Shown here in pieces: positions 1 to 64,000 of a stretch of 64,000 bases of DNA (its first letter is position 1; every line of letters starts with the position of its first letter). The position numbers and the translations under genes are program-made. Source of the DNA: an uncultured Bacteroidota bacterium (GTDB taxonomy: Bacteria; Bacteroidota; Bacteroidia; Flavobacteriales; Flavobacteriaceae); NCBI GenBank assembly GCA_902582405.1, contig CACHSA010000007.1, forward strand, positions 1 to 64,000, given 5' to 3'. The notes beneath the pieces are model-generated. The model was given only the letters and a program-made list of their open reading frames with translations. It was not told the DNA's origin and made no database searches.

Positions 1-545
1 TTCACGCTCACGAATCAAATCAAAAAAAATCAGTACCTGCACAATTTTTAATTGAATTTGCAAGAAAAATGGTTGATGCTGGAGCAGATGTAGTAGTTGG
101 CCACGGACCACACGTATTAAGGGGTATTGAAATATATAAAAAGAAGCCCATTTTTTATAGCCTAGCAAATTTTATGTTTCAAAATGAAACTCTTCTTAGG
201 GTTCCTGAAGAAAATTACGCTCGATATAATTTAGGAGCTGATTCGCAGATCAATGATTGGAATTCGAAACGGTATGCTAATGATACTCGAGGTTTTCCTG
301 CTGAAAGAGAAATTTGGGAATCTGTAATTGCTATTCCTAAATGGAATAAAGAAAAATTATTTAGAATTGAACTATACCCTATAACTCTTGGATTCAAGAA
401 AAAAAGAACAATAAGAGGACGACCCATGCTTGCAAATAAAAGCTTGAGTAAAAAAATAATTAACGATTTAATTAAACGTTCAAAACCGTTTGGGACGATA
501 ATTGAATACAAGGATGGAATAGGAATTATTAACCTCAAAAATTGA
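1..545 (+). CDS. CapA family protein, C-terminal part (5' end outside window)
   Basis: The frame is open from the left edge, so the start lies outside the window and about 181 residues are visible. The residues DVVVGHGPHVLRGIEIY followed by FYSLANFMFQ match the C-terminal half of the CapA / PGA_cap metallophosphatase-like domain, where GHGPHVL carries conserved histidines and the SLGNF-like motif closes the domain. CapA proteins are linked to poly-gamma-glutamate or capsule synthesis; many homologues have unknown substrates. The protein ends at a normal stop (IGIINLKN), so only the 5' side is truncated, by the window. The family call is good; the substrate cannot be told. Confidence 0.8.
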   Translation, partial: HAHESNQKKSVPAQFLIEFARKMVDAGADVVVGHGPHVLRGIEIYKKKPIFYSLANFMFQNETLLRVPEENYARYNLGADSQINDWNSKRYANDTRGFPAEREIWESVIAIPKWNKEKLFRIELYPITLGFKKKRTIRGRPMLANKSLSKKIINDLIKRSKPFGTIIEYKDGIGIINLKN

Positions 546-548
546 TAT

Positions 549-668
549 TTGCCAAGAAAGCTCGTTATTTTAATTTCAATTATTGCTGTGCTTATGGGTT
601 TAATATTAATACTTCAAATAACCACTGAATTTTTATTTATGATCAGAAATTTAATTTATAACAAATGA
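549..668 (+). CDS. Candidate 39-residue single-pass membrane microprotein (TTG start)
   Basis: A TTG-initiated reading frame begins 4 nt after the CapA stop. It encodes 39 residues with a continuous hydrophobic stretch (LVILISIIAVLMGLILILQ) flanked by basic residues (PRK before it, RNLIYNK after it), the pattern of a single transmembrane helix. Its TGA overlaps the ATG of the next gene as ATGA, which suggests translational coupling. No clear ribosome binding site is visible, but that is usual here. It fills an otherwise empty gap between two co-directional genes. No family is recognised. A chance AT-rich frame is possible. Confidence 0.4.
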   Translation: MPRKLVILISIIAVLMGLILILQITTEFLFMIRNLIYNK

Positions 669-1891
669 GTGAAGTGGATAAAAAAAATAAAAAATTTGAT
701 CTTATCATATGGGGATCAACAGGTTACACAGGAAAATTAGTTTGTGAGTACATAATCAAAAACTATAAACGAACAAATTTGAGATGGGCATTAGGTGGTA
801 GAAACAAATTAAAATTAAAAAAATTAATTTCTTCACTTAACTTAAAAAATATCCCATATGTAATTGCTGATAGTTACAATAAAAATAGTCTTTTTGAAAT
901 GACCAAAATGACAAGAACTATTTGTTCAACAGTTGGTCCATATTCTAAGTACGGAACATTATTAGTAGAAGCTTGTATTAAGAGTAAAACTAATTACTGC
1001 GATATAACTGGTGAAACTCATTGGATAAGAGAAATTATAGATAAATATCATTCTAAGGCTTTAAAAAATGGGGTTAAGATCATACATGCATGTGGATTTG
1101 ACTCAGTGCCTTCAGATTTAGGAGTCCTCTATGCACAAAATAAGATTATAGAAAAAACTGGAAAATGTGCAAGTAAAATTAGTATGAGAGTAGTTTCTAT
1201 GAAGGGTGGAGTGAGCGGAGGGACAATATTCAGTTTTCTCAATATCTTGGAAGAATCAAAAAAAAATAAAAACGTAAGAAAAATCCTTCAAAATCCTCAC
1301 AGTCTTAACCCAAAAAAAAATTTTATTTCTACCGATGAAAGGGATTTAAAAAATATAACTTACGACAAAAACTCTAAAACCTGGATTAGCCCATTTATTA
1401 TGGCATCTATAAATACAAGAATTGTGCGAAGAAGCAATTACTTGATGGACTTTAAATATGGTGAGAAATTTATTTACAATGAGGCTTTAATAGTTGGCAA
1501 AAGTATTTTAAGCAAAATTTTAGGATATTTTAGACTAATTCCAATTTATTTGGTAATTAAAATAAAAAATTCGGCACTAAAATTATTATTAGATTTAGTA
1601 CTGCCCAAACCTGGACAGGGCCCAACAGAGAAAAGGAGGAAGAGTGGTTATTTTAAATTTAGATTTTATGTTTTTGATAATAAGTTAAAAGGCATAGCAT
1701 CAGTTAGTGGTGTTGGATGCCCTGGATATGGTTCAACATCAAAAATACTCGCAGAGAGTTCAATTTGTTTAGCTCAAGACGAATTGCCAAAACAGAATGG
1801 CATCTTGACTCCATCCAGTGGTCTTGGTATTCCTCTTTTAAAACGTCTGGAAAAAAATGCAGATATAAAATTTGAATTTAAATATCTATAA
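665..1891 (+). CDS. Saccharopine dehydrogenase-like / trans-acting enoyl reductase family protein
   Basis: 408 residues. The N-terminus has a Rossmann nucleotide-binding fold (FDLIIWGSTGYTGKLV, residues about 11-26), followed by ALGGRNKLKL, TICSTVGPYSKYG, CDITGETHWIR and HACGFDSVPSDLG, all hallmarks of the saccharopine dehydrogenase NADP-binding family that includes mycobacterial trans-acting enoyl reductase. The C-terminal GYGSTSKILAESSICLA also matches. Length is normal for the family. In bacteria these proteins reduce double bonds in lipids or act as uncharacterised oxidoreductases; the substrate here is unknown. The ATG overlaps the stop of the preceding microprotein, and the 3' end overlaps the convergent next gene by 6 nt. 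Confidence 0.85.
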   Translation: MSEVDKKNKKFDLIIWGSTGYTGKLVCEYIIKNYKRTNLRWALGGRNKLKLKKLISSLNLKNIPYVIADSYNKNSLFEMTKMTRTICSTVGPYSKYGTLLVEACIKSKTNYCDITGETHWIREIIDKYHSKALKNGVKIIHACGFDSVPSDLGVLYAQNKIIEKTGKCASKISMRVVSMKGGVSGGTIFSFLNILEESKKNKNVRKILQNPHSLNPKKNFISTDERDLKNITYDKNSKTWISPFIMASINTRIVRRSNYLMDFKYGEKFIYNEALIVGKSILSKILGYFRLIPIYLVIKIKNSALKLLLDLVLPKPGQGPTEKRRKSGYFKFRFYVFDNKLKGIASVSGVGCPGYGSTSKILAESSICLAQDELPKQNGILTPSSGLGIPLLKRLEKNADIKFEFKYL

Positions 1892-2191
1892 TTTTTCTTC
1901 TTTTAACTTATTTCTTTCTTTATCAATTCTATTTTCATTGTGAATAATGGTCAGCATTACTACTGATACCATAGAATGTAGAAATGCAAAAGCAAAAGCA
2001 TCTAGAGCGCCCATTTTGCCATAGAGAGAAGAAATTGTATACATTACAATTGCTAGAAAGTTAAAAACTGCTACAGAAATACCATATGCAAGACGGACTT
2101 TAGGGCGATGCCAAACTAAACGGAGGGAAAAATATATTACTACCCAAAATAAAAATTCATAAAAATATTGAATATCGTGCAAACCTAACAT
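1886..2191 (-). CDS. Small membrane protein of unknown function (about 3 TM helices)
   Basis: 101 residues with three hydrophobic segments: YEFLFWVVIYFSLRLVW, ISVAVFNFLAIVMYTISSLY and ALDAFAFAFLHSMVSVVMLTII. A charged C-terminal tail follows (ENRIDKERNKLKEEKL), so it is an integral inner-membrane protein with a cytosolic tail. The tail overlaps the convergent reductase gene by 6 nt. I do not recognise a family. A short 5' region separates it from the next minus-strand gene, so the two may be transcribed together. Confidence 0.6.
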   Translation of the reverse strand: MLGLHDIQYFYEFLFWVVIYFSLRLVWHRPKVRLAYGISVAVFNFLAIVMYTISSLYGKMGALDAFAFAFLHSMVSVVMLTIIHNENRIDKERNKLKEEKL

Positions 2192-2241
2192 AAATCAAAC
2201 TTCATTAAATAAAGTGACGAAATTAATGAAAAACATCGACA

Positions 2242-2430
2242 TTAAAAATTTTCATCAATTGAAAAAGCATTAAAATTTAAAAGCTCTGAATTTGAAAAAA
2301 TATATTTAATATTTAGCGGATTACAACAAATTTCACAATCTTCGATATAAGCTACAGTTTCGTTTGATGGTTCAATCAACATTGATATTTGTTGCCAGCA
2401 ATAAGGACACTCAAAAAAATGTTCAATCAT
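2242..2430 (-). CDS. CPXCG-motif cysteine-rich protein
   Basis: 62 residues. An N-terminal FFECPYCWQQISMLIEPS and a second pair EDCEICCNPLNI form a small zinc-ribbon-like arrangement of Cys pairs (CPYC ... CEICC). This layout and length match the small CPXCG-motif cysteine-rich family found across Bacteroidota and Proteobacteria, whose function is unknown. Metal binding is inferred from the Cys spacing. The gene points away from the pirin gene across a roughly 100-nt intergenic stretch. Confidence 0.8.
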   Translation of the reverse strand: MIEHFFECPYCWQQISMLIEPSNETVAYIEDCEICCNPLNIKYIFSNSELLNFNAFSIDENF

Positions 2431-2452
2431 AAATTTTTTTATAGAACAATAT

Positions 2453-2500
2453 TAGCAAAAACTATCCTTGCGAAGGAAATACCATCTAAGATTTTTGCTA
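2453..2500. promoter_or_regulatory. Nested stem-loop between divergent CPXCG and pirin genes
   Basis: The 9-nt arm TAGCAAAAA (2453-2461) is the exact reverse complement of TTTTTGCTA (2492-2500). Inside lies a second hairpin, TCCTT-gcg-AAGGA. The structure occupies the intergenic space of two divergent genes, 34 nt before the pirin ATG. It could be a regulator binding site or an RNA leader structure. There is no poly-T after it on the plus strand, so it is not an obvious terminator in that direction. Confidence 0.3.
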
Positions 2501-2533
2501 TAAATCATTATATTATGTTATTATTGTAAAGTT

Positions 2534-3274
2534 ATGAATCTGAAAGTTTACGATATATCTGATCAGGTAAAAGGGAATTTCAACAATGGTGAAATTCTAG
2601 AAAATAAGCCAATTGGTTTTCCCCAAGATAGAGGTAAACTTAAGCCATATTCGAACTTATTTTATTGGGCCCATGCATGGACAACCAACAAAAAAAGTAC
2701 AATTGGTTTGCATCCACACCAAGGTTTTGAAATTTGCAGTTTTGTTTTAAGAGGAAAAGTTAATCATTTTGATACGAAACAAAACAAATGGATTAGATTA
2801 TCCAAAGGAGATGTCCAAATTATTCGTGCAGGAAATGGTATATCACATGCGGAGGAACTGGACAAAGATTCTGAAATTTTTCAAATTTGGTTTGACCCTA
2901 ACCTGGAGCAATCATTGAAACAAAATGCTTCATATGATGATTATGTCTCTTCTCAGTTTAAAGTAAAAAAAAACAATATTTCTTCAACTACTATAATTAA
3001 AGGTATTGGTTCGCCAATGCAAATGGAAACAGAAGGATTGAGTATAAATATTCATGATCTTAAAACAGGATTGCATTTTATTCAAACTTCAAAAGATAAA
3101 ATACATTCCATTTTTGTTTTGGACGGTGAAATTGAACTTGAAAGTAAAAAGAATTTAAAGGGAACATTTTTAACTGTTTCTCAAACAGAAAGTTTTGAAA
3201 TTAATTGCAACAAAAAATCGAGAATTTTTGAAGTTATCTCTCCCCTTGACCCCTCTTACAAAACATATGCGTAA
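2534..3274 (+). CDS. Pirin family protein
   Basis: 246 residues of bicupin fold. The N-terminal cupin carries LHPHQGFEICSFVLRGKVNH, in which the H-x-H pair is the usual metal-binding site, and GISHAEEL supplies the third His and the Glu ligand. QIWFDPNLEQSLK after it is also typical of pirins. The C-terminal cupin (IHDLKTGLHFIQ to the end) lacks metal ligands, as expected. Bacterial pirins are iron or other metal-binding proteins, some with quercetin 2,3-dioxygenase activity, others affecting central metabolism. The physiological role here is unknown. Likely monocistronic. Confidence 0.9.
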   Translation: MNLKVYDISDQVKGNFNNGEILENKPIGFPQDRGKLKPYSNLFYWAHAWTTNKKSTIGLHPHQGFEICSFVLRGKVNHFDTKQNKWIRLSKGDVQIIRAGNGISHAEELDKDSEIFQIWFDPNLEQSLKQNASYDDYVSSQFKVKKNNISSTTIIKGIGSPMQMETEGLSINIHDLKTGLHFIQTSKDKIHSIFVLDGEIELESKKNLKGTFLTVSQTESFEINCNKKSRIFEVISPLDPSYKTYA

Positions 3275-3393
3275 AAACCCTTTTCAAGATTTTTAAAAAT
3301 CGATTTTCAATTAATTTTCTATATATGAATTATTTTAACTTTAATTAAATTTAAAATATCTAGATATATATATTTGCTCAATATTTTAATTGA

Positions 3394-4185
3394 ATGATTC
3401 ACTATAAAGAATATTCCAATAATAATTCAAAAAGGCAATGGGTTACTTTTGTTCATGGAGCCGGTGGAAGTAGTGCTATTTGGAAAAAGCAAATTCCTTA
3501 TTTTTCAAAAGTATTTAATTTACTACTTGTAGATTTAAGTGGACACGGTTATTCAGCTTTAGATTCAACTCAAAACTCTAATAAAAAAATTTCATTTGAA
3601 TCAATTTTAAATGATGTTTTGGAGGTTTTAGACAATTTAAAAATTAAAAAATCACATTTTATTGGAATTTCACTTGGAACTGTAATTATTAACCAATTGG
3701 TATTAAAAGAACCGAATAGAATTTTAAAAATGGTACTAGGGGGAGCGACTTTGGAACTCAATTTTATGTCAAGATTAATGATGTACTTTGCTTATGGAAC
3801 AAAATCAATAGTTCCATATATGTGGCTTTACAGACTATACGCTTTCATCGTTATGCCATCTAAAACTGACAGGGAATCTAGAAAACTTTTTATAAAAGAA
3901 GCCCAAAGAATGAATCAAAGAGAGGTAGAAAGATGGTTCAAACTCACCCCTAAAGTATTACCACTTCTAAGGTTTTTTAAAAATATTAAAACGGACATAC
4001 CTACACTTTACATAATGGGCAACAAAGATTACATGTTTTTGTCTTCAATTAAAAAAATCGTTAAAACTCAGCCTAATGCAATCTTAGAAATTTTTAAAAA
4101 TTGTGGTCATGTTGTAAACATAGAAAACCCAGAAAAATTTAATTACACTTCACTTAATTTTTTAAAAAATAAAATCACTGATTAA
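3394..4185 (+). CDS. Alpha/beta hydrolase
   Basis: 263 residues. VTFVHGAGGSSAIWKKQ forms the oxyanion region, LLLVDLSGHGYS is the second hallmark strand, and FIGISLGTVI holds the nucleophile Ser93 in a G-x-S-x-G elbow. IPTLYIMGNKDYMF carries the acid and NCGHVVNIENPEKFN the catalytic His. All triad elements are present, so an active esterase- or lyase-type enzyme is expected. The substrate cannot be told from sequence. A TATATTTG box (3369-3376) resembles the Bacteroidota -7 element TAnnTTTG, 17 nt before the ATG, but no clear -33 TTG is seen. Confidence 0.85.
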   Translation: MIHYKEYSNNNSKRQWVTFVHGAGGSSAIWKKQIPYFSKVFNLLLVDLSGHGYSALDSTQNSNKKISFESILNDVLEVLDNLKIKKSHFIGISLGTVIINQLVLKEPNRILKMVLGGATLELNFMSRLMMYFAYGTKSIVPYMWLYRLYAFIVMPSKTDRESRKLFIKEAQRMNQREVERWFKLTPKVLPLLRFFKNIKTDIPTLYIMGNKDYMFLSSIKKIVKTQPNAILEIFKNCGHVVNIENPEKFNYTSLNFLKNKITD

Positions 4186-4213
4186 CTATTATGCTTAGAT
4201 TTGATAAAAAAAG

Positions 4214-4375
4214 ATGAAAAGATCAGATTATTTTATTCTAACATCTGCGTTTCTAAGTTTTTTACTTTCTGTCTACTTATGGTTTAGTGGTCAACAAGAC
4301 GAAGGTCTATATGTTGGCCTCTGGGTTCCTTCGATACTGGCTGCAGGTGCTTATATTAAACAAAACAACAAATAA
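4214..4375 (+). CDS. Two-helix membrane microprotein, paralogue A
   Basis: 53 residues starting MKRSDYFILT. Two hydrophobic segments (ILTSAFLSFLLSVYLWF and YVGLWVPSILAAGAYI) are separated by a short polar loop, giving a helical hairpin. A second copy is encoded at 5721-5885 on the other strand: 29 of 53 aligned positions are identical, including the 16-residue core SAFLSFLLSVYLWFSG. Ten of the 16 core codons differ synonymously, so the protein sequence, not just the DNA, has been conserved. Its TAA overlaps the ATG of the next gene (TAATG), indicating coupling. Function unknown. Confidence 0.75.
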   Translation: MKRSDYFILTSAFLSFLLSVYLWFSGQQDEGLYVGLWVPSILAAGAYIKQNNK

Positions 4376-4566
4376 TGAGTCTTTTACTAATTTTTGGATT
4401 CGGTGTGTTTGTTGCTCTACTTTTTATTGTAGGTATTTTTTACAGTAATGAAGAAAAAAATGAGGTCAATAATATTGGTAAGATTGAGACAGATATAACA
4501 GATTACGATGGAAGTGGTAATTACGGGAGAATTCCAGACAAAAAACCTAAAAACAGAGCAATTTAA
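4375..4566 (+). CDS. Small single-pass membrane protein coupled to paralogue A
   Basis: 63 residues. One N-terminal transmembrane helix (LLLIFGFGVFVALLFIVGIFY) is followed by a polar tail of about 40 residues rich in Asp, Asn, Gly and Lys, ending KKPKNRAI. The ATG overlaps the stop of the preceding microprotein. The tail is probably cytosolic given the positive residues near the C-terminus, but topology is uncertain. No family recognised. It may form a membrane complex with its coupled partner. Confidence 0.65.
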   Translation: MSLLLIFGFGVFVALLFIVGIFYSNEEKNEVNNIGKIETDITDYDGSGNYGRIPDKKPKNRAI

Positions 4567-4569
4567 ATC

Positions 4570-5058
4570 TTAGGAAAACCAACTATGCTTTCCAAATTGG
4601 TTTTTCAACACCTTTTGATTATTATATAAATAAAACTTAAATCCCTTTAAAACGCTTTTCAAATAGCTTTTTAATTTAGGCTTTATATAAAAATAGAAGA
4701 CAAATGGGTACAACAATGAATTTACCTTATCAGTTTTATATGGGTAAACACTGATGGTCAAAGAGGTGTAATTTTTAGTTTTAGATATTTTCCATACAAC
4801 TTTTGACTTTTTACCATTTTTTTTTCCAATCATAAGTTCATAACCGTTCATTTCGTCCCAGTGGTAAAATTCTCTTTCAAAAACAACACCATTTAAATAA
4901 ATCAAAATATCTTTTTTGATTAAATTCTTATCTCCCTCAATCACTTTGTTTTTTTGACAAAAAGGATGAAAAAAATTTAAATTTCCGTGAGAAGAAATAG
5001 CCTTCCAAATGTCTTCACTTTGACTTTTTAAACTAATACTACACGAAACTGTATACAT
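4570..5058 (-). CDS. SRPBCC (START-like) family protein
   Basis: 162 residues. SCSISLKSQSEDIWKAISSHGNLNFFHPFCQKNKVIEGD is the typical N-terminal strand-helix of SRPBCC/polyketide-cyclase-like lipid-binding folds. It continues with FEREFYHWDEMNGYELMIG and a C-terminal long helix segment (KPKLKSYLKSVLKGFKFYL). These domains bind hydrophobic ligands in a deep cavity. No catalytic role can be assigned. It is the downstream partner of the thioesterase gene with 5 nt between them, so the pair is probably one transcript and may share a lipid or acyl substrate. Confidence 0.7.
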   Translation of the reverse strand: MYTVSCSISLKSQSEDIWKAISSHGNLNFFHPFCQKNKVIEGDKNLIKKDILIYLNGVVFEREFYHWDEMNGYELMIGKKNGKKSKVVWKISKTKNYTSLTISVYPYKTDKVNSLLYPFVFYFYIKPKLKSYLKSVLKGFKFYLYNNQKVLKNQFGKHSWFS

Positions 5059-5063
5059 GCCAA

Positions 5064-5498
5064 TTAACTATTTAATTTCAATTTAGTTGAAATCAAAAAG
5101 GCATTGTGAATCAAAGTAGCTGCTATTTTACCATTTTGATTGTAAATTTCTCCTTTTATTGTAGCTATATTTTTGCCTTTACTAATTATGTTTGCTTTAC
5201 ACAAATAATTTCCAACATTAATCGGACGATGGAAAATAGTGTGAAGATTGGTCGAGGACGGATATATTTCTCCTTTGGACTCGAAAATTAACAAAATACT
5301 AGTAACATCATCTAACATGGAAGTAATCTGACCTCCTTGCACAAAACCTTCCGGTCCAGGATTCGTCATGTATTTAGAAAATGTACCCTCGAGCTTTAAA
5401 TTATATTTTTTATAGTCAATGAATTTAAATTTAAACTTTTTACCAGTTCCTCCGTATTTACTATGAAATAAAATGTATTTATCAATCTCGTGTGACAT
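5064..5498 (-). CDS. PaaI/hotdog-fold thioesterase family protein
   Basis: 144 residues with a single hotdog domain. FVQGGQITSMLDDVTSILL aligns with the catalytic helix region G-G-x-x-x-x-x-x-D of PaaI-like thioesterases. NLHTIFHRPINVGNYLCKANIISKGKNIATIKGEIYNQNGKIAATLIHNAFLI is the classic strand set that ends the domain. The probable reaction is acyl-CoA hydrolysis. It heads a minus-strand pair with the SRPBCC gene. Confidence 0.85.
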   Translation of the reverse strand: MSHEIDKYILFHSKYGGTGKKFKFKFIDYKKYNLKLEGTFSKYMTNPGPEGFVQGGQITSMLDDVTSILLIFESKGEIYPSSTNLHTIFHRPINVGNYLCKANIISKGKNIATIKGEIYNQNGKIAATLIHNAFLISTKLKLNS

Positions 5499-5520
5499 AA
5501 ATTAAAATAAAGACAATTTT

Positions 5521-5724
5521 TTAAAAAAAAATTACGATACCCAATAGAAAACAAACTGAAATAACTAAAATAGAAAAACCAATTTGAGATAAATATTTAT
5601 AGACTGGTTTATTTATGCTTTTATTACTGTGCTCACCTATAAGCTCTTGAAAAGACCCATATAAACCAATTAGAACTGGTGAAAATAAAACACAACCCGC
5701 TATGAATAATTGTATATCTGTCAT
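5521..5724 (-). CDS. Small two-TM membrane protein coupled to paralogue B
   Basis: 67 residues with two hydrophobic segments, IQLFIAGCVLFSPVLIGLYG and IGFSILVISVCFLLGIVIFF, joined by a charged loop. The start codon overlaps the TGA of the upstream microprotein (ATGA), as the equivalent gene does in the plus-strand copy at 4375. It is not recognisably similar to that 63-residue protein, so the two microprotein copies have different partners. Function unknown. Confidence 0.65.
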   Translation of the reverse strand: MTDIQLFIAGCVLFSPVLIGLYGSFQELIGEHSNKSINKPVYKYLSQIGFSILVISVCFLLGIVIFF

Positions 5725-5885
5725 TTTTTAGGTATGGTATTGAAAAAAATTCCGTATATCAAAATTGTTGGAACCCAAATAGAGACATACTGTCCCATTT
5801 CTTTTTCTCCAGAAAACCAAAGGTAAACTGACAGCAAAAAGCTTAGAAAGGCTGAAATTAAAATTGTAATGTCCCTTTTTCTCAT
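5721..5885 (-). CDS. Two-helix membrane microprotein, paralogue B
   Basis: 54 residues starting MRKRDITILI. It shares the core SAFLSFLLSVYLWFSG and the second-helix pattern YVxxWVPxIL with the plus-strand copy at 4214-4375. The two genes point toward each other with an SRPBCC/thioesterase pair and two small genes between them. The start was chosen as the only ATG that gives the paralogous N-terminus. The strong protein conservation against synonymous codon change supports it as a real gene despite its size. Function unknown. Confidence 0.75.
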   Translation of the reverse strand: MRKRDITILISAFLSFLLSVYLWFSGEKEMGQYVSIWVPTILIYGIFFNTIPKK

Positions 5886-5890
5886 AATTA

Positions 5891-6241
5891 TTATTCTTTA
5901 TTTTCTTTTCTAAACCATAGGTTGGTTCTTAAATTATTATTTAAATTAAGATTAGTACTTTGAAAATTAAAATTAGCATTATTATTAAATAATGGAAAGA
6001 CTCCGTTAAGATCAATTTGATTAACTTGAGTTATCTTGTTTAAACTGTATCCCTTCTCTTTATAATCCATAATTAATTTTACTAATGATGGGTCTTTGGT
6101 AGTTTTTTTTGAAATTCTATTTCCATCATCAACTTCATATTTAATTCCTTTACTGTTCTTATTAATTACACTTACGATTAACCATTCCTGAGAATAAGTG
6201 TAATTAAAAATAAGTAATAACATCATAATTAATTCTCTCAT
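5891..6241 (-). CDS. Exported protein of unknown function
   Basis: 116 residues from the ATG at 6241, which gives a normal signal peptide (MRELIMMLLLIFNYTYSQ). The frame extends 11 codons further upstream, but that start would put charged residues before the signal. The mature part has EWLIVSVINKNSKGIKYEVDDGNRI and ends with an Asn-rich stretch (NNNANFNFQSTNLNLNNNLRTN). No family is recognised. It is probably periplasmic or outer-membrane associated. Confidence 0.55.
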   Translation of the reverse strand: MRELIMMLLLIFNYTYSQEWLIVSVINKNSKGIKYEVDDGNRISKKTTKDPSLVKLIMDYKEKGYSLNKITQVNQIDLNGVFPLFNNNANFNFQSTNLNLNNNLRTNLWFRKENKE

Positions 6242-6362
6242 AATGCAAATTTCAATAAAATTTATTTTACACAATCTTGATTATCATATAGATATTTTAA
6301 TTATCTATAGGATAATTTTATATAAGATTAATTAAAATTTTATATTAGATAAAAATTTAAAT

Positions 6363-6869
6363 ATGAAAAATTTTGTTAAATATATTGTAATATCATTAGT
6401 TATTTTCTCATGTCAAGATGCATCAAAAAAAGATAACTCACCACTTAGTGGAATAATTAATGAAAATGATAATAAATCGAAAATCGTTGAAAAACTTGCT
6501 GATTCTTATCTTCAAGGTAATTTTAACATTGCAAAAGATTATTTTGACCCAAATGGAAAACATTATTTCAATAATTTAGAATACGATGTTAACGGTATTA
6601 TTGATGGCTATAACTTTCACTCCATTTTGTTTACAGATATAAAACATAATAATAGAGATATTTATACATCATATTTCAATAATGGTAAAATAGTTACGTA
6701 TCACGATTTTTTATGGACAGCGAATTCAAAGCTTTCAGGAAAAAGTTATAGTTACCCCTGTCATTGCAGGTGGGAATGGAAAAATGAAAAAATTTCTACC
6801 ACTATCTGCTATGTTGATCCAACTGGCATATTTTATGAAGTAAATTTATATCAAGAAAAAAATCAATAA
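6363..6869 (+). CDS. Lipoprotein with NTF2/SnoaL-like domain (probable)
   Basis: 168 residues. A lipoprotein signal (MKNFVKYIVISLVIFSC, lipobox Cys17) is followed by KIVEKLADSYLQGNFNIAKDYF, a helix and turn typical of NTF2/SnoaL-like domains, then strands through YHDFLWTANSKLSGKSYSYPCHCRWEWKNEKI and YEVNLYQEKN. The fold assignment rests on pattern only. It resembles the nearby lipoprotein at 10191 in layout (a cap helix and WTANSKxSGK / WSAKSMANGK strand). A small ligand-binding role is possible. No enzyme activity can be claimed. Confidence 0.6.
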   Translation: MKNFVKYIVISLVIFSCQDASKKDNSPLSGIINENDNKSKIVEKLADSYLQGNFNIAKDYFDPNGKHYFNNLEYDVNGIIDGYNFHSILFTDIKHNNRDIYTSYFNNGKIVTYHDFLWTANSKLSGKSYSYPCHCRWEWKNEKISTTICYVDPTGIFYEVNLYQEKNQ

Positions 6870-6879
6870 ACTTAGATTA

Positions 6880-7425
6880 TTGAAAAAAATATTTTGTCTC
6901 ATAATATTAATTCAATCTGTATCTTTTTCTCAACAAGAGACTGATATAGAAAAACTATTACTTAAAAAACTACCTAATGTTCTTGGTAATATGGCAGATC
7001 AAACTCCATTTGGCGCAGGAATCAGATCTCTTATTGGAAACAAAAAAAGTCAATTAGAGAGTACAATTGTAAACCTATGGATAAAATATAGTAAAGCTTT
7101 TGAATATAAAGATTATGAAACATTGTCAAATTATTTTTCATTTCCGGTAGTTTTTGATCCGCTTAAAGAACCAGAAACAATTAAAGACAAAAATCAACTA
7201 ATGAATAGGTATAAAATTCTAAGAGAAGAAAAAATTCAAGAAGACTATAAATATTCAATTTTAAATAAATATAATTTTATACAACTAAGTGATAGCTTTG
7301 TAATCCTAGATGCTCACTACAGTAGATACAACTCTAAATACAAAAAAATTTATTTTGGTAGAGGTCTTTACCATTACAAAAAAATTAATACAAAATGGAA
7401 ATTATTTGAGATAAACTCCTTTTAA
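6880..7425 (+). CDS. Exported NTF2-like protein of unknown function (TTG start)
   Basis: 181 residues beginning at a TTG that gives an N-terminus typical of secreted proteins (MKKIFCLIILIQSVSFSQQ). The mature part has a long helix TIVNLWIKYSKAFEYKDYETLSNYFSFPVVFDPL, then strands DSFVILDAHYSRYNSKYKKIYFGRGLYHYKKINTKWKLFEI. This arrangement resembles DUF4440/NTF2-like domains. It begins 10 nt after the upstream NTF2-like lipoprotein and is probably co-transcribed with it. Ligand and role are unknown. Confidence 0.6.
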   Translation: MKKIFCLIILIQSVSFSQQETDIEKLLLKKLPNVLGNMADQTPFGAGIRSLIGNKKSQLESTIVNLWIKYSKAFEYKDYETLSNYFSFPVVFDPLKEPETIKDKNQLMNRYKILREEKIQEDYKYSILNKYNFIQLSDSFVILDAHYSRYNSKYKKIYFGRGLYHYKKINTKWKLFEINSF

Positions 7426-7481
7426 TTTAAATATATTATTGATTATTCCCTGATTGCTAGTCAGTTTATATTAATGATGGA

Positions 7482-7715
7482 TTGAGAAAACCACTAAAAA
7501 GTAATTATTTTCTTTTTTTTAATGATTTTAATAAAACAAAAAAATATTTAAATAATTCCCCAGTAGGATTATGGGCTATAAATCTTAATCTGCTTCTATG
7601 TTTAATTGTCTTCATTAGTCTAATTCAAATTTATTGCAAATTTAATGTATATATTGGAAAATTTTTCTATTGGGATAGGTTTTTCTTATTGATTAATACT
7701 AAAACTTTCTCTTAA
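7482..7715 (+). CDS. Doubtful 77-residue ORF with one hydrophobic segment
   Basis: TTG-initiated frame in a stretch of about 300 nt (7426-7733) that otherwise holds no gene. The product has one hydrophobic run (LWAINLNLLLCLIVFISLIQIY) but the flanks look compositionally random, rich in Phe, Asn and Lys as translated AT-rich DNA often is. It ends 18 nt before the next lipoprotein start. It could be an untranslated leader instead. Listed because nothing better explains the gap. Confidence 0.22.
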   Translation: MRKPLKSNYFLFFNDFNKTKKYLNNSPVGLWAINLNLLLCLIVFISLIQIYCKFNVYIGKFFYWDRFFLLINTKTFS

Positions 7716-7733
7716 GTTTTGTTCTTTTGTTTC

Positions 7734-8339
7734 ATGAATAAAATTATATCTGTTTTCTTTTTTATATATTTTGTTTTCTCTTGCCAAAAATCTGAGAAAA
7801 AAAATTCGTTCTTTGAGTTGTATGATGATACCCTTTGGACCTTAGATGAGGAAAAAGAAAGTATTTTTGGTCCAAATATCAGAAGAATAATTCGTTTTAA
7901 GGGAAATAATTTTTATTGGGGGGCAATTGAAAACTTCAATACCTCTCCGTTTTGTGAAATTTATTATTTCATGCATAAGGAGGGTTCAACTGTTTACGAA
8001 AACGATGAAAATTATAGGGACCCTACAGGTTTTGTAGAAATCGTTGAATTTTCCTCTCCTTCCTCGGACACTTTAATACTTAATATAAGTTACAATCCTC
8101 ACCCCGATGAAGATCAGTCATCCATGCATAGTGGTGAAAACCCCTTTGGGAGAGCTCTTCCTAATTCAGCAATCATAACAATAAAAATCGATGGAGATAT
8201 TCTGAAATATGACGAAATAGCGTACTTAAAAGATCAACCTTATTATGAAAAGCACCTAAATTACAATAGATCAGAAAATTTTACTATAAGAGATTTTCTT
8301 GACTATAGCTGCACAATATTCAAAGACAGTACCAAATAA
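7734..8339 (+). CDS. Lipoprotein of unknown function
   Basis: 201 residues from the ATG at 7734, giving MNKIISVFFFIYFVFSC with a clear lipobox. An upstream TTG would add five hydrophobic residues and is less likely. The mature part reads FFELYDDTLWTLDEEKESIFGPNIRRIIRFKGNNFYWGAIENF, a beta-rich pattern, with a C-terminal acidic/aromatic stretch. No family recognised. It abuts the next gene with no spacing (TAAATG), so the two are probably translated together. Confidence 0.6.
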   Translation: MNKIISVFFFIYFVFSCQKSEKKNSFFELYDDTLWTLDEEKESIFGPNIRRIIRFKGNNFYWGAIENFNTSPFCEIYYFMHKEGSTVYENDENYRDPTGFVEIVEFSSPSSDTLILNISYNPHPDEDQSSMHSGENPFGRALPNSAIITIKIDGDILKYDEIAYLKDQPYYEKHLNYNRSENFTIRDFLDYSCTIFKDSTK

Positions 8340-8828
8340 ATGTACAGTTTGATTTTTTCCATAAAAGTATCAATTCTAATATTTTTTCAGAGTTATTCTA
8401 TCAGAGTAGTTGATGATCTCGGTTATAATCTGGGGTATTATTTAATATCAGATAAAGATGATAAGGCAATAATCAATGGAGATATTATAAATTTTAGTGA
8501 TTTCTTAAGGTACATACAAAAAAATCAGAATGAAATTACAATAAAACAGTACAATGATATTGTCAACAAAATGGCAAGAATTGAGTTGAACAGAGCCAGA
8601 AAAAAATATGAAACAAAGTTCGCCCAATATGTAATGGAATCATCGACTGTTTTAAAAAGCGAGAATTTAAAAAGAAAAAGAGAACTAAATTTTATAAAAG
8701 AAAATCTAGCTGATTATAGGTTCTTCATCGAAGATTTTCTAATTAATATCAAGGAGTTTATATCAGATTCGAAAGACTGTAATTCTGATTTTTTTATTTC
8801 TTATGATGAGTTTTTTAAAAATTGCTAA
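8340..8828 (+). CDS. Exported or membrane-anchored helical protein of unknown function
   Basis: 162 residues. A hydrophobic N-terminus (LIFSIKVSILIFFQSYS) acts as signal or anchor. The rest is mostly helical and highly charged: IKQYNDIVNKMARIELNRARKKYETKFAQYVMES and LKRKRELNFIKENLADYRFFIEDFLINIKEF suggest coiled-coil. Two Cys near the C-terminus (DCNSD, NC at the end) could pair in the periplasm. ATG follows directly on the previous stop. No family recognised. Confidence 0.5.
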   Translation: MYSLIFSIKVSILIFFQSYSIRVVDDLGYNLGYYLISDKDDKAIINGDIINFSDFLRYIQKNQNEITIKQYNDIVNKMARIELNRARKKYETKFAQYVMESSTVLKSENLKRKRELNFIKENLADYRFFIEDFLINIKEFISDSKDCNSDFFISYDEFFKNC

Positions 8829-8877
8829 TAAGATTTACTTTTGTACTAAATTTTGACCAATTATAATTTTAATTATC

Positions 8878-9774
8878 ATGAAAAATACCATACTATTTCT
8901 ACTTCTTGTATTTAACAGTATTGTACTTTACCCACAATCTAAAAAGAGTCTTGACAAAGAGTCAATCAAATCAATGTGCGGATGTTATGAAGTAAAATTC
9001 GAATTTGCTGAAACATTTATATATTCAGAAGACTCTACCTATGTAAAATCTCCCCCAAAGACCATGTATGCTTTAGAGTTAGCGCATTTAATTAAAGATG
9101 ATAAAAATGATATTTCTATCCAACATATACTTCAAATAGGAGACTATGGTGAACCCTATATTATAAAACACTGGAGACAAGACTGGTCATACCAAAATCA
9201 AGATTTTTATTTATATGATTCTAATAACATGTGGAAATTCGTTAATAAATCGAAAGGTCAGGTTAGAGGGCAATGGTCCCAAAAAGTATTTCAAGTTGAC
9301 GATGGCCCAAGGTATCAAGGTTCGGGAACCTGGGTTCATGTTGATGGTAAAAGCTATTGGGAAAGTACTACTCCTGCCCCACTTCCGAGAAGAGAGCGAG
9401 ATATTCGAAACGACTACAATTTAACTATTAGAGGAAATAGAGTCGAAATCATGGATTATGGCTGGGCACACATACAGGATAATTCTAAAATTATTAGGAA
9501 AAAAAAAATAAATAAAACTATTGCAAAAGAAAAAGGGTATAACACATACAAAAAAGTAGAGGACGAAAGATGTAAATACGCATTAAAATGGTGGAAGGAA
9601 AATTATAAAAAGTGGAAGATTGTAAAAGATGTATGGAACGATATATATAATAAAAAAGAAACGCTTAAAGTTTCACAACTATATAAACAAAAACCACTTT
9701 ATATGTATTTATTTGTTGATGATTATGAAACAAAAGAAAAAATTAGAAATTTAATTGATAAATTCGTTGATTAA
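8878..9774 (+). CDS. DUF6607 family exported protein
   Basis: 298 residues with a signal peptide (MKNTILFLLLVFNSIVLYPQ). The mature start KSMCGCYEVKFEFAETF, followed by HWRQDWSYQN, WSQKVFQVDDGPRYQGSGTWVHVDGKSYWESTTPAPLPRRE and a C-terminal helical DERCKYALKWW, matches my memory of DUF6607, an uncharacterised mostly beta periplasmic family of Bacteroidota and Proteobacteria. The aromatic-rich strands suggest a lipocalin-like or ligand-binding barrel, which is inference. The gene is immediately followed, with no gap, by the DUF423 gene. Confidence 0.75.
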   Translation: MKNTILFLLLVFNSIVLYPQSKKSLDKESIKSMCGCYEVKFEFAETFIYSEDSTYVKSPPKTMYALELAHLIKDDKNDISIQHILQIGDYGEPYIIKHWRQDWSYQNQDFYLYDSNNMWKFVNKSKGQVRGQWSQKVFQVDDGPRYQGSGTWVHVDGKSYWESTTPAPLPRRERDIRNDYNLTIRGNRVEIMDYGWAHIQDNSKIIRKKKINKTIAKEKGYNTYKKVEDERCKYALKWWKENYKKWKIVKDVWNDIYNKKETLKVSQLYKQKPLYMYLFVDDYETKEKIRNLIDKFVD

Positions 9775-10143
9775 ATGGATAAATTAAAAATTTTTGGTGG
9801 ATTTTTTGCTTTACTTTCTGTCATATTAGGAGCAATTGCTGCTCATAAACTTAAAGAATTTCTAAACGAAGATTCGCTAAAATCATTTGAGACTGGTGTT
9901 AAGTACATGATGTATCATGGCCTTGCAATGATAATTATATCAAATTCAAATATTCAAAGTAAAAATAATTTATTATTAATTTTTTCCGTCGGCATAGTCC
10001 TTTTTTCATTTAGTATTTTTCTTCTTTCAACACAATCTATTACAAAGATTAATTTTTCATTTCTTGGACCTATAACACCAATTGGTGGTTTAACACTAAT
10101 TATTGGTTGGATAATTTTTATTATAAATTCACTTAAGATTTAA
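9775..10143 (+). CDS. DUF423 family membrane protein
   Basis: 122 residues with four predicted TM helices. GGFFALLSVILGAIAAHKLKEFL, then FETGVKYMMYHGLAMI, and FLGPITPIGGLTLIIGWIIFI are the three conserved blocks of DUF423 (YgdD-like) proteins, and the length is normal. The His-containing YHGLA motif is present. Function of the family is unknown. The ATG starts at the base after the DUF6607 stop. Confidence 0.9.
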   Translation: MDKLKIFGGFFALLSVILGAIAAHKLKEFLNEDSLKSFETGVKYMMYHGLAMIIISNSNIQSKNNLLLIFSVGIVLFSFSIFLLSTQSITKINFSFLGPITPIGGLTLIIGWIIFIINSLKI

Positions 10144-10190
10144 ATAGTGAAATTTTATTTTATTAATTTTAAAATATAAAACTTGAAATT

Positions 10191-10706
10191 ATGAATCTAA
10201 AATACTTTATCCTTAGTTTTTTTGTTGTATTAGTTACTTTTTCTTGTGAGGTTAATAACCAAAAAGCAGAAAATAAAAGCGATGACCTTTACGCTAAAAA
10301 TTTGGCCACAGCAAAGAAGTTTTTTGAATTATTTAAAACAGAAGATACAGAAGCCCAAAAACCACTTATATGCCCAGGTGTAACCCACTATCCACCTTTT
10401 TATGGATCTGAACCAGTTAAATATGACGGATTCATATCTGGAAACAAAGCTTGGATGGATAACTTTGATGACATTACCTATGATGCCAGAGTTTGGTTAC
10501 CAGGTGCAGACTCATTAGGAGTTAAAGACGGAAGTGTGCGTACTTATGGCACATGGTCAGCTAAAAGCATGGCAAACGGTAAAACTATAAAAGTAAGAGC
10601 ATACCACTATTTTAACTTTAATAGCGCGGGTCAAATTCATGAAATTGGAGACTTTTTCGATGCTTCAGGTGTTATGAATGCGGCTATGGCTAGTAGTGAA
10701 AAATAA
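10191..10706 (+). CDS. Nuclear transport factor 2 (SnoaL-like) family lipoprotein
   Basis: 171 residues. Lipoprotein signal MNLKYFILSFFVVLVTFSC, then NLATAKKFFELFKTEDTEAQKPLICPGVTHYPPFYGSEPVKYDGFISGNKAWMDNFDDITYDARVWLPG and WSAKSMANGKTIKVRAYHYFNFNSAGQIHEIGDFFDASGVMNA. The helix, central cavity strands and closing F-x-x-x-G-QIxEIxDFFD block are typical of SnoaL-like/NTF2 domains. A hydrolase or binding role cannot be chosen between. It is followed by a good intrinsic terminator. Confidence 0.8.
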   Translation: MNLKYFILSFFVVLVTFSCEVNNQKAENKSDDLYAKNLATAKKFFELFKTEDTEAQKPLICPGVTHYPPFYGSEPVKYDGFISGNKAWMDNFDDITYDARVWLPGADSLGVKDGSVRTYGTWSAKSMANGKTIKVRAYHYFNFNSAGQIHEIGDFFDASGVMNAAMASSEK

Positions 10707-10712
10707 ATCTCG

Positions 10713-10748
10713 ACTTCCCTTCTAACTCAAATTAGGAGGGATTTTTAA
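10713..10748 (+). terminator. Intrinsic terminator after the NTF2-like lipoprotein
   Basis: TCCCTTCTAA (10716-10725) pairs with TTAGGAGGGA (10732-10741), ten positions with one G-T wobble and a 6-nt loop, followed by TTTTTAATTT. It lies 10 nt after the stop of the 171-residue lipoprotein and before the DoxX-like gene. Confidence 0.75.
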
Positions 10749-10757
10749 TTTAAATTA

Positions 10758-11210
10758 ATGGTAGGGTATTTTAAAAGTATAACTATATATACATTTTCCT
10801 TATTTTACTTATTTATCGGAATAAAGCATTTTACAGATGTAAATTTTTTTGTCTCTATTATGCCACCCTACATCCCTTTTCATGAGTTTTTTATTTACTT
10901 ATCTGGATTTTTTGAAATATTATTTGGATTTTTGTTGCTATTTAAGAAAACAAGAAAATTTGCAGGAATAGGGTTAATTTATCTTTTGGTTTTTGTGTTC
11001 CCTGCTAATGTCCATCTTTATCTGTCAGAAGTGGCTCAAAATGCTCTCTCTATAACTCAAAACGATGCTTTAATTAGACTACCATTTCAATTACCATTGA
11101 TGATTATTGCATTTTGGCATGCAGAGGAAAATTCAACTAAATTTTTTGATGTTTTTTGCTCTTTTATATTCATTCCAACTATTTTGTATTTTTTTTCGCT
11201 CGCGCTTTAA
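10758..11210 (+). CDS. DoxX-like membrane protein
   Basis: 150 residues with four TM helices. FYLFIGIKHFTDVNFFVSIMPPYIPFHEFFIYLSGFFEILFGFLLLF and FAGIGLIYLLVFVFPANVHLYLS match the DoxX/MauE-like family of four-helix quinone-type membrane proteins; the FPANVHLYL block is characteristic of this subgroup. The function is not established. It precedes the DUF5916 gene by 18 nt and may be in the same transcript. Confidence 0.8.
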   Translation: MVGYFKSITIYTFSLFYLFIGIKHFTDVNFFVSIMPPYIPFHEFFIYLSGFFEILFGFLLLFKKTRKFAGIGLIYLLVFVFPANVHLYLSEVAQNALSITQNDALIRLPFQLPLMIIAFWHAEENSTKFFDVFCSFIFIPTILYFFSLAL

Positions 11211-11228
11211 ATAATTATTTAGGTATAA

Positions 11229-13418
11229 ATGATCTTAAAAAATATTTCTTTTAACTTTTATTTTTTTCTATCTCAATTTTTATTGAATACCGTCATAAAT
11301 GCTCAAGAGTTCAAAAGTTTATATAGCACTTATACAGACCAATCAATTGAATTAGATGGAAAAGACGATGAGGAGTTTTGGGATAAAACCCTATTGGGCA
11401 AAGAATTTTGGCAATATTTTCCCTCGGACTCACTAGCTAGCCAAAAAACAGAAGTTAAAATTGTTCACAACGACGATTATATATACGTTTTTATTAAGGC
11501 ATTTAATAGGTCTAATAAATACGGTATTCCCTCACTTGAAAGAGACAGTTCTGTTCAAGGAAACGACGCTGTAATTCTTTTATTTGACACCTACAAGGAT
11601 GGAAACAATGCTTTTTTCTTTGAGTCTAATCCAGTTGGAGTAAAAAAAGATGCTCTAATTTCAGAGGGAGGAGATGATATAGATATGACGTGGGACATCA
11701 AATGGGAAGTAGAGACCTATATCGGTGATGGATTTTATCAATGTGAATTTAAAATTCCATTAAAGTCTTTAAAGTTTCCTGATGGTTCCAAAGATTGGAG
11801 ATTTCAAATTTTTAGAGCAGATATATTTACAGGTGAATTTTCTTTGTGGAATAAAGTCCCAATAAATCAAAAAATTTTTGATTTAGCATTTTTTGGAAAT
11901 CTTATTTTTGATATTCCGCTAGGAAAATCGAAAACACAAATAACAGTAATTCCTTATACAAGTGGTATTAATACTAATGATTTCAATTCAAATATTAATT
12001 ATAATAATATTTCTTTTGGTGGTGATGCGAAAGTCACCATTGGTAATGGAATGAATCTAGATTTAACGTTCAATCCAGATTTTTCTCAAGTTGAGGTAGA
12101 TGACCAGATTATTAATATAACTCGATTTGAAATTAATCTCCCAGAGAAAAGACAGTTTTTTATTCAAAATAGTGATTTATTTTCAAGCTTTGGTGACAGC
12201 AGAGACTCAAAAACTTTTTTTTCAAGAAGAATTGGTGTCGCTAGAGACGAAAACGGAAACACAATTGAAAACAAAATAAGTGCTGGGTTAAGACTTAGCG
12301 GAAAATTATCAAAGAACACAAGACTTGGGGTTTTAAATATGTATACAAATAATGACCCCAAAAACAATATAAAGGCGAATACAAATTCAGTAATTGCATT
12401 GCAACAAAAATTATTTAGCAGATCAAATCTAAGTTTACTATTTATTAATCGTCAAAATACAGCTAAAAATGAATTAGATTACAATAGGGTGATTGGTGTT
12501 GATTACAATTTACTTTCAAAAGATGCTGTTTGGAGCGGAAAATTTTACTTTCATAACTCATTTAGCACATTAAATAAAACGAATCCTTTTTCAACTGGAT
12601 TTACTTTAAGCTATAATACGAGAAACAATTCAATTTACTCCAAAGTAATAAGGTTAGGCGAAGGATTTGAGTCTGATCTTGGTTTTATTAGAAGGAAAGG
12701 GATTTTTAAAAATTATTTTAGGTATGAGAGAAGATTCTGGTTTAAAAATAAAAAAATTCGTTCTATAAGTGTCATCTCCAGCTTAGCATATATAGATAAA
12801 CCTGAAAACGAATCATTGATTACGGATAGAAATTACCGACTAGGGTTACAATTTGATTTTATTTCTATGGCTGGCATCGATATTAGCTTAAGAAAAGACT
12901 ACACTCATCTAGAGAATAGTTTTAATCCCTTAAGATCCTTTGCCTTAAATCCCTTAGCTGCCAATTCTAATTATAACTATTCTTATCTTGAATTTGGATA
13001 CAAAAATGATCAGAGAAAAAAAATAAGTTATAGATTCGAATTTAATAATGGTGATTTTTATAATGGTAAACGAATGTCACTTAGAACTCAATTTAATTAT
13101 AGATTTGAGCCAGTATTCCAATCAAGTTTTAACCTTTCAATTAACAAAATTTCCCTTCCTGAATTTTACGGTGATGGAAGACTAATACTGGCTACTTCTA
13201 AATTCAATTTAACATTCAATAAAAGTCTTTTTTGGATGAATTATCTTCAGTATTCAAATGTTTCAAAAAATTTTGGGATTAACTCAAGACTTCAATGGAG
13301 GTTTGCTCCACTTTCAGATTTATACATTGTTTTTAACGACAATTATTTATATGAAAATTCTCTAATTCCAAGTTTAAGGTCTATTTCGTTTAAACTTTCT
13401 TATTGGTTAGATTTATAA
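11229..13418 (+). CDS. DUF5916 family outer-membrane protein with CBM9-like N-terminus
   Basis: 729 residues. After a signal peptide ending INAQ, IELDGKDDEEFWDKTLLGKEFWQYFPSDSLASQKTEVKIVHNDDYIYVFIKAF starts a carbohydrate-binding family-9-like domain (about residues 30-230). The remainder is DUF5916: GMNLDLTFNPDFSQVEVDDQIINITRFEINLPEKRQFFIQNSDLFSSFGDS, then repeated alternating strands that end in an aromatic (SLRSISFKLSYWLDL), as expected for an outer-membrane beta barrel. Length is typical. Role unknown; family members are common in marine flavobacteria. Confidence 0.85.
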   Translation: MILKNISFNFYFFLSQFLLNTVINAQEFKSLYSTYTDQSIELDGKDDEEFWDKTLLGKEFWQYFPSDSLASQKTEVKIVHNDDYIYVFIKAFNRSNKYGIPSLERDSSVQGNDAVILLFDTYKDGNNAFFFESNPVGVKKDALISEGGDDIDMTWDIKWEVETYIGDGFYQCEFKIPLKSLKFPDGSKDWRFQIFRADIFTGEFSLWNKVPINQKIFDLAFFGNLIFDIPLGKSKTQITVIPYTSGINTNDFNSNINYNNISFGGDAKVTIGNGMNLDLTFNPDFSQVEVDDQIINITRFEINLPEKRQFFIQNSDLFSSFGDSRDSKTFFSRRIGVARDENGNTIENKISAGLRLSGKLSKNTRLGVLNMYTNNDPKNNIKANTNSVIALQQKLFSRSNLSLLFINRQNTAKNELDYNRVIGVDYNLLSKDAVWSGKFYFHNSFSTLNKTNPFSTGFTLSYNTRNNSIYSKVIRLGEGFESDLGFIRRKGIFKNYFRYERRFWFKNKKIRSISVISSLAYIDKPENESLITDRNYRLGLQFDFISMAGIDISLRKDYTHLENSFNPLRSFALNPLAANSNYNYSYLEFGYKNDQRKKISYRFEFNNGDFYNGKRMSLRTQFNYRFEPVFQSSFNLSINKISLPEFYGDGRLILATSKFNLTFNKSLFWMNYLQYSNVSKNFGINSRLQWRFAPLSDLYIVFNDNYLYENSLIPSLRSISFKLSYWLDL

Positions 13419-13423
13419 TTTAC

Positions 13424-13900
13424 TTAATTCATTAAAAATATTGATATATTCAAAATTGAAGCAAAGAAAACCCAAAATAAATATGGAATCATTAAATAAG
13501 AGGAAAATATATTCGCTTTTCTAAATTCCTTGATACAAAAAACGATAGAAGCTATTAAAATTAATATCGTAACTAATCCAAGAAATATATTTTTAAATCC
13601 AAAAAAAACTACAGACCACATGCCATTAAAAAAAAGTTGTAAAAAAAAGGCTGTGGTTCCTAAGCTTTGTGTTTTTTTTTTAAAACTATAGGAGAAGAAA
13701 ATTCCAAAGGCAATTCCCATTAGAAAATAAAGAATAATCCAAACTGGCATAAAAATCCAATCAGGAGGATTAAAAAGTGGCTTATTTAGATATTTATACC
13801 AAGTATTAACTGAGGACCTGGTGGCTAAACTAGAAAAATAACCAACGGTATTAGAAATTAATACTCCAAAAAGGCAACTAAAAAATAAACGAATTTTCAC
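13424..13900 (-). CDS. TspO/MBR family tryptophan-rich sensory protein
   Basis: 158 residues, five TM helices. YKYLNKPLFNPPDWIFMPVWIILYFLMGIAFG is the signature of TspO/peripheral benzodiazepine receptor homologues (W-x-P-x-F-x-P-P-x-W ... P-V-W). FFLQLFFNGMWSVVFFGFKN is the following conserved helix. TspO binds tetrapyrroles and other hydrophobic ligands and influences porphyrin and stress physiology. It is convergent with the DUF5916 gene. Confidence 0.9.
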   Translation of the reverse strand: MKIRLFFSCLFGVLISNTVGYFSSLATRSSVNTWYKYLNKPLFNPPDWIFMPVWIILYFLMGIAFGIFFSYSFKKKTQSLGTTAFFLQLFFNGMWSVVFFGFKNIFLGLVTILILIASIVFCIKEFRKANIFSSYLMIPYLFWVFFASILNISIFLMN

Positions 13901-13976
13901 TGCACATATGTTTGCAAATTAATTGTATAAAACATACAATTTTAATTTGTTGTAAATTTAAACCATATTTAAAATT

Positions 13977-15209
13977 ATGTTTAGTAATATTTGGTTTATC
14001 GTTATATTATTTTTTATCATTTTTAATTTTATTTTCTCATCAATTTTAGAATATATAAATGACAAAAATTGGAAAAATCATGTCCCAGAAGAACTAAAAA
14101 AATACTATCCAAACGAAAAATATCAAAAAGCTAGAGATTATAAATTAGAAACTGGGAAAATTTCGTTTTTATCCTCTTCCATCTCCTTCGTAATAACTTT
14201 AGTTTTGATTATTTCAGGAATATATGGAACTGTCAGTGATAATATTACAAAAATCACGGAATCAATATTCACACAATCTGTATTATTTTTTTCTGTTTTT
14301 TATTTACTCAATTACATAATTAGTCTACCTATCAAATTTTATTCAACATTTGTGGTTGAAGAAAAATTTGGATTTAATAAAACAACAAAAAAACTTTTTA
14401 TAGTTGATCAAATAAAATCCTTGCTTCTTTCTGCACTAATTACAGGAATTTTACTTTTCTTCGCTATTCAATTTTTTATAATTTTTGAAAAAAATTTTTG
14501 GATTTATTTGTGGCTGGGTCTATCTATATTTTTAATTTTTACAAATACTTTTTATGCATCACTTATTGTTCCAATTTTCAACAAATTAGAACCACTTAGT
14601 GAGGGTGAGCTTAGAAGAAAAATCAATGAATATTCCAAAATGATAGGTTATTCGCTAAAAAATATATTTATTATTGACGGGTCTAAAAGGTCTACCAAGG
14701 CAAATGCTTTTTTTTCTGGTTTAGGTCCAAAAAAAACAATTGCATTGTATGATACGCTAATTGAAAATCACACCGATGAGGAATTATTAGCCGTATTAGC
14801 TCATGAGGTTGGTCATTACAAAAGAAACCATGTTTTTAAAGGACTTATATTATCAATAGCTCAAATTGGATTAATGTGTTTTCTTTTCCAATTATGTTTG
14901 AATGAAGGTGAAATATCATTTGCGCTTGGAGGTAAAATACCTACTTTTCACCTTGGATTAATTGGATTCTCCCTTCTCTACAGTCCAATAGGGCTAATAA
15001 CTGGTGTAATGATGAATATTTTTAGTAGAAAAAATGAATATGAAGCTGATAAATTCGCTAAAGATACTTATGACGGCAAACAACTTTCACTAGCATTGAA
15101 GAAGCTTTCTGCTAATAATCTTTCAAATCTTTATCCTCATCCATTTTATGCTTTTATTCATTATTCACATCCGCCCCTTTTAAAAAGACTAAACGCACTA
15201 AAAAACTAA
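13977..15209 (+). CDS. M48 family metallopeptidase, CAAX prenyl protease (Ste24) type
   Basis: 410 residues, multi-pass membrane protein with an N-terminal Ste24 helix bundle (segments around residues 2-25, 62-85, 95-118, 145-168, 172-195). HEVGH (His276, Glu277, His280) is the zinc site, and SRKNEYEADKFA supplies the third ligand Glu. TKANAFFSGLGPKKTIALYDTLIENHTDEELLAVLAHEVGHYK is the classic M48A stretch. It probably degrades or processes membrane or membrane-associated proteins. It stands alone at the 5' side but is 4 nt from the downstream lipoprotein. Confidence 0.92.
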   Translation: MFSNIWFIVILFFIIFNFIFSSILEYINDKNWKNHVPEELKKYYPNEKYQKARDYKLETGKISFLSSSISFVITLVLIISGIYGTVSDNITKITESIFTQSVLFFSVFYLLNYIISLPIKFYSTFVVEEKFGFNKTTKKLFIVDQIKSLLLSALITGILLFFAIQFFIIFEKNFWIYLWLGLSIFLIFTNTFYASLIVPIFNKLEPLSEGELRRKINEYSKMIGYSLKNIFIIDGSKRSTKANAFFSGLGPKKTIALYDTLIENHTDEELLAVLAHEVGHYKRNHVFKGLILSIAQIGLMCFLFQLCLNEGEISFALGGKIPTFHLGLIGFSLLYSPIGLITGVMMNIFSRKNEYEADKFAKDTYDGKQLSLALKKLSANNLSNLYPHPFYAFIHYSHPPLLKRLNALKN

Positions 15210-15213
15210 AAAC

Positions 15214-15645
15214 ATGAAAAAAATTTATTTCTCTATTTTATTGTTAATTATAACGTCCTGCAATCAAAGTCAGAATAGTAAAACTCAAGAGCCCTGGGGC
15301 GTATCACAATTATTAGAACCTAAATTACTTTCCTACAAAATTAAAAGTGGAAAGGACATTCCGAAAATTATAAGTATTGGACCAGGAGTCGTGATAAAAA
15401 ATTCAATTGGAATTGGGGAATGCAGGTACAATAAAAATATTGAAAAATTAAAATCTTTAGTTTCCGACTACAAAAAAGATGATAAAATTGTTCTCTACTG
15501 TGGGTGTTGTCCATTTAAAAATTGTCCAAATATTAGGCCAGCATTTACGTTAATGAACAAACTTGGCTTTAAAAATCATAAACTATTAAACATAAAGAAT
15601 AATATTAAAGCAGATTGGATTGATATGGGATATCAAACAGAATGA
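15214..15645 (+). CDS. Rhodanese-like lipoprotein with Cys-rich loop
   Basis: 143 residues; lipoprotein signal MKKIYFSILLLIITSC. The rhodanese-like elements are PKIISIGPGVVIKNSIGIGE, IEKLKSLVSDYKKDDKIVLYC and the C-terminal LMNKLGFKNHKLLNIKNNIKADWIDMGY. The active-site loop is replaced by CGCCPFKNCPN, with four closely spaced Cys instead of the single-Cys C-x-x-x-x-R/T loop. Periplasmic location is inferred. It might handle sulfur or a metal rather than transfer sulfane sulfur to cyanide. Confidence 0.75.
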   Translation: MKKIYFSILLLIITSCNQSQNSKTQEPWGVSQLLEPKLLSYKIKSGKDIPKIISIGPGVVIKNSIGIGECRYNKNIEKLKSLVSDYKKDDKIVLYCGCCPFKNCPNIRPAFTLMNKLGFKNHKLLNIKNNIKADWIDMGYQTE

Positions 15646-15647
15646 TT

Positions 15648-15740
15648 TTACCAATTAGATGGTCTTAAAAGATAACATATTAGCATAAATATGTAAAACG
15701 AAAGGACAAATAGAAAAGTGGGGTTAAATATTTTTTTCAC
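15648..15740 (-). CDS. Candidate 30-residue membrane microprotein (GTG start)
   Basis: A GTG-initiated frame on the minus strand, in the 194-nt gap between two plus-strand genes. It encodes a basic N-terminus (KKIFNP), one hydrophobic helix (TFLFVLSFYIFMLICYLL) and RPSNW. The pattern is that of a single-pass membrane peptide, and an in-frame TGA lies three codons upstream of the start. There is no independent support. The gap otherwise holds only AT-rich DNA and a short 6-bp hairpin. Confidence 0.28.
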   Translation of the reverse strand: MKKIFNPTFLFVLSFYIFMLICYLLRPSNW

Positions 15741-15839
15741 AGTTAATCAAATATAAGAAATATTTAAGCGGTCATATACAAAGATAATTAATTAAAACAA
15801 AACCTGACGCTGGTTTTATTATATTCGGTTTTTTAAAAA

Positions 15840-17846
15840 TTGCAAACTATTTATACTTTATTAATTTTAATTTTAACTTTTTACAGAGGACTTGTAAGCT
15901 ACAACATGTCTTCTGTTTTTCAAGACAGGACTTATATCCCAGACGATAACTTTGAACAAGCTATAATTGATTTAGGATTTGATGATGTTTTAGATGATTA
16001 TGTTTTGACAAGTAATATAAATGAAGTTGGGGGCCTAGGATTGATAAGCAAAAACATAAGTGATTTAACTGGTATTGAGGGATTTAGGGATCTTTTAAAT
16101 TTAGATTTAAGTGGCAATAATTTATCATTTGTTGATTTATCTAAAAATAAAGTTTTAAGAAACGTTAACCTGTCTGGTAATCAATTTCAATCTATCGATT
16201 TGACTAAAAATATTGAACTTGAGTCTTTGAAAATCGACAACAATTATTTGACTGAATTGGACGTCAGTAAAAACATTGAGCTGTCAACATTGCAAATAGA
16301 TGAAAACAATTTAATTGAGCTTGATGTTTCAAATAATATTGGATTAGGATATCTAACCTTAATTAATAATTCATTAACTAAAATTGATGTTAGAAATAAT
16401 CTTAAACTTTCAAATCTTAGGTTGGATAGGAATGAATTATCAGAAATTAACGTTAAAAGAAATATAAACCTTAAAAGACTATCTCTGTCATATAATAATA
16501 TTAGCTCTATCGATGTTTCAAAAAATAAAGTATTAGAAATTTTAAATTTAAACTTTAATAAACTTTCAAAAATTAATGTTTTTCTTAATACAAGTTTAAA
16601 TTCACTAAGAGTATCCAATAATAAATTAGATGATTTAGATGTTACAAATAATCTAGATTTAACGACATTAGACATTTCTAGTACTGGGCTAGCTCCCGCA
16701 GTTGATGTTTCAAAAAATTTCGGGTTAGTTGAATTTGATTTAACTTCTAACCCTGACCTAGAATGTGTTAAAGTCAATCAAGGACAACTAGACATTACCT
16801 TCGCTCTTTGGTATAAGGATGCAAATACGACATATGCATTATCATGTGATATATTAAATAGAACATACGTTCCTGATGACAATTTTGAGGAAGCACTTAT
16901 CGAAATGGGATTAGATGATGTAATGGATGACTATGTCTTAACAAACAATATATCTTCAATTACTAATATTAATCTAAATGGAAGAAGTATAATAGAAACT
17001 ACTGGTATAGAAGATTTTATATCTCTACAAAATTTGAATTTTGAAAACAATCGAGTTAAATCAATCGATTTATTCAAAAATTCTAATCTTAAAGAAGCTA
17101 ATTTTTCAAAAAACTTAATTGATGAAATTGATATTTCAGAAAATCGACTTCTTGAAAAACTAAACTTAAATGACAATTTATTATCCGAAATAGAATTATC
17201 CTATAATCCAAGATTAAAAATTATTGATATTTCGTACAATGATTTTGAGTCAGTAGACATTTCGAGCTTAAATCTTACAAATCTTAATTTAAGTAACAAT
17301 AGGATTGAAAAAATCGAGCTAACGAACAATGAGTTTTTAAATTTTTTAGATATATCCAACAATCAACTAACAACTTTAAATGTTTCCAATAATACTCGTC
17401 TAGATTATTTAAATAGTACTCAGAATTTAAGTTTAGAATGTATTGATGTAAGTAAAAATCAAATTAGTAACATACCAAGGGAATGGGAAAAAGACTCTTT
17501 TACAAGATATTCTATAGATTGTAGCAACAAGAATCTTATATCTTATGAAGTAGAAATTTATAATGCAATTTCGCCTAATGGAAATGACAAGAATGACTTT
17601 TTCTATATAAAAAATGCAGATAAATATCCCAACAATTCTTTGATAATATTTGACAGAAATGGCATAGTTGTTTATGAGGTAAATGGGTATGGTATTGATA
17701 ATAAGCTCTTTTTCGGAAAGTCTAATATCAAAAATAGCAACAACACACTTCCTTCTGGCTCTTATTTTTATATTTTTTCTTACTTAGATACATCATCACA
17801 ACAAACTATTGTTAAAAAGGGTGTTTTAACTTTAATTAATAATTAG
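15840..17846 (+). CDS. Leucine-rich-repeat surface protein with T9SS type B (CHU_C) sorting domain
   Basis: 668 residues, TTG start, hydrophobic export signal. Two homologous units each open with RTYxPDDNFExAxIxxGxDDVxDDYVLTxNI (residues about 29 and 341) and continue with LRRs of the LxxLDxSxNxxL type, repeated roughly every 21 residues. The first unit has about a dozen repeats and the second fewer. The C-terminus (YNAISPNGNDKNDFFYI ... IIFDRNGIVVYE ... LPSGSYFYIFSY ... KKGVLTL) is the CHU_C gliding-motility/T9SS type B sorting domain. It is probably exported through the T9SS and attached to or released from the surface. The PorP/SprF gene follows one base later. Confidence 0.9.
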   Translation: MQTIYTLLILILTFYRGLVSYNMSSVFQDRTYIPDDNFEQAIIDLGFDDVLDDYVLTSNINEVGGLGLISKNISDLTGIEGFRDLLNLDLSGNNLSFVDLSKNKVLRNVNLSGNQFQSIDLTKNIELESLKIDNNYLTELDVSKNIELSTLQIDENNLIELDVSNNIGLGYLTLINNSLTKIDVRNNLKLSNLRLDRNELSEINVKRNINLKRLSLSYNNISSIDVSKNKVLEILNLNFNKLSKINVFLNTSLNSLRVSNNKLDDLDVTNNLDLTTLDISSTGLAPAVDVSKNFGLVEFDLTSNPDLECVKVNQGQLDITFALWYKDANTTYALSCDILNRTYVPDDNFEEALIEMGLDDVMDDYVLTNNISSITNINLNGRSIIETTGIEDFISLQNLNFENNRVKSIDLFKNSNLKEANFSKNLIDEIDISENRLLEKLNLNDNLLSEIELSYNPRLKIIDISYNDFESVDISSLNLTNLNLSNNRIEKIELTNNEFLNFLDISNNQLTTLNVSNNTRLDYLNSTQNLSLECIDVSKNQISNIPREWEKDSFTRYSIDCSNKNLISYEVEIYNAISPNGNDKNDFFYIKNADKYPNNSLIIFDRNGIVVYEVNGYGIDNKLFFGKSNIKNSNNTLPSGSYFYIFSYLDTSSQQTIVKKGVLTLINN

Positions 17847-17847
17847 T

Positions 17848-18777
17848 TTGAGAATTTTAGGTTTTTTAATATTAATATTTTATTCATCCTTTCTAGCAAA
17901 AGCTCAGTCTAATTTAAAGTTAACTGATTATTATAATAATCCTTCATCATATAATCCTGCATATGTTGGTGTTACAGAAGGCTTATTTTTAAAAGGCTAC
18001 TATACATCTCAATGGACAGACTTTGAAGGTTCACCTTCTACTCAATTGGTTGACTTGCAAAATAATTTTGATAACAGAAATATAGCAGCTGGGATAACAA
18101 TATTAAATGATACTTTCGGTGCTTTGAAAAGTATAAATACAGATGCAAATATTTCATTAAATTTCAAATCAAGCCAAGATATATCCTTTTCGTTAGGCTT
18201 AAAAGCTGGGGTTAATTCTTTCTCAACCGACTATCAAAGTTTAAATATTCTAGACCGCTCTGAGTTTGTTTTTAATGAGAACATATCTAAAATAATCCCA
18301 CTTATTGGGGTTGGTTTTTATACTCACGGTAATAATTGGTTCCTTGGAATTTCATCACCTAACATAATTGAGAATAAGATTTCTACTGAATCAGATGAAG
18401 TATTATTTAAAAATACAAACAAATACTTCTCCACTTTCGGATATAATTTTTACATAGAAGATTTTTTATTTAAAAATCAATTTTTAGCACAAATTATTGA
18501 GGGAATTCCTATTTCATACATCTTGAGTACAAAGGTAATTTTCAAGAATTATATATCACTTTCATTACACTATCAACCTCAATATCTTACAGGAGGTGAA
18601 ATCGGAATTTATCTTCCAGGAAATTTAAAAATCGCTTATGGAATGGATATATCCAATACAAATGGAATCAGCAAATATGATAATAATCATAGATTTTCAA
18701 TTTCATTTCAGATTTTTAGAGGTAAAAGTAACTGGTCAGACAGACAAGAATTTGACAGGCCTTATATCATAAGATAA
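17848..18777 (+). CDS. Type IX secretion system membrane protein, PorP/SprF family
   Basis: 309 residues, TTG start, signal peptide ending LAKAQS. LTDYYNNPSSYNPAYVGVTEGLFLKGYYTSQWTDFEGSPSTQLVDLQNNF is the hallmark opening of PorP/SprF barrels, and the C-terminal GGEIGIYLPGNLKIAYGMDISN ... HRFSISFQIF closes the barrel. PorP/SprF-like proteins sit in the outer membrane and are usually paired with a type B sorted substrate for its export or anchoring, exactly as here: the LRR protein is directly upstream. Confidence 0.93.
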   Translation: MRILGFLILIFYSSFLAKAQSNLKLTDYYNNPSSYNPAYVGVTEGLFLKGYYTSQWTDFEGSPSTQLVDLQNNFDNRNIAAGITILNDTFGALKSINTDANISLNFKSSQDISFSLGLKAGVNSFSTDYQSLNILDRSEFVFNENISKIIPLIGVGFYTHGNNWFLGISSPNIIENKISTESDEVLFKNTNKYFSTFGYNFYIEDFLFKNQFLAQIIEGIPISYILSTKVIFKNYISLSLHYQPQYLTGGEIGIYLPGNLKIAYGMDISNTNGISKYDNNHRFSISFQIFRGKSNWSDRQEFDRPYIIR

Positions 18778-18792
18778 TTAAATTTAAACAAT

Positions 18793-19668
18793 TTAGACTT
18801 TGATTATACTCATGTCAACAATTGAAGCCGAATGAGTAATTGATCCCATAGAAATAAAATCAACACCAGCTTCAGCGTATTCTAATATATTTTTTTCATT
18901 TATATTTCCACTTGATTCAACTGGAAAACTTCCCTGAATAAAAGAAACAGATTCTTTTGTTTCAAAGGGACTCATATTGTCAAGAATTATTCTATCAATC
19001 CAATTATGCTTTATGACCTCATCGAGTTCTTCTTTGTTTCTAACTTCAACGTAAACTGGAATTTTTAAATTATTTTGATCCAGGTAGTCTTTTGTAGTAA
19101 CTATAGCATTTTCAATTGATCCACAAGAGTCAATATGATTATCCTTAATCAAAATTGCATCAAAAAGACCCATCCTATGGTTAACACCCCCACCAATTAA
19201 AACAGCCCATTTTTCAGGATACCTAAAACCTGGCGTTGTCTTTCTAGTATCAAGTATTTTGCATTTTGTATGGGAGATTAATTTTGACAAATTCGAAGTG
19301 AGTGTTGAAATACCACTCATTCTTTGCATTATATTTAGTATTAATCTTTCAACAGACAGAATGGAATATGCGGGACCATTTATTTCTAAAACTTTTTCTC
19401 CTTTTTTTACTTGGTCTCCATCTGAAAAAAACTTCTTAATGGATAAGTTGGACCGAAATTTCTCTATTAATATTTCTGAGAGTCTAATTCCAGAAATAAC
19501 ACAATTTGATTTAGTTATTAGCTTAAAGGAATTATTGTTATTGTTTTTAAAATAAGATTTACTTGTATGATCCTCATAACCAAAGTCTTCATCTAATGCG
19601 TTTTTCAAAAAAGTAAGGATTTCTTTTGAATATTTAGATTCAAATCGATTGGTTGTTTTCAATTTCAA
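18793..19668 (-). CDS. nadC: Nicotinate-nucleotide diphosphorylase (carboxylating)
   Basis: 291 residues, the normal length. It converts quinolinate and PRPP to nicotinate mononucleotide, CO2 and PPi. Signature stretches are NIMQRMSGISTLTSNLSKLI, CKILDTRKTTPGFRYPEKWAVLIGGGVNHRMGLFDAILIKDNHI and VYVEVRNKEELDEVI, with the C-terminal ESSGNINEKNILEYAEAGVDFISMGSITHS. It lies 18 nt downstream of nadA on the same strand, so the two steps of de novo NAD synthesis are probably co-transcribed. Confidence 0.95.
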   Translation of the reverse strand: MKLKTTNRFESKYSKEILTFLKNALDEDFGYEDHTSKSYFKNNNNNSFKLITKSNCVISGIRLSEILIEKFRSNLSIKKFFSDGDQVKKGEKVLEINGPAYSILSVERLILNIMQRMSGISTLTSNLSKLISHTKCKILDTRKTTPGFRYPEKWAVLIGGGVNHRMGLFDAILIKDNHIDSCGSIENAIVTTKDYLDQNNLKIPVYVEVRNKEELDEVIKHNWIDRIILDNMSPFETKESVSFIQGSFPVESSGNINEKNILEYAEAGVDFISMGSITHSASIVDMSIIKV

Positions 19669-19686
19669 TAATTTATAAAGGGGTGT

Positions 19687-20655
19687 CTAACTAATTGAAA
19701 GCATTTTTAATAACGGCGCTTTAGCTTTTGAGATTATTTCCTCTGTCAAATTAATCTCTGGCTTCTCGGACTTTAAACATAAATAAACCTTTTCTAAGGT
19801 GTTTAATTTCATAAATGAACATTCGCTACACGCACAAGAGCTGTCCTCTACTGGGGCTGGAATAAAAAGCTTGTCAGGACAGCGCTTATTCATCTCATGA
19901 AGAATTCCTGCTTCTGTTGCAACTATAAACTCCTTATTTCTGCTATTTTGAACATATTCGAGCAGTTTTGAAGTACTCCCTACATAATTTGCGACATCTA
20001 AAATTAAAGACTTGCTCTCTGGATGGGCAATGAATTTAGCTTTTGGGTATTTTTTAAATAAATCTAAAATTTTGTCAAATGAAAATGCCTCGTGAACTAC
20101 GCAACTTCCATCCCACAAAATCATATCTCTTTTTGTTTCTTTAATCAAATAATTACCCAAATTTTTATCTGGAGCAAATATGATTTGTTTATCATCAGGT
20201 ATGCTGTCAATTACTGCTTTTGCATTGCTTGAAGTACAAATAATGTCACTCATTGCTTTAATTTCTGCTGAGCAATTAATGTAAGAGACAACTACTGCTT
20301 CAGGATATTTTGTTATAAAACTTTTAAAAAGATTGGGCGGGCAAGAATCCGCAAGAGAGCAGCCTGCCTTAAGGTCAGGTAAAAGAATTTTTTTTTCTGG
20401 ATTAATTATTTTTACAGTTTCAGCCATAAAATGCACCCCAGAAAGAACAATTATATCTGAATCTAAGTTTTTTGCAATTTTAGCCAGGTATAGACTGTCT
20501 CCTAAATAATCTGCAATCTCTTGAATTGAGGAGTCCTGGTAATAATGAACTAATAAAGCAGCATTTTTCTCCTGCTTAATTTTTTTTATTTTTTTAATTA
20601 AATCAAAATTATTTGTGTTAGGAGAAATGTCTTCAGATTTTAAAATATCTTTCAT
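19687..20655 (-). CDS. nadA: Quinolinate synthase NadA
   Basis: 322 residues. It condenses iminoaspartate with dihydroxyacetone phosphate to quinolinate using a [4Fe-4S] cluster. The three conserved cluster Cys fall in LADSCPP, the ICTSSNA region after SYINCSAEIKAMSD, and CACSECSFMKLN. ALLVHYYQDSSIQEIADYLGDSLYLA is the family N-terminus and FIAHPESKSLILDVANYVGSTSKLL is also diagnostic. Cytoplasmic. First gene of a nadA-nadC pair. nadB is not in the window. Confidence 0.95.
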   Translation of the reverse strand: MKDILKSEDISPNTNNFDLIKKIKKIKQEKNAALLVHYYQDSSIQEIADYLGDSLYLAKIAKNLDSDIIVLSGVHFMAETVKIINPEKKILLPDLKAGCSLADSCPPNLFKSFITKYPEAVVVSYINCSAEIKAMSDIICTSSNAKAVIDSIPDDKQIIFAPDKNLGNYLIKETKRDMILWDGSCVVHEAFSFDKILDLFKKYPKAKFIAHPESKSLILDVANYVGSTSKLLEYVQNSRNKEFIVATEAGILHEMNKRCPDKLFIPAPVEDSSCACSECSFMKLNTLEKVYLCLKSEKPEINLTEEIISKAKAPLLKMLSIS

Positions 20656-20735
20656 TAATAAATGCTAATGTTTTTCATATTTTACAAAATTAGGAAATGT
20701 CTTTAAAAGTAAATACTAAAATCAGTTATTTAAAT

Positions 20736-21104
20736 TCAAAATTCTTCTCTTTCTATCATTAGAATTGATGATTGAGGAACTATAAAATATTTTTCTCCTT
20801 GATAAATAACCTCATAGGCTCCCCCTTGTAAAAAAACCGCTAAATCTCCTTGCTTGACTTGTAATGGAACATACTTAATTTTCTCATCATCTGTTTTCCA
20901 TGGTTGATCGTTTTCTATAGCAACAGGAATAGGATATCCTGGACCTGATTTTACAATATACCCATACTGAACCTTCTCTTTTTCTCTTACACCAGGTGGA
21001 AGATAAAGTCCACTATCAGTTTTTTCAGATTCTTTCCTAGGTTTGACAAGAACCCTATCACCAACTACATTTATTTTATCTAGAGAATTATTTTTTTTAA
21101 TCAT
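20736..21104 (-). CDS. GroES-like co-chaperone family protein
   Basis: 122 residues. VVGDRVLVKPRKESEKTDSGLYLPPGVREKEKVQYGYIVKSGPG contains the GroES mobile-loop region, and QVKQGDLAVFLQGGAYEVIYQGEKYFIVPQSSILMIER matches the second half. It is longer than canonical GroES (about 95 residues) because of an insertion (YPIPVAIENDQPWKTDDEKIKYVPL). No groEL lies next to it, so it is probably a second, stand-alone GroES-like protein rather than the main chaperonin lid. Whether it binds GroEL is unknown. Confidence 0.8.
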   Translation of the reverse strand: MIKKNNSLDKINVVGDRVLVKPRKESEKTDSGLYLPPGVREKEKVQYGYIVKSGPGYPIPVAIENDQPWKTDDEKIKYVPLQVKQGDLAVFLQGGAYEVIYQGEKYFIVPQSSILMIEREEF

Positions 21105-21112
21105 TTTAAAGA

Positions 21113-21832
21113 TTATTTATCTATGTTTGAAATTAAAGAAATTAATCGATTCAAAGAATTTATCTTTCTGTAACTATTTTTCAGTTTGGCCAACTTAGGT
21201 TGGTCTTCATTTGCTATTAATTCTGCAATTTTTTTGTATTTGAGTTTTGTTGGCCTTGGTAAGTCAGACTTGTATTGGATAAAAATAGTTTGTTTGTCAA
21301 TGAATTTCGGTGGCTTGTCACCCTCTAAAGAGTTTTTAGCTTTCTCACCATCAACAAAAACTTTTTTATCCCTAACATACAAACTATATTTTTCCCCACT
21401 ATATGCTCTTATCAAATAGCCATTGCTTTTATGTTTGTTTTCATCAATATATTCCTTGTAAACAAAAAAATCATTAATAATTTTACAAGATATAAATTCA
21501 GATTTCTTGACTGCATTTGTTGAAGAATATGCATCTTTGGATAATGAAATCTCAATCTCATCATTTAGACCATTATATCTTAAATATGTTTTAACAGAAT
21601 CCTTATTTCTGTAAATTATTCCGGGTTCGAATGATGGATTTCTATATGGAGAACCTATAATACCATCTAGAGATGTTAAATTTGATGCCCTAAAGACATT
21701 AGATTGGTTTTGATCACCAACATTAATTCTTTTAACTACGTCGAAGTTTGTTGGACCATAATTAAATGAAGTCTGAGTAAAAGCTATATTAATAAAAAAT
21801 AGCAAAGACATACTGGTAAAACATAATCTCAT
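21113..21832 (-). CDS. Exported protein of unknown function
   Basis: 239 residues with signal peptide MRLCFTSMSLLFFINIAFTQ. The mature protein has a beta-rich middle (YRNKDSVKTYLRYNGLNDEIEISL, SNGYLIRAYSGEKYSLYVRDKKVFVDGE) and a helical, basic C-terminal third (LKYKKIAELIANEDQPKLAKLKNSYRKINSLNRLISLI). The pattern hints at a small domain followed by a long helix. I do not recognise a family. It is upstream of, and 8 nt from, the GroES-like gene on the same strand. Confidence 0.55.
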   Translation of the reverse strand: MRLCFTSMSLLFFINIAFTQTSFNYGPTNFDVVKRINVGDQNQSNVFRASNLTSLDGIIGSPYRNPSFEPGIIYRNKDSVKTYLRYNGLNDEIEISLSKDAYSSTNAVKKSEFISCKIINDFFVYKEYIDENKHKSNGYLIRAYSGEKYSLYVRDKKVFVDGEKAKNSLEGDKPPKFIDKQTIFIQYKSDLPRPTKLKYKKIAELIANEDQPKLAKLKNSYRKINSLNRLISLISNIDK

Positions 21833-21895
21833 AAATGAAAAATAGTAATTTTTAAAAATAAATATATAAAGTATTTGATAAATTTATCAAAATCA

Positions 21896-21967
21896 AGCTC
21901 TGTAGTTCAACGGATAGAACAAAAGTTTCCTAAACTTTAGATACAGGTTCGATTCCTGTCAGAGCTA
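21896..21967 (+). tRNA. tRNA-Arg (anticodon CCT)
   Basis: The 72-nt sequence folds as a complete cloverleaf: acceptor AGCTCTG/CAGAGCT (7 bp), D arm GTTC/GAAC, anticodon arm AAAGT/ACTTT with loop TTCCTAA (anticodon CCT at 21929-21931), and T arm ACAGG/CCTGT with loop TTCGATT. The 3' CCA is not encoded (TACAA follows). It decodes AGG. Its position just upstream of a tyrosine-recombinase-family gene makes it a classic integration-site candidate. Confidence 0.92.
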
Positions 21968-21975
21968 CAAAAAAA

Positions 21976-22049
21976 AGTGGGAAACAATAACCAAAACATG
22001 AAAAAATTAAAATGTATATATGTACAAAAAGAGAATTTTGTTTCCCACT
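21976..22049. repeat. Perfect 12-bp inverted repeat, 50-nt spacer, directly after tRNA-Arg
   Basis: AGTGGGAAACAA (21976-21987) and TTGTTTCCCACT (22038-22049) are exact reverse complements, starting 8 nt after the tRNA. The left arm is preceded by a run of A, so the minus strand would carry a T-run after the hairpin. The spacer is 50 nt and AT-rich, too long for a simple terminator. The GC-containing arms stand out against the AT-rich surroundings. Possible roles are a recombinase or host-factor site, or a remnant repeat of an element. Confidence 0.65.
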
Positions 22050-22204
22050 CAAAAAATATAGAGCAAAGTATGTGCCAAAGACAACAACATATGATATAAA
22101 ATAAATAATTTAATAAAAAAAAAAGAATTATAATATTATTAATATATATTTAAATACAGTAGTATTTCAACATTTATAATACTTTATTAAAAATAATAAA
22201 CATA

Positions 22205-22236
22205 TATTTGTTGTAAATTAAATTTTACAACAAATA
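22205..22236. promoter_or_regulatory. Perfect 13-bp hairpin before the degenerate recombinase gene
   Basis: TATTTGTTGTAAA (22205-22217) and TTTACAACAAATA (22224-22236) pair perfectly around a 6-nt loop, ending 6 nt before the TTG start at 22243. TATATTTG (22203-22210) overlaps the left arm and fits the Bacteroidota -7 box TAnnTTTG. A dyad over a promoter box suggests an operator, perhaps for autoregulation by the adjacent DNA-binding protein. As RNA it would form a leader hairpin close to the start codon. Confidence 0.5.
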
Positions 22237-22242
22237 AATAAT

Positions 22243-23358
22243 TTGAAAAAATTTTCAGCTCATTTTCATAAAAAAGCTAAAAAATGGTATATAAAGCATT
22301 ATTTTGGAAGCCTATTTATTGGGGAAAAATTAAACAAAAAAGGGAAATTAGTAAAAAGATATAGACAAAATTATAAGTTTGAATACCTAGACTTAGAGTG
22401 GATTGATAACCCACTTACAATGGAGCAAAAAGATATAAATCAAAAAACAAAAAACTTGATAGCTCGTAAACTTGAATATTTAGAGAATGAAGAGCTGATG
22501 AAAAGTAAAGAAAATTCAAAAAACCTTTTTTTTCCCTGGGCCTACAAATTCATTGAGCAGACCAAAAAAAAGACTAATTCGCCCAATTTTAAACCTGCAA
22601 TTGATTATTTCCTAACATTTACCTCTGAAAAACTTTTATTTAGCGACATAAATGAAAGAATATGTGATGAATTTAAAAAGTATCTAACAGAAGCGCCTCT
22701 TTCGCCCAGAGGACTATTAAAAGCTACAACTACGAAACAATATTTTGATCATTTTAAATTTATAATAAAAGTTTGTTTCATAAAAAAATTTATTAAAAAA
22801 AACTACAGTGAAAATATTTTTTTAAAAATTTATAATACTGATTTACAGAATTTTATACATATAAATGAAATAAAAGATTTAATTAAATCAAAGTCATCAC
22901 ACCCTTCAATCACTAATGCTTTTTTGTTTGGTTGCCTAACAGGCTTAGGAGAAAAAGAATTAAAAGATTTGGAGTGGTTAAATTTTGAAATTATTAATGG
23001 CACTTATTACTTAAATTTAAACAGAGCAGACAAAGTTTTTAAATTAAAGATTTCCAAAATGGCAATGGACTTTATCGGCAATCCACTTAAAGTAAGAGGC
23101 AAAGTTTATTTTAAACTAAAATCCACATACTACAGAAATTTAAAATTAAAGGAATGGCTCATTTCATGCAATATTTTTAAAAAAATTACATTTAAATCGT
23201 GTAAATATACTTTTGCCGCTAATTACCTTTTAAAATCTGAGGGTTTTGCTGAGCTTTCAAATAATTCTAAACCTTCATTGAGTGATTTATCAAAAATACT
23301 TGATCATAAAAAATTATATTTTACTAAAAATTTTGTTAAAAGAATTGATTTTAATTGA
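22243..23358 (+). CDS. Degenerate tyrosine recombinase-family protein (catalytic residues lost)
   Basis: 371 residues, TTG start. Domains in order: Arm DNA-binding type (YKFEYLDLEWIDNPLT...NQKTKNLIARKLEYLENEE, about 43-83), SAM-like core-binding domain (about 96-195) and a phage-integrase catalytic fold (about 205-371; FLFGCLTGLGEKELKDLEW). The active site is gone: Gly236 replaces Arg I of TGLR, Lys318, Lys321 and Tyr322 replace His-x-x-Arg-His (KSCKYTFA), and Phe364 replaces the nucleophilic Tyr (TKNF). Only the LGH-type His355 remains. The frame is intact and of normal length, so decay alone is a poor explanation. It may be retained as a DNA-binding protein. It lies 275 nt after tRNA-Arg(CCT). 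Confidence 0.8.
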   Translation: MKKFSAHFHKKAKKWYIKHYFGSLFIGEKLNKKGKLVKRYRQNYKFEYLDLEWIDNPLTMEQKDINQKTKNLIARKLEYLENEELMKSKENSKNLFFPWAYKFIEQTKKKTNSPNFKPAIDYFLTFTSEKLLFSDINERICDEFKKYLTEAPLSPRGLLKATTTKQYFDHFKFIIKVCFIKKFIKKNYSENIFLKIYNTDLQNFIHINEIKDLIKSKSSHPSITNAFLFGCLTGLGEKELKDLEWLNFEIINGTYYLNLNRADKVFKLKISKMAMDFIGNPLKVRGKVYFKLKSTYYRNLKLKEWLISCNIFKKITFKSCKYTFAANYLLKSEGFAELSNNSKPSLSDLSKILDHKKLYFTKNFVKRIDFN

Positions 23359-23430
23359 CCATTATTAAGTCCTAAAATCTTTATAATTAATGTATTAGAT
23401 ATCGTATTTTTTTTTTAAATTAGCCTATCT

Positions 23431-23604
23431 ATGATCAAAAGAAAGTTAGAATATTATCATTTTCCAGAGGGAGTTAAATCAATGTTTATTAATGGTAAAT
23501 ATTATTCTAGAAAAAAATTTCTTGAAGCCCGATCAAAAGAATTAAGAGCAAAAAAACAGCTAAGAGACAAAAATGGGAGGTTCAAAAAATTATTAGAAAC
23601 TTAG
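23431..23604 (+). CDS. 57-residue very basic protein of unknown function
   Basis: ATG-initiated frame 72 nt after the recombinase-like gene. The product (MIKRKLEYYHFPEGVKSMFI...) is rich in Lys and Arg, especially in RKKFLEARSKELRAKKQLRDKNGRFKK. The RDKNGRFKK tail resembles the RDxxGRFxK motif common in phage and mobile-element proteins that touch DNA. Sequence quality is better than a random AT-rich frame. It was probably part of the same former element as the recombinase. Role unknown. Confidence 0.6.
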   Translation: MIKRKLEYYHFPEGVKSMFINGKYYSRKKFLEARSKELRAKKQLRDKNGRFKKLLET

Positions 23605-23610
23605 TATCAG

Positions 23611-24033
23611 CTATTCTTTAAAAAATTCCTCCTTTGTTATTTCAAATCCTATAATTTTTGTTGCTCCTCCTGAAAAAAAGAAATCTAAGTACCCTTGTTC
23701 ATTCAATCCAATAGGTATTCTCTCTGGAGACTCATAGTATCTTTTAAGATTATGATATTGATAAACAAAATGACCAACTGGTAAGTCTTCAATCTCAAAT
23801 TCTTGAAAAGCTCTGACATAAATATGCGTTATATAATGTCTTCCCCCGTCTCTCAAGGTGAGTATTATGTCTTCATTTAATGTATTCGATACTAAAAGAG
23901 ATGCGTTTGCTAATTTATTTATTTGCTCAACTGGATATTGTTTCTCAAAAATTTTCTGTCCAGTAAACGGTCTTTGGGAATAACAAAAGAAACCTCCTGA
24001 AAGTAAAAAAATTATTATTAAACTATTTTTCAT
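23611..24033 (-). CDS. Exported protein of unknown function
   Basis: 140 residues. Signal peptide MKNSLIIIFLLSGGFFCYSQ, then QYPVEQINKLANASLLVSNTLNEDIILTLRDGGRHYITHIYVRAFQEFEIEDLPVGHFVYQYHNL. The mature part has a compact beta-sandwich-like alternation (DIILTLRDGG, HIYVRAFQEFEIEDLPVGHF), reminiscent of small extracellular beta domains that present a transthyretin-like fold. No family confidently recognised. It is convergent with the basic 57-residue gene. Confidence 0.55.
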   Translation of the reverse strand: MKNSLIIIFLLSGGFFCYSQRPFTGQKIFEKQYPVEQINKLANASLLVSNTLNEDIILTLRDGGRHYITHIYVRAFQEFEIEDLPVGHFVYQYHNLKRYYESPERIPIGLNEQGYLDFFFSGGATKIIGFEITKEEFFKE

Positions 24034-24079
24034 ATGTATTCAATAGACAACCATCTTAAAATTAATAAATTATTTGTTT

Positions 24080-25207
24080 TCAATCTACAGAGAACCTGTA
24101 TATACTTAGAGATTTATAAGTTTCGGAGGGCAACAAATAAACATTTGGAAAACTTTTATTATTAGGAGAATCTGGATAATGCTGTGTTTCAAGTGCAAAT
24201 GATTCACGATATAAAAACCTTTTCCCATATTTTCCAACATCAGAACCGTCCATAAAATTTCCACCATAAAATTGTATTCCTGGTTCAGTAGTGAAAATTT
24301 CCATTTTAACTCCTCCAACAGGCTCATAAACTGTTGCAGCATAGGATAGAGAGTCTTGAACTGGTTTATTTAAAATAAAGTTATGGTCATATCCACCCCC
24401 ATAAATAATTTGGTTGTCGCTAGAATCAATATCTGAGCCAATTGATTTAGGTTTTTTAAAATCAAATGGAGTACCATTAACGGATTTTTTTTCTCCTAAT
24501 GGGATAAGAGTCGAATCAACTGGGGTATAATAATCTGAATTTAATTTTAAAATGTGGTTATTTATTGTCCCACTGGCCTCACCAGCTAAATTGAAAAAGG
24601 AGTGATTTGTGATATTTACTGGTGTTTTTTTGTCAGTTTTAGCTTTGTAAGATATCTCAACTTGACTATCTACAATTTGATATGTTAACTCAACATCTAA
24701 GTTGCCAGGATAACCCATCTCTCCATCTTCAGAGTTTACGCTCATAACTATTTTTTCATTGTTAGACCAAACTACTTTCCAAACTTTATTATGAAAACCT
24801 TTTGGGCCACCATGTAGATGGTTTACTCCGTTATTAATTGGTAGATTAAATTTTTTACCCTCTATTGAAAAATTGCCTTTAGAAATTCTATTTGCGTAAC
24901 GACCAATCGTTGCTCCATGATAGGGTTCATTGGCTTTTAAATAATCATTAATAGATTTGAAACCTAAAACCACATCCAAAGGTTGGCCAAATCTGTCTTT
25001 AAAAATAAGGGATACGATCCTAGCCCCATAATTTGTTACAAAAACTTTAAGATTTTGATTTTCTAAAAGAAAGAGATCTGTTTTTTCACCCTCTATCGAT
25101 GCTTGAAAATTAGTTTTATCTAGAACTTGATAGTTATCCATTTTATTATCACAAAATAAAAATAGAAATGAGAAAAAAATTATAAAGGTTTTAATAATCG
25201 CTCTCAT
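24080..25207 (-). CDS. galM: Aldose 1-epimerase (mutarotase) lipoprotein
   Basis: 375 residues, lipobox at FLFLFC (Cys19), so attached to an envelope membrane. VTNYGARIVSLIF, YHGATIGRYANRISKGNF, LHGGPKGFHNKVW and NITNHSFFNLAGE (catalytic His202) are classic, and the Glu340 of ALETQHYPDSPN is the base. It interconverts alpha and beta anomers of aldoses released by glycosidases. A periplasmic copy at the edge of a glycan-degradation locus fits. It is divergent from the first GH20 gene across 50 nt. Confidence 0.92.
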   Translation of the reverse strand: MRAIIKTFIIFFSFLFLFCDNKMDNYQVLDKTNFQASIEGEKTDLFLLENQNLKVFVTNYGARIVSLIFKDRFGQPLDVVLGFKSINDYLKANEPYHGATIGRYANRISKGNFSIEGKKFNLPINNGVNHLHGGPKGFHNKVWKVVWSNNEKIVMSVNSEDGEMGYPGNLDVELTYQIVDSQVEISYKAKTDKKTPVNITNHSFFNLAGEASGTINNHILKLNSDYYTPVDSTLIPLGEKKSVNGTPFDFKKPKSIGSDIDSSDNQIIYGGGYDHNFILNKPVQDSLSYAATVYEPVGGVKMEIFTTEPGIQFYGGNFMDGSDVGKYGKRFLYRESFALETQHYPDSPNNKSFPNVYLLPSETYKSLSIYRFSVD

Positions 25208-25257
25208 AATTATATATTTTTACACGATTGATTTAAAAATTTATAGCTTTGAAATTA

Positions 25258-26886
25258 ATGAAAAAAATTAATAACGTTTTGGCATTTAGATTTTTATTTT
25301 TACTGCTAATTATATTGAGCTTAAGTTGTATTGATAATAAATCTTTAAAGTATCCCCCTAGTGTTGAAATTGTTCCAAACCCAAAAGAAGTATTTAAAAA
25401 TCAAAACAACGAAGCATTAAGCCTAAAAAATACTATTTCTGTTTTCATAAAAAGTGAAGACTCCAAAAAGTTTTTTGATTTGTTTGCCAGTGATCTTAAA
25501 TTAATTTTTTCTCAAAAATTATACTTTAAAAGATCGAACAAAATAAACTCTGATATAAGTTTTGTTATTGACAAAAGCTTAAATGTTGAAGAATATAAAA
25601 TTGAAATTGACAAAAATATTTCGGTTGTTGGAGGATCATACAATGCTATCACAATGGCAAAATCTTCATTAATTCAAATAATTAAGTTGAAAGATGAAAA
25701 TACTTTGATTTTACCAAAATCAAAGATTTATGACAAACCAGACTCTTCATATCGAGGATTAATGATTGACTTGTCTCGTATGTGGCATAACCTTGAGTCA
25801 ATCCGTAATGTTATTGACTTGGCAAGTTTATATAAAATTAAATATCTGCAGCTGCATTTATCTGATGATCAGGCCTTTGTTTTCCCTTCCGATGCTTTTC
25901 CAAACCTACCAACACCTGACAGACCTTACAACAAAAAAGATTTTATTCAATTGGTAGAATATGCTAAAGTTAGAGGGGTAACTATTATACCTGAAATTGA
26001 CGTCCCAGGTCATTCTAGACAATTTATTGAAACATATCCTGAAATTTTTGATGTTAGAAACGGAATAAAAAAATCAAATGTTATAAATATTGCCGATGAA
26101 AAAGTTTACAGTGCGCTTGACAAAATCATTGGTGAGGTTGCTAAAGTCTTTTATAACTCTCCTTATATTCATATGGGCGCAGATGAAGCAAAATTGGATC
26201 TTTATAAAAACGTAGCTAAGGTCAAGTCCTTTATGAATAAAAATAAATTAGGTGATGACATACATGAGTTATATAGGTACTTTATTGTAAGAATTAATGA
26301 AATTGTAAAAAAATACGATAAGCAGATGTTGGTATGGGAAGGATTTAGAAATGAAGGGAAAATCAAAATACCAAAAGATATAATCGTTTTTGAATTTGAA
26401 ACGCTTTATAACCATCCAAAAAATCTAATTGAAGATGGATATACCGTTGTAAATACCTCTTGGACACCACTTTATACTGTTTATGGTGGTGTTAAAAATA
26501 AAATGGCTCAAAGAGCAGTGTGGTCCCCAGAGAGTATATATAAGTGGAATAAATGGAGATGGGAACATTTTTCTAAAACCGTTCCTGGTTATAATCCAAT
26601 ACAATTAGAAGAAACGCCCCAGGTTATAGGAGGACAAATGTGCTCTTGGGAACAATCTGGAGATGCCGAGATACCTATTCTTCGCAAAAGACTTCCTGTT
26701 TTTGCTGAAAGAGTGTGGAATGATAAACCAAAAAAGTCTTTTGAAGAAATTTTTTCAACTATTGAAAGGACAGATAAAATTTTATCTTTAATCATAAAGG
26801 ATAATAGACAAGATTCTATTCTGATTGGATATAATTTTAAGAAAGACAGTTGTTTGTGGTGCGATCCTAATAAAGATGTTGATTAA
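25258..26886 (+). CDS. GH20 family protein, divergent type (copy 1)
   Basis: 542 residues from ATG 25258 (MKKINNV), 9 nt after an alternative TTG. Lipoprotein signal ending LSLSC. An N-terminal GH20b-like domain precedes the (beta/alpha)8 barrel: SYRGLMIDLSRMWH, LQLHLSDDQAF, EIDVPGHSRQF and HMGADEAKLDLY with the expected Asp309-Glu310 pair. It differs from classical hexosaminidases: HxGADE instead of HxGGDE, DDQAF instead of DDQGWR, and RMWH instead of RHFF. A beta-N-acetylhexosaminidase-like activity is likely, but the substrate may differ. About half its residues look shared with the copy at 38496. Confidence 0.87.
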   Translation: MKKINNVLAFRFLFLLLIILSLSCIDNKSLKYPPSVEIVPNPKEVFKNQNNEALSLKNTISVFIKSEDSKKFFDLFASDLKLIFSQKLYFKRSNKINSDISFVIDKSLNVEEYKIEIDKNISVVGGSYNAITMAKSSLIQIIKLKDENTLILPKSKIYDKPDSSYRGLMIDLSRMWHNLESIRNVIDLASLYKIKYLQLHLSDDQAFVFPSDAFPNLPTPDRPYNKKDFIQLVEYAKVRGVTIIPEIDVPGHSRQFIETYPEIFDVRNGIKKSNVINIADEKVYSALDKIIGEVAKVFYNSPYIHMGADEAKLDLYKNVAKVKSFMNKNKLGDDIHELYRYFIVRINEIVKKYDKQMLVWEGFRNEGKIKIPKDIIVFEFETLYNHPKNLIEDGYTVVNTSWTPLYTVYGGVKNKMAQRAVWSPESIYKWNKWRWEHFSKTVPGYNPIQLEETPQVIGGQMCSWEQSGDAEIPILRKRLPVFAERVWNDKPKKSFEEIFSTIERTDKILSLIIKDNRQDSILIGYNFKKDSCLWCDPNKDVD

Positions 26887-27597
26887 TCAAAACTGAAAAA
26901 CATCTTTTGTGTTGTATGAGTCCTTGTTTTTTTGGTTATTTATTAAAGTATTTTCCTTAAAACCAAACAAAAAAGCACCCTTTCGAGACGTAGACTTATC
27001 TTTTAAATTAGTTTTTTCAAGAACATTTAAGGAAAGGATTTTCTTTCTAAAATTCCTTGAATCAAATTTAGTGTTGTAAATACTTTCGTAAAGGGTTTGT
27101 AATTGTGGAAGGGTGAATAATTTAGGAAGTAATTCAAATCCTAGAGGTTGATCTTTAGCTATTTTTCTGAGCTCACTTAACGAATCATTAACCATCTCTT
27201 TGTGGTCCAAAAATAATTTGGGTAACTCATTAAGAGCAAACCATTTAGCATCTTTATTTTCAACCTTTTTAAGGCTAAGTTCATCAACTCTAATTAAACT
27301 AAAATAAACTATTGAAATAACTCTTTCCAAGGGATCTCTATCTAATTCTCCGTATGTTTTTAGCTGCTTTAAATAAATGTTCTCTAAACCAGTTAATTTG
27401 AAAAGGACATCACTAGCAGTCTTGTCTAGTGACAAATCATTCCCAATAACTTCCCCAACTAAAGACCATGCTCCTTTATGAGGATTTACTTTCCTTCTCC
27501 ATAACAATAAATTTAATTTCTCTGAATCAAAACCAAAAATCACACAATCAATAGCTACTGTAATTTCTTGACTGTTACTATACTTAGAATTTTTCAA
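26887..27597 (-). CDS. NrtR-like Nudix-domain transcriptional regulator
   Basis: 236 residues. The N-terminal Nudix fold (TVAIDCVIFGFDSEKLNLLLWRRKVNPHKGAWSLVGEVIG) is followed by a C-terminal winged-helix region (KLFTLPQLQTLYESIYNTKFDSRNFRKKILSLNVLE). The Nudix box is degenerate: the REUxEE part reads ASDVLFKLTGL, so the pyrophosphatase activity is probably lost. This is the layout of NrtR-type regulators, which in Bacteroidota control sugar or NAD catabolism. It sits between glycosidase genes and is convergent with the GH20 gene and divergent from the GH-A gene, so local control is likely. Confidence 0.88.
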   Translation of the reverse strand: MKNSKYSNSQEITVAIDCVIFGFDSEKLNLLLWRRKVNPHKGAWSLVGEVIGNDLSLDKTASDVLFKLTGLENIYLKQLKTYGELDRDPLERVISIVYFSLIRVDELSLKKVENKDAKWFALNELPKLFLDHKEMVNDSLSELRKIAKDQPLGFELLPKLFTLPQLQTLYESIYNTKFDSRNFRKKILSLNVLEKTNLKDKSTSRKGAFLFGFKENTLINNQKNKDSYNTKDVFQF

Positions 27598-27801
27598 AAT
27601 AAAGTTTTAAATTGTTAATATAAATAATAATTTTTAATTAACTAACATACAGATAATCAGCTAACTGGTTTGTATAAAAACTTTAATTATTAAATATTGG
27701 ATTAAAATTGATTTTCAGGCTAAATTTAATTATTTGAGATAAATCCATTTAATTATTGTCTTATTCAAAGTTTTTAAATAGATTGTAAAAAAACTAACAT
27801 T
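27598..27801. other. Divergent intergenic region (NrtR-like regulator / GH-A hydrolase)
   Basis: About 200 nt of very AT-rich DNA separate the divergent regulator and the first gene of the plus-strand glycosidase run. Both promoters must lie here. I do not see a convincing perfect palindrome or a full TTG/TAnnTTTG promoter, so no operator is claimed. It is the natural place to look for NrtR-like binding. Confidence 0.4.
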
Positions 27802-29031
27802 ATGAAACTATTTACCAGAACAACCTTGTCATCATTCATTTTGCTTTTACTTTCATGTAATACAAATATTGAAAAAAAAGATTTAAGATGGTCCAAGAAT
27901 AAAATACAGAATTGGTATGACAACCAACCTTGGCTTGTGGGTACTAATTTTATTACAAGCTCATCCATTAATCAACTTGAATTCTGGCAGGAGGAAAGTT
28001 TTGATATTGATTTAATTGAAAAAGAATTAAAACTATCTGCAAGCATTGGAATGAATACCCATCGTGTGTTTTTGCATGATTTGCTGTGGAAACAAGATTC
28101 GATTGGTTTTATGAATCGGATTGATCAATTTTTAAACATCGCCAACAAAAACGGTATCAAAACAATGCTTGTTTTTTTTGATGATGTATGGCATCCTTTC
28201 CCAAAAATTGGTAAACAACCAGAACCAATCCCACATATTCACAATTCTGGTTGGGTCCAATCGCCTGGAGTTGAAATTTTAACTAATATATATAGACACG
28301 ACGAACTTGAAGGATATGTCAAAGGTATTGTTTCAAACTTTAAAGATGATAAAAGAGTTTTATGCTGGGATTTGTATAATGAACCATCACAGCACAACGG
28401 AGCCCCAAGAGTTTCAAAAGAGAGGGTTTTTGAAATATACAAAAATATTGGAATTACGCTAACCGAAGAGGAATTGCCTCTTTACTACAGAGACAAAATG
28501 GAACCAACTGGGAAGGAAAAAAGGAAATATACTCTACCTCTATTAGAGAAAGCATTTGGTTGGGTTAGAGAGGTTAATCCTTCACAACCAGTGACAGTCG
28601 GAATATTCGACCACAGTAGACCTTGGGATAAATTTGAAGATCTTCTTCCACTTGAGCAGCTCATATTAAAAAACTCTGATTTTATTTCATATCACGGATA
28701 TGATAATCTTGAAGTTGAAATTAGTAGAATCAACCAGCTTAAAGTTTATGGAAGACCCATTGTTTGTACTGAATACGTTGCAAGAGAAAATGGTAATATT
28801 TTTGAAAATATGCTACCTCTTTTCAAAGAAAACCGGATAGGAGCATACAACTGGGGTTTTGTCTCTGGGAAAACAAATACAATTTATCCTTGGAAGAGTT
28901 GGGATTCAACTTACACCGGACCTCCTAAAAAATGGCACCATGACATTTTTTATCCAAACGGAGAGCCATTTTCAAACGAGGAAGTTGAATTGATAAAAAA
29001 TTTAACTGAATCTGTAAATGGTGCTGATTAA
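27802..29031 (+). CDS. Clan GH-A (GH5-like) glycoside hydrolase, lipoprotein
   Basis: 409 residues. Lipobox at LLLLSC (Cys19). FITSSSINQLEFWQEESFDIDLIEKELKLSASIGMNTHRVFLHDLLW opens a (beta/alpha)8 barrel. WDLYNEPS provides the predicted acid/base Glu194, and IVCTEYVARENG the predicted nucleophile Glu324, as in clan GH-A. It resembles proteins often labelled 1,4-beta-xylanase or cellulase family in Bacteroidota, but the substrate is not established. First of five co-directional glycan genes (GH-A, GH2, GH109, GH20, MGH1). Confidence 0.8.
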   Translation: MKLFTRTTLSSFILLLLSCNTNIEKKDLRWSKNKIQNWYDNQPWLVGTNFITSSSINQLEFWQEESFDIDLIEKELKLSASIGMNTHRVFLHDLLWKQDSIGFMNRIDQFLNIANKNGIKTMLVFFDDVWHPFPKIGKQPEPIPHIHNSGWVQSPGVEILTNIYRHDELEGYVKGIVSNFKDDKRVLCWDLYNEPSQHNGAPRVSKERVFEIYKNIGITLTEEELPLYYRDKMEPTGKEKRKYTLPLLEKAFGWVREVNPSQPVTVGIFDHSRPWDKFEDLLPLEQLILKNSDFISYHGYDNLEVEISRINQLKVYGRPIVCTEYVARENGNIFENMLPLFKENRIGAYNWGFVSGKTNTIYPWKSWDSTYTGPPKKWHHDIFYPNGEPFSNEEVELIKNLTESVNGAD

Positions 29032-29034
29032 ATA

Positions 29035-31833
29035 ATGAAATATTTTTTCCTTATAATATTGGGAATGAGTTTTGCTACAGGACAAATCCCTTTACCAGAA
29101 CACCCTAGACCCGATTTTAAAAGACCGCAGTGGATTAATTTGAATGGTACTTGGGAATTTAAATTCGATTCAAATGACATTGGTATTTCGAATAACTGGT
29201 TCAACTCCAAAACTAAATTTGAGAAGGAAATTAATGTTCCTTTTCCATGGGGTTCTAAACTTTCACAATTAAATGATGAAGCCGATATCGGATGGTATAA
29301 AAAAAAAATAATTGTACCTGAGAATTGGAAATCAAAAAAAACATATCTAACAATTGGCGCCTCTGACTGGGAAACAAGTATTTGGCTTGATGGTCAATTT
29401 ATTGGTAGTCACCAGGGTGGATATGTCCCCTTCTCATTTGATTTAACTCCCTTTTTAAAGTATGGAAAAGCCCAAAATCTTATTTTAAGAGTAGATGATG
29501 ATGCTGGAGATCCTAGAAAATTTAAACGAGGATATGCATTATATGGAAAACAGGGTTATGGAAACGCAAGAGGTATATGGCAAACTGTATATCTTGAAGC
29601 TAGGGGTAATAATTTTATTGATGCTGTTCATTTCACACCTGATATTGATAATAAGAAAGTAAATATCAAAACTTATCTCAATAAACATGCAACTAAGGAA
29701 TTGTCTTTAAATATTAAAATTAAAACTGAAAACGGATTTATTGAAAAGAATACAAGTATCAAAACAGGCCAGCTAAAAATGAGTTTTGATATAGATATTC
29801 AGGAAATGAGATTATGGACCTTAGATGATCCTTATTTATATGAAGTTAAAGTTAAGCTTGGTAATGACATTGTAGAATCTTATTTTGGAATGCGTAAAAT
29901 TTCTACAATGAATTTACCAGGAACTGAGCATCCATATGTTGCTTTAAATAATAAACCAATATACCTTCAATTAGCTTTAGATCAGTCATATCACCCTGAT
30001 GGATATTATACGTTCCCCACTGATAAGTTTATGAAAGAAGAAATTCTCAGGAGTAAATCAATTGGATTAAACGGGATAAGAGTACATATAAAGTTAGAAG
30101 TTCCAAGAAAATTGTATTGGGCAGACAAATTGGGGATTTTAGTAGTTGAAGATCTACCAAACTCATGGGGGGAACCAGATAAATTTATGAGGAATGAGTC
30201 TGAGTATACATTAGAAGAAATGATCAAAAGAGATTACAATCATCCCTCAATATTTTCTTGGGTTATTTTCAACGAACAATGGGGTTTAAAAACAAAAGAT
30301 GAAAATAATAATGAAAATATTCTTCCTGAGACATATAATTGGATAACATCTATGTATTACAAAGCAAAGGGTTTAGACCAATCAAGATTGATTGAGGACA
30401 ATTCGCTGTGCTGCGGAGGCTTGCACACTGCTACAGATTTAAACTCATGGCACGCCTATTTACCTGGATATGATTGGGAAGACTATTTAAAAGATCAGGT
30501 TGAAAAAAACTTTAAAGGTGGAAATCATTTATATTATAATGGATTCAAACAAGAGAATCAGCCTTTTTTAAACTCTGAATGTGGTAATGTTTGGGGATAC
30601 AGTGGAAGCACTGGAGATGTAGATTGGAGTTATGATTACCATAGAATGATAAATAGCTTTAGAAAATTTCCTGAAGTCGCTGGTTGGCTATACACTGAAC
30701 ATCATGATGTCATAAATGAATGGAATGGGTACTGGAAATATGACAGAAGTGAGAAAGATACAGGATTAAACGATATATTTAATGGTATGAGCTTAAATGA
30801 CTTTCACTCAGATGTTTATGTATCTAATGGCGGTGATATAACTCGGACTGTTAAGGGTAATGAAAATATAGAAATACCAATCTATCTGTCTTCAATGACT
30901 AATAAAAATTATGGTAACGAACTATTCTTACATTATCAAATGCTTCACTTAGACTACTTGGGAATTGAAAAGGAAATTGATAAAGGAGTACTAAAGATTG
31001 ACTATTCTCCTTGGATGAATCAACCCATCTCTCCTTTGAAAATAAAGACCCCTAAATACTCTGGACTATCAAAGATTAATTTTACACTGAAAGACAAAGG
31101 GGGTAAAATTATTCATAGAAATTTTATGCATTTAGTTGTAAAATCTCAATTTAAAATACCAAAGACATTGGTTTACTCAATTCCTGTCAAGGAATATTCG
31201 TCATCTAAGTGGAGTAAAAGAAAATGGGAGGTACTAGATGGACTTAAAGTAAACGGAACCGGTAAAGGCTTTTTTGAATTTAAAATATCAGTTCCGTCAA
31301 ATTTAGACTTGGCTGGCAACGAAGAAGCTTACTTCTTTGTTGAGGCGTCATCTAAGAGACTTTATGACAAAGACAAGGAAAAAGAATATGAAGAAACAGG
31401 AATCGACTATATGAGAGGTTCAAAGGTTAGTCCCCACAAAAATCCAAATTCTTATCCAATGACAGATGAAATTATGTTTCCTTCCGAAATTAATGTATCG
31501 GTTAACGGTAAAAATAAATTGAACACAGTTTTATCTGATGATCCTGCTGATCACAGAGGAATACTTTCTTGGCACAATCAAATTAGACCTGCAGGCAAGG
31601 TTACAGATAAGGATTATTCGGAAAAACAACGTATGTTAAATGAGGCTGGGTCATATGGATACTTGGTAAAAGTTCCAATTTCTAATGAAGAATTAACTGA
31701 ATGTAAACAAAATGGATTCATAAAAGTTATTCTTGAAACAACTGGCGAAGGCGGAATGGCTATTTATGGAAAAGATTTTGGACGTTATCCATTTGATCCT
31801 TCATTAGTAATTATAAAAAAAGTAGAATTATAA
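29035..31833 (+). CDS. Glycoside hydrolase family 2 protein
   Basis: 932 residues, signal peptide ending FATGQ. An N-terminal sugar-binding jelly roll (RPQWINLNGTWEFKFDSND ... FPWGSKLSQLNDEADIGWYKKKI) is followed by an Ig-like domain and a catalytic barrel. SWVIFNEQWG carries acid/base Glu414 and NSECGNVWGY the nucleophile Glu515. A C-terminal extra beta region (about 640-932) is present. GH2 members include beta-galactosidases, mannosidases, glucuronidases and more, so the specificity is open. It starts 3 nt after the GH-A stop. Confidence 0.88.
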   Translation: MKYFFLIILGMSFATGQIPLPEHPRPDFKRPQWINLNGTWEFKFDSNDIGISNNWFNSKTKFEKEINVPFPWGSKLSQLNDEADIGWYKKKIIVPENWKSKKTYLTIGASDWETSIWLDGQFIGSHQGGYVPFSFDLTPFLKYGKAQNLILRVDDDAGDPRKFKRGYALYGKQGYGNARGIWQTVYLEARGNNFIDAVHFTPDIDNKKVNIKTYLNKHATKELSLNIKIKTENGFIEKNTSIKTGQLKMSFDIDIQEMRLWTLDDPYLYEVKVKLGNDIVESYFGMRKISTMNLPGTEHPYVALNNKPIYLQLALDQSYHPDGYYTFPTDKFMKEEILRSKSIGLNGIRVHIKLEVPRKLYWADKLGILVVEDLPNSWGEPDKFMRNESEYTLEEMIKRDYNHPSIFSWVIFNEQWGLKTKDENNNENILPETYNWITSMYYKAKGLDQSRLIEDNSLCCGGLHTATDLNSWHAYLPGYDWEDYLKDQVEKNFKGGNHLYYNGFKQENQPFLNSECGNVWGYSGSTGDVDWSYDYHRMINSFRKFPEVAGWLYTEHHDVINEWNGYWKYDRSEKDTGLNDIFNGMSLNDFHSDVYVSNGGDITRTVKGNENIEIPIYLSSMTNKNYGNELFLHYQMLHLDYLGIEKEIDKGVLKIDYSPWMNQPISPLKIKTPKYSGLSKINFTLKDKGGKIIHRNFMHLVVKSQFKIPKTLVYSIPVKEYSSSKWSKRKWEVLDGLKVNGTGKGFFEFKISVPSNLDLAGNEEAYFFVEASSKRLYDKDKEKEYEETGIDYMRGSKVSPHKNPNSYPMTDEIMFPSEINVSVNGKNKLNTVLSDDPADHRGILSWHNQIRPAGKVTDKDYSEKQRMLNEAGSYGYLVKVPISNEELTECKQNGFIKVILETTGEGGMAIYGKDFGRYPFDPSLVIIKKVEL

Positions 31834-31845
31834 TAAATTTTAGAT

Positions 31846-33231
31846 ATGAAACGAAGAAAATTTATCAATCAAGCTTCCATTGCAGGGCTATCCTTTAGTG
31901 GATTTCATCTTCTAAACTCATGTGAAACAGACATAAAAAATAATAATCAGACATATATGGGAGGCTTTAAAGCCAATCCAATACGTGAAATAAAAGCGGC
32001 ATTTGTGGGTGTTGGAGATAGAGGGCGAATCCATGCAAGAAACTTTAATAGTTTTCAAGGAACTAAAATTGTAGGAGTTTCTGACCTATACGAAGCTCGG
32101 GTTAAGGAAACCATTAGCTCTTTAAAAGCAGAAAAATCTATTAAGGGCTATTGGGGTAAAGACAACTTGTGGATAAAAATGATTGAGGAAACACATCCTG
32201 ATGTCGTTTTTATTTCAACTAATTGGGATAATCATGCTTCGATGGCTATAAAGTCCATGGAGCTTGGCTCACATGCTCTTGTAGAGGTACCGCTGGCAAA
32301 CACAATTGAAGACCTTTGGGGAATTGTTAATGCCTCTGAGAAAACACGTAAACATTGCATGATGCTCGAAAACGTAAATTATGGTAGAGAAGAGTTAATG
32401 TTTTTAAATATATGCAGAAAAGGATTAATTGGAGAACTAATCCACGGAGAAGCATCTTATATTCATGACTTAAGGGGCCAAATGTTTCAAAAGGATGAAA
32501 CTTCTTTCGATGGTTACCCTGGAACGGGTTCTTGGAGAACAAGACAATATGCAAAAAATATCGGAAACTTATACCCAACCCATGGACTTGGTCCGGTAGC
32601 CCAATATATGAGTCTAGCCAGAAAGGAAGACAACTTTATGAAGATAGTTTCTTTATCATCACCCTCTAAAGGAAGATATTTGATGGCCAAAAAATATTTC
32701 GATAAAAATCACGAATGGAATAATTTAGAATTTAAAAATGGTGACATAAATACTTCTATAATTCAAACAACTTACGGAAAAACCATTATGATTCAATGGG
32801 ATGAGACAAGTCCCAGGCCATATACTCGACATAATCTTATACAGGGAACAAAGGGTGCACTTGCTGGTTTTCCAACAAGAGTTTTTTTTGACTCTAAAGA
32901 GAACCAAAATTCAATAGGTTACTTTCCCTGGATTGAGGGAAAAGATTTATTAGAGATTTATGAGAAATACGATCACCCTCTTTACCAGAAACTGAACAAA
33001 AAAACTGCTGACAGTGGTCATGGAGGTATGGACGGCATAATGATGTACAGAGTTATAGAATGTTTACAAAAAGGTGAACCACTTGATCAAAATGTTTACG
33101 AAGGAGCATTTTGGAGTGCTGTGACGCCCTTAAGTGCAAAATCCATTGATACCGGAGGAAATCCTCAAAAATTTCCAGATTTTACAAGAGGAAAATGGAA
33201 AAATACAGAACCCCTTGGAATTATTGTTTAA
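31846..33231 (+). CDS. GH109-like NAD-dependent glycosidase (Gfo/Idh/MocA family)
   Basis: 461 residues. The N-terminus is a Tat-like or lipoprotein signal (MKRRKFINQASIAGLSF ... LLNSC). AAFVGVGDRGRIHARNF is the NAD-binding fold. HALVEVPLANTIEDLWGIVNASEKTRKHCMMLENVNYGREELMFLNICRKGLIGELIHGEASYIHDLRG and NLYPTHGLGPVAQYM match GH109, which cleaves alpha-N-acetylgalactosaminides through transient NAD oxidation. Other Gfo/Idh/MocA oxidoreductases differ in these blocks. It fits the HexNAc theme of the locus, but activity is inferred. Confidence 0.85.
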   Translation: MKRRKFINQASIAGLSFSGFHLLNSCETDIKNNNQTYMGGFKANPIREIKAAFVGVGDRGRIHARNFNSFQGTKIVGVSDLYEARVKETISSLKAEKSIKGYWGKDNLWIKMIEETHPDVVFISTNWDNHASMAIKSMELGSHALVEVPLANTIEDLWGIVNASEKTRKHCMMLENVNYGREELMFLNICRKGLIGELIHGEASYIHDLRGQMFQKDETSFDGYPGTGSWRTRQYAKNIGNLYPTHGLGPVAQYMSLARKEDNFMKIVSLSSPSKGRYLMAKKYFDKNHEWNNLEFKNGDINTSIIQTTYGKTIMIQWDETSPRPYTRHNLIQGTKGALAGFPTRVFFDSKENQNSIGYFPWIEGKDLLEIYEKYDHPLYQKLNKKTADSGHGGMDGIMMYRVIECLQKGEPLDQNVYEGAFWSAVTPLSAKSIDTGGNPQKFPDFTRGKWKNTEPLGIIV

Positions 33232-33244
33232 TAAAATTTTAAAT

Positions 33245-34816
33245 ATGAAAAATAGAATATTTATAATTTTAATTTGTTTAATTGTCTCGTGTGCCAAAAA
33301 AGTACCGGTAATAGATTCGATAGAAAAAATAGAGTTTGTGCCCTACCCCAATAACGTTGAATCATACGAAAGTGCTCTTGAGATCAACTCTATTTTATCA
33401 ATTACTAATATTAGTGGACTGGAAATAACTAATATTATTAAAAAGGAGTGGGAAGAGTTTACAAAAAGTGATATTAAGATAATTGACAGAAGTAGTAAAA
33501 AAGGGATTTTAAATATAGAAATTGATGAAAAGTTTAATTCTGAAAACAATGAGGCCTATCTTCTAGATATAAATAGAAAATATATTTTAATTAAATCAAG
33601 TAATAGTGAGGGTGTTTACAGGGGTTGGCAAACTCTAAAACAATTAATTGAACTTAGAAAAAACAAAGAACATCCAAACTTTATTCCAACAGGAAAGATT
33701 TTAGATTATCCTGAATATAATTTTAGATCAACTATGCTTGATGTTTCTAGGCATTTTTTTAATGTTGATCATTTGAAAAGATTTATTGATTTGGTATCTG
33801 ACTATAAGATTAATTATTTACATCTTGGATTAACAAATGACCAAGGCTGGAGAATTGAGATTAAGTCTAGACCTAAACTAACCCTAATTGGAGGAAAAAC
33901 ACAAGTTGGAGGTAGTAAAGGAGGATACTACACACAAGAGGATTACAAGGATATAGTAAAATATGCTAGAAATAAATTTATAACCATTATTCCTGAAGTC
34001 AATATACCTGGGCACACAAATGCGGCTTTATCATCCTATGCAAAGCTGAATTGTGATGGGAAACTAAAAAAAGCATATACGGGAACTAATGTTGGTTTTA
34101 GTACTCTTTGTAACAATAGCTACACTTTTAAATTTATTGATGATGTTATAAAAGAGGTTTCCGGAATTACACCCGGAGAATATTTTCATATTGGAGGAGA
34201 TGAGTCTCATGTCACAAAACCTAGTGACTACCTAGAGTTTATTTCAAAAACGTCTCAGATTGTAAATAAATATGGTAAGAAAGTTATTGGCTGGGATGAT
34301 ATTGGTGTTGCTGATATAACTCCAAATACAATTTTACAATTATGGAACATAACACAAAAAGACAAAGTAGTTACAAACATTGAGGATTTAAAACACCAAG
34401 ATAAAGGCTTAAAAAATATTAGAGATGGTATGAAGAAAGGTGGTTATGTTTTGATCTCTCCAGCCTCTAAAATGTATTTGGATATTAAATACGACAGTCT
34501 AACCAAATTAGGTCTTAACTGGCCAGGATATATTAGCTTAAAGACTGCTTATGATTGGAAAATAGAGAAAGAATTTCCACAAATACCAAAAAATAAAATT
34601 ATAGGTATTGAAGCTCCACTATGGTCAGAAACAATATCAACTTCTGACGATATAGATTATCTCACTTTTCCAAGGCTACCTGCATACTCCGAAATTGGAT
34701 GGACAAATCCGAGTAAAAGGAAATGGAATGATTTTATTATAAGAATTGCTAGCCATAGATTTTTGTGGGAGGAAAGAAAAATAAACTACTACCCTTCTCC
34801 TTTGGTTGATTGGTAA
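33245..34816 (+). CDS. GH20 beta-N-acetylhexosaminidase (classical type)
   Basis: 523 residues from ATG 33245, which gives a lipoprotein signal (MKNRIFIILICLIVSC). The frame runs 37 codons further upstream inside the GH109 gene, without a signal. The catalytic domain is classical: FRSTMLDVSRHFFNV, LHLGLTNDQGWRIEI, VNIPGHTNAALSSY, HIGGDESH (Asp319, Glu320) and VIGWDDIG. Substitution TNDQ for the usual TDDQ is noted. It removes terminal beta-linked GlcNAc or GalNAc. It is unlike the two divergent GH20 copies in the same locus. Confidence 0.9.
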   Translation: MKNRIFIILICLIVSCAKKVPVIDSIEKIEFVPYPNNVESYESALEINSILSITNISGLEITNIIKKEWEEFTKSDIKIIDRSSKKGILNIEIDEKFNSENNEAYLLDINRKYILIKSSNSEGVYRGWQTLKQLIELRKNKEHPNFIPTGKILDYPEYNFRSTMLDVSRHFFNVDHLKRFIDLVSDYKINYLHLGLTNDQGWRIEIKSRPKLTLIGGKTQVGGSKGGYYTQEDYKDIVKYARNKFITIIPEVNIPGHTNAALSSYAKLNCDGKLKKAYTGTNVGFSTLCNNSYTFKFIDDVIKEVSGITPGEYFHIGGDESHVTKPSDYLEFISKTSQIVNKYGKKVIGWDDIGVADITPNTILQLWNITQKDKVVTNIEDLKHQDKGLKNIRDGMKKGGYVLISPASKMYLDIKYDSLTKLGLNWPGYISLKTAYDWKIEKEFPQIPKNKIIGIEAPLWSETISTSDDIDYLTFPRLPAYSEIGWTNPSKRKWNDFIIRIASHRFLWEERKINYYPSPLVDW

Positions 34817-34837
34817 TAAAAAAATTTAATACCTAAA

Positions 34838-36499
34838 ATGAAAAAAAGAGTATTTTTTCTTTACATTAAGATTCTATTTTTTTTTATTTTTTTAAGGTCG
34901 TGTGGAGAGAAAAATTTTAAACCACATTATTCAAAAAATCATATAGTTAACAAATACCTATTAAAAGAATATGTGGCAAAATTTAATAAATATGACAATG
35001 AATTATATAAACAGCACATTAATAATGAAAACGCCTATAATTTTTTATCAGAAAATATTCCAATCATTGAAATACCAGACAAAGTAATTGAGGAAAATTA
35101 CTACTTCAGATGGTGGACATATAGAAAACATATAAAATCTACACCCGATGGCTTCGTAATCACTGAATTTTTGCCAAAAGTATATTGGTCAAAAAAACAT
35201 AATACAATTAATTGTCCCGCCGCACACCATATTTATGAAGGAAGGTGGTTAAGAAATCCTAAATATATCTCAGATTATATAAATTTTTGGTTAAAAAATT
35301 CTGAAGATGGAATAAGGCAGTATAGTTTTTGGATAGCAGATGCAACCCTTGCGTTCAATAAAATTCACAGAAATGATTCACTGCTATTTAGTCAGTTAGG
35401 TCCTCTAATTAACAACTATAATCAGTGGGAAAAAAATAGGAAGGAAAATAATAAATCACTTTTTTGGCAATCGGACGAAAAAGATGGAATGGAGTATACT
35501 ATCAGTGGAAGGATTTTAAATGGAGGAGTTGAAAAATCAGCAGTTGATGCTATAAGACCTACTATTAATAGTTATATGTATGGTGACGCAAGAGCAATTT
35601 CAAAAATAGCACACTTAAAAAATGAAATAGAAATTGATAAAAAATTTGAAAAAAAAGCAAAAAAAATAAAAGAACAATTGCAAGGTCGTCTATGGAACGA
35701 AAAACTAAGTTTTTTTACTTTATTACCTAAGGATTATAACAAAACTACTAAACCTTTAAATGTTAGAGAATTAATTGGTTATGTGCCTTGGTATTTCAAC
35801 TTACCTGATGATGAACCTAAATATTCCTTGGCCTGGGAAAAATTAAAAGATACTCTTGGGTTTTCAGCACCCTATGGACTAACAGTTACTGAACGTTCAC
35901 ATCCTTATTTTAAAATAAGTTACGACGGACATGAATGCCAATGGAACGGACCTACTTGGCCTTTTGCTACTACTCAGACATTAAAGGCTCTTGCAAACTA
36001 TTTAAACAATTATTCTAAAAATTACAGTATTTCAAAAGATGACTATTATTCTCTTTTGTTACAATATGCTGAAAGTCACAAAATAACAAACGAAATAGGA
36101 GAGAAACAAAATTGGATAGATGAAAATTTAAATCCTTTTACAGGAGACTGGATTTCTAGAACCAGACTAAAAAAATGGGAAAACGGGTCTTGGTCAAAAG
36201 ATAAAGGAGGTGTTGAAAGAGGAAAGGATTATAACCATTCAAGTTTTTGTGACTTAGTTCTAAATGATCTTTTGGGAATCAAAACCAAATTAAATAGCAT
36301 GATAGAAATTAATCCTTTAATACCAGATAATTGGGAATGGTTCGCTGTCAAAAACATCAACTATCAAGGCAAAAAAATAGATATCGTATGGGATGAAAAT
36401 GGTGACAAATTTGGACTAGGAAAAGGCCTCACAATTTTCGTCGATGATGTAAAAAAAATCAATACAAATAAAAATAAGAATATTAAAGTTATTATTTAA
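34838..36499 (+). CDS. MGH1-like (alpha/alpha)6 glycoside hydrolase, lipoprotein
   Basis: 553 residues. Lipobox at FLRSC. EENYYFRWWTYRKHI, FWIADATLAFN, WQSDEKDGMEYTISG, IRPTINSYMYGDARAI, LIGYVPWYFNLP, ECQWNGPTWPFATTQTLKALANYL and DWISRTRLKKWENGSWSKDKGGVERGKDYNHSSFCDLVLNDLLGI match the MGH1-like (mannosylglycerate hydrolase/GH63-type) helical barrel domain. The predicted general acid lies in the DGMEYT region. Specificity is unknown. It closes the plus-strand glycosidase run. Confidence 0.78.
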   Translation: MKKRVFFLYIKILFFFIFLRSCGEKNFKPHYSKNHIVNKYLLKEYVAKFNKYDNELYKQHINNENAYNFLSENIPIIEIPDKVIEENYYFRWWTYRKHIKSTPDGFVITEFLPKVYWSKKHNTINCPAAHHIYEGRWLRNPKYISDYINFWLKNSEDGIRQYSFWIADATLAFNKIHRNDSLLFSQLGPLINNYNQWEKNRKENNKSLFWQSDEKDGMEYTISGRILNGGVEKSAVDAIRPTINSYMYGDARAISKIAHLKNEIEIDKKFEKKAKKIKEQLQGRLWNEKLSFFTLLPKDYNKTTKPLNVRELIGYVPWYFNLPDDEPKYSLAWEKLKDTLGFSAPYGLTVTERSHPYFKISYDGHECQWNGPTWPFATTQTLKALANYLNNYSKNYSISKDDYYSLLLQYAESHKITNEIGEKQNWIDENLNPFTGDWISRTRLKKWENGSWSKDKGGVERGKDYNHSSFCDLVLNDLLGIKTKLNSMIEINPLIPDNWEWFAVKNINYQGKKIDIVWDENGDKFGLGKGLTIFVDDVKKINTNKNKNIKVII

Positions 36500-36539
36500 T
36501 TTAATACACACAAATGTTTGTAAATTAGGACTTTAAAAA

Positions 36540-38468
36540 TTATATTTTAAAAAAAGATTTTCCATATTTAAATGCCTTGATACCAATTTTTTCTCCTATT
36601 ACTCTTCCTGGTAAATCATCAACTGGTGGATGAATACCACCCCAGATTCTAGACAAGCTACACTGATTACTTGCATCACGATAAGTTGCCCATTGAATTT
36701 TTATATCTCTAGTTGGACCTTCTTCAAAAACTAAAAATTTATTCTTCTTTGCTGTATATTCTCCGATCCCTCCAGGGAAATACTCGCTACCCGTTAGAAG
36801 AGTTAGGACCTCTGCTGCTGCCCTTGAGTAGGTTGAATGACCTGAAATGTATCCTGCAAAATTTGGTGTGACAAAAGTTGGTCTTTGGTAGGGCCACCAG
36901 TTTTCAGCAAGTATCCAACCTACTCCTGCGTTATCGGTTTCAGTATTTGAGATATAATCATGTCCTTTCCAGGCACGAAGCTTTATCTTACCAACGTTTT
37001 CTTTCCTTTTTCCAGCCAATCTATCTTTTTCATTTACAAGCTCAACATATCCTTTCTCAAGTTTAATTCCAAAAGGACTATAATTTATTAAGTTTGGATC
37101 TGATGATTGTCCATGATCCGACATCATCCTTATTGCACTTATAGGCCTTATATAGTCATAAAAACCCTTAATTCCCCATGCTGCTATAGCTGCATCGTGC
37201 ATCGCACCTCCTAAAATAAAATATGCTTTTATATCCCATTCTAAATTTGTTAATTTTTTCTTTCCCTCAAATTTTAAATCGAATTCATTGTGGTCGGAGA
37301 CATAATTTAAAATTGTAAACCAATGTCCGGGAGGTGTTTCAGAGTCAGGGCCATCAGCCCAAAATTCAGCAATAACTCTAGTATAATCACCTCTTGGGAC
37401 AAATTGTTTTTTATAGGGTTTGTTTGTAATTGGATTGATTTTATAGCCATTAGAAAAATCACCTCCATCATATCTATTATAGATCCCTTTTAAACTTTCT
37501 ACATTGTATTTAATATTAGAAAAATCTAAATTACCTATTCCTGCAGGAGAAATATCCCACAAAACATCATCATTTGGGTCTAAATGAGAACTCCAAATTG
37601 AAACATAACTGTGATTCCACCAGAATTCACTATTTATTTTGCAATCTGAATCTAAAAATTCAGGAGGGGGACCCGGATCATAATAAACAGGAAAATTAAA
37701 ATCATCTCTATTCATTGATTTTAAATCATTTTTATCTAGACTAAACGGCCATGTCTGACCCCATTCTGGCCCTAGGAAAGGTGGGACAGCGCCAGGAATT
37801 TCATTTCCCGATTGATCAATAAATTTTTCAAAAGCAAGAGGTTGCCATCTGTTTGGGTCATTAATTTCTTGTGATCCCGGATTTTTGAGTATTAACGGCT
37901 GGTTTACGGGTTCATAAAACAAATTTGTATAAAAGTATTTCTCATTTGAACCGTCCTTCCATCCATAATCGATTACTTGTTTTGCGATATAATTACCCAA
38001 CGCAGCAGAATTACCATCTTTATAATTAGTTGATTTGAAATTTGGATCATATCCAAGACTACAAAAAACGGAGTCGATTAAATCTTTGGTCTTTTTGAAT
38101 TTAGGTGATACTTCATATCTATGATAAAGATATCTGTAGGAGGCATAACTAATAGCTTCATGAAGGGCTTTTTCGTTTTCTTTATCATAAGATGTCTCTT
38201 CATATGGTATATAAACACCATTTTTATTTTGATTTAAAAAGTAGGGTTTTGATTTTTTGTTAAATATCGTCCATATATCATACGTCATTGCCGACATATG
38301 AAAAAGATTTCTAGCATGTACTGTGGGTCTTGCAAAATCGTTTCTAATGGATTCTAAAATGACTTCATTCCAAGTCCTAGCTATTGAATGATCTTGTGAA
38401 AAAAGGGATTTTAGTGCGATTAAAAACAAAAAAACCAATTGCAAGAAATATATTTTATTCAACTTCAT
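36540..38468 (-). CDS. Vanadium-dependent haloperoxidase-like protein
   Basis: 642 residues with signal peptide ending SLFSQ. FAGYISGHSTYSRAAAEVLTLLTG holds His544 in the SGH motif and SRIWGGIHPPVDDLPGR holds His613, the two His positions of the vanadate-binding/PAP2-like site; GPTRDIKIQWATYRDASNQ lies between. The N-terminal region (ARPTVHARNLFHMSAMTYDIWT) is typical of the bacterial vanadium-haloperoxidase superfamily. It may oxidise halides with hydrogen peroxide, or be a phosphatase relative. It is located downstream of a GH20 gene on the same strand. Confidence 0.85.
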   Translation of the reverse strand: MKLNKIYFLQLVFLFLIALKSLFSQDHSIARTWNEVILESIRNDFARPTVHARNLFHMSAMTYDIWTIFNKKSKPYFLNQNKNGVYIPYEETSYDKENEKALHEAISYASYRYLYHRYEVSPKFKKTKDLIDSVFCSLGYDPNFKSTNYKDGNSAALGNYIAKQVIDYGWKDGSNEKYFYTNLFYEPVNQPLILKNPGSQEINDPNRWQPLAFEKFIDQSGNEIPGAVPPFLGPEWGQTWPFSLDKNDLKSMNRDDFNFPVYYDPGPPPEFLDSDCKINSEFWWNHSYVSIWSSHLDPNDDVLWDISPAGIGNLDFSNIKYNVESLKGIYNRYDGGDFSNGYKINPITNKPYKKQFVPRGDYTRVIAEFWADGPDSETPPGHWFTILNYVSDHNEFDLKFEGKKKLTNLEWDIKAYFILGGAMHDAAIAAWGIKGFYDYIRPISAIRMMSDHGQSSDPNLINYSPFGIKLEKGYVELVNEKDRLAGKRKENVGKIKLRAWKGHDYISNTETDNAGVGWILAENWWPYQRPTFVTPNFAGYISGHSTYSRAAAEVLTLLTGSEYFPGGIGEYTAKKNKFLVFEEGPTRDIKIQWATYRDASNQCSLSRIWGGIHPPVDDLPGRVIGEKIGIKAFKYGKSFFKI

Positions 38469-38495
38469 AAATCAAACTACAAAAAAAATATTTAA

Positions 38496-40136
38496 CTAAT
38501 CTAAAACTTCCCTAATTGGATTGCCCTTAGCATCACCAATTATATTAAATCCAATAAGTAGTGAATCCTGTGACTTATCATTAATAATTTCAGATAAAAC
38601 AATATCTGTTTTGTTGACTTTTTCAAAGAAAACATCAAATTCAACTTTTCTATCAACATTCCAAATTCTCTCGACAAAGGAAGGCAACCTCTTTCTGAGA
38701 CTTGGAACCTCGCTTTCATCTGTTTGCTCCCATGAACACATCTGAGCGCCAATTACGTTTTTATTTCTATCTAATTGAATTGGCTTTTTGTATGCAGGTG
38801 ATTTGTAGTACCAAGTTTCCCATCTCCACATATTCCATTCATAAATTCGCTCTGGCCCCCATTTCAAGGGTAAGACGTTAGGATCAGGGTTTCCACTTCG
38901 AACAACATATAATGGCTTCCATGATGTATTAACTAATTTGTAACCATCTTCTACTAAATGATTGGGTAAGTTGTATAATGATTCAAACTCAAATACAGTT
39001 ATGTCTCTAGGAATCTCAATTTTACCATATCTTGAAAACCCCTCCCAAACAAACATTTGCTTTCCTTTACTCTTAAAAAAATCATTCATTCTAACAATAA
39101 AGTATCTGTAAAGTTCGTGCACATCATTTCCTAAATTATTTTTTTTCATGAATTTTTTTACATCTGGGTCGCCAACAATAAGTTTTAGATTTGCCTCATC
39201 AGCCCCAAGATGAAAATATGGAGAGGTGTGAAAAATATCCATAACCTCAACAAACAACTTTTCAAGGGAGGTGTATACTTCTTCTTTACCCATGTTTAGG
39301 ACATTAACAAAATCTACTCTGCCACCAAATAAGTCTTCACCTCCACTTTCTGCGTCCGATATTGAAAAAATTTCGGGATATTTTTTCACAAACTGCATAG
39401 AGTGACCAGGTACATCTATTTCAGGAACAATCACAACACCTCTTTGGTAGGCGTAATCAACAAAGGATAAAAGTTCTTCCTTAGTGTAGTGTTTATCCTT
39501 TGTTTGAAGTTTTGGAAAGTTTTCTGAAGGAAAGGTAAACAACTGATCATCGGTAAGGTGAAATTGCAAATAATTTAATTTATAAAACGATGCAAGGTCA
39601 ATTAATTTATAGATTGTTTCAACCTTGTGCCACTTCCTGGCTAAATCTATAAGAAGCCCTCTGTAGCTAGCATCAGGGCTGTCTTTAATATTTATAATTG
39701 GTAAACTTATTCTTCCATTATAATTTTCTGATAATTGCAAGAGCGTAGATCTAGCCATTTTTATAGCATTTAGTGAACCCCCTTTAATTATAATTTTGTT
39801 ATTAATCTTGATTTCATAGTCATCCTCGTCAAGTTCATTGTCAATTTCTAGAGATAAGTCAGATCTATTCTTATTTGTAATAAGATCGAATGAATTAGAA
39901 AAGCTAAGTTTTTTAAAATCCTTTGAAATTAAATCAAATAAATTTTTCGTTTCATCGGAATCAATAAATACTTTAATTTTTTTCGGAGGCAAAATGTATA
40001 TATTTGATTCTACTACCTCAACTTTCTTTGGTAAAGGAACTACATTAATATTAATTTCTCTATCAACATATTTCACTTTTTTTGAACATGAGAGTATGAT
40101 TAGAGATAAGATAAAAATTCTTGTTATATGAATCAT
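38496..40136 (-). CDS. GH20 family protein, divergent type (copy 2)
   Basis: 546 residues. Lipoprotein signal MIHITRIFILSLIILSC. SYRGLLIDLARKWHKVETIYKLIDLASFYKLNYLQFHLTDDQLFTFPSE, EIDVPGHSMQF and HLGADEANLKL (Asp313, Glu314) give a GH20 barrel, with the same HxGADE, RxWH and DDQxF variants as the copy at 25258. WEQTDESEVPSLRKRLPSFVERIW near the end is also shared. Predicted outer-membrane or periplasmic hexosaminidase-type enzyme with uncertain substrate. Its start overlaps the stop of the FG-GAP protein gene by 4 nt, so the minus-strand genes form an operon. Confidence 0.87.
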   Translation of the reverse strand: MIHITRIFILSLIILSCSKKVKYVDREININVVPLPKKVEVVESNIYILPPKKIKVFIDSDETKNLFDLISKDFKKLSFSNSFDLITNKNRSDLSLEIDNELDEDDYEIKINNKIIIKGGSLNAIKMARSTLLQLSENYNGRISLPIINIKDSPDASYRGLLIDLARKWHKVETIYKLIDLASFYKLNYLQFHLTDDQLFTFPSENFPKLQTKDKHYTKEELLSFVDYAYQRGVVIVPEIDVPGHSMQFVKKYPEIFSISDAESGGEDLFGGRVDFVNVLNMGKEEVYTSLEKLFVEVMDIFHTSPYFHLGADEANLKLIVGDPDVKKFMKKNNLGNDVHELYRYFIVRMNDFFKSKGKQMFVWEGFSRYGKIEIPRDITVFEFESLYNLPNHLVEDGYKLVNTSWKPLYVVRSGNPDPNVLPLKWGPERIYEWNMWRWETWYYKSPAYKKPIQLDRNKNVIGAQMCSWEQTDESEVPSLRKRLPSFVERIWNVDRKVEFDVFFEKVNKTDIVLSEIINDKSQDSLLIGFNIIGDAKGNPIREVLD

Positions 40137-41809
40137 GATGCAAAATTAAAAAAATTAACTACCCAATCTATAAATGACTCTTCTTTACTTTCAATTTCAT
40201 CAATATTAATGTGCTCATTAATTGGTATTTCAGTAAGTATTTGTTTTTTTCCACCAGGCCAAGTAACAACTAAAGAGTCAATTTTATTCAAATCCCCAAG
40301 ACCAAAGTGCAAAATAGAGGTGTTTTGAGAAATATGACTCGAACCTCCATCAACTTCTCTCATTAGATTACTACCAGCACTTACAATCTTTACTCTTGCT
40401 CCAAGACCTCTACTGGTCGACTCATTTCCATTTAAACTCACTTTTAGCCAATTATTATCATTTTTTGTATCATTTCTAAATAATTTGGATTTAACTCTCT
40501 CTTTCGAGTTATAATCCTTCCAAAGTGGTGTTTGCTTAACTACAAACAAATCTAAGTCACCATCATTATCAAAATCAAACTTAACAGTCCCTCTACTTAT
40601 GCCATAGTCAATAATTCCAGAATTTTCATTTACCTTAAATACCCTTCCCATGTTTTCGTACAAAAAATCTTTCAAATACATGGTTGGAGGATTTATTCCA
40701 CCTATAGAATTAAACAAATCAAGATCTAGATCATTGTCGTAATCTAAAAATACTGGACTCCAACTAATTACAGCTGTTGATGGGCCTGCCTTTGATGCAA
40801 TTATATCTATACCTACACCTAATTCGTTTGAAAGATCCAGAAAACCTTCTGTATTTCCTCTATTTACAAGTAATGGGCCTGAGAAGATATTCGTTACTTG
40901 ATAATCCATCCATCCGTCATTATTATAGTCTCCAACAGCGGTACCCATAGCATGAACCGCAGAATCAGCGTTCATTTCTTTGCTTTTATTGGTAAACTTT
41001 AATCTTGGATATTCATTTATTAAGAGCTGATTTGAAACTTTTTGTTCCCCGAAATCATTAATTAGATACAGATCCAAATCACCGTCATTGTCAACGTCAG
41101 AAAATACTCCACCGAAACCATATCCTGGCTCACATCCATCCAACAAATATGATACGTTTTTAAAATATTTACCTTCAATATTCAAATACATTTCATCACT
41201 TCCAGGTTTGTAATCATCACTAATTGTGAATCCATTTAAAACTCCTAGATTACCAACAAAATCTTTGAAGTAGTTTCCAATAAACAGATCAGGATAGCCG
41301 TCAGAATTGATATCACCGAAGGTAGCACCAGTAGAAAAGTTTTTAATTTCTAGTTTGAATTGTTCAGTTGCTCTACTGAAAGTTCCATCTCCATTGTTCA
41401 AGAAAAGTAAGTTTTTAGCTAGTTTTTTATATTTTGAATTGCTTATTTTCTCTGCTATGGTAGTTACAAATAAATCAATATGACCATCTTTATTAACGTC
41501 AGCGGTTGTAGCACCTGCAGTAATAATATCACTTGTAACAAGTCCTGCACTGATTGTTACATCTGAAAAAGTCGAATCTCCATTGTTTTTATACAAAACT
41601 CCAGATTTTTTTCCGCCAGCCAAATATAAATCCTCGAAACCGTCATTATCAAAATCGAAAACAGCTACTCCGCCTCCAAAACCGCCACTTTCAAAAATAT
41701 TATAAATATGATCAATCCCTGATTCTTTGGTAATATCTGTGAAAATATTTTGACTATAAAAAGTCAAATGCTGAAGGATTAAAAGCGAAAAAAGAGGGAG
41801 TCTAAACAT
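40133..41809 (-). CDS. FG-GAP/VCBS-repeat and ASPIC/UnbV domain protein (CRTAC1 family), copy 1
   Basis: 558 residues, signal peptide ending TFYSQ. At least seven FG-GAP/VCBS-like calcium-loop motifs such as DFDNDGFEDLYLA, DVNKDGHIDLFVT, DINSDGYPDLFIG, DVDNDGDLDLYLI and DFDNDGDLDLFVV form a beta propeller. The C-terminal GLGARVKIVSAGSNLMREVDGGSSHISQNTSILHFGLGDLNKIDSLVVTWPGGK is the ASPIC/UnbV domain. Such proteins are exported and often co-encoded with SusCD and carbohydrate-active enzymes; a binding or surface role is inferred. It is a close paralogue of the next gene. Confidence 0.88.
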   Translation of the reverse strand: MFRLPLFSLLILQHLTFYSQNIFTDITKESGIDHIYNIFESGGFGGGVAVFDFDNDGFEDLYLAGGKKSGVLYKNNGDSTFSDVTISAGLVTSDIITAGATTADVNKDGHIDLFVTTIAEKISNSKYKKLAKNLLFLNNGDGTFSRATEQFKLEIKNFSTGATFGDINSDGYPDLFIGNYFKDFVGNLGVLNGFTISDDYKPGSDEMYLNIEGKYFKNVSYLLDGCEPGYGFGGVFSDVDNDGDLDLYLINDFGEQKVSNQLLINEYPRLKFTNKSKEMNADSAVHAMGTAVGDYNNDGWMDYQVTNIFSGPLLVNRGNTEGFLDLSNELGVGIDIIASKAGPSTAVISWSPVFLDYDNDLDLDLFNSIGGINPPTMYLKDFLYENMGRVFKVNENSGIIDYGISRGTVKFDFDNDGDLDLFVVKQTPLWKDYNSKERVKSKLFRNDTKNDNNWLKVSLNGNESTSRGLGARVKIVSAGSNLMREVDGGSSHISQNTSILHFGLGDLNKIDSLVVTWPGGKKQILTEIPINEHINIDEIESKEESFIDWVVNFFNFAS

Positions 41810-43513
41810 TTAATCTATATTAAAATATTTTAAAAAACGATCCCAAAGAGAGTAGTCTTTTATTTCGACTATTTCATCCACTTCCAACAATTGATTTGCA
41901 GCAATATTAGTTAATGACTGTGTTTTTCCCCCTGGCCAAGTGATAGAAAGAGAGTCAATTTTAGTATTTTCCCCTAAACCAAAATGAACTATACTAGTGT
42001 TCTGAGAGGCGTGGCTTGAGCCTCCATCTACTTCCCTTACCATTTGTAAATTATCTTTTAGAAATATTTTCACTCTTGAACCTAGACCTCTGGTAGTGGC
42101 ATTTTTACCATTTAATTTAACCTTCAACCAATTTAAATCATTACTATTATCGTTCCTATATAGCTTTGACTTAACAATACCTCCCCTGTATGTCATGTCA
42201 TAAACGGGTTTTTGATTTACCACAAAAATGTCTTGATCCCCGTCATTATCATAATCAAAGTGAACAGACCCCCTACCAATTCCAAAATCCATTAGACCAG
42301 AGTCTCTACATACATCAAAAAAACGACCTTTATTTTCAAACAAAATATTGGGTATTCTATTTGTCATTGGATTTATTGGACCATTTGAATTAAATAAATC
42401 TAAGTCTTGGTCATGATCGTAATCAACAAATAGACTTCCCCAACCAATTATTACTTGTTTGCTATCTTTATAGCCTTCTATTTTATTGATTCCAGTTCCA
42501 ATATTTGGAGCTAAATTAACAAATGACTTGTTTTTACCTCTGTTAACCATGAAGGGACCTGCAAAAATATTTGTGACATGATAATCTAAATATGAGTCGT
42601 TGTTATAATCACCTACTCCAACTCCCATCGATTTTAAGCCAACATTAAGCTTCAATTCCTTGCTTTTATTTTTAAAATCTAATTTTGGATATTGATTAAT
42701 TAATATTTGGTTGGGTTCATTATTTTCTCCAAAATCGTTTACTAAATAAATGTCTAGGTCATTATCATTGTCGACATCGGTAAAAACTGCTCCAAAACCG
42801 TATCCTGGATTGCATTTTAAAAAATTTGATACATTTTTGAAGGACTTTCCTCCCATATTTAAATAGAGTTCGTCATTTCCGGGCTCGTATTCTTCATTGA
42901 TACTATAATGATTTAAAATAGCCAGGTTGTGGGTTCCAAAAAGAGCTTGCTCGAAGTAAAATTCCTTAAAATAGTTAGCTACAAATAAATCAGGATAACC
43001 ATCTGCATTAATATCTCCAAAAGAACAAGAAGTGGAGAAGTTTTTATCTTTTATACCATATTCCTCAGTTTTTTCAACAAAAGTGCCCTTACCTGTATTT
43101 AGGTAGAGTAAATTATTAGAGAGGGTTTTTATCTTTGAGGATTTCTCTTTTTGTGCAGCAATTGTGGTAATGAAAATATCAATAAAACCGTCCTTATTTA
43201 TATCTGCAGTCGATACACCAGTTGTAACGGTCAAGAGGTCCTGTACAAGACCGGCCTCCTGAGTTACATCAGAAAAATTTCCATCACCATTGTTTCTATA
43301 AAGTATATCTTTACCCTGGCCACTTGTAAGGAATAAATCTTCATAGCCATCGTTGTTGTAGTCAAAAACAGCAACTCCCCCACCAAATAAACCTTGATAA
43401 ACGTCAAATATATGGTCGATTCCAGCCTCATCAGTTACATCTGTGAATTTTGTTTGATTTTGGGCATGTAAGACGGAAAAAATAAAAAAACTTAAAAAAA
43501 AGAAAAATCTCAT
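41810..43513 (-). CDS. FG-GAP/VCBS-repeat and ASPIC/UnbV domain protein (CRTAC1 family), copy 2
   Basis: 567 residues from the ATG at 43513, which gives MRFFFFLSFFIFSVLHAQ; an upstream TTG adds five residues. Same layout as the neighbour: TDEAGIDHIFDVYQGLFGGGVAVFDYNNDGYEDLFLTSGQG, repeated D-x-D/N-x-D-G-x-x-D loops (DYDNDGDQDIFVV) and GLGSRVKIFLKDNLQMVREVDGGSSHASQNTSIVHFGLGENTKIDSLSITWPGGK. The two genes are adjacent without spacing, so they arose by tandem duplication and are co-transcribed with the GH20 and probably the haloperoxidase. A terminator separates them from susD. Confidence 0.88.
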   Translation of the reverse strand: MRFFFFLSFFIFSVLHAQNQTKFTDVTDEAGIDHIFDVYQGLFGGGVAVFDYNNDGYEDLFLTSGQGKDILYRNNGDGNFSDVTQEAGLVQDLLTVTTGVSTADINKDGFIDIFITTIAAQKEKSSKIKTLSNNLLYLNTGKGTFVEKTEEYGIKDKNFSTSCSFGDINADGYPDLFVANYFKEFYFEQALFGTHNLAILNHYSINEEYEPGNDELYLNMGGKSFKNVSNFLKCNPGYGFGAVFTDVDNDNDLDIYLVNDFGENNEPNQILINQYPKLDFKNKSKELKLNVGLKSMGVGVGDYNNDSYLDYHVTNIFAGPFMVNRGKNKSFVNLAPNIGTGINKIEGYKDSKQVIIGWGSLFVDYDHDQDLDLFNSNGPINPMTNRIPNILFENKGRFFDVCRDSGLMDFGIGRGSVHFDYDNDGDQDIFVVNQKPVYDMTYRGGIVKSKLYRNDNSNDLNWLKVKLNGKNATTRGLGSRVKIFLKDNLQMVREVDGGSSHASQNTSIVHFGLGENTKIDSLSITWPGGKTQSLTNIAANQLLEVDEIVEIKDYSLWDRFLKYFNID

Positions 43514-43531
43514 AATTAGAAGAAACAAAAG

Positions 43532-43564
43532 AAAAAAAAGATAGAGAACCTAAATTCTCTATCT
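43532..43564 (-). terminator. Strong intrinsic terminator after susD
   Basis: On the minus strand AGATAGAGAA-tttagg-TTCTCTATCT forms a perfect 10-bp stem with a 6-nt loop, followed by TTTTTTT then CTTTTG. It starts 57 nt after the susD stop. It should end most susC-susD transcripts before the FG-GAP genes. Confidence 0.88.
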
Positions 43565-43620
43565 CTTTTCAAACTTAATAAACTAAAACTGTCTAAATAA
43601 CAATCTAAATTTTATCAGGA

Positions 43621-45246
43621 TTAATATCCTGGGTTTTGTGCTATGTTAGGATTGTTATCAGTAGTTTCAGATGGAATTGGCCATAAATCATAGTGAGATT
43701 TATAGTTTGCTCCACCATGAAGATCCCAACCTTGGTTGTTATTTATAGTCTCCATTAACATACCTTGTCTTCTAAGATCAAAATATCTTTTACCTTCAAG
43801 ATATAGTTCTACTCTTCTTTCATGTAAAATTTTAGCTCTCATTTCAGCTTGTGAAAGACCAGCAGCAATTGCAGGCATAGTAGCTCTTGTTCTAACTTGA
43901 TTTAGAGGAGCTAAAGCTTGAGCAGTTTGTCCACCTTCATTTAGTGCTTCTGCATAAAGTAAAAGGGCATCTGCATATCTAAAGAGATTTAAGTCAATTG
44001 GCGAGCCATATTCAATAGTTGCCATTTGAGCCTTTTGCTCTTGAGTGTAAGTAGTAGTTTTTCTTGGAAAAACAGGAGCGATACCGACACTTGATTGAGC
44101 TTTTAAGTTACCATTACAGCAAACAGCACCGAACTGTACATCACCGATAGTTCCTCCCCAATACTCGTCACCCTCAAAGTAGAAAGTTTTTCTCATTCTT
44201 GGATCTCTTCCTTCTAGCGGATTGTCAGCATCGTAACCAGATGCAGGGTCTGTAATTGGAAGACCAGTAGCATGCATTTCAAATGCATCTACACCATCTT
44301 GAGTAAACTTAATTCCAGACCATCCATTGTATTCACCGTCACCAGCAACACCATAAGGAATATAGTCACCAGTACCTTCGTTACCAGGACCTGCTTTCAT
44401 TGACCAAATGATTTCTTTAGAAGTTTCTTGAGTTCCTCTATTTAGTCCTTCCCAAACATCATTATCTACTAAGCCTACATCAGGACCTTCAAGTGCAACA
44501 AGTTGACCTAGTGTTGCAGCAGACTCAGAAAATTTCTTCTGGTTTAATTCTGCTAAACCTTTAGCCATAAGCGCAGCTTGCTTAGTAGGCCTACCGTATT
44601 CATCATTGTTTGGTTTTGTGCCTAGATTTGCAATAGCAAAGTCAAGATCAGAAATAGCTTGAGCATAAGTCTCAGCTTGGGTTGATCTAGTTATTGCGTC
44701 AGCCTCAGTGGGATCAATTGGCTCAGTTATTAATGGCATCCCACCGTATAAATCAGCCATATCAGCATAAAGAAAACCACGTAAGTATTTTAACTCAGCT
44801 TCCCATTTTGGGGCCATACCAGCTGAGAAGTTTACGTTTGGTATCAAAGCTAGAAGTTGGTTAATCTTTGAGATTGCTCCCAGACCATAGTTCCACTTAT
44901 ACCAAGTAATACCACCAGATGCAGGAGTCATTATACCACACGCAAAATTTGCATACCCTCTCCAACCACAGTCTTGTCCAACACCGTTGTCAGATAGAGT
45001 TTCAAATTCCATATGCATATGAAAATAATTTCCTCCCCAAAAATTTGTAAAGTATCCAGCTGCATACAAAGAATTATATACACCGTTGACACCTAAAACA
45101 AATTCATCTTCACCTTGAAAGAAACCATCAACACTCCCACTACCGGGATCGGTTTTTTCCAAAAATTCCTTATCACACGAAGTTAGTGTCAGTGTAAATA
45201 CTGCTAATAACCCGTAAATGAAATTATTTATTTTATTTGTTCTCAT
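43621..45246 (-). CDS. susD: SusD/RagB family nutrient-binding outer-membrane lipoprotein
   Basis: 541 residues. Lipoprotein signal ending LTLTSC, then DKEFLEKTDPGSGSVDGFFQGEDEFVLGVNGVYNSLY, the usual N-terminal SusD-like region. RGFLYADMADLYGGMPLITEPI and the C-terminal ALNEGGQTAQALAPLNQVRTRATMPAI ... LHERRVELYLEGKRYFDLRRQG are SusD/RagB signatures. It caps the paired SusC barrel outside the cell and binds oligosaccharide. It directly follows susC, 31 nt apart, and is followed by an intrinsic terminator. Confidence 0.95.
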   Translation of the reverse strand: MRTNKINNFIYGLLAVFTLTLTSCDKEFLEKTDPGSGSVDGFFQGEDEFVLGVNGVYNSLYAAGYFTNFWGGNYFHMHMEFETLSDNGVGQDCGWRGYANFACGIMTPASGGITWYKWNYGLGAISKINQLLALIPNVNFSAGMAPKWEAELKYLRGFLYADMADLYGGMPLITEPIDPTEADAITRSTQAETYAQAISDLDFAIANLGTKPNNDEYGRPTKQAALMAKGLAELNQKKFSESAATLGQLVALEGPDVGLVDNDVWEGLNRGTQETSKEIIWSMKAGPGNEGTGDYIPYGVAGDGEYNGWSGIKFTQDGVDAFEMHATGLPITDPASGYDADNPLEGRDPRMRKTFYFEGDEYWGGTIGDVQFGAVCCNGNLKAQSSVGIAPVFPRKTTTYTQEQKAQMATIEYGSPIDLNLFRYADALLLYAEALNEGGQTAQALAPLNQVRTRATMPAIAAGLSQAEMRAKILHERRVELYLEGKRYFDLRRQGMLMETINNNQGWDLHGGANYKSHYDLWPIPSETTDNNPNIAQNPGY

Positions 45247-45277
45247 ATTTATTTATTTATTTATAGTATTTAGTTTA

Positions 45278-48200
45278 TTAAAATTTAGCAGATAATCCGA
45301 ATGAAAGTGTCCTATTATTAGGATAAGTTGCATTCGGTCTATTTGCCCATCCCTCTTCACCTAAATTTGGGTCAGCTAATGTAGCAGCACCAGATCTTTG
45401 CTCTGGATCTACTAAAGGAATGCTCGTAAACGTCAACAAATTTGTTGCGTTAAAGAATAGTCTTAAACCATCAATTGGAAGACTATCAGTTGGAATGTTA
45501 TATCCAATCTGTAAATTCTTAAGTCTTAGGTAATCTCTATCATACAGAAAGAAATCATTTTGAAATCTATAAGATGATGTGGTAGTACCCGCTCTTGGGA
45601 AAGTTCCACTTGGATTATTAGTTACAGACTCAGTTAACCATTTCTTCCAAGTAACAACACCACCAAAGTCTGGATTCCAGAGCTCAAATTGGCCATAATA
45701 TTGGACATCTGCTTCTCCTTGGAAAATGGCAGCTAAGTCAAAGTTTTTATACTGAAGACCTAATTGGAATCCATAAGTATAGGTAGGTATATCCTTACCT
45801 ACGTATTGTCTGTCATCCAAAGATATTTCATTATCACCGTCAGCATCAACCATGTTTAAGTCACCTGCTTGTGCACCAAGTGATGCGTTAGCAGCATTTG
45901 GTGTTCCCGATATTAAACCATCAGTTTTAACTACATAATAACCAAGAAAAGGAAAGCCTTCACCAAGTATTCTTGAATCGTAAAGGATTCTATCAAGATC
46001 TCCACCATCAACTTTAGGATTAAGATCTGTAACAGTATTTTCAACTTTTGAAAGTTGACCACTTAACTGAACCTTCAAATCTCCAAAGGTTCTATTATAT
46101 CTTAGACCAAGCTCCCAACCTTTGTTCTCCATTGACGCGGCATTTGAAGTTTGAGATGTAAAACCAGTTAGGACGTTAATAGGAATATCATATAATATGT
46201 CATTAGTTTCTCTAATAAAATATTCAAAGTCAATACCTAATCCATTAGATAAAATTGAATTAAATCCAATATTTGTTATTTTGGCTTTTTCCCAGCTCAA
46301 ATTAGGGTTTCCAATAGTTGTTTGGCCAACCCCAGGAGCAATAAAGCCAGTTCCATCAGGAGTGCTAAAGTTATAGGATTGAGATAAACTTAATCTTTGC
46401 GCAAATTCGAAATTACCAATATTTGCGTTTCCAAGTTCACCATAAGATGCTCTTAATTTCAAAAATTCAAAAGTATCAGGTATGAAGTCTTCTTCTGATA
46501 AAATCCATCCAGCAGAAAAAGATGGAAAACTACCCCACTTGTTATTTCTAAATCTTGAGCTACCATCGGACCTTACATTAGCCTGCAGTAAAAATTTATC
46601 TTTATAATCAAAGTCAAATCTTGCAAATACAGATTGCACAGAGAAACCACTTTCTGAACCAGCATTTTGTTGGTTTGTAAGTGCGCCAGAATCTAACACT
46701 TGTACAGTTTCACTTAAATAACCGTCTCTAGAGGCACGAAAGTTTGTAACTCTATTTTCCTCTTGCTGATAACCCGCAAGTGCTTTAAAATTTAAATCAC
46801 CAAAAGACTTTTCATAATTAACAGTTGCAAAATAGGTTTCTGTGTAAAATTCTTCGTTTGATCTTGTAGAAACAGTAGCAGGGAATGCATTATAAAAAGT
46901 GCCATCGGCAAAGTAATTTTTTGGATTTTTTTGGAAATCGTAAATACTTGTTCCTGAATAATTAACAGCTGCAGTTCCTTTGATAGTTAATCCCTCAATT
47001 GGAGTGAAAGCTATGTAACCGTTTGCAAGCACATTGTTATTGATATTTTGTCCATTCTTGTAGTCTTTCCATGTTTCTATAGCATAGAGACCAGTACCTG
47101 GACCAACACCATAGTTGACTAGGTCAGAAGATGCAATTTGTAAATCTCCATTTGCATTTCTAGTTGGGCTAAATATGTTGTGTATTCTTGTAACTGTATG
47201 TAGAGGATTATTCAAACCTGCTTTTTGGACCTCGCCTCTAGAAGTTCTATCTCCTCTAACCATAGATATTGTTGTACCGATAGATAGTTTATCGTTAATT
47301 TGAGAATCTAAGTTAATTCTAAAATTAGCTCTTTTAAAATTCATTCCATCTTGAGTATTACCTGTTTGATCAAGCAACCCAACAGAAATTCTATAATTCG
47401 TTTTTTCAGAACCACCAGTAGCAGCAAAATTGTGTTGTTGTAGAGTTGCATCTTGAATGTAAACATCAACTGGAGTTTGTCCATTACTTCCAAGCCAATT
47501 TGATTTATTTGCATTAATGAAAGCTATTTGCTCAGCACTCCATCTACCAGTAGCGCCATTTCCAACATCCACTTGGTTCTTCCAATTAACATTTTCGATT
47601 GGGTCGAATGAAATTTGGTCCCAATCGAATAGAAGTTTACTTGTTGCAAAAGATGCATCATATGTAAACTTGGTAGGCTGGCTCTTACCTCCTCTTTTAG
47701 TTTTAACAACGATAACACCATTTGCAGCCCTTGATCCATAAATTGCAGAAGATGCAGCATCTTTAAGTACAGTTATAGATTCTATATCTTGGGGATTAAG
47801 GTTATTAAGATTACCTTCTATACCGTCAACTATAACGAGTGGTGAGGAATTATTTAGAGTTCCAACACCTCGTATGCTTATAAAAAGACTGTCATTTCCT
47901 GGCTCACCTGAACCTTGGGATACTTGCACACCAGGAGCAGTACCAGCCAAAGCTTGGCCAACACTAGTTAAGTTACGATTTTCAATTACTTCAGAATCAA
48001 TTACAGCAACAGAACCAGTTATATTTCTTCTAAGCTCTGTACCATAACCTGTAACAACAACTTCATCAAGTTCATTTCCTTCAGCAAGTACAACATCAAC
48101 TTGGTCACCGGAAACCTCAACTTCTTGGGTTTCAAAACCAATAAAGGAAACAATTAAAACATCACCGTTGGATGCATCAATTGTAAAATTTCCGTCAAAA

Positions 48201-48379
48201 TCAGTACTTGTTCCATTTTCAGTTCCCTTTACGACTACAGTTGCGCCTGGGAGTGGTCCATCCTCACTAGAGACATTACCACTAATAGACTGAGCAAAAA
48301 CACCAACAGAAAATAGCATGAAGCCAATAAATGCAAATGTTTTGTGCAAAGTAAATTTAATATCTAGATATTTTTTCAT
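45278..48379 (-). CDS. susC: SusC/RagA family TonB-linked outer-membrane transporter
   Basis: 1033 residues with signal peptide ending VGVFAQ. An N-terminal carboxypeptidase-regulatory-like domain (SISGNVSSEDGPLPGATVVVKGTENGTSTDFDGNFTI) is followed by ELDEVVVTGYGTELRRNITGSVAVIDSE, the TonB box and plug region, a plug with VSQGSGEPGNDSLFISIRGVGTLNNSSPLVIVDGIEG and a long barrel. It imports glycan fragments with SusD. Start codon ATG 48379. The divergent neighbour is the inositol operon; the 290-nt gap holds both promoters. Confidence 0.95.
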   Translation of the reverse strand: MKKYLDIKFTLHKTFAFIGFMLFSVGVFAQSISGNVSSEDGPLPGATVVVKGTENGTSTDFDGNFTIDASNGDVLIVSFIGFETQEVEVSGDQVDVVLAEGNELDEVVVTGYGTELRRNITGSVAVIDSEVIENRNLTSVGQALAGTAPGVQVSQGSGEPGNDSLFISIRGVGTLNNSSPLVIVDGIEGNLNNLNPQDIESITVLKDAASSAIYGSRAANGVIVVKTKRGGKSQPTKFTYDASFATSKLLFDWDQISFDPIENVNWKNQVDVGNGATGRWSAEQIAFINANKSNWLGSNGQTPVDVYIQDATLQQHNFAATGGSEKTNYRISVGLLDQTGNTQDGMNFKRANFRINLDSQINDKLSIGTTISMVRGDRTSRGEVQKAGLNNPLHTVTRIHNIFSPTRNANGDLQIASSDLVNYGVGPGTGLYAIETWKDYKNGQNINNNVLANGYIAFTPIEGLTIKGTAAVNYSGTSIYDFQKNPKNYFADGTFYNAFPATVSTRSNEEFYTETYFATVNYEKSFGDLNFKALAGYQQEENRVTNFRASRDGYLSETVQVLDSGALTNQQNAGSESGFSVQSVFARFDFDYKDKFLLQANVRSDGSSRFRNNKWGSFPSFSAGWILSEEDFIPDTFEFLKLRASYGELGNANIGNFEFAQRLSLSQSYNFSTPDGTGFIAPGVGQTTIGNPNLSWEKAKITNIGFNSILSNGLGIDFEYFIRETNDILYDIPINVLTGFTSQTSNAASMENKGWELGLRYNRTFGDLKVQLSGQLSKVENTVTDLNPKVDGGDLDRILYDSRILGEGFPFLGYYVVKTDGLISGTPNAANASLGAQAGDLNMVDADGDNEISLDDRQYVGKDIPTYTYGFQLGLQYKNFDLAAIFQGEADVQYYGQFELWNPDFGGVVTWKKWLTESVTNNPSGTFPRAGTTTSSYRFQNDFFLYDRDYLRLKNLQIGYNIPTDSLPIDGLRLFFNATNLLTFTSIPLVDPEQRSGAATLADPNLGEEGWANRPNATYPNNRTLSFGLSAKF

Positions 48380-48669
48380 TTCAAATAGTTTGATTATCAG
48401 TTAGTTATAAAATTGTTTGTTTATAAATGTAATTCATACACATAATTTGTAAACATAAAGATAACAAATATTTAATATAATTTTTTATTTTCGTAATGTT
48501 TGAAGTGTTTTTCAAATAAATTTTCTCTTAACACCTACAATATTAGTAACTTAAATTAATCGATTTTTTTTTAGATGATTGCAATTACTTATTGTCTATA
48601 ACAATTATCTATCTGTAAATGTAAATGTTACTGTTTTTCAATTAAATTTGATAATTAGTCTTTTTCTAA
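48380..48669. other. Divergent promoter region (susC / inositol operon)
   Basis: 290 nt of AT-rich DNA without a gene. TAAATTTG at 48643-48650 fits the Bacteroidota -7 box TAnnTTTG on the plus strand, 19 nt before the serine hydrolase ATG, although a consensus -33 TTG is not obvious. On the minus strand TACATTTA near 48424-48431 is a weaker candidate for the susC promoter. No operator palindrome was found. Because both large operons start here, this stretch probably carries their joint control. Confidence 0.45.
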
Positions 48670-49914
48670 ATGCAAATTAAAAAAATATTTATCGTGTTTA
48701 TACTAACAACTATTGCCAGTTGTAGCTTCAATAAAGAAAATAATTTATCCAACAAACAAACTTTGGTTAATTTTCAAAAAGAACTGATTAACAAAGAAAT
48801 AACAGGGAGCAACGAGATTGTTGTTTTTAAAGACGACTCCTTGTTTTACCGGCACACGGAAAACTCAAACAAAAAATATGATAAAAAAATAAATAGTGAA
48901 ACCATCTTTGCATTATGGTCAACCAGCAAAGTAGTGACAACTATTGGAATGTTTATTTTGGAAGAAAAAAATCTCATTGATTTCAACGATCCTGTCTCTA
49001 AATATATACCATCGTTTTCAAATTTAAATTGCATGAAAATAAAAAAACAAAAAAATACAAATTTTGAAGATGGAGATGATTACTGCTTGAGTTCAGAAAA
49101 TATTTATCCTTGTAAAAATAAAATGAAGATAATTGATTTAATGTCGCACAGGTCTGGATTTTGCACTCCTGAAAATTTTTATGTAGATGCGGTTAAAGCG
49201 GATAATTTAGAGGAATTAATGGAAATGATCTCAAAACAACCGCTACAATATGAACCAGGAACAAAATACTTGTATGGGGTTAATCAATCAATTCTTGGAA
49301 GAGTAATTGAGGTGGCAAGTAATATGCAGTTCGGTGAATTTTTAGATCAATATTTATTCACCCCGTTAGATATGAATAGCACAAAATTCTATTTAACAAA
49401 AGAGGATAAAATAAATTTTCAACCACTATTTTTAAATACCCCATCCATTAAGGGCTTTCTACAAGACGGAATTACAAGTAGAGGAAACATATTAACCTAT
49501 GATCAAACCGATAAAACTAATTTAGGTGCTGAGGGCTTACTAACAACAACTTCGGATTTTATGAAATTTTGCAAAATGCTTGTTAACAATGGTAAATACG
49601 AGGGTAAAAAAATTATATCCCCAGAAAGCATAAAAACAATGACAAGAAAATATTCAGAGGGTTATCCAAAAGAAGACAGGTCTTATCAAAATCAATTGGG
49701 TTATTATATGGGATTGTCAGTCTATGTTCTTGAAGACCCTAGTATCATGAATCAAGGAGCACCAAAAGGAATATATGGCTGGGGTGGATTACAATATACA
49801 GAGTTTTGGATTGACCCAGAAAATTCTATGTTTGTTATTTTTATGACAAGATCTCAAAGCTATAAAGGAATACTGGAGGACTTAATAAGGGCAGTATATA
49901 AAGTAGTAAATTAA
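48670..49914 (+). CDS. Beta-lactamase-fold serine hydrolase (class C / esterase-like lipoprotein)
   Basis: 414 residues. Lipoprotein signal ending TIASC. The active-site serine is in S84-T-S-K87 (ALWSTSKVVTTIG), LMSHRSGFCTPENF is the usual second block, and KYLYGVNQSILGRVIE has the Y-x-N. YGWGGLQYTEFWIDP near the end is the third hallmark. It could be an esterase or peptidase rather than a beta-lactamase. It begins the inositol operon, 4 nt before iolB, so it may deacylate an inositol or sugar ester before catabolism. Confidence 0.85.
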   Translation: MQIKKIFIVFILTTIASCSFNKENNLSNKQTLVNFQKELINKEITGSNEIVVFKDDSLFYRHTENSNKKYDKKINSETIFALWSTSKVVTTIGMFILEEKNLIDFNDPVSKYIPSFSNLNCMKIKKQKNTNFEDGDDYCLSSENIYPCKNKMKIIDLMSHRSGFCTPENFYVDAVKADNLEELMEMISKQPLQYEPGTKYLYGVNQSILGRVIEVASNMQFGEFLDQYLFTPLDMNSTKFYLTKEDKINFQPLFLNTPSIKGFLQDGITSRGNILTYDQTDKTNLGAEGLLTTTSDFMKFCKMLVNNGKYEGKKIISPESIKTMTRKYSEGYPKEDRSYQNQLGYYMGLSVYVLEDPSIMNQGAPKGIYGWGGLQYTEFWIDPENSMFVIFMTRSQSYKGILEDLIRAVYKVVN

Positions 49915-49918
49915 TACA

Positions 49919-50800
49919 ATGAAAAGAAAATCAGACCTATTAATACACCCAAATCTAAAAGAAAATGGAGTTTACCAGAGTATTAACCCTTCCTCTGCTA
50001 ATTGGGAATTTTTATCATTTGAGGCAAGAAAAATGAAATTAAACCAGTCGTGGGATTTCGAAACGAATGGAAATGAAATTGCCATTGTTTTGCTTTCTGG
50101 AAATTTTAAAGTGACAAGCAGTAGAGGAAATTGGAACACCATTAATGGTCGAAAGAATGTTTTTTCGGGTGTAGCTCATACTTTATATCTACCTAGGAAA
50201 ACAAATTTTACTCTTACATGTACATCTGAAATTTTAGATATTGCATATGGATGGTGCAAATCAGATAATGATTTTGACCCTAAGTTTATCACCCCAGATA
50301 AAACCCCAATTGTGATTTTTGGCGGGGATAATGCTACAAGACAATTTAACGATCTAGTTCCTCCTGGCTTTGGATGTTCAAGAATAATATCTAGAGAGGT
50401 ATATACTCCCTCAGGTAACTGGAGTTCTTTCCCAGCGCACAAACACGATGAGAGGATTTTAAATGATAAGGGTGAGGTTCTTGAGCCAAAACAAGAAGAA
50501 ACTTATTTTTATAAATTTCAAAAACCTGAAGCTTACGCAATTCAGCAAGTTTATACTAAAGACAAAGAAATAGATGAGATTCTAAGACCTAAAAACGATG
50601 ACTGTGTCCTAATTCCGAAAGGCTTTCATCCAGTTGTAGCTGAACATGGATACCATTGTTATTATCTTAATTTTTTGGCAGGTAGTGATCAATGTTTAGA
50701 AAACACCACGGATCCTGACCATGAATGGATATATAATTCCTGGTCATATAAAGACAAGCGATTACCACTTGTAACGGCTAAAATGAATGAAAAAAAATGA
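49919..50800 (+). CDS. iolB: 5-deoxy-glucuronate isomerase (IolB), copy 1
   Basis: 293 residues, bicupin. It converts 5-deoxy-D-glucuronate to 2-deoxy-5-keto-D-gluconate (DKG) in myo-inositol catabolism. SSFPAHKHDER and TYFYKFQKPEAYAIQQVY carry metal ligands (His pair, Glu), and CVLIPKGFHPVVAEHGYHCYYLNFLAG the last His and the typical C-terminal block. ATGA overlap with the following iolC indicates coupling. A second IolB is encoded at 56141. Confidence 0.92.
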   Translation: MKRKSDLLIHPNLKENGVYQSINPSSANWEFLSFEARKMKLNQSWDFETNGNEIAIVLLSGNFKVTSSRGNWNTINGRKNVFSGVAHTLYLPRKTNFTLTCTSEILDIAYGWCKSDNDFDPKFITPDKTPIVIFGGDNATRQFNDLVPPGFGCSRIISREVYTPSGNWSSFPAHKHDERILNDKGEVLEPKQEETYFYKFQKPEAYAIQQVYTKDKEIDEILRPKNDDCVLIPKGFHPVVAEHGYHCYYLNFLAGSDQCLENTTDPDHEWIYNSWSYKDKRLPLVTAKMNEKK

Positions 50801-51792
50801 ATAGAAGAGATTTGATAGCAATAGGAAGATCGTCGATAGATTTGTATTCTCAAGATATTGGAGTTCCATTTAAAGAAATATCAGGTTTCAATGCTTTTGT
50901 TGGCGGCTCCCCATTAAACATATCTGTAGGGTGTTCCAGGTTAGGATTAAAGTCTACTTTATTAACAGCTGTTGGAAAAGATAAAGTTGGAGAATTTATT
51001 TTAAATTTTTTAAATAAGGAAAACGTAAATACAGAATTTATCCCAATAAAAGAAAATGCAAGAAGTAGTGCTGTTTTGTTAGGAATTGAACCACCCGATA
51101 AGTTTCCTTTAGTATTTTATAGAGATAATGCTGCAGATACTTTGATTAACATTGATGATGTGAATAATGCAAACATTGCTAACCATGAAGTTTTATTAGT
51201 TAATGGCACTGCATTAAATAAAGAACCAAGTAGAGGCGCAACCATACACGCAATAGAAATAGCTAAGAAAAATTCAGTAAGTGTTGTTATGGACTTGGAT
51301 TTTAGAGCTGATCAGTGGGAAGATTACAGATCATTTGGTCGCGTGGTTAGATCAATCATTTCAAAAGTTGATATTGCGATTGGTACTGAAGAAGAGGTTT
51401 TGGCATCTATGCTTAAGGATTCTTCTCAAGTAACCATAAAACACCAACAAATATCATCCCCAGAAATAAAAGGAGATTTAAATAAAAGTATTGAAGGATT
51501 AATTAAATTGGGGACAGGGATTTTAATTGTGAAAAGGGGTAAGGATGGGGCATCCTATTTTGACAAAAATTTAAAAAGAAAAGATATAAAGGGATTTCCT
51601 GTAAAAATACTAAATGTACTTGGAGCTGGTGACGCCTTTGCTAGTGGATTTATCTATGGATTAATTCAAAAATGGAGTATTGAAAAATCAATTGAAATGG
51701 GAAATGCTTGTGGTTCACATGTTGTAACAAAAGAGGGATGTGCCAACTTTATGCCAACTTTAGATGAGGCACTAAAAATCATGAATAAATAA
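50797..51792 (+). CDS. iolC: 5-dehydro-2-deoxygluconokinase (IolC), copy 1
   Basis: 331 residues of the PfkB ribokinase family. IGRSSIDLYSQDIGVPFKEISGFNAFVGGSPLNISVGCSRLGLKSTLLTAVGKDKVGEF is the IolC-type N-terminus, and NVLGAGDAFASGFIYGL carries the catalytic Asp. VMDLDFRADQW fits IolC better than fructokinases. It phosphorylates DKG to DKG-6-phosphate. The start overlaps the iolB stop by 4 nt. A paralogue at 58048 has the same motifs. Confidence 0.9.
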   Translation: MNRRDLIAIGRSSIDLYSQDIGVPFKEISGFNAFVGGSPLNISVGCSRLGLKSTLLTAVGKDKVGEFILNFLNKENVNTEFIPIKENARSSAVLLGIEPPDKFPLVFYRDNAADTLINIDDVNNANIANHEVLLVNGTALNKEPSRGATIHAIEIAKKNSVSVVMDLDFRADQWEDYRSFGRVVRSIISKVDIAIGTEEEVLASMLKDSSQVTIKHQQISSPEIKGDLNKSIEGLIKLGTGILIVKRGKDGASYFDKNLKRKDIKGFPVKILNVLGAGDAFASGFIYGLIQKWSIEKSIEMGNACGSHVVTKEGCANFMPTLDEALKIMNK

Positions 51793-51809
51793 ATTTTAAT
51801 TTTAAATCA

Positions 51810-53279
51810 ATGTTAAAAAATTATATAAATGGAAAATGGAAAGATAGTTATGAAAAACTAACTGTTAAAGCTAATAATCCAGCTACTCAAGAAGTAATAG
51901 CTGAAATTCCATTTGGAGAAAAAAATATTAAAGACGTAAACGAAGCTGTTAATTGTGCATACAATGCCTATTTAGAATGGAGAGATGTTCCTGTTATGAA
52001 GCGAGTACAAGCTCTTTACCGATTAAAGTCATTAATGGAAGACAACCTTGATACTCTTGCAGAGACAATTACCAATGAGTGTGGTAAAACCAAATCTGAA
52101 TCTTACGGTGAACTTCAAAGGGCTATTGAAAATATTGAGGTTGCTTGCGGCACGCCAATGCTAATCCAAGGGGATTTCATAGAAGATATCGCAAGTGGCA
52201 TTGATGAGATGATGATAAGACAGCCTCTTGGTGTTACTGCTTGTATTACCCCATTTAATTTTCCAAGTATGATTGTATTTTGGTTTCTACCCTATGCAAT
52301 TGCTACAGGTAATGCAATGGTTATAAAACCCTCAGAGAAAGTTCCTTTAACGATGATTAAAATTTTTGAATTAATTGATCAGTTAGATTTACCAGATGGT
52401 CTTGTAAGTCTAGTCCATGGAGGAAAACATTCTGTGGATGCATTACTTGAACACCCTTTTGTAAAAGCTGTTAGTTTTGTTGGAAGTACACCTGTAGCAA
52501 AATACATTTATTCAAAAGGAACACAAAATGGCAAAAGAGTTCAAGCCCAAGGGGGTGCAAAAAACCCAGTTGTATTAATGCCTGACTGTGATGTTGAGAT
52601 GACCTCAAAAATAGTTGCTGATTCTGTTTATGGTTGTGCGGGACAGAGATGTCTAGCCGCTTCTGTAATTATTACAGTCGACGATATAGAAAGAAAACTT
52701 AAAGATTCTTTATATGATATCGTAAAATCTAGAAAAACTGGTTATGGATGGAACGATGAGATTGATATGGGTCCAGTTATTACAAGTGATAGCAAAAAAA
52801 GAATCGAAGAACTCATACAAATTGGGATAAATGAAGGTGGAAAAGCAATTTTAGATGGAAGAAATACAAAAATTAAGGGCTTTGAAAGTGGGAACTTCAT
52901 AAATCCAACCATAATTGAAGATGTAAACCTTAAAAAAGAAATAATTAATACTGAAATTTTCGGCCCTGTTATGAGCCTAATATCTATGAGAACTCTTGAT
53001 AATGCTATAGATTTTATAAACAACAGCAATTATGGAAATATGGCATGTATTTTCACCGAAAGTGGCTCTAGTGCAAGAAAATTTAGAAATAAAGTCTATG
53101 CCGGAAATATAGGAGTCAACATCGGAGTTGCTGCTCCAATGGCACAATTTCCTTTTAGTGGTTGGAAAGATAGTTTTTTTGGTGACCTTCACGGTCAAGG
53201 AAAACATGCAATAGAATTTTTTACGCAAACTAAAGTGGTGATTGAAAGATGGCCAAACACATGGTCGAGAAAATTTTAG
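51810..53279 (+). CDS. iolA: Methylmalonate-semialdehyde dehydrogenase (CoA-acylating)
   Basis: 489 residues. YINGKWKDSYEKLTVKANNPATQEVIAEIPFG, GVTACITPFNFPSMIVFWFLPYAIATGNAMVIKPSEKVPLT, VSFVGSTPVAKYIYSKG and YGCAGQRCLAAS with the catalytic Cys281 are the MMSDH (IolA/MmsA) signatures. The enzyme converts malonate semialdehyde to acetyl-CoA and CO2 in the last step of the iol pathway, and may also process methylmalonate semialdehyde from valine. It is 17 nt after iolC. Confidence 0.92.
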   Translation: MLKNYINGKWKDSYEKLTVKANNPATQEVIAEIPFGEKNIKDVNEAVNCAYNAYLEWRDVPVMKRVQALYRLKSLMEDNLDTLAETITNECGKTKSESYGELQRAIENIEVACGTPMLIQGDFIEDIASGIDEMMIRQPLGVTACITPFNFPSMIVFWFLPYAIATGNAMVIKPSEKVPLTMIKIFELIDQLDLPDGLVSLVHGGKHSVDALLEHPFVKAVSFVGSTPVAKYIYSKGTQNGKRVQAQGGAKNPVVLMPDCDVEMTSKIVADSVYGCAGQRCLAASVIITVDDIERKLKDSLYDIVKSRKTGYGWNDEIDMGPVITSDSKKRIEELIQIGINEGGKAILDGRNTKIKGFESGNFINPTIIEDVNLKKEIINTEIFGPVMSLISMRTLDNAIDFINNSNYGNMACIFTESGSSARKFRNKVYAGNIGVNIGVAAPMAQFPFSGWKDSFFGDLHGQGKHAIEFFTQTKVVIERWPNTWSRKF

Positions 53280-53286
53280 TAAAGCG

Positions 53287-54300
53287 ATGAGTAAGATAAG
53301 AATACTAATTATTGGCCTTGGTCGAATTGGAAAGATTCATCTCGCTAATCTGCAAGCAGTGGACGAAGTTGAAATTATTGGCATTTGTGACCCAACAGAT
53401 GAGGCTAAAGCTTTTTCCAATAAAGCGGGTTTAACATTTTATCAAAAAGATTTTACAGATGTAGCTAGTGAAATTCTGGCTGACGCAATTGTAATCTGTT
53501 CCCCTACTGATACACACGCTAACTATGTATCAATCGCAGCAAAAAAAGGGATAGATGTTTTTTGTGAAAAACCTTTAGATCTATCTCTTAGAAAAGTTAA
53601 GGAGGTATTAAAAACAGTAAGTGAGTCTAAAATTAAATTAATGCTTGGATTCAACAGGAGGTTTGATAGTGAGTTTCAATCTGTAAAAGAGAAGATAGTG
53701 AAGGGTGAAATTGGTGATATTCATATGATTAAAATTACTAGTAGAGACCCCTCCCCACCTCCAATTAACTACATAAAAAGTTCGGGTGGAATGTTTTTAG
53801 ATATGACTATTCACGATTTTGACATGATCCGTTATCTTACTAACAAAGAAATCGTTGAAGTCTATGCTAAAGGTGATGCATTAATTAATCCAGAAATCGC
53901 TAAAGCTGGAGACATTGATACGGCTATTATAAATTTAACATTTGAGGATGGTAGTATGGCAGTAATAGATAATTGTAGAAAAGCAGTTTATGGATACGAT
54001 CAAAGAGTCGAAGTTTTTGGATCAAAGGGTATGGTCCAATCAAAAAACAAGTTCGACAACTACACAATAACTTACGGTGAAAAAGGTGTAATATCATCTC
54101 TTCCTCAACATTTTTTTCTTGAAAGATATGCGGATGCTTATAAAAAAGAAATAGATCATTTTATTGATTGTATACGACATAAAAAAACTCCGGAGGTGTC
54201 TGGCTTTGACGGTCTAATGTCACTAGTGTTAGGACTATGTGCTAAGGAATCACTTAATAGTAACAAACCAGTTTTTTTAAGTGAAATCGACAAAACATAA
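53287..54300 (+). CDS. iolG: Inositol 2-dehydrogenase (IolG), copy 1
   Basis: 337 residues from ATG 53287 (MSKIRILIIGLGRIG), 7 nt after iolA; an in-frame upstream start would lie inside iolA. IRILIIGLGRIGKIH is the Rossmann motif, VFCEKPLDLSL contains the catalytic Lys, and SSGGMFLDMTIHDFDMIRYLTN carries the Asp/His pair. It oxidises myo-inositol to 2-keto-myo-inositol with NAD. This copy is the one closer to canonical IolG, while the copy at 56995 differs in the substrate-region block. Confidence 0.9.
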   Translation: MSKIRILIIGLGRIGKIHLANLQAVDEVEIIGICDPTDEAKAFSNKAGLTFYQKDFTDVASEILADAIVICSPTDTHANYVSIAAKKGIDVFCEKPLDLSLRKVKEVLKTVSESKIKLMLGFNRRFDSEFQSVKEKIVKGEIGDIHMIKITSRDPSPPPINYIKSSGGMFLDMTIHDFDMIRYLTNKEIVEVYAKGDALINPEIAKAGDIDTAIINLTFEDGSMAVIDNCRKAVYGYDQRVEVFGSKGMVQSKNKFDNYTITYGEKGVISSLPQHFFLERYADAYKKEIDHFIDCIRHKKTPEVSGFDGLMSLVLGLCAKESLNSNKPVFLSEIDKT

Positions 54301-54307
54301 AAATAAA

Positions 54308-55246
54308 TTGAAAGTTTTACCCTCTAAAATATTATTTAATAAAGCCTACGGGAAATTTTGTATTCCGGCTATTAATGTTTCAAACCCTGAGCAAGTTATT
54401 GCTTTATTTAAAGTAGCTGAAAAACTGCAAGCACCATTTATTGTTCAAACAACTCCCGCAGCCAGAGAATATATTCCTCCAAAAATGCTACTAGGGTACA
54501 TCAAATCAGCAATTGATTTGCATCCAAACAACGTTTGTGCGATTCACATAGATCATGGATATGAATCCCATATCATAGATGGTATTAATTCTGGAATTTA
54601 CACATCGGTAATGATTGATGCCTCACATGATCCAATTGAGAAAAACATTCAAAGAACAAAATTGATTGTAGATAAAGCACATAAAAAAAATATTTCTGTA
54701 GAAGCAGAGTTAGGAATATTAAGTGGTCAAGAAGATGACATAGATATTGATGAACAGGAAGCAAAATTTACAAATCCAGAGGATGTTGAATATTTTGTTC
54801 AACAGACCAACTGTGACAGTTTGGCTGTTGCTGTTGGGACAAGTCATGGAGCTTATAAATTTTCAGGAGGTGGAAAATTGAGATTAGATATATTAAAAAA
54901 AATACAAGAAAGACTTCCACGATTCCCAATTGTACTTCATGGCGCCTCTACAATTGATAAAAATGAAGTAGATAGAATAAATAATGCAGGAGGCAGTTTA
55001 AAAAATAATGCTAAAGGGGTAAGTGAAAGTGAAATAAAGGAAGCTATTAAACTAGGTGTATGTAAGATTAACATTGCAACTGACCTGAGACTTCTTTGGA
55101 CTAGGATTTTTAGAGAATTTTTTAGAGACTCTAGTGGTGAATGGGATCACTTAAAACCAGGAAAAAAGTACATGGAAGAACTAGAGATATTATTGGAAAA
55201 AAAGTTTAAACTTCTGCTTTGTGTTGAAAAGAATAATTTATTTTAA
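54308..55246 (+). CDS. iolJ: Class II fructose-bisphosphate-aldolase family protein, probably DKGP aldolase IolJ
   Basis: 312 residues from a TTG at 54308 (MKVLPSKILFNKAYGKFCIPAINVSN); a GTG at 54281 would give 321 residues and overlap iolG. VCAIHIDHGYESHIIDGINSGIYTSVMIDAS, EAELGIL, LAVAVGTSHGAYKF, FPIVLHGAST and VCKINIATDLR are class II aldolase zinc and substrate motifs. In the iol operon it most likely splits DKG-6-phosphate into dihydroxyacetone phosphate and malonate semialdehyde. The start choice is uncertain. Confidence 0.85.
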   Translation: MKVLPSKILFNKAYGKFCIPAINVSNPEQVIALFKVAEKLQAPFIVQTTPAAREYIPPKMLLGYIKSAIDLHPNNVCAIHIDHGYESHIIDGINSGIYTSVMIDASHDPIEKNIQRTKLIVDKAHKKNISVEAELGILSGQEDDIDIDEQEAKFTNPEDVEYFVQQTNCDSLAVAVGTSHGAYKFSGGGKLRLDILKKIQERLPRFPIVLHGASTIDKNEVDRINNAGGSLKNNAKGVSESEIKEAIKLGVCKINIATDLRLLWTRIFREFFRDSSGEWDHLKPGKKYMEELEILLEKKFKLLLCVEKNNLF

Positions 55247-55256
55247 ATTAAAAAAA

Positions 55257-56144
55257 ATGATTGAACTTGGAATAGCACCTATTGGATGGACAAACGATGA
55301 TCTTCCCGAAATTGGAGGAGATATCACTTTTGAACAATGTATTAGCGAAATGGCACTTGCTGGTTATAAGGGTTGTGAAGTTGGAACAAAATTCCCAAAG
55401 AATAATTTACCACTTTTAAAAAAGCACTTGGATCTAAGGAATCTTAGAATTTGCAACCAATGGTTTAGTTATGAATTCTCAAGTCAAACATTTGAAACTG
55501 TTAAAACAAATTTCAAATCTCATTTAAATTTTTTGAAATATTTTGAAGCCAAGGTAGTTGGTGGAGCTGAAACTGGAAATTCTATACACGGCAACATAAA
55601 AGTACCAGTTTCATCAAGAAAACAGGCAAGCGAAGAAGTGTGGGGTAAACTTGTCAAGGGATTAAATAAACTTGGCAAATACTCATTGGAAGAATTTGGA
55701 ATAAAACTATCGTACCATCATCATGTTGGAACAATGATTGAAAACATATCAGAAGTCGACAGACTCCTTAACGAAACAGATGATAGATACGTAAGCCTTA
55801 ACTACGATTGTGGGCACTTTTATTTTGCTAATGAAGATCCCTTAAAGGCTATAAAAAAATATATGTCTAGAATTTCACATATTCACTTAAAAGATGTTAG
55901 AGATAATATTAAAATGAGAGTTGAAGAAGAAAATTTAAGTTTTCTAGAAGGAGTTAAATTAGGAGTCTTTACTGTACCAGGAGACGGAGACATTAAAAAT
56001 ATGGATGAAATACTTAATTATATTAAAAATCAAAATTATAATGGTTGGGTTGTTGTTGAGGCAGAACAAGATTCTGCGGTGGCTAATCCTTTTGAATACG
56101 CAAAGATGGGATATGAATTTATAAATAAACATATTAATATATGA
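55257..56144 (+). CDS. iolE: Myo-inosose-2 dehydratase (IolE)
   Basis: 295 residues from ATG 55257 (MIELGIAPIGWTNDDLPE), which is the usual IolE N-terminus; the frame extends 12 codons upstream. ECVSEMALAGYKGCEVGTKFP-like text, LSYHHHVGTMIENISEVDRLL, VSLNYDCGHFYFANEDPLKAI and HIHLKDVRDNI are the xylose-isomerase-like TIM-barrel metal and substrate motifs. It dehydrates 2-keto-myo-inositol to 3D-(3,5/4)-trihydroxycyclohexane-1,2-dione. It overlaps the next iolB by 4 nt. Confidence 0.92.
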   Translation: MIELGIAPIGWTNDDLPEIGGDITFEQCISEMALAGYKGCEVGTKFPKNNLPLLKKHLDLRNLRICNQWFSYEFSSQTFETVKTNFKSHLNFLKYFEAKVVGGAETGNSIHGNIKVPVSSRKQASEEVWGKLVKGLNKLGKYSLEEFGIKLSYHHHVGTMIENISEVDRLLNETDDRYVSLNYDCGHFYFANEDPLKAIKKYMSRISHIHLKDVRDNIKMRVEEENLSFLEGVKLGVFTVPGDGDIKNMDEILNYIKNQNYNGWVVVEAEQDSAVANPFEYAKMGYEFINKHINI

Positions 56145-56989
56145 TAAGACATATTGAACCTTTTGACAATAAAAACAAACCAATTGTTGATATAGACAAC
56201 AAAATAGTACCTCTTGTATACTTCAATAGATTGTTTTTGAATAGCAATGCTTCAACTACATATAATCTTGAAAATCATGAGACAATGATTGTTGTTGTAA
56301 AAGGCAAGGTATGCGTTGAGGTTGATGATGTAAAATTTTCAGAGGTTGGAAAAAGAGATTCTTTGTGGACGGGGAAACCAGAGGGGGTTTACGCTGGAAA
56401 AAACTCTCATGTGAAAATCACTTCAATTTCAAATAATGATTCAGAAGTTTATATCGCAGGAGGAAAAATTAATCGAAAATATTCCCCATTTTATGTTGAT
56501 CAAAATGAAGTTCAGAAGGTACAATACGGAAGTGATGAAACTAAAACGCACAGAAAAATATATCATTTACTTGGTAAAAATGGGGATGGTAGATCTGGTA
56601 GACTTTTAGTAAGTGAACTTTTCACAGTTGGAAAAGGTGGATGGTCAGGTTTTCCACCTCATAAGCACGATACAGACAGATTACCTGTAGAAACAAAATT
56701 TGACGAGGTATATCAATTTAGATTTAACCCAAAAAATGGTTTTGGAGCACAATTTTTAAATCCCAACGAGAAAAGTTTTGGTCCAGTGCATCATATTAAA
56801 GATGGTAGCACTATTCTCATTGACAAAGGCTACCACCCTTGTGTAGCAGCTCCTGGTTTTCAAATGTATTATTTTACAATCATCGTTGGAAAAACACAAC
56901 GTTCTCTAGTTCAATATTTTCATCCAGATTACGAAGATCAACTTGAAACCATACCAGGTATAAAAGATATGATTAAAAATTTCAAATAA
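56141..56989 (+). CDS. iolB: IolB-like 5-deoxy-glucuronate isomerase, copy 2
   Basis: 282 residues. GGWSGFPPHKHDTDRLPVETKFDEVYQFRFNPKNGFGAQFL and STILIDKGYHPCVAAPGFQMYYFTIIVG retain the IolB His, Glu and final His pattern, so an active metallo-isomerase is likely. The N-terminal half (YNLENHETMIVVVKGKVCVEVDD) differs from copy 1. It begins by ATGA overlap with iolE. Copy 2 may take over the same step or act on a related uronate. Confidence 0.87.
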   Translation: MIRHIEPFDNKNKPIVDIDNKIVPLVYFNRLFLNSNASTTYNLENHETMIVVVKGKVCVEVDDVKFSEVGKRDSLWTGKPEGVYAGKNSHVKITSISNNDSEVYIAGGKINRKYSPFYVDQNEVQKVQYGSDETKTHRKIYHLLGKNGDGRSGRLLVSELFTVGKGGWSGFPPHKHDTDRLPVETKFDEVYQFRFNPKNGFGAQFLNPNEKSFGPVHHIKDGSTILIDKGYHPCVAAPGFQMYYFTIIVGKTQRSLVQYFHPDYEDQLETIPGIKDMIKNFK

Positions 56990-56994
56990 TAATT

Positions 56995-58020
56995 ATGTCA
57001 AAAGTTAGAATTGGATTAGCAGGGCTTGGAAGGTTGGGAAAAGAATATGCTCAAAACATTCAATATAAATCACCTAATGCTAAATTAATTGCTGTTTGTA
57101 GCCTAGCAAAAGATGAGCTAGAATATGCAAAAGGTGAGCTAGGAGTCGATATGTGCTTTTCAAGTTTTGAGGAAATGGTTGAAAAATCCAACTTAGATGC
57201 AGTAGCTATTCTAACTCCAACGAAATATCACGCTCAACAGATTATATTTTCGTTAAAAAATGGACTGCATGTGTTTAGTGAGAAACCGCTTGCTATTTCT
57301 ATCGAGGATTGCTTAAAAGCTGAAAAAGAGGCTAAAAAACATCCCGATTTAATAAGTTGTGTTGGATTTGTAAGACGATACGACGAAAGTTACATGGATG
57401 CAAAAAAAACAATTGAAAAAAATAAAATTGGTGACCCGTTTTTTGTTCGTTCTCAAACTGTGGATAAGGACACCTGGGCTCCATTTCAAGTGGACTATGT
57501 TAAATCTGGAGGCGGTATTTTTCATGATTTTAATGTACACGATGCAGATTTGGCAAGATGGTTTATCGGTAGTGAAGTTAAAAAAGTTTGGTCGTTGGGA
57601 GGAGCCTTTAGATTTAAAGAGTTTGATGATCTAAATGATGCAGACAACACTTTTGCATTTTGTGAATTTGAAAATGGGAAGATAGCTCTGCTTGGTGCAT
57701 CAAGAACATCATCCTATGGACATGACACGTTCACTGAAATAATAGGAACATTGGGGAAGTTAACAGTTGGGAATCCCCCTTTTAAGAATAGACTCCAAAT
57801 ATCGGATAAGAATGGATACAGGTATGAATGTAATGAAACATTCTACGACAGGTTTAAAGATGCATTTCTTACACAGATTCATGCTTTTATAAACTCAATT
57901 TTAAATAAAAAACAAAATCAATGTACCCTTTCCAATGCAAGAAAAGCTACAATGATAACTACTGCAATGACAAAATCTTTTAAGACAAAAAAAATTGTTG
58001 AATTAAAAGATTTAGGATGA
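56995..58020 (+). CDS. Inositol 2-dehydrogenase-like Gfo/Idh/MocA oxidoreductase, copy 2
   Basis: 341 residues. VRIGLAGLGRLGKEYAQNI is the NAD-binding motif, VFSEKPLAISIEDC carries the Lys, and KSGGGIFHDFNVHDADLARWFIG the Asp-x-x-x-His-Asp pair. VDKDTWAPFQVDYVKSGGG and the C-terminal HDTFTEIIGTLGKLTVGN differ from copy 1, resembling inositol dehydrogenases of the scyllo-inositol (IolX/IolW) or D-chiro-inositol branch. An alternative stereoisomer as substrate is inferred. It is 5 nt after iolB. Confidence 0.8.
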   Translation: MSKVRIGLAGLGRLGKEYAQNIQYKSPNAKLIAVCSLAKDELEYAKGELGVDMCFSSFEEMVEKSNLDAVAILTPTKYHAQQIIFSLKNGLHVFSEKPLAISIEDCLKAEKEAKKHPDLISCVGFVRRYDESYMDAKKTIEKNKIGDPFFVRSQTVDKDTWAPFQVDYVKSGGGIFHDFNVHDADLARWFIGSEVKKVWSLGGAFRFKEFDDLNDADNTFAFCEFENGKIALLGASRTSSYGHDTFTEIIGTLGKLTVGNPPFKNRLQISDKNGYRYECNETFYDRFKDAFLTQIHAFINSILNKKQNQCTLSNARKATMITTAMTKSFKTKKIVELKDLG

Positions 58021-58047
58021 TTTATAAACATAATTACACTTATTTAA

Positions 58048-59052
58048 ATGAGTTTTGATTTGTTATCATTTGGGAGATGTTCAATTGATCTTTATTCAAA
58101 ACAAATAGGTTCAAATTTTTCTGATATTAATTCTTTTTCTGCTTACATTGGAGGATCTCCTACTAATATATCTGTTTGTTCTCAAAGATTAGGGCTAAAA
58201 ACTGCACTATTATCAGCTGTAGGTGACGACTTAACAGGTAAGTTTATAATGGATAAATTAATTAAAGAAAATGTCAGTACATCTAATATGTTTGTTATTC
58301 CTAATACCAAAACAAACCTAGTTTTGTGCGGTATTATTCCACCAGATCAATTTCCTCTTGTTTTTTATAGAGAAAAAGCACCAGAAAATAAAATAACAGT
58401 AGCTTTAGTTGAAAAAATACATTTAGATATATTTAAAGCTTTATTAATGAGTGGAACTGCACTATCGGAATCTCCTTGCAGAGATGCGGCGATTCATTTA
58501 AGTAAAAAGGCAAAACAAAAAAATATTCCTGTGATTTTGGATATTGATTTCCGATTAATTGCATGGAAGAACTTAGAGGAATACTCTAAAGTAATTACAA
58601 ATTACATCAAAATCACAGATATATTAATAGGTACAGAGGAAGAAATTTTGTCTGTTTATTTAGAGGGAAATGAAAAAGTAGAAATAAAAAACGATTCAAT
58701 TACTCAGCCAAAATTAGTTGGGGATGTCAATTATGCTATTGATAATATTTTTAAAATGGGGACAAAACTTATTATCTTAAAAAAAGGAATGGATGGCTGT
58801 GTTATTTATGAGTCTAAAAAACAGGCTCAAAAGGTTCCTTCATACAAGGTGAATGCTGTAAATATTTTAGGAGCTGGGGATGCATTTGCGGCTGGTTTTA
58901 TTTTTGGTTATCTTCATGGATGGTCAAACTATAAATCTTGTAGATTAGCAAATGCTTGTGGTGCATGGCTTGTAACAAAAAACGGATGTTGTAACGTTGC
59001 TCCTACTTTTGATGAAATATCAGTTTTTATTAACTCTAATGGTGGATATTAA
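58048..59052 (+). CDS. iolC: IolC-like 5-dehydro-2-deoxygluconokinase, copy 2
   Basis: 334 residues of the PfkB family. LSFGRCSIDLYSKQIGSNFSDINSFSAYIGGSPTNISVCSQRLGLKTALLSAVGDDLTGKF, PVILDIDFRLIAW and NILGAGDAFAAGFIFGYLHGWSNYKSCRLANACGAWLVT are the same blocks as copy 1, with the catalytic Asp in GAGDAF. Full length and apparently active. The two kinases are diverged but both resemble IolC more than any other ribokinase family member. It is the most distant gene from its neighbour in the operon (27 nt). Confidence 0.87.
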   Translation: MSFDLLSFGRCSIDLYSKQIGSNFSDINSFSAYIGGSPTNISVCSQRLGLKTALLSAVGDDLTGKFIMDKLIKENVSTSNMFVIPNTKTNLVLCGIIPPDQFPLVFYREKAPENKITVALVEKIHLDIFKALLMSGTALSESPCRDAAIHLSKKAKQKNIPVILDIDFRLIAWKNLEEYSKVITNYIKITDILIGTEEEILSVYLEGNEKVEIKNDSITQPKLVGDVNYAIDNIFKMGTKLIILKKGMDGCVIYESKKQAQKVPSYKVNAVNILGAGDAFAAGFIFGYLHGWSNYKSCRLANACGAWLVTKNGCCNVAPTFDEISVFINSNGGY

Positions 59053-59062
59053 TTTTTAACTA

Positions 59063-60934
59063 ATGACAAAAAAACTAACGGTTGCTCAAGCTTTAATTCT
59101 ATTCCTAAAAAATCAATATGTTGTTCGAGACGGTATTGAAAATCCCTTCTTTGCTGGTTGTTTCGGCATTTTTGGCCATGGAAACGTGGTTGGACTCGGA
59201 GAAGCTCTTAAAGAAAATAAAGATTTTAAATATTATCAAACCCGAAATGAGCAAGCAATGGTTCATGCAGCTGCAGCATTTTCAAAAATGAAAAATAGAC
59301 TGCAGACCTTTGCATGTACTACCTCTATTGGGCCTGGAGCAACTAACATGATAACCGCGGCAGCCTCTGCTACAATAAATAGAATTCCTGTACTTCTTTT
59401 ACCAGGAGACTATTTTTCAAAAAGGACTGCCTCACCTCTGCTACAGCAAACAGAATATGCTTTTACCCAAGATATGTCTGCAAATGACTGTTTCAAACCC
59501 GTATCGAAATATTGGGATAGAATAAATAGACCAGAGCAGTTAGTCTCGGCTTTATTGGAGTCTATGAGAGTACTTACCTCTCCTTCTGAAACTGGAGTTG
59601 TAACCTTAGCATTGCCTCACGATGTCCAAGCAGAAGCTTTCGATTACCCATCTGAATTGTTCGAAAAAAGATGTTGGCAAATTCAAAGAAATTTACCAGA
59701 TGCTACACTTATTGAAAAAGCAGTAAACAAAATTAAAAAAGCATCTAATCCAATGATTGTAGCTGGTGGTGGATCCATATATTCTGGGGCTGAAAATGTA
59801 ATAAAAGAGTTTTCTGAAAAACATGGAATACCCGTTACTGAAACTTTTGCGGGAAAAGGAACCCTTCATTACTCAAACCCTTTCAATTTAGGTGGAATTG
59901 GGGCCACAGGTACTAAAGGTGCTAACGAAATAGCCAACAATTCAGATCTTGTTATAGGTATTGGAACCCGATATGGTGATTTTACAACTGCATCAAAGTC
60001 TATATGGCAAAACAAAAATGTTGATTTTATAAATATTAATGTTGCTGAGTTTGATGCTTTTAAAAATAGTGCTATCCCACTGCAGGGTGATGCAAGGGAA
60101 ACTCTTAAAATAATTAGTCAGAAACTGGAAAGCCATTCTACAGACGAAGGGTATATTGAGAAAATAAAAATATTAAACAAAGAGTGGGATGACATTGTAT
60201 CAAAAATTTATCGTACTGAAGATCCAAAAAGACCAGTTCAATCAGAATTAATAGGCGCTGTAAATGAATTTATGGATGAACATGATGTCGTTCTTTGTGC
60301 AGCAGGAAGTGCACCTGGAGATTTACACAAACTTTGGAGAACAAAAAACTCCAAAGGTTTTCATTTAGAGTATGGTAATTCTTGTATGGGATATGAAATT
60401 CCAGGTGGACTTGGAGTGAAAATGGCTGACCCCAGTAGAGAAGTGTACGTGATATGTGGTGATGCTAGCTACTTAATGCTTCCTTCTGATATAATTACTT
60501 CAATTCAAGAGGGCTACAAAATTACGATAATACTTATAAATAATGAGGGATATGCAAGTATTGGCGGACTATCACAATCAGTAGGTGGAGAAGGTTTTGG
60601 TACACATTTCAAATATAGAAATAAAAAAACAGGTGAATTAGATGGTGATTTTCTACCAGTTGATTTAGCTAAAAATGCAGAGAGTTTAGGTGCTAAAGTT
60701 ATTAAAACTGAGGGCATAGATGAGTTTAATAACGCACTCGTTGAAGCAAAGAAAAATAATAAAACAACTGTTATTTATGTTGAAACCATCAGAGATAGAA
60801 AGCTATCTGGATATGCTTATGCCTGGTGGGAAGTACCTGTCCCAGAGGTTTCAAATTCCAGGGAGGTCAGCAAAGCCAGAGAAGATTATGAGAAAAACAA
60901 AAAAAATCAAAAACCATATATAAGGCCTCAATAA
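59063..60934 (+). CDS. iolD: 3D-(3,5/4)-trihydroxycyclohexane-1,2-dione hydrolase (IolD)
   Basis: 623 residues, thiamine-diphosphate enzyme. It opens the cyclohexane dione to 5-deoxy-glucuronate. YYQTRNEQAMVHAAAAFSK (the Glu region of the pyrimidine domain), CTTSIGPGATNMITAAASATINRIPVLLLPGD, and VICGDASYLMLPSDIITSIQEGYKITIILINNEGYASIGGLSQS, the GDx-N ThDP-binding motif, are IolD hallmarks. GNSCMGYEIPGGLGVKMADP is also typical. Normal length. It is followed by the transporter gene in 9 nt. Confidence 0.95.
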   Translation: MTKKLTVAQALILFLKNQYVVRDGIENPFFAGCFGIFGHGNVVGLGEALKENKDFKYYQTRNEQAMVHAAAAFSKMKNRLQTFACTTSIGPGATNMITAAASATINRIPVLLLPGDYFSKRTASPLLQQTEYAFTQDMSANDCFKPVSKYWDRINRPEQLVSALLESMRVLTSPSETGVVTLALPHDVQAEAFDYPSELFEKRCWQIQRNLPDATLIEKAVNKIKKASNPMIVAGGGSIYSGAENVIKEFSEKHGIPVTETFAGKGTLHYSNPFNLGGIGATGTKGANEIANNSDLVIGIGTRYGDFTTASKSIWQNKNVDFININVAEFDAFKNSAIPLQGDARETLKIISQKLESHSTDEGYIEKIKILNKEWDDIVSKIYRTEDPKRPVQSELIGAVNEFMDEHDVVLCAAGSAPGDLHKLWRTKNSKGFHLEYGNSCMGYEIPGGLGVKMADPSREVYVICGDASYLMLPSDIITSIQEGYKITIILINNEGYASIGGLSQSVGGEGFGTHFKYRNKKTGELDGDFLPVDLAKNAESLGAKVIKTEGIDEFNNALVEAKKNNKTTVIYVETIRDRKLSGYAYAWWEVPVPEVSNSREVSKAREDYEKNKKNQKPYIRPQ

Positions 60935-60943
60935 GTTAAAAGT

Positions 60944-62521
60944 ATGTTTACTTCATTAACCTTTATTGGATTTATTTCTTTTGTAGCTATCTATACATAT
61001 CTCAGGTTAAGAAAAGAAAAATTAGATTCATCGGAAGGGTACTTCTTAGGTGGAAGAAGCTTAACTGGCATTGTGATAGCTGGATCAATGCTCCTTACAA
61101 ATATTTCTACTGAACATTTGATTGGTATGAATGGGTCTTCTTACAAAAACGGACTTATAATTATTGCATGGGAGGTAACCTCAGCAATTGCTCTTGTTGC
61201 TGCTGCTATTTATTTCGTACCAAGATATTTAAAAATGGGGCTAACAACTATCCCTGAGTTTTTAGAAAGGCGTTTTGATAAAACAACTCGCCTGATAGTT
61301 GCATTTTTTCTAATTGTCTCTTTTGTAATTACCCTTTTGCCAATTGTTTTATATACAGGTGCAATCAACTTAGAAAGTATTTTTAATGTTTCTGAGATAT
61401 TGGGTGTATCTCAAAACGAAGGTTTGTGGATAACTGTTGTAATTATAGGTATTATTGGCTCCATTTATGCAATTTTTGGCGGTCTAAAAGCAGTTGCTAT
61501 TTCTGACACAATTAATGGATATGGATTGTTAGTCGGTGGATTAGCTATCCCAATACTAGCACTAATAGCGATTGGTGAAAACAGTTTTTTTAACGGATTG
61601 AATAGGGTATATGAAAATAATCCAGAAAAATTTAATGTCATTGGTTCAAAAAAATCAGTTTTACCTTTTGAAGTACTTTTTACAGGTCTAATTATTAATC
61701 AATTATATTTTTGGGCCATGAATCAAACCATTATTCAAAGGGCACTTGGCGCTAAAAACTTAATTGAAGCTCAAAAGGGACTACTTTATACTGGTGGATT
61801 AAAAATATTAGTACCACTTATAATTGCATTCCCAGGGATAATTGGATTTTATTATTTTGGAGATTCATTTTATGAAAACCAGGATATGATATATCCTGAA
61901 TTGATTAAAAAAGTGCTTCCTCCTACCCTTGTTGGAATTTTTGCTGCGATCATAATGGGTGCGGTGCTTAGTACATTTAACAGTGTTCTAAACAGTGCTG
62001 CGACAATATTTAGTATGGATATATATAAGGGCTTTTTTTATAAAAATGCTAGTGAAAGACAACTTGTTAAAGTAGGTAAATATTTATCAGCACTACTAGC
62101 AATTTTTGCAATATTTGTTGCTCCTATGGTCGCAAACGCTCCAGAGGGACTTTACCAACTGTTACAACAATTAAATGGAATCTATTTTATACCCGTTGCA
62201 TCAATTTTAATTGCAGGTTTTTTTATAAAGCAAATATCAGCACTTGGAGCAAAAGTTTCATTAATTGTTGGTTTAAGCTTTTATATATTGATGACGTTTA
62301 TTTTAAAAACAGACATTCATTTTGTTCACATATGGGGTATTGAATTTTTATTAAATATTGGAACAATGCTTCTGATCTCAAGATTCTATCCATACAATGG
62401 ATCATTCAGTTTTAATACCCTTAGAATTGATGACATGAAGCAATGGAAATATACCAAAGTAATGTCATACTCCTTATGTATTATAACAGTGTTAATCTAT
62501 ATTATACTTGGAAATTCTTAA
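60944..62521 (+). CDS. Sodium:solute symporter (SSS) family, probable inositol transporter
   Basis: 525 residues with about 13 TM segments. SEGYFLGGRSLTGIVIAGSMLLTNISTEHLIGMNGSSYKNG, TTIPEFLERRFDKTTRLIVAFFLI, GLKAVAISDTINGYGLLVGG and AIIMGAVLSTFNSVLNSAATIFSMDIY are SSS hallmarks (including the sodium-site Ser region in LSTFNSVLNSA). The family includes SGLT-type glucose and SMIT-type inositol symporters. As the last gene of the iol operon it very likely imports inositol with sodium. Confidence 0.9.
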   Translation: MFTSLTFIGFISFVAIYTYLRLRKEKLDSSEGYFLGGRSLTGIVIAGSMLLTNISTEHLIGMNGSSYKNGLIIIAWEVTSAIALVAAAIYFVPRYLKMGLTTIPEFLERRFDKTTRLIVAFFLIVSFVITLLPIVLYTGAINLESIFNVSEILGVSQNEGLWITVVIIGIIGSIYAIFGGLKAVAISDTINGYGLLVGGLAIPILALIAIGENSFFNGLNRVYENNPEKFNVIGSKKSVLPFEVLFTGLIINQLYFWAMNQTIIQRALGAKNLIEAQKGLLYTGGLKILVPLIIAFPGIIGFYYFGDSFYENQDMIYPELIKKVLPPTLVGIFAAIIMGAVLSTFNSVLNSAATIFSMDIYKGFFYKNASERQLVKVGKYLSALLAIFAIFVAPMVANAPEGLYQLLQQLNGIYFIPVASILIAGFFIKQISALGAKVSLIVGLSFYILMTFILKTDIHFVHIWGIEFLLNIGTMLLISRFYPYNGSFSFNTLRIDDMKQWKYTKVMSYSLCIITVLIYIILGNS

Positions 62522-62523
62522 GT

Positions 62524-64000
62524 CTAGTAGTCAGTTTGAAAGGACGAAGCAGGTAGTCCCTCTTTGTTGAACAGGGATGCTTCAACCCAATTTTTCCAAG
62601 CATACCTGACGTGTATAGGGCTTTGTACTTGTTTAGAATGGACACTTACTTTATTACCTACAATTTTTGCTGTAGCTTCATAAAATTTTTTATTCGCACC
62701 CGCTATTTCAAAATTTTTAAGTTGTCCTTTAGACGTCAAGCCTGAACCAACACTCTTAAAAGATATTTCAATATAATCATCTACTATTCTATGATCTTCG
62801 TATAATGGGCCAGAAGAAACAACATTATAATTGTAATCATTGTCTAATGCAAGTAGTGCTAATCTTTTACCCACATCCTTCTTGTTACCTGGGTGACCAT
62901 TGTCCTTTTCACCAATATCAAGTAAAACAGCCATCCCAGTTTTTTTTACTTTTTTAAGTGTTTTCCTTTGGGCATCTCTTATAATTTGAGAGTATTGATC
63001 ATCTGGATATTCAAGTGGTGTGATTTGTGCATAATAAAATGGAAATTGATATCCCCAATAACCTCTCCAATCATTAATCATTGAAGTAAGCAAATCTTGA
63101 TAGTGGTTAGGTTCCCTAACGTTTGCCTCACCTTGGTACCAAATGACACCCTTTATTGTGAAGGGGATAAGAGGATAAATCATATTTTCAAACATAGTTG
63201 AATATCCATTTGTAGAATTAATTTCATAACCATTTAAAAAATTATCATTGATTTTTGTATAACTAGAATTTAGTTCTTCATGGCTAAGACCATGAATTAC
63301 AGCGTAGGTAGCATTGGTAATAAATGCTTGGTTTGTAATCTTTAATTTTTCATATGAAATTTCTTTAGTTCCGCTTGCAGTTTTGAGGATAATTGGGCTA
63401 TTTAAACCCCCATCGCCTGTAAGATCTGTAATTCTTATTGCAAGGAGATTTTTACCTTTTTTTAGAGTTTGATTTGGTATTTTGTAATTTCTCTCATCAA
63501 TGAAAGAATAGCTATTTCCAATTAAATTTCCATTCACATAAGTTTGATCAACTTGACTAATACCCTTTTTAATTACAAGAGAATAATCATCATCCATATT
63601 TTCAATATTAAAATATGTCCTTATCCAAAATACTCCCTTAGTTAAAAGTGGTTCATCAGAATTAAATGCATTTTTAAAGCTACCTTCCCTAAACTTCTTG
63701 TTAGGGCCAGCTTTAGACCAAATGGCCCAATTGGAATCATCAAAATCAACTTTATTAAAGTCTTTGTCGTTTAGATTTAAATCTTCCCACTTATCTTTAA
63801 AAAGGTTCCAAACATCCTGCTGACCACTCCAAATATGGAAGGGTTTTGGTAATTTTACAACTTTAAATCCAAATCTGTCCTCATTAATTTTTGTAATCGA
63901 ATCGTTGAACTTTAATCTTTCAGCAATTACATCTTTTACCTTGTCAGCTATCGGCAGTTTTTCTTTTATAAATTTTAATTGTTTTAATGTCTTGTTACTC
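62524..64000 (-). CDS. Sialate O-acetylesterase (SASA family), 5' end outside window
   Basis: The frame is open from 64000 down to a TAG at 62524, giving 492 visible residues; the start lies beyond the right edge, so an ATG at 63597 is internal. TIKGVIWYQGEANVREPNHYQDLLTSMINDWRGYWGYQFPFYYAQITPLEYP is the SASA core, and LLDIGEKDNGHPGNKKDVGKRLALLAL carries the catalytic Asp/His end of the domain. Between the edge and the core lies a beta-sandwich insertion (about residues 95-220 of the visible part, KGKNLLAIRITDLTGDGGLNSP), usual for this family. It removes O-acetyl groups from sialic acids or other glycans. Convergent with the transporter. Confidence 0.88.
   Translation of the reverse strand, partial: SNKTLKQLKFIKEKLPIADKVKDVIAERLKFNDSITKINEDRFGFKVVKLPKPFHIWSGQQDVWNLFKDKWEDLNLNDKDFNKVDFDDSNWAIWSKAGPNKKFREGSFKNAFNSDEPLLTKGVFWIRTYFNIENMDDDYSLVIKKGISQVDQTYVNGNLIGNSYSFIDERNYKIPNQTLKKGKNLLAIRITDLTGDGGLNSPIILKTASGTKEISYEKLKITNQAFITNATYAVIHGLSHEELNSSYTKINDNFLNGYEINSTNGYSTMFENMIYPLIPFTIKGVIWYQGEANVREPNHYQDLLTSMINDWRGYWGYQFPFYYAQITPLEYPDDQYSQIIRDAQRKTLKKVKKTGMAVLLDIGEKDNGHPGNKKDVGKRLALLALDNDYNYNVVSSGPLYEDHRIVDDYIEISFKSVGSGLTSKGQLKNFEIAGANKKFYEATAKIVGNKVSVHSKQVQSPIHVRYAWKNWVEASLFNKEGLPASSFQTDY

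Follow-up and report, generated by a model that had tools for sequence, protein, structure and literature searches.

Organization of the tRNA-Arg(CCT) locus

The window analyzed here, a stretch of 64,000 nucleotides from an uncultured Flavobacteriaceae bacterium (contig CACHSA010000007.1), contains a tRNA-Arg(CCT) gene followed by a conserved hairpin-forming block, a perfect palindrome that overlaps a promoter element, and a gene for a tyrosine-recombinase (integrase) protein with an altered active site (Table 1). The coding span of the integrase gene is window 22243–23355, and its start codon, TTG, is the same in orthologues across the genus. A sequence-only reading of this DNA had described the frame as free of stops, frameshifts and shortening; the frame is indeed intact, and no stops occur in any of five genomes, but the protein is shortened, ending 7 residues past Phe364 where active relatives extend by roughly 20–25 residues.

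Table 1. Features of the tRNA-Arg(CCT) locus, with positions given in the window
Feature	Position	Strand	Evidence
tRNA-Arg(CCT), intact, likely ancestral attachment locus	21896..21968	+	ARAGORN; same position in the loci of four relatives
Conserved block of 74 bp downstream of the tRNA; stem GTGGGAAAC(A/T)A ... T(T/A)GTTTCCCAC, conserved loop of ~50 nt	21976..22049	+	Conservation, RNA fold
TATATTTG, Bacteroidota -7 promoter element (TAnnTTTG), overlapping the left arm of the palindrome	22203..22210	+	Invariant in 5/5; consensus from PMC7366714
Perfect palindrome TTTGTTGTAAA-TTAAAT-TTTACAACAAA, 11-6-11, candidate operator or core-type binding site	22207..22234	.	Conservation, uniqueness per genome
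Tyrosine-recombinase (integrase) gene, predicted to be recombinase-dead	22243..23358	+	Pfam, AlphaFold, Foldseek, orthologues, dN/dS
Arg261 codon, relocated ArgI (retained); Asp263 replaces the catalytic Lys	23023..23025	+	Alignment of 84 recombinases; PMC8138268
Altered active-site box TFKSCKYTFAANY, aa 316-328, HxxRH to KSCKY	23188..23226	+	Longest invariant run, five orthologues
Phe364 codon, replacing the nucleophilic Tyr	23332..23334	+	Fixed in 5/5

Overall fold

The SAM-like core-binding domain PF13102 is the sole Pfam match in the protein (1e-10, aa 96–189), and the catalytic domain, which has drifted below Pfam detection, was recovered by AlphaFold. Using five orthologues together with 46 integrases from viral contigs as input, we obtained a model with a pLDDT of 89 (the five orthologues alone gave 47), in which an N-terminal beta Arm domain (aa ~1–50), consisting of a three-stranded sheet plus a helix, is joined by a linker helix to the core-binding domain and a catalytic-fold domain (aa ~205–371). 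A Foldseek search against the PDB returned 22 matches at E ≤ 0.001, and the best 30 are tyrosine recombinases throughout; the closest are XerH-difH, lambda Int on core DNA and Tn1549 Int, and XerA and Cre are also present. As judged by AlphaFold, Foldseek and PF13102, the protein thus has the core-binding and catalytic fold of the tyrosine recombinase superfamily, in agreement with the Arm, SAM-like and catalytic domains that had been read from the sequence. Compared with its relatives it has ~11 additional residues, inserted after the HxxRH box and ahead of the LGH motif. The modeled fold and the basic pI (predicted value 9.7) are compatible with DNA binding.

Active-site residues

In the position of the HxxRH box the protein reads KSCKY (aa 318–322), and alignment assigns Lys318 to HisII, Lys321 to ArgII and Phe364 to the nucleophilic tyrosine, all three of which are fixed in the five orthologues. 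His355 of the LGH motif is retained, with LxH present in 5/5. The Lys318-x-x-Lys321-Tyr322 box, Phe364 and the preserved His355 had all been identified correctly by the sequence-only reading, which erred in two respects: it took the catalytic arginine to be lost as Gly236, and it stated that every catalytic residue had been replaced. The ArgI position carries the motif TGL[G/S] in 5/5, with Gly236 here and Gly or Ser among the orthologues. A trait of the CTnDOT subgroup is that ArgI is supplied from farther downstream (PMC8138268), and in our alignment of 84 recombinases relatives with Ala, Gly or Ser at ArgI have an Arg in an xRxKT segment, without exception for those with Ala or Gly. Since the corresponding residue, Arg261, is invariant in 5/5, Gly236 does not represent a loss; absence of ArgI is ruled out, and both the relocated Arg261 and His355 remain. 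The catalytic Lys position, two residues past the relocated Arg, is occupied by Asp263 here and by Asn in the four other orthologues, and is a further loss, additional to the residue changes reported earlier.

Compared with the R-K-H-R-H pentad plus Tyr of an active tyrosine recombinase, only Arg261 and His355 are thus kept. Loss of ArgII or Tyr was seen neither among ~79 other aligned Bacteroidota integrases (one of them truncated in the alignment) nor among 61 integrases from viral contigs. Two of the losses each abolish strand cleavage in studied recombinases, and we therefore infer from the Tyr to Phe and ArgII to Lys replacements and the loss of Lys that the protein is recombination-dead.

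Orthologues, synteny and selection

Orthologues at 69–74% identity are present in five of the seven genomes of the genus, so that the sample comprises only five sequences, all from incomplete or single-cell/metagenome assemblies. The two genomes without the gene (G003 and G004) are uninformative on its absence, because they are 65–67% complete and have no tRNA-Arg match either. In four relatives the order, as far as the contigs reach, is nadC-nadA-groES-hyp, tRNA-Arg(CCT), the integrase gene, a 57-aa sORF, a gene for a 140-aa protein, galM and a GH20-like gene. The dN/dS of the integrase gene is 0.11–0.22 over ten pairs (dS 0.3–1.5), which lies within the range of the surrounding genes nadC, galM and hyp. 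Among the five orthologues no invariant run of the protein is longer than the altered active-site box, and a further invariant stretch, aa 9–20, falls within the retained Arm domain. The sequence-only reading had suggested both a search for orthologues at the same tRNA with fixed substitutions and an estimate of dN/dS; all orthologues share the K/K/F substitutions, and together with the dN/dS values this rejects simple decay.

No closer homologue was found in viral contigs, phages and plasmids gave only matches of <30% identity, and in 400 family genomes and 396 phylum genomes nothing outside the genus was better than ~1e-33; these best outside matches retain the catalytic His-x-x-Arg-His box and the Tyr. 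In the tree, a single long stem of 2.4 changes per site leads to the dead clade, whose tips are short, and the clade joins an integrase of another genus, a placement that carries a long-branch warning. This neighbour is located at the 3' end of mnmE, with the relocated Arg, Lys, HxxRH and Tyr intact. The data fit a single catalytic loss followed by long maintenance, where the catalytic residues were probably lost before the genus diversified and the gene has apparently been kept intact beside the same tRNA since. Domestication of a catalytically dead integrase is thus well supported. An att duplication of the tRNA 3' end was not found within the window, and outgroups were discarded as examples of an empty site, their tRNA-Arg(CCT) having unrelated neighbours.

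Several other genes were recorded in the course of this comparison. The 57-aa sORF downstream of the integrase gene (window 23431–23604; MIKRKLEYYHFPEGVKSMF...) has a dN/dS of 0.015–0.10 in the genus and no Pfam family; it was rejected as a partner of the integrase, being present in a few other flavobacterial genera that lack the integrase gene. Next to galM, window 25249–33231 contains carbohydrate genes, named by eye from sequence as hexosaminidase-like, Nudix regulator-like, glycosidase-like (two) and oxidoreductase-like, a block that seems to resemble a polysaccharide-use locus. The intact integrase at the 3' end of mnmE (trmE) that neighbours the dead clade in the tree (L099, 641–1849, minus strand) comes from another marine flavobacterial genus; it carries the relocated Arg, has a small helix-turn-helix gene close by, and is the nearest active-looking relative of the clade. 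Finally, two species of the genus share a near-identical tyrosine recombinase with LLRPHREV instead of TGLR (L100, 4252–5301, and L101, 4008–5084, both minus strand), which adjoins type I restriction-modification genes; other orthologues of the two species are far more diverged, and the locus looks like a recently exchanged defence element.

Promoter palindrome

The palindrome is 28 bp long and ends 8 bp ahead of the start codon of the integrase gene. Across the five species 21 of its 22 arm columns are invariant, as are none of the six central columns, and its length is fixed at 28 bp; in the 150-bp spacer preceding it, 48 of 150 columns are invariant (arms versus spacer, Fisher p ~1e-8). Fixed half-sites, a free centre and a constant length form the pattern expected of a dimer site of the recombinase type. 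The palindrome is the sole match at up to 3 mismatches in each of the five genomes, and no second copy was found at this threshold in seven genomes, which speaks against a regulon or a dif site. A single occurrence per genome points to a dedicated local binder, and for this reason the product of the adjacent gene is the probable candidate.

In Flavobacterium johnsoniae the -7 element has been confirmed and the -33 element has not (PMC7366714), and upstream of the integrase gene we found no clear -33 element. Because TATATTTG fits the -7 element over the left arm, the transcript is expected to start inside the palindrome, which favours a DNA operator over an RNA hairpin. An mRNA hairpin is unlikely: most of the left arm, which overlaps the -7 box, would precede the start of the transcript, and the sole arm change (in L021) is uncompensated.

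Hairpin block beside the tRNA

Between the tRNA and the palindrome, 66 of the 74 columns of the conserved block are invariant, and the block is 95–99% identical among the five genomes while the adjacent spacer drifts. Among 60 genomes searched it occurs only in the five that bear the integrase gene and is lacking from the other 55. A stem of 11–13 bp is possible (RNA fold z ~ -4), with one compensatory pair change at a pair that is broken in another sequence; the loop is as conserved as the arms, and eight T (T8) follow the hairpin when the minus strand is read. The block has no Rfam match, and a short peptide encoded within it (MKKLKCIYVQKEN..) was dismissed since a single base disrupts its frame in L024. 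Candidate roles for the block are a small RNA, an element for processing or termination close to the tRNA, and a binding region of the Arm type.

A proposed autoregulator

Based on these observations, we propose, with a probability of roughly 55%, that a dead CTnDOT-type integrase has been domesticated as a sequence-specific DNA-binding (auto)repressor acting at the palindrome in its own promoter. A recombinase of the CTnDOT type, with relocated ArgI, would have entered at tRNA-Arg(CCT); the mobile element and the chemistry would then have been lost once, ahead of the divergence of the five species, and the protein would have been retained for its sequence-specific binding to DNA. A dimer of it would most likely bind the 11-6-11 palindrome, which has the geometry of a recombinase core site, and because this site covers the -7 element and the probable transcript start of the same gene, binding would repress the gene's own expression. 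In addition, the Arm domain might engage the conserved tRNA-proximal block, or the protein might act at weaker sites. Orthology, synteny, fixed substitutions, purifying selection, the fold and a unique conserved palindrome over the -7 box are directly supported by the comparisons above; binding to the palindrome and autorepression are presumed, and are plausible in view of two precedents. KplE1 IntS represses its own gene, negative autoregulation is common among tRNA-linked integrase genes with binding sites overlapping the promoter, and most tRNA-linked integrase genes are predicted to be autoregulated (PMC2951348); MrpR of SPbeta is a repressor with the tyrosine recombinase fold in which recombination has been lost (PMC10516654).

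The sequence-only reading had envisaged a domesticated element serving as regulator, att-site occupier or silencer. Domestication stands, and among the three functions the (auto)regulator is favoured because the palindrome overlaps the promoter, with binding assumed. Against the autorepressor reading, the palindrome could have another protein as its binder, a single-copy operator brings no obvious downstream benefit, the -33 element is not evident, and the orthologues are few and from partial assemblies. A more far-reaching version, which we consider tentative and rather improbable, is that the protein bridges the core-like promoter palindrome and the 74-bp hairpin element beside tRNA-Arg as a fossil intasome: a stand-alone chromosomal regulator derived from an Arm-type integrase, controlling transcription of the tRNA/gene locus and fixed across a genus of marine flavobacteria with small genomes.

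Alternative explanations

The retained Arm domain with its invariant aa 9–20, and the strong conservation of the tRNA-gene block and its co-occurrence with the gene, would also suit a protein that mainly occupies or insulates the tRNA-Arg attachment region. Such a protein would bind the block through Arm sites and the palindrome as a core site, blocking re-entry of related elements or shielding the tRNA, with autorepression as a side effect. We consider this unlikely, since no repeated arm-type motif was identified in the block, its loop is as conserved as its arms and hence more RNA-like, and no related invading element was found at the tRNA-Arg site in the genus. A role in DNA structure or architecture (bending or looping DNA, or serving as an accessory subunit of another recombinase such as XerCD) in place of transcription control draws on the ability of tyrosine recombinases to bend DNA as dimers and tetramers and on TnsF, an inactive recombinase that serves another machinery (PMC10293859). 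This role is quite improbable considering that the sole matching site lies at the gene's own promoter, that the C-terminal tail past Phe364 is mostly lost, and that no partner gene adjoins except the sORF, which other genera carry without the integrase gene.

Retained chemistry is very doubtful. Arg261, His355, Tyr359 and Tyr322 are invariant across the five orthologues and the palindrome has core-site geometry, so that an active recombinase with an unusual site could be imagined, in which Tyr359 or Tyr322 acts as nucleophile, Lys321 substitutes for ArgII and Arg261 for ArgI; however, the catalytic Lys position holds Asp or Asn, there is no second site copy to recombine with, and the window lacks an att duplication of the tRNA end. 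The least credible explanation is slow decay of a former integrase that is intact by chance: the long stem branch and the lost catalytic residues would be expected, but dN/dS is low over pairs with dS up to 1.5, five genomes are without stops, and conservation peaks at the altered box itself. The dN/dS values and the five intact orthologues lead us to reject simple decay.

Comparison with known systems

MrpR (YopR), the master repressor of Bacillus subtilis prophage SPbeta (PMC10516654), resembles the autorepressor proposed here in that a tyrosine-recombinase fold with several replaced catalytic residues serves as a non-recombining DNA-binding repressor; in our protein the fold is likewise retained, and loss of activity is deduced from its residues. 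In contrast, MrpR keeps Tyr304 and Lys169, whereas the dead integrase has neither the Tyr nor the Lys; MrpR is without an Arm domain; and MrpR is a prophage protein with many SPBRE repeats as its binding sites, while the dead integrase stands alone at a tRNA with one conserved candidate site per genome. 8A0A is absent among the Foldseek matches listed, and the likeness to MrpR is one of function only. KplE1 IntS shares the position beside a tRNA gene (argW for IntS) and a promoter overlapped by a binding region, here a candidate, and is negatively autoregulated (PMC2951348), but IntS is active in recombination and it is the attL sites that overlap its promoter, whereas the dead integrase lacks the chemistry and has a separate symmetric palindrome.

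With the IntCTnDOT subgroup (PMC8138268) the protein shares the Arm (AB), core-binding (CB) and catalytic domains, where the Arm sheet and helix of the AlphaFold model lie upstream of the PF13102 region, and an ArgI replaced by a downstream Arg (Gly236/Ser, with invariant Arg261); it differs by the loss of ArgII, HisII, Lys and Tyr and by its short C-terminal tail. TnsF of Tn6022 likewise derives from a tyrosine recombinase that was inactivated, and it now binds DNA sequence-specifically (PMC10293859), but unlike the dead integrase it contains zinc fingers and two CB domains, its CAT domain is partial, and it has a transposon partner, TniQ. Regulators derived from inactive recombinases are known (MrpR, TnsF); the present candidate is set apart by its Arm-domain CTnDOT type, the additional loss of the Tyr nucleophile, its solitary place in the chromosome and its fixation across the sampled members of a genus. 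The locus is a clean example of the passage from integrase to host gene: no part of the protein is better conserved than its dead active site, which is fixed, and the promoter carries a candidate operator built like a recombinase site.
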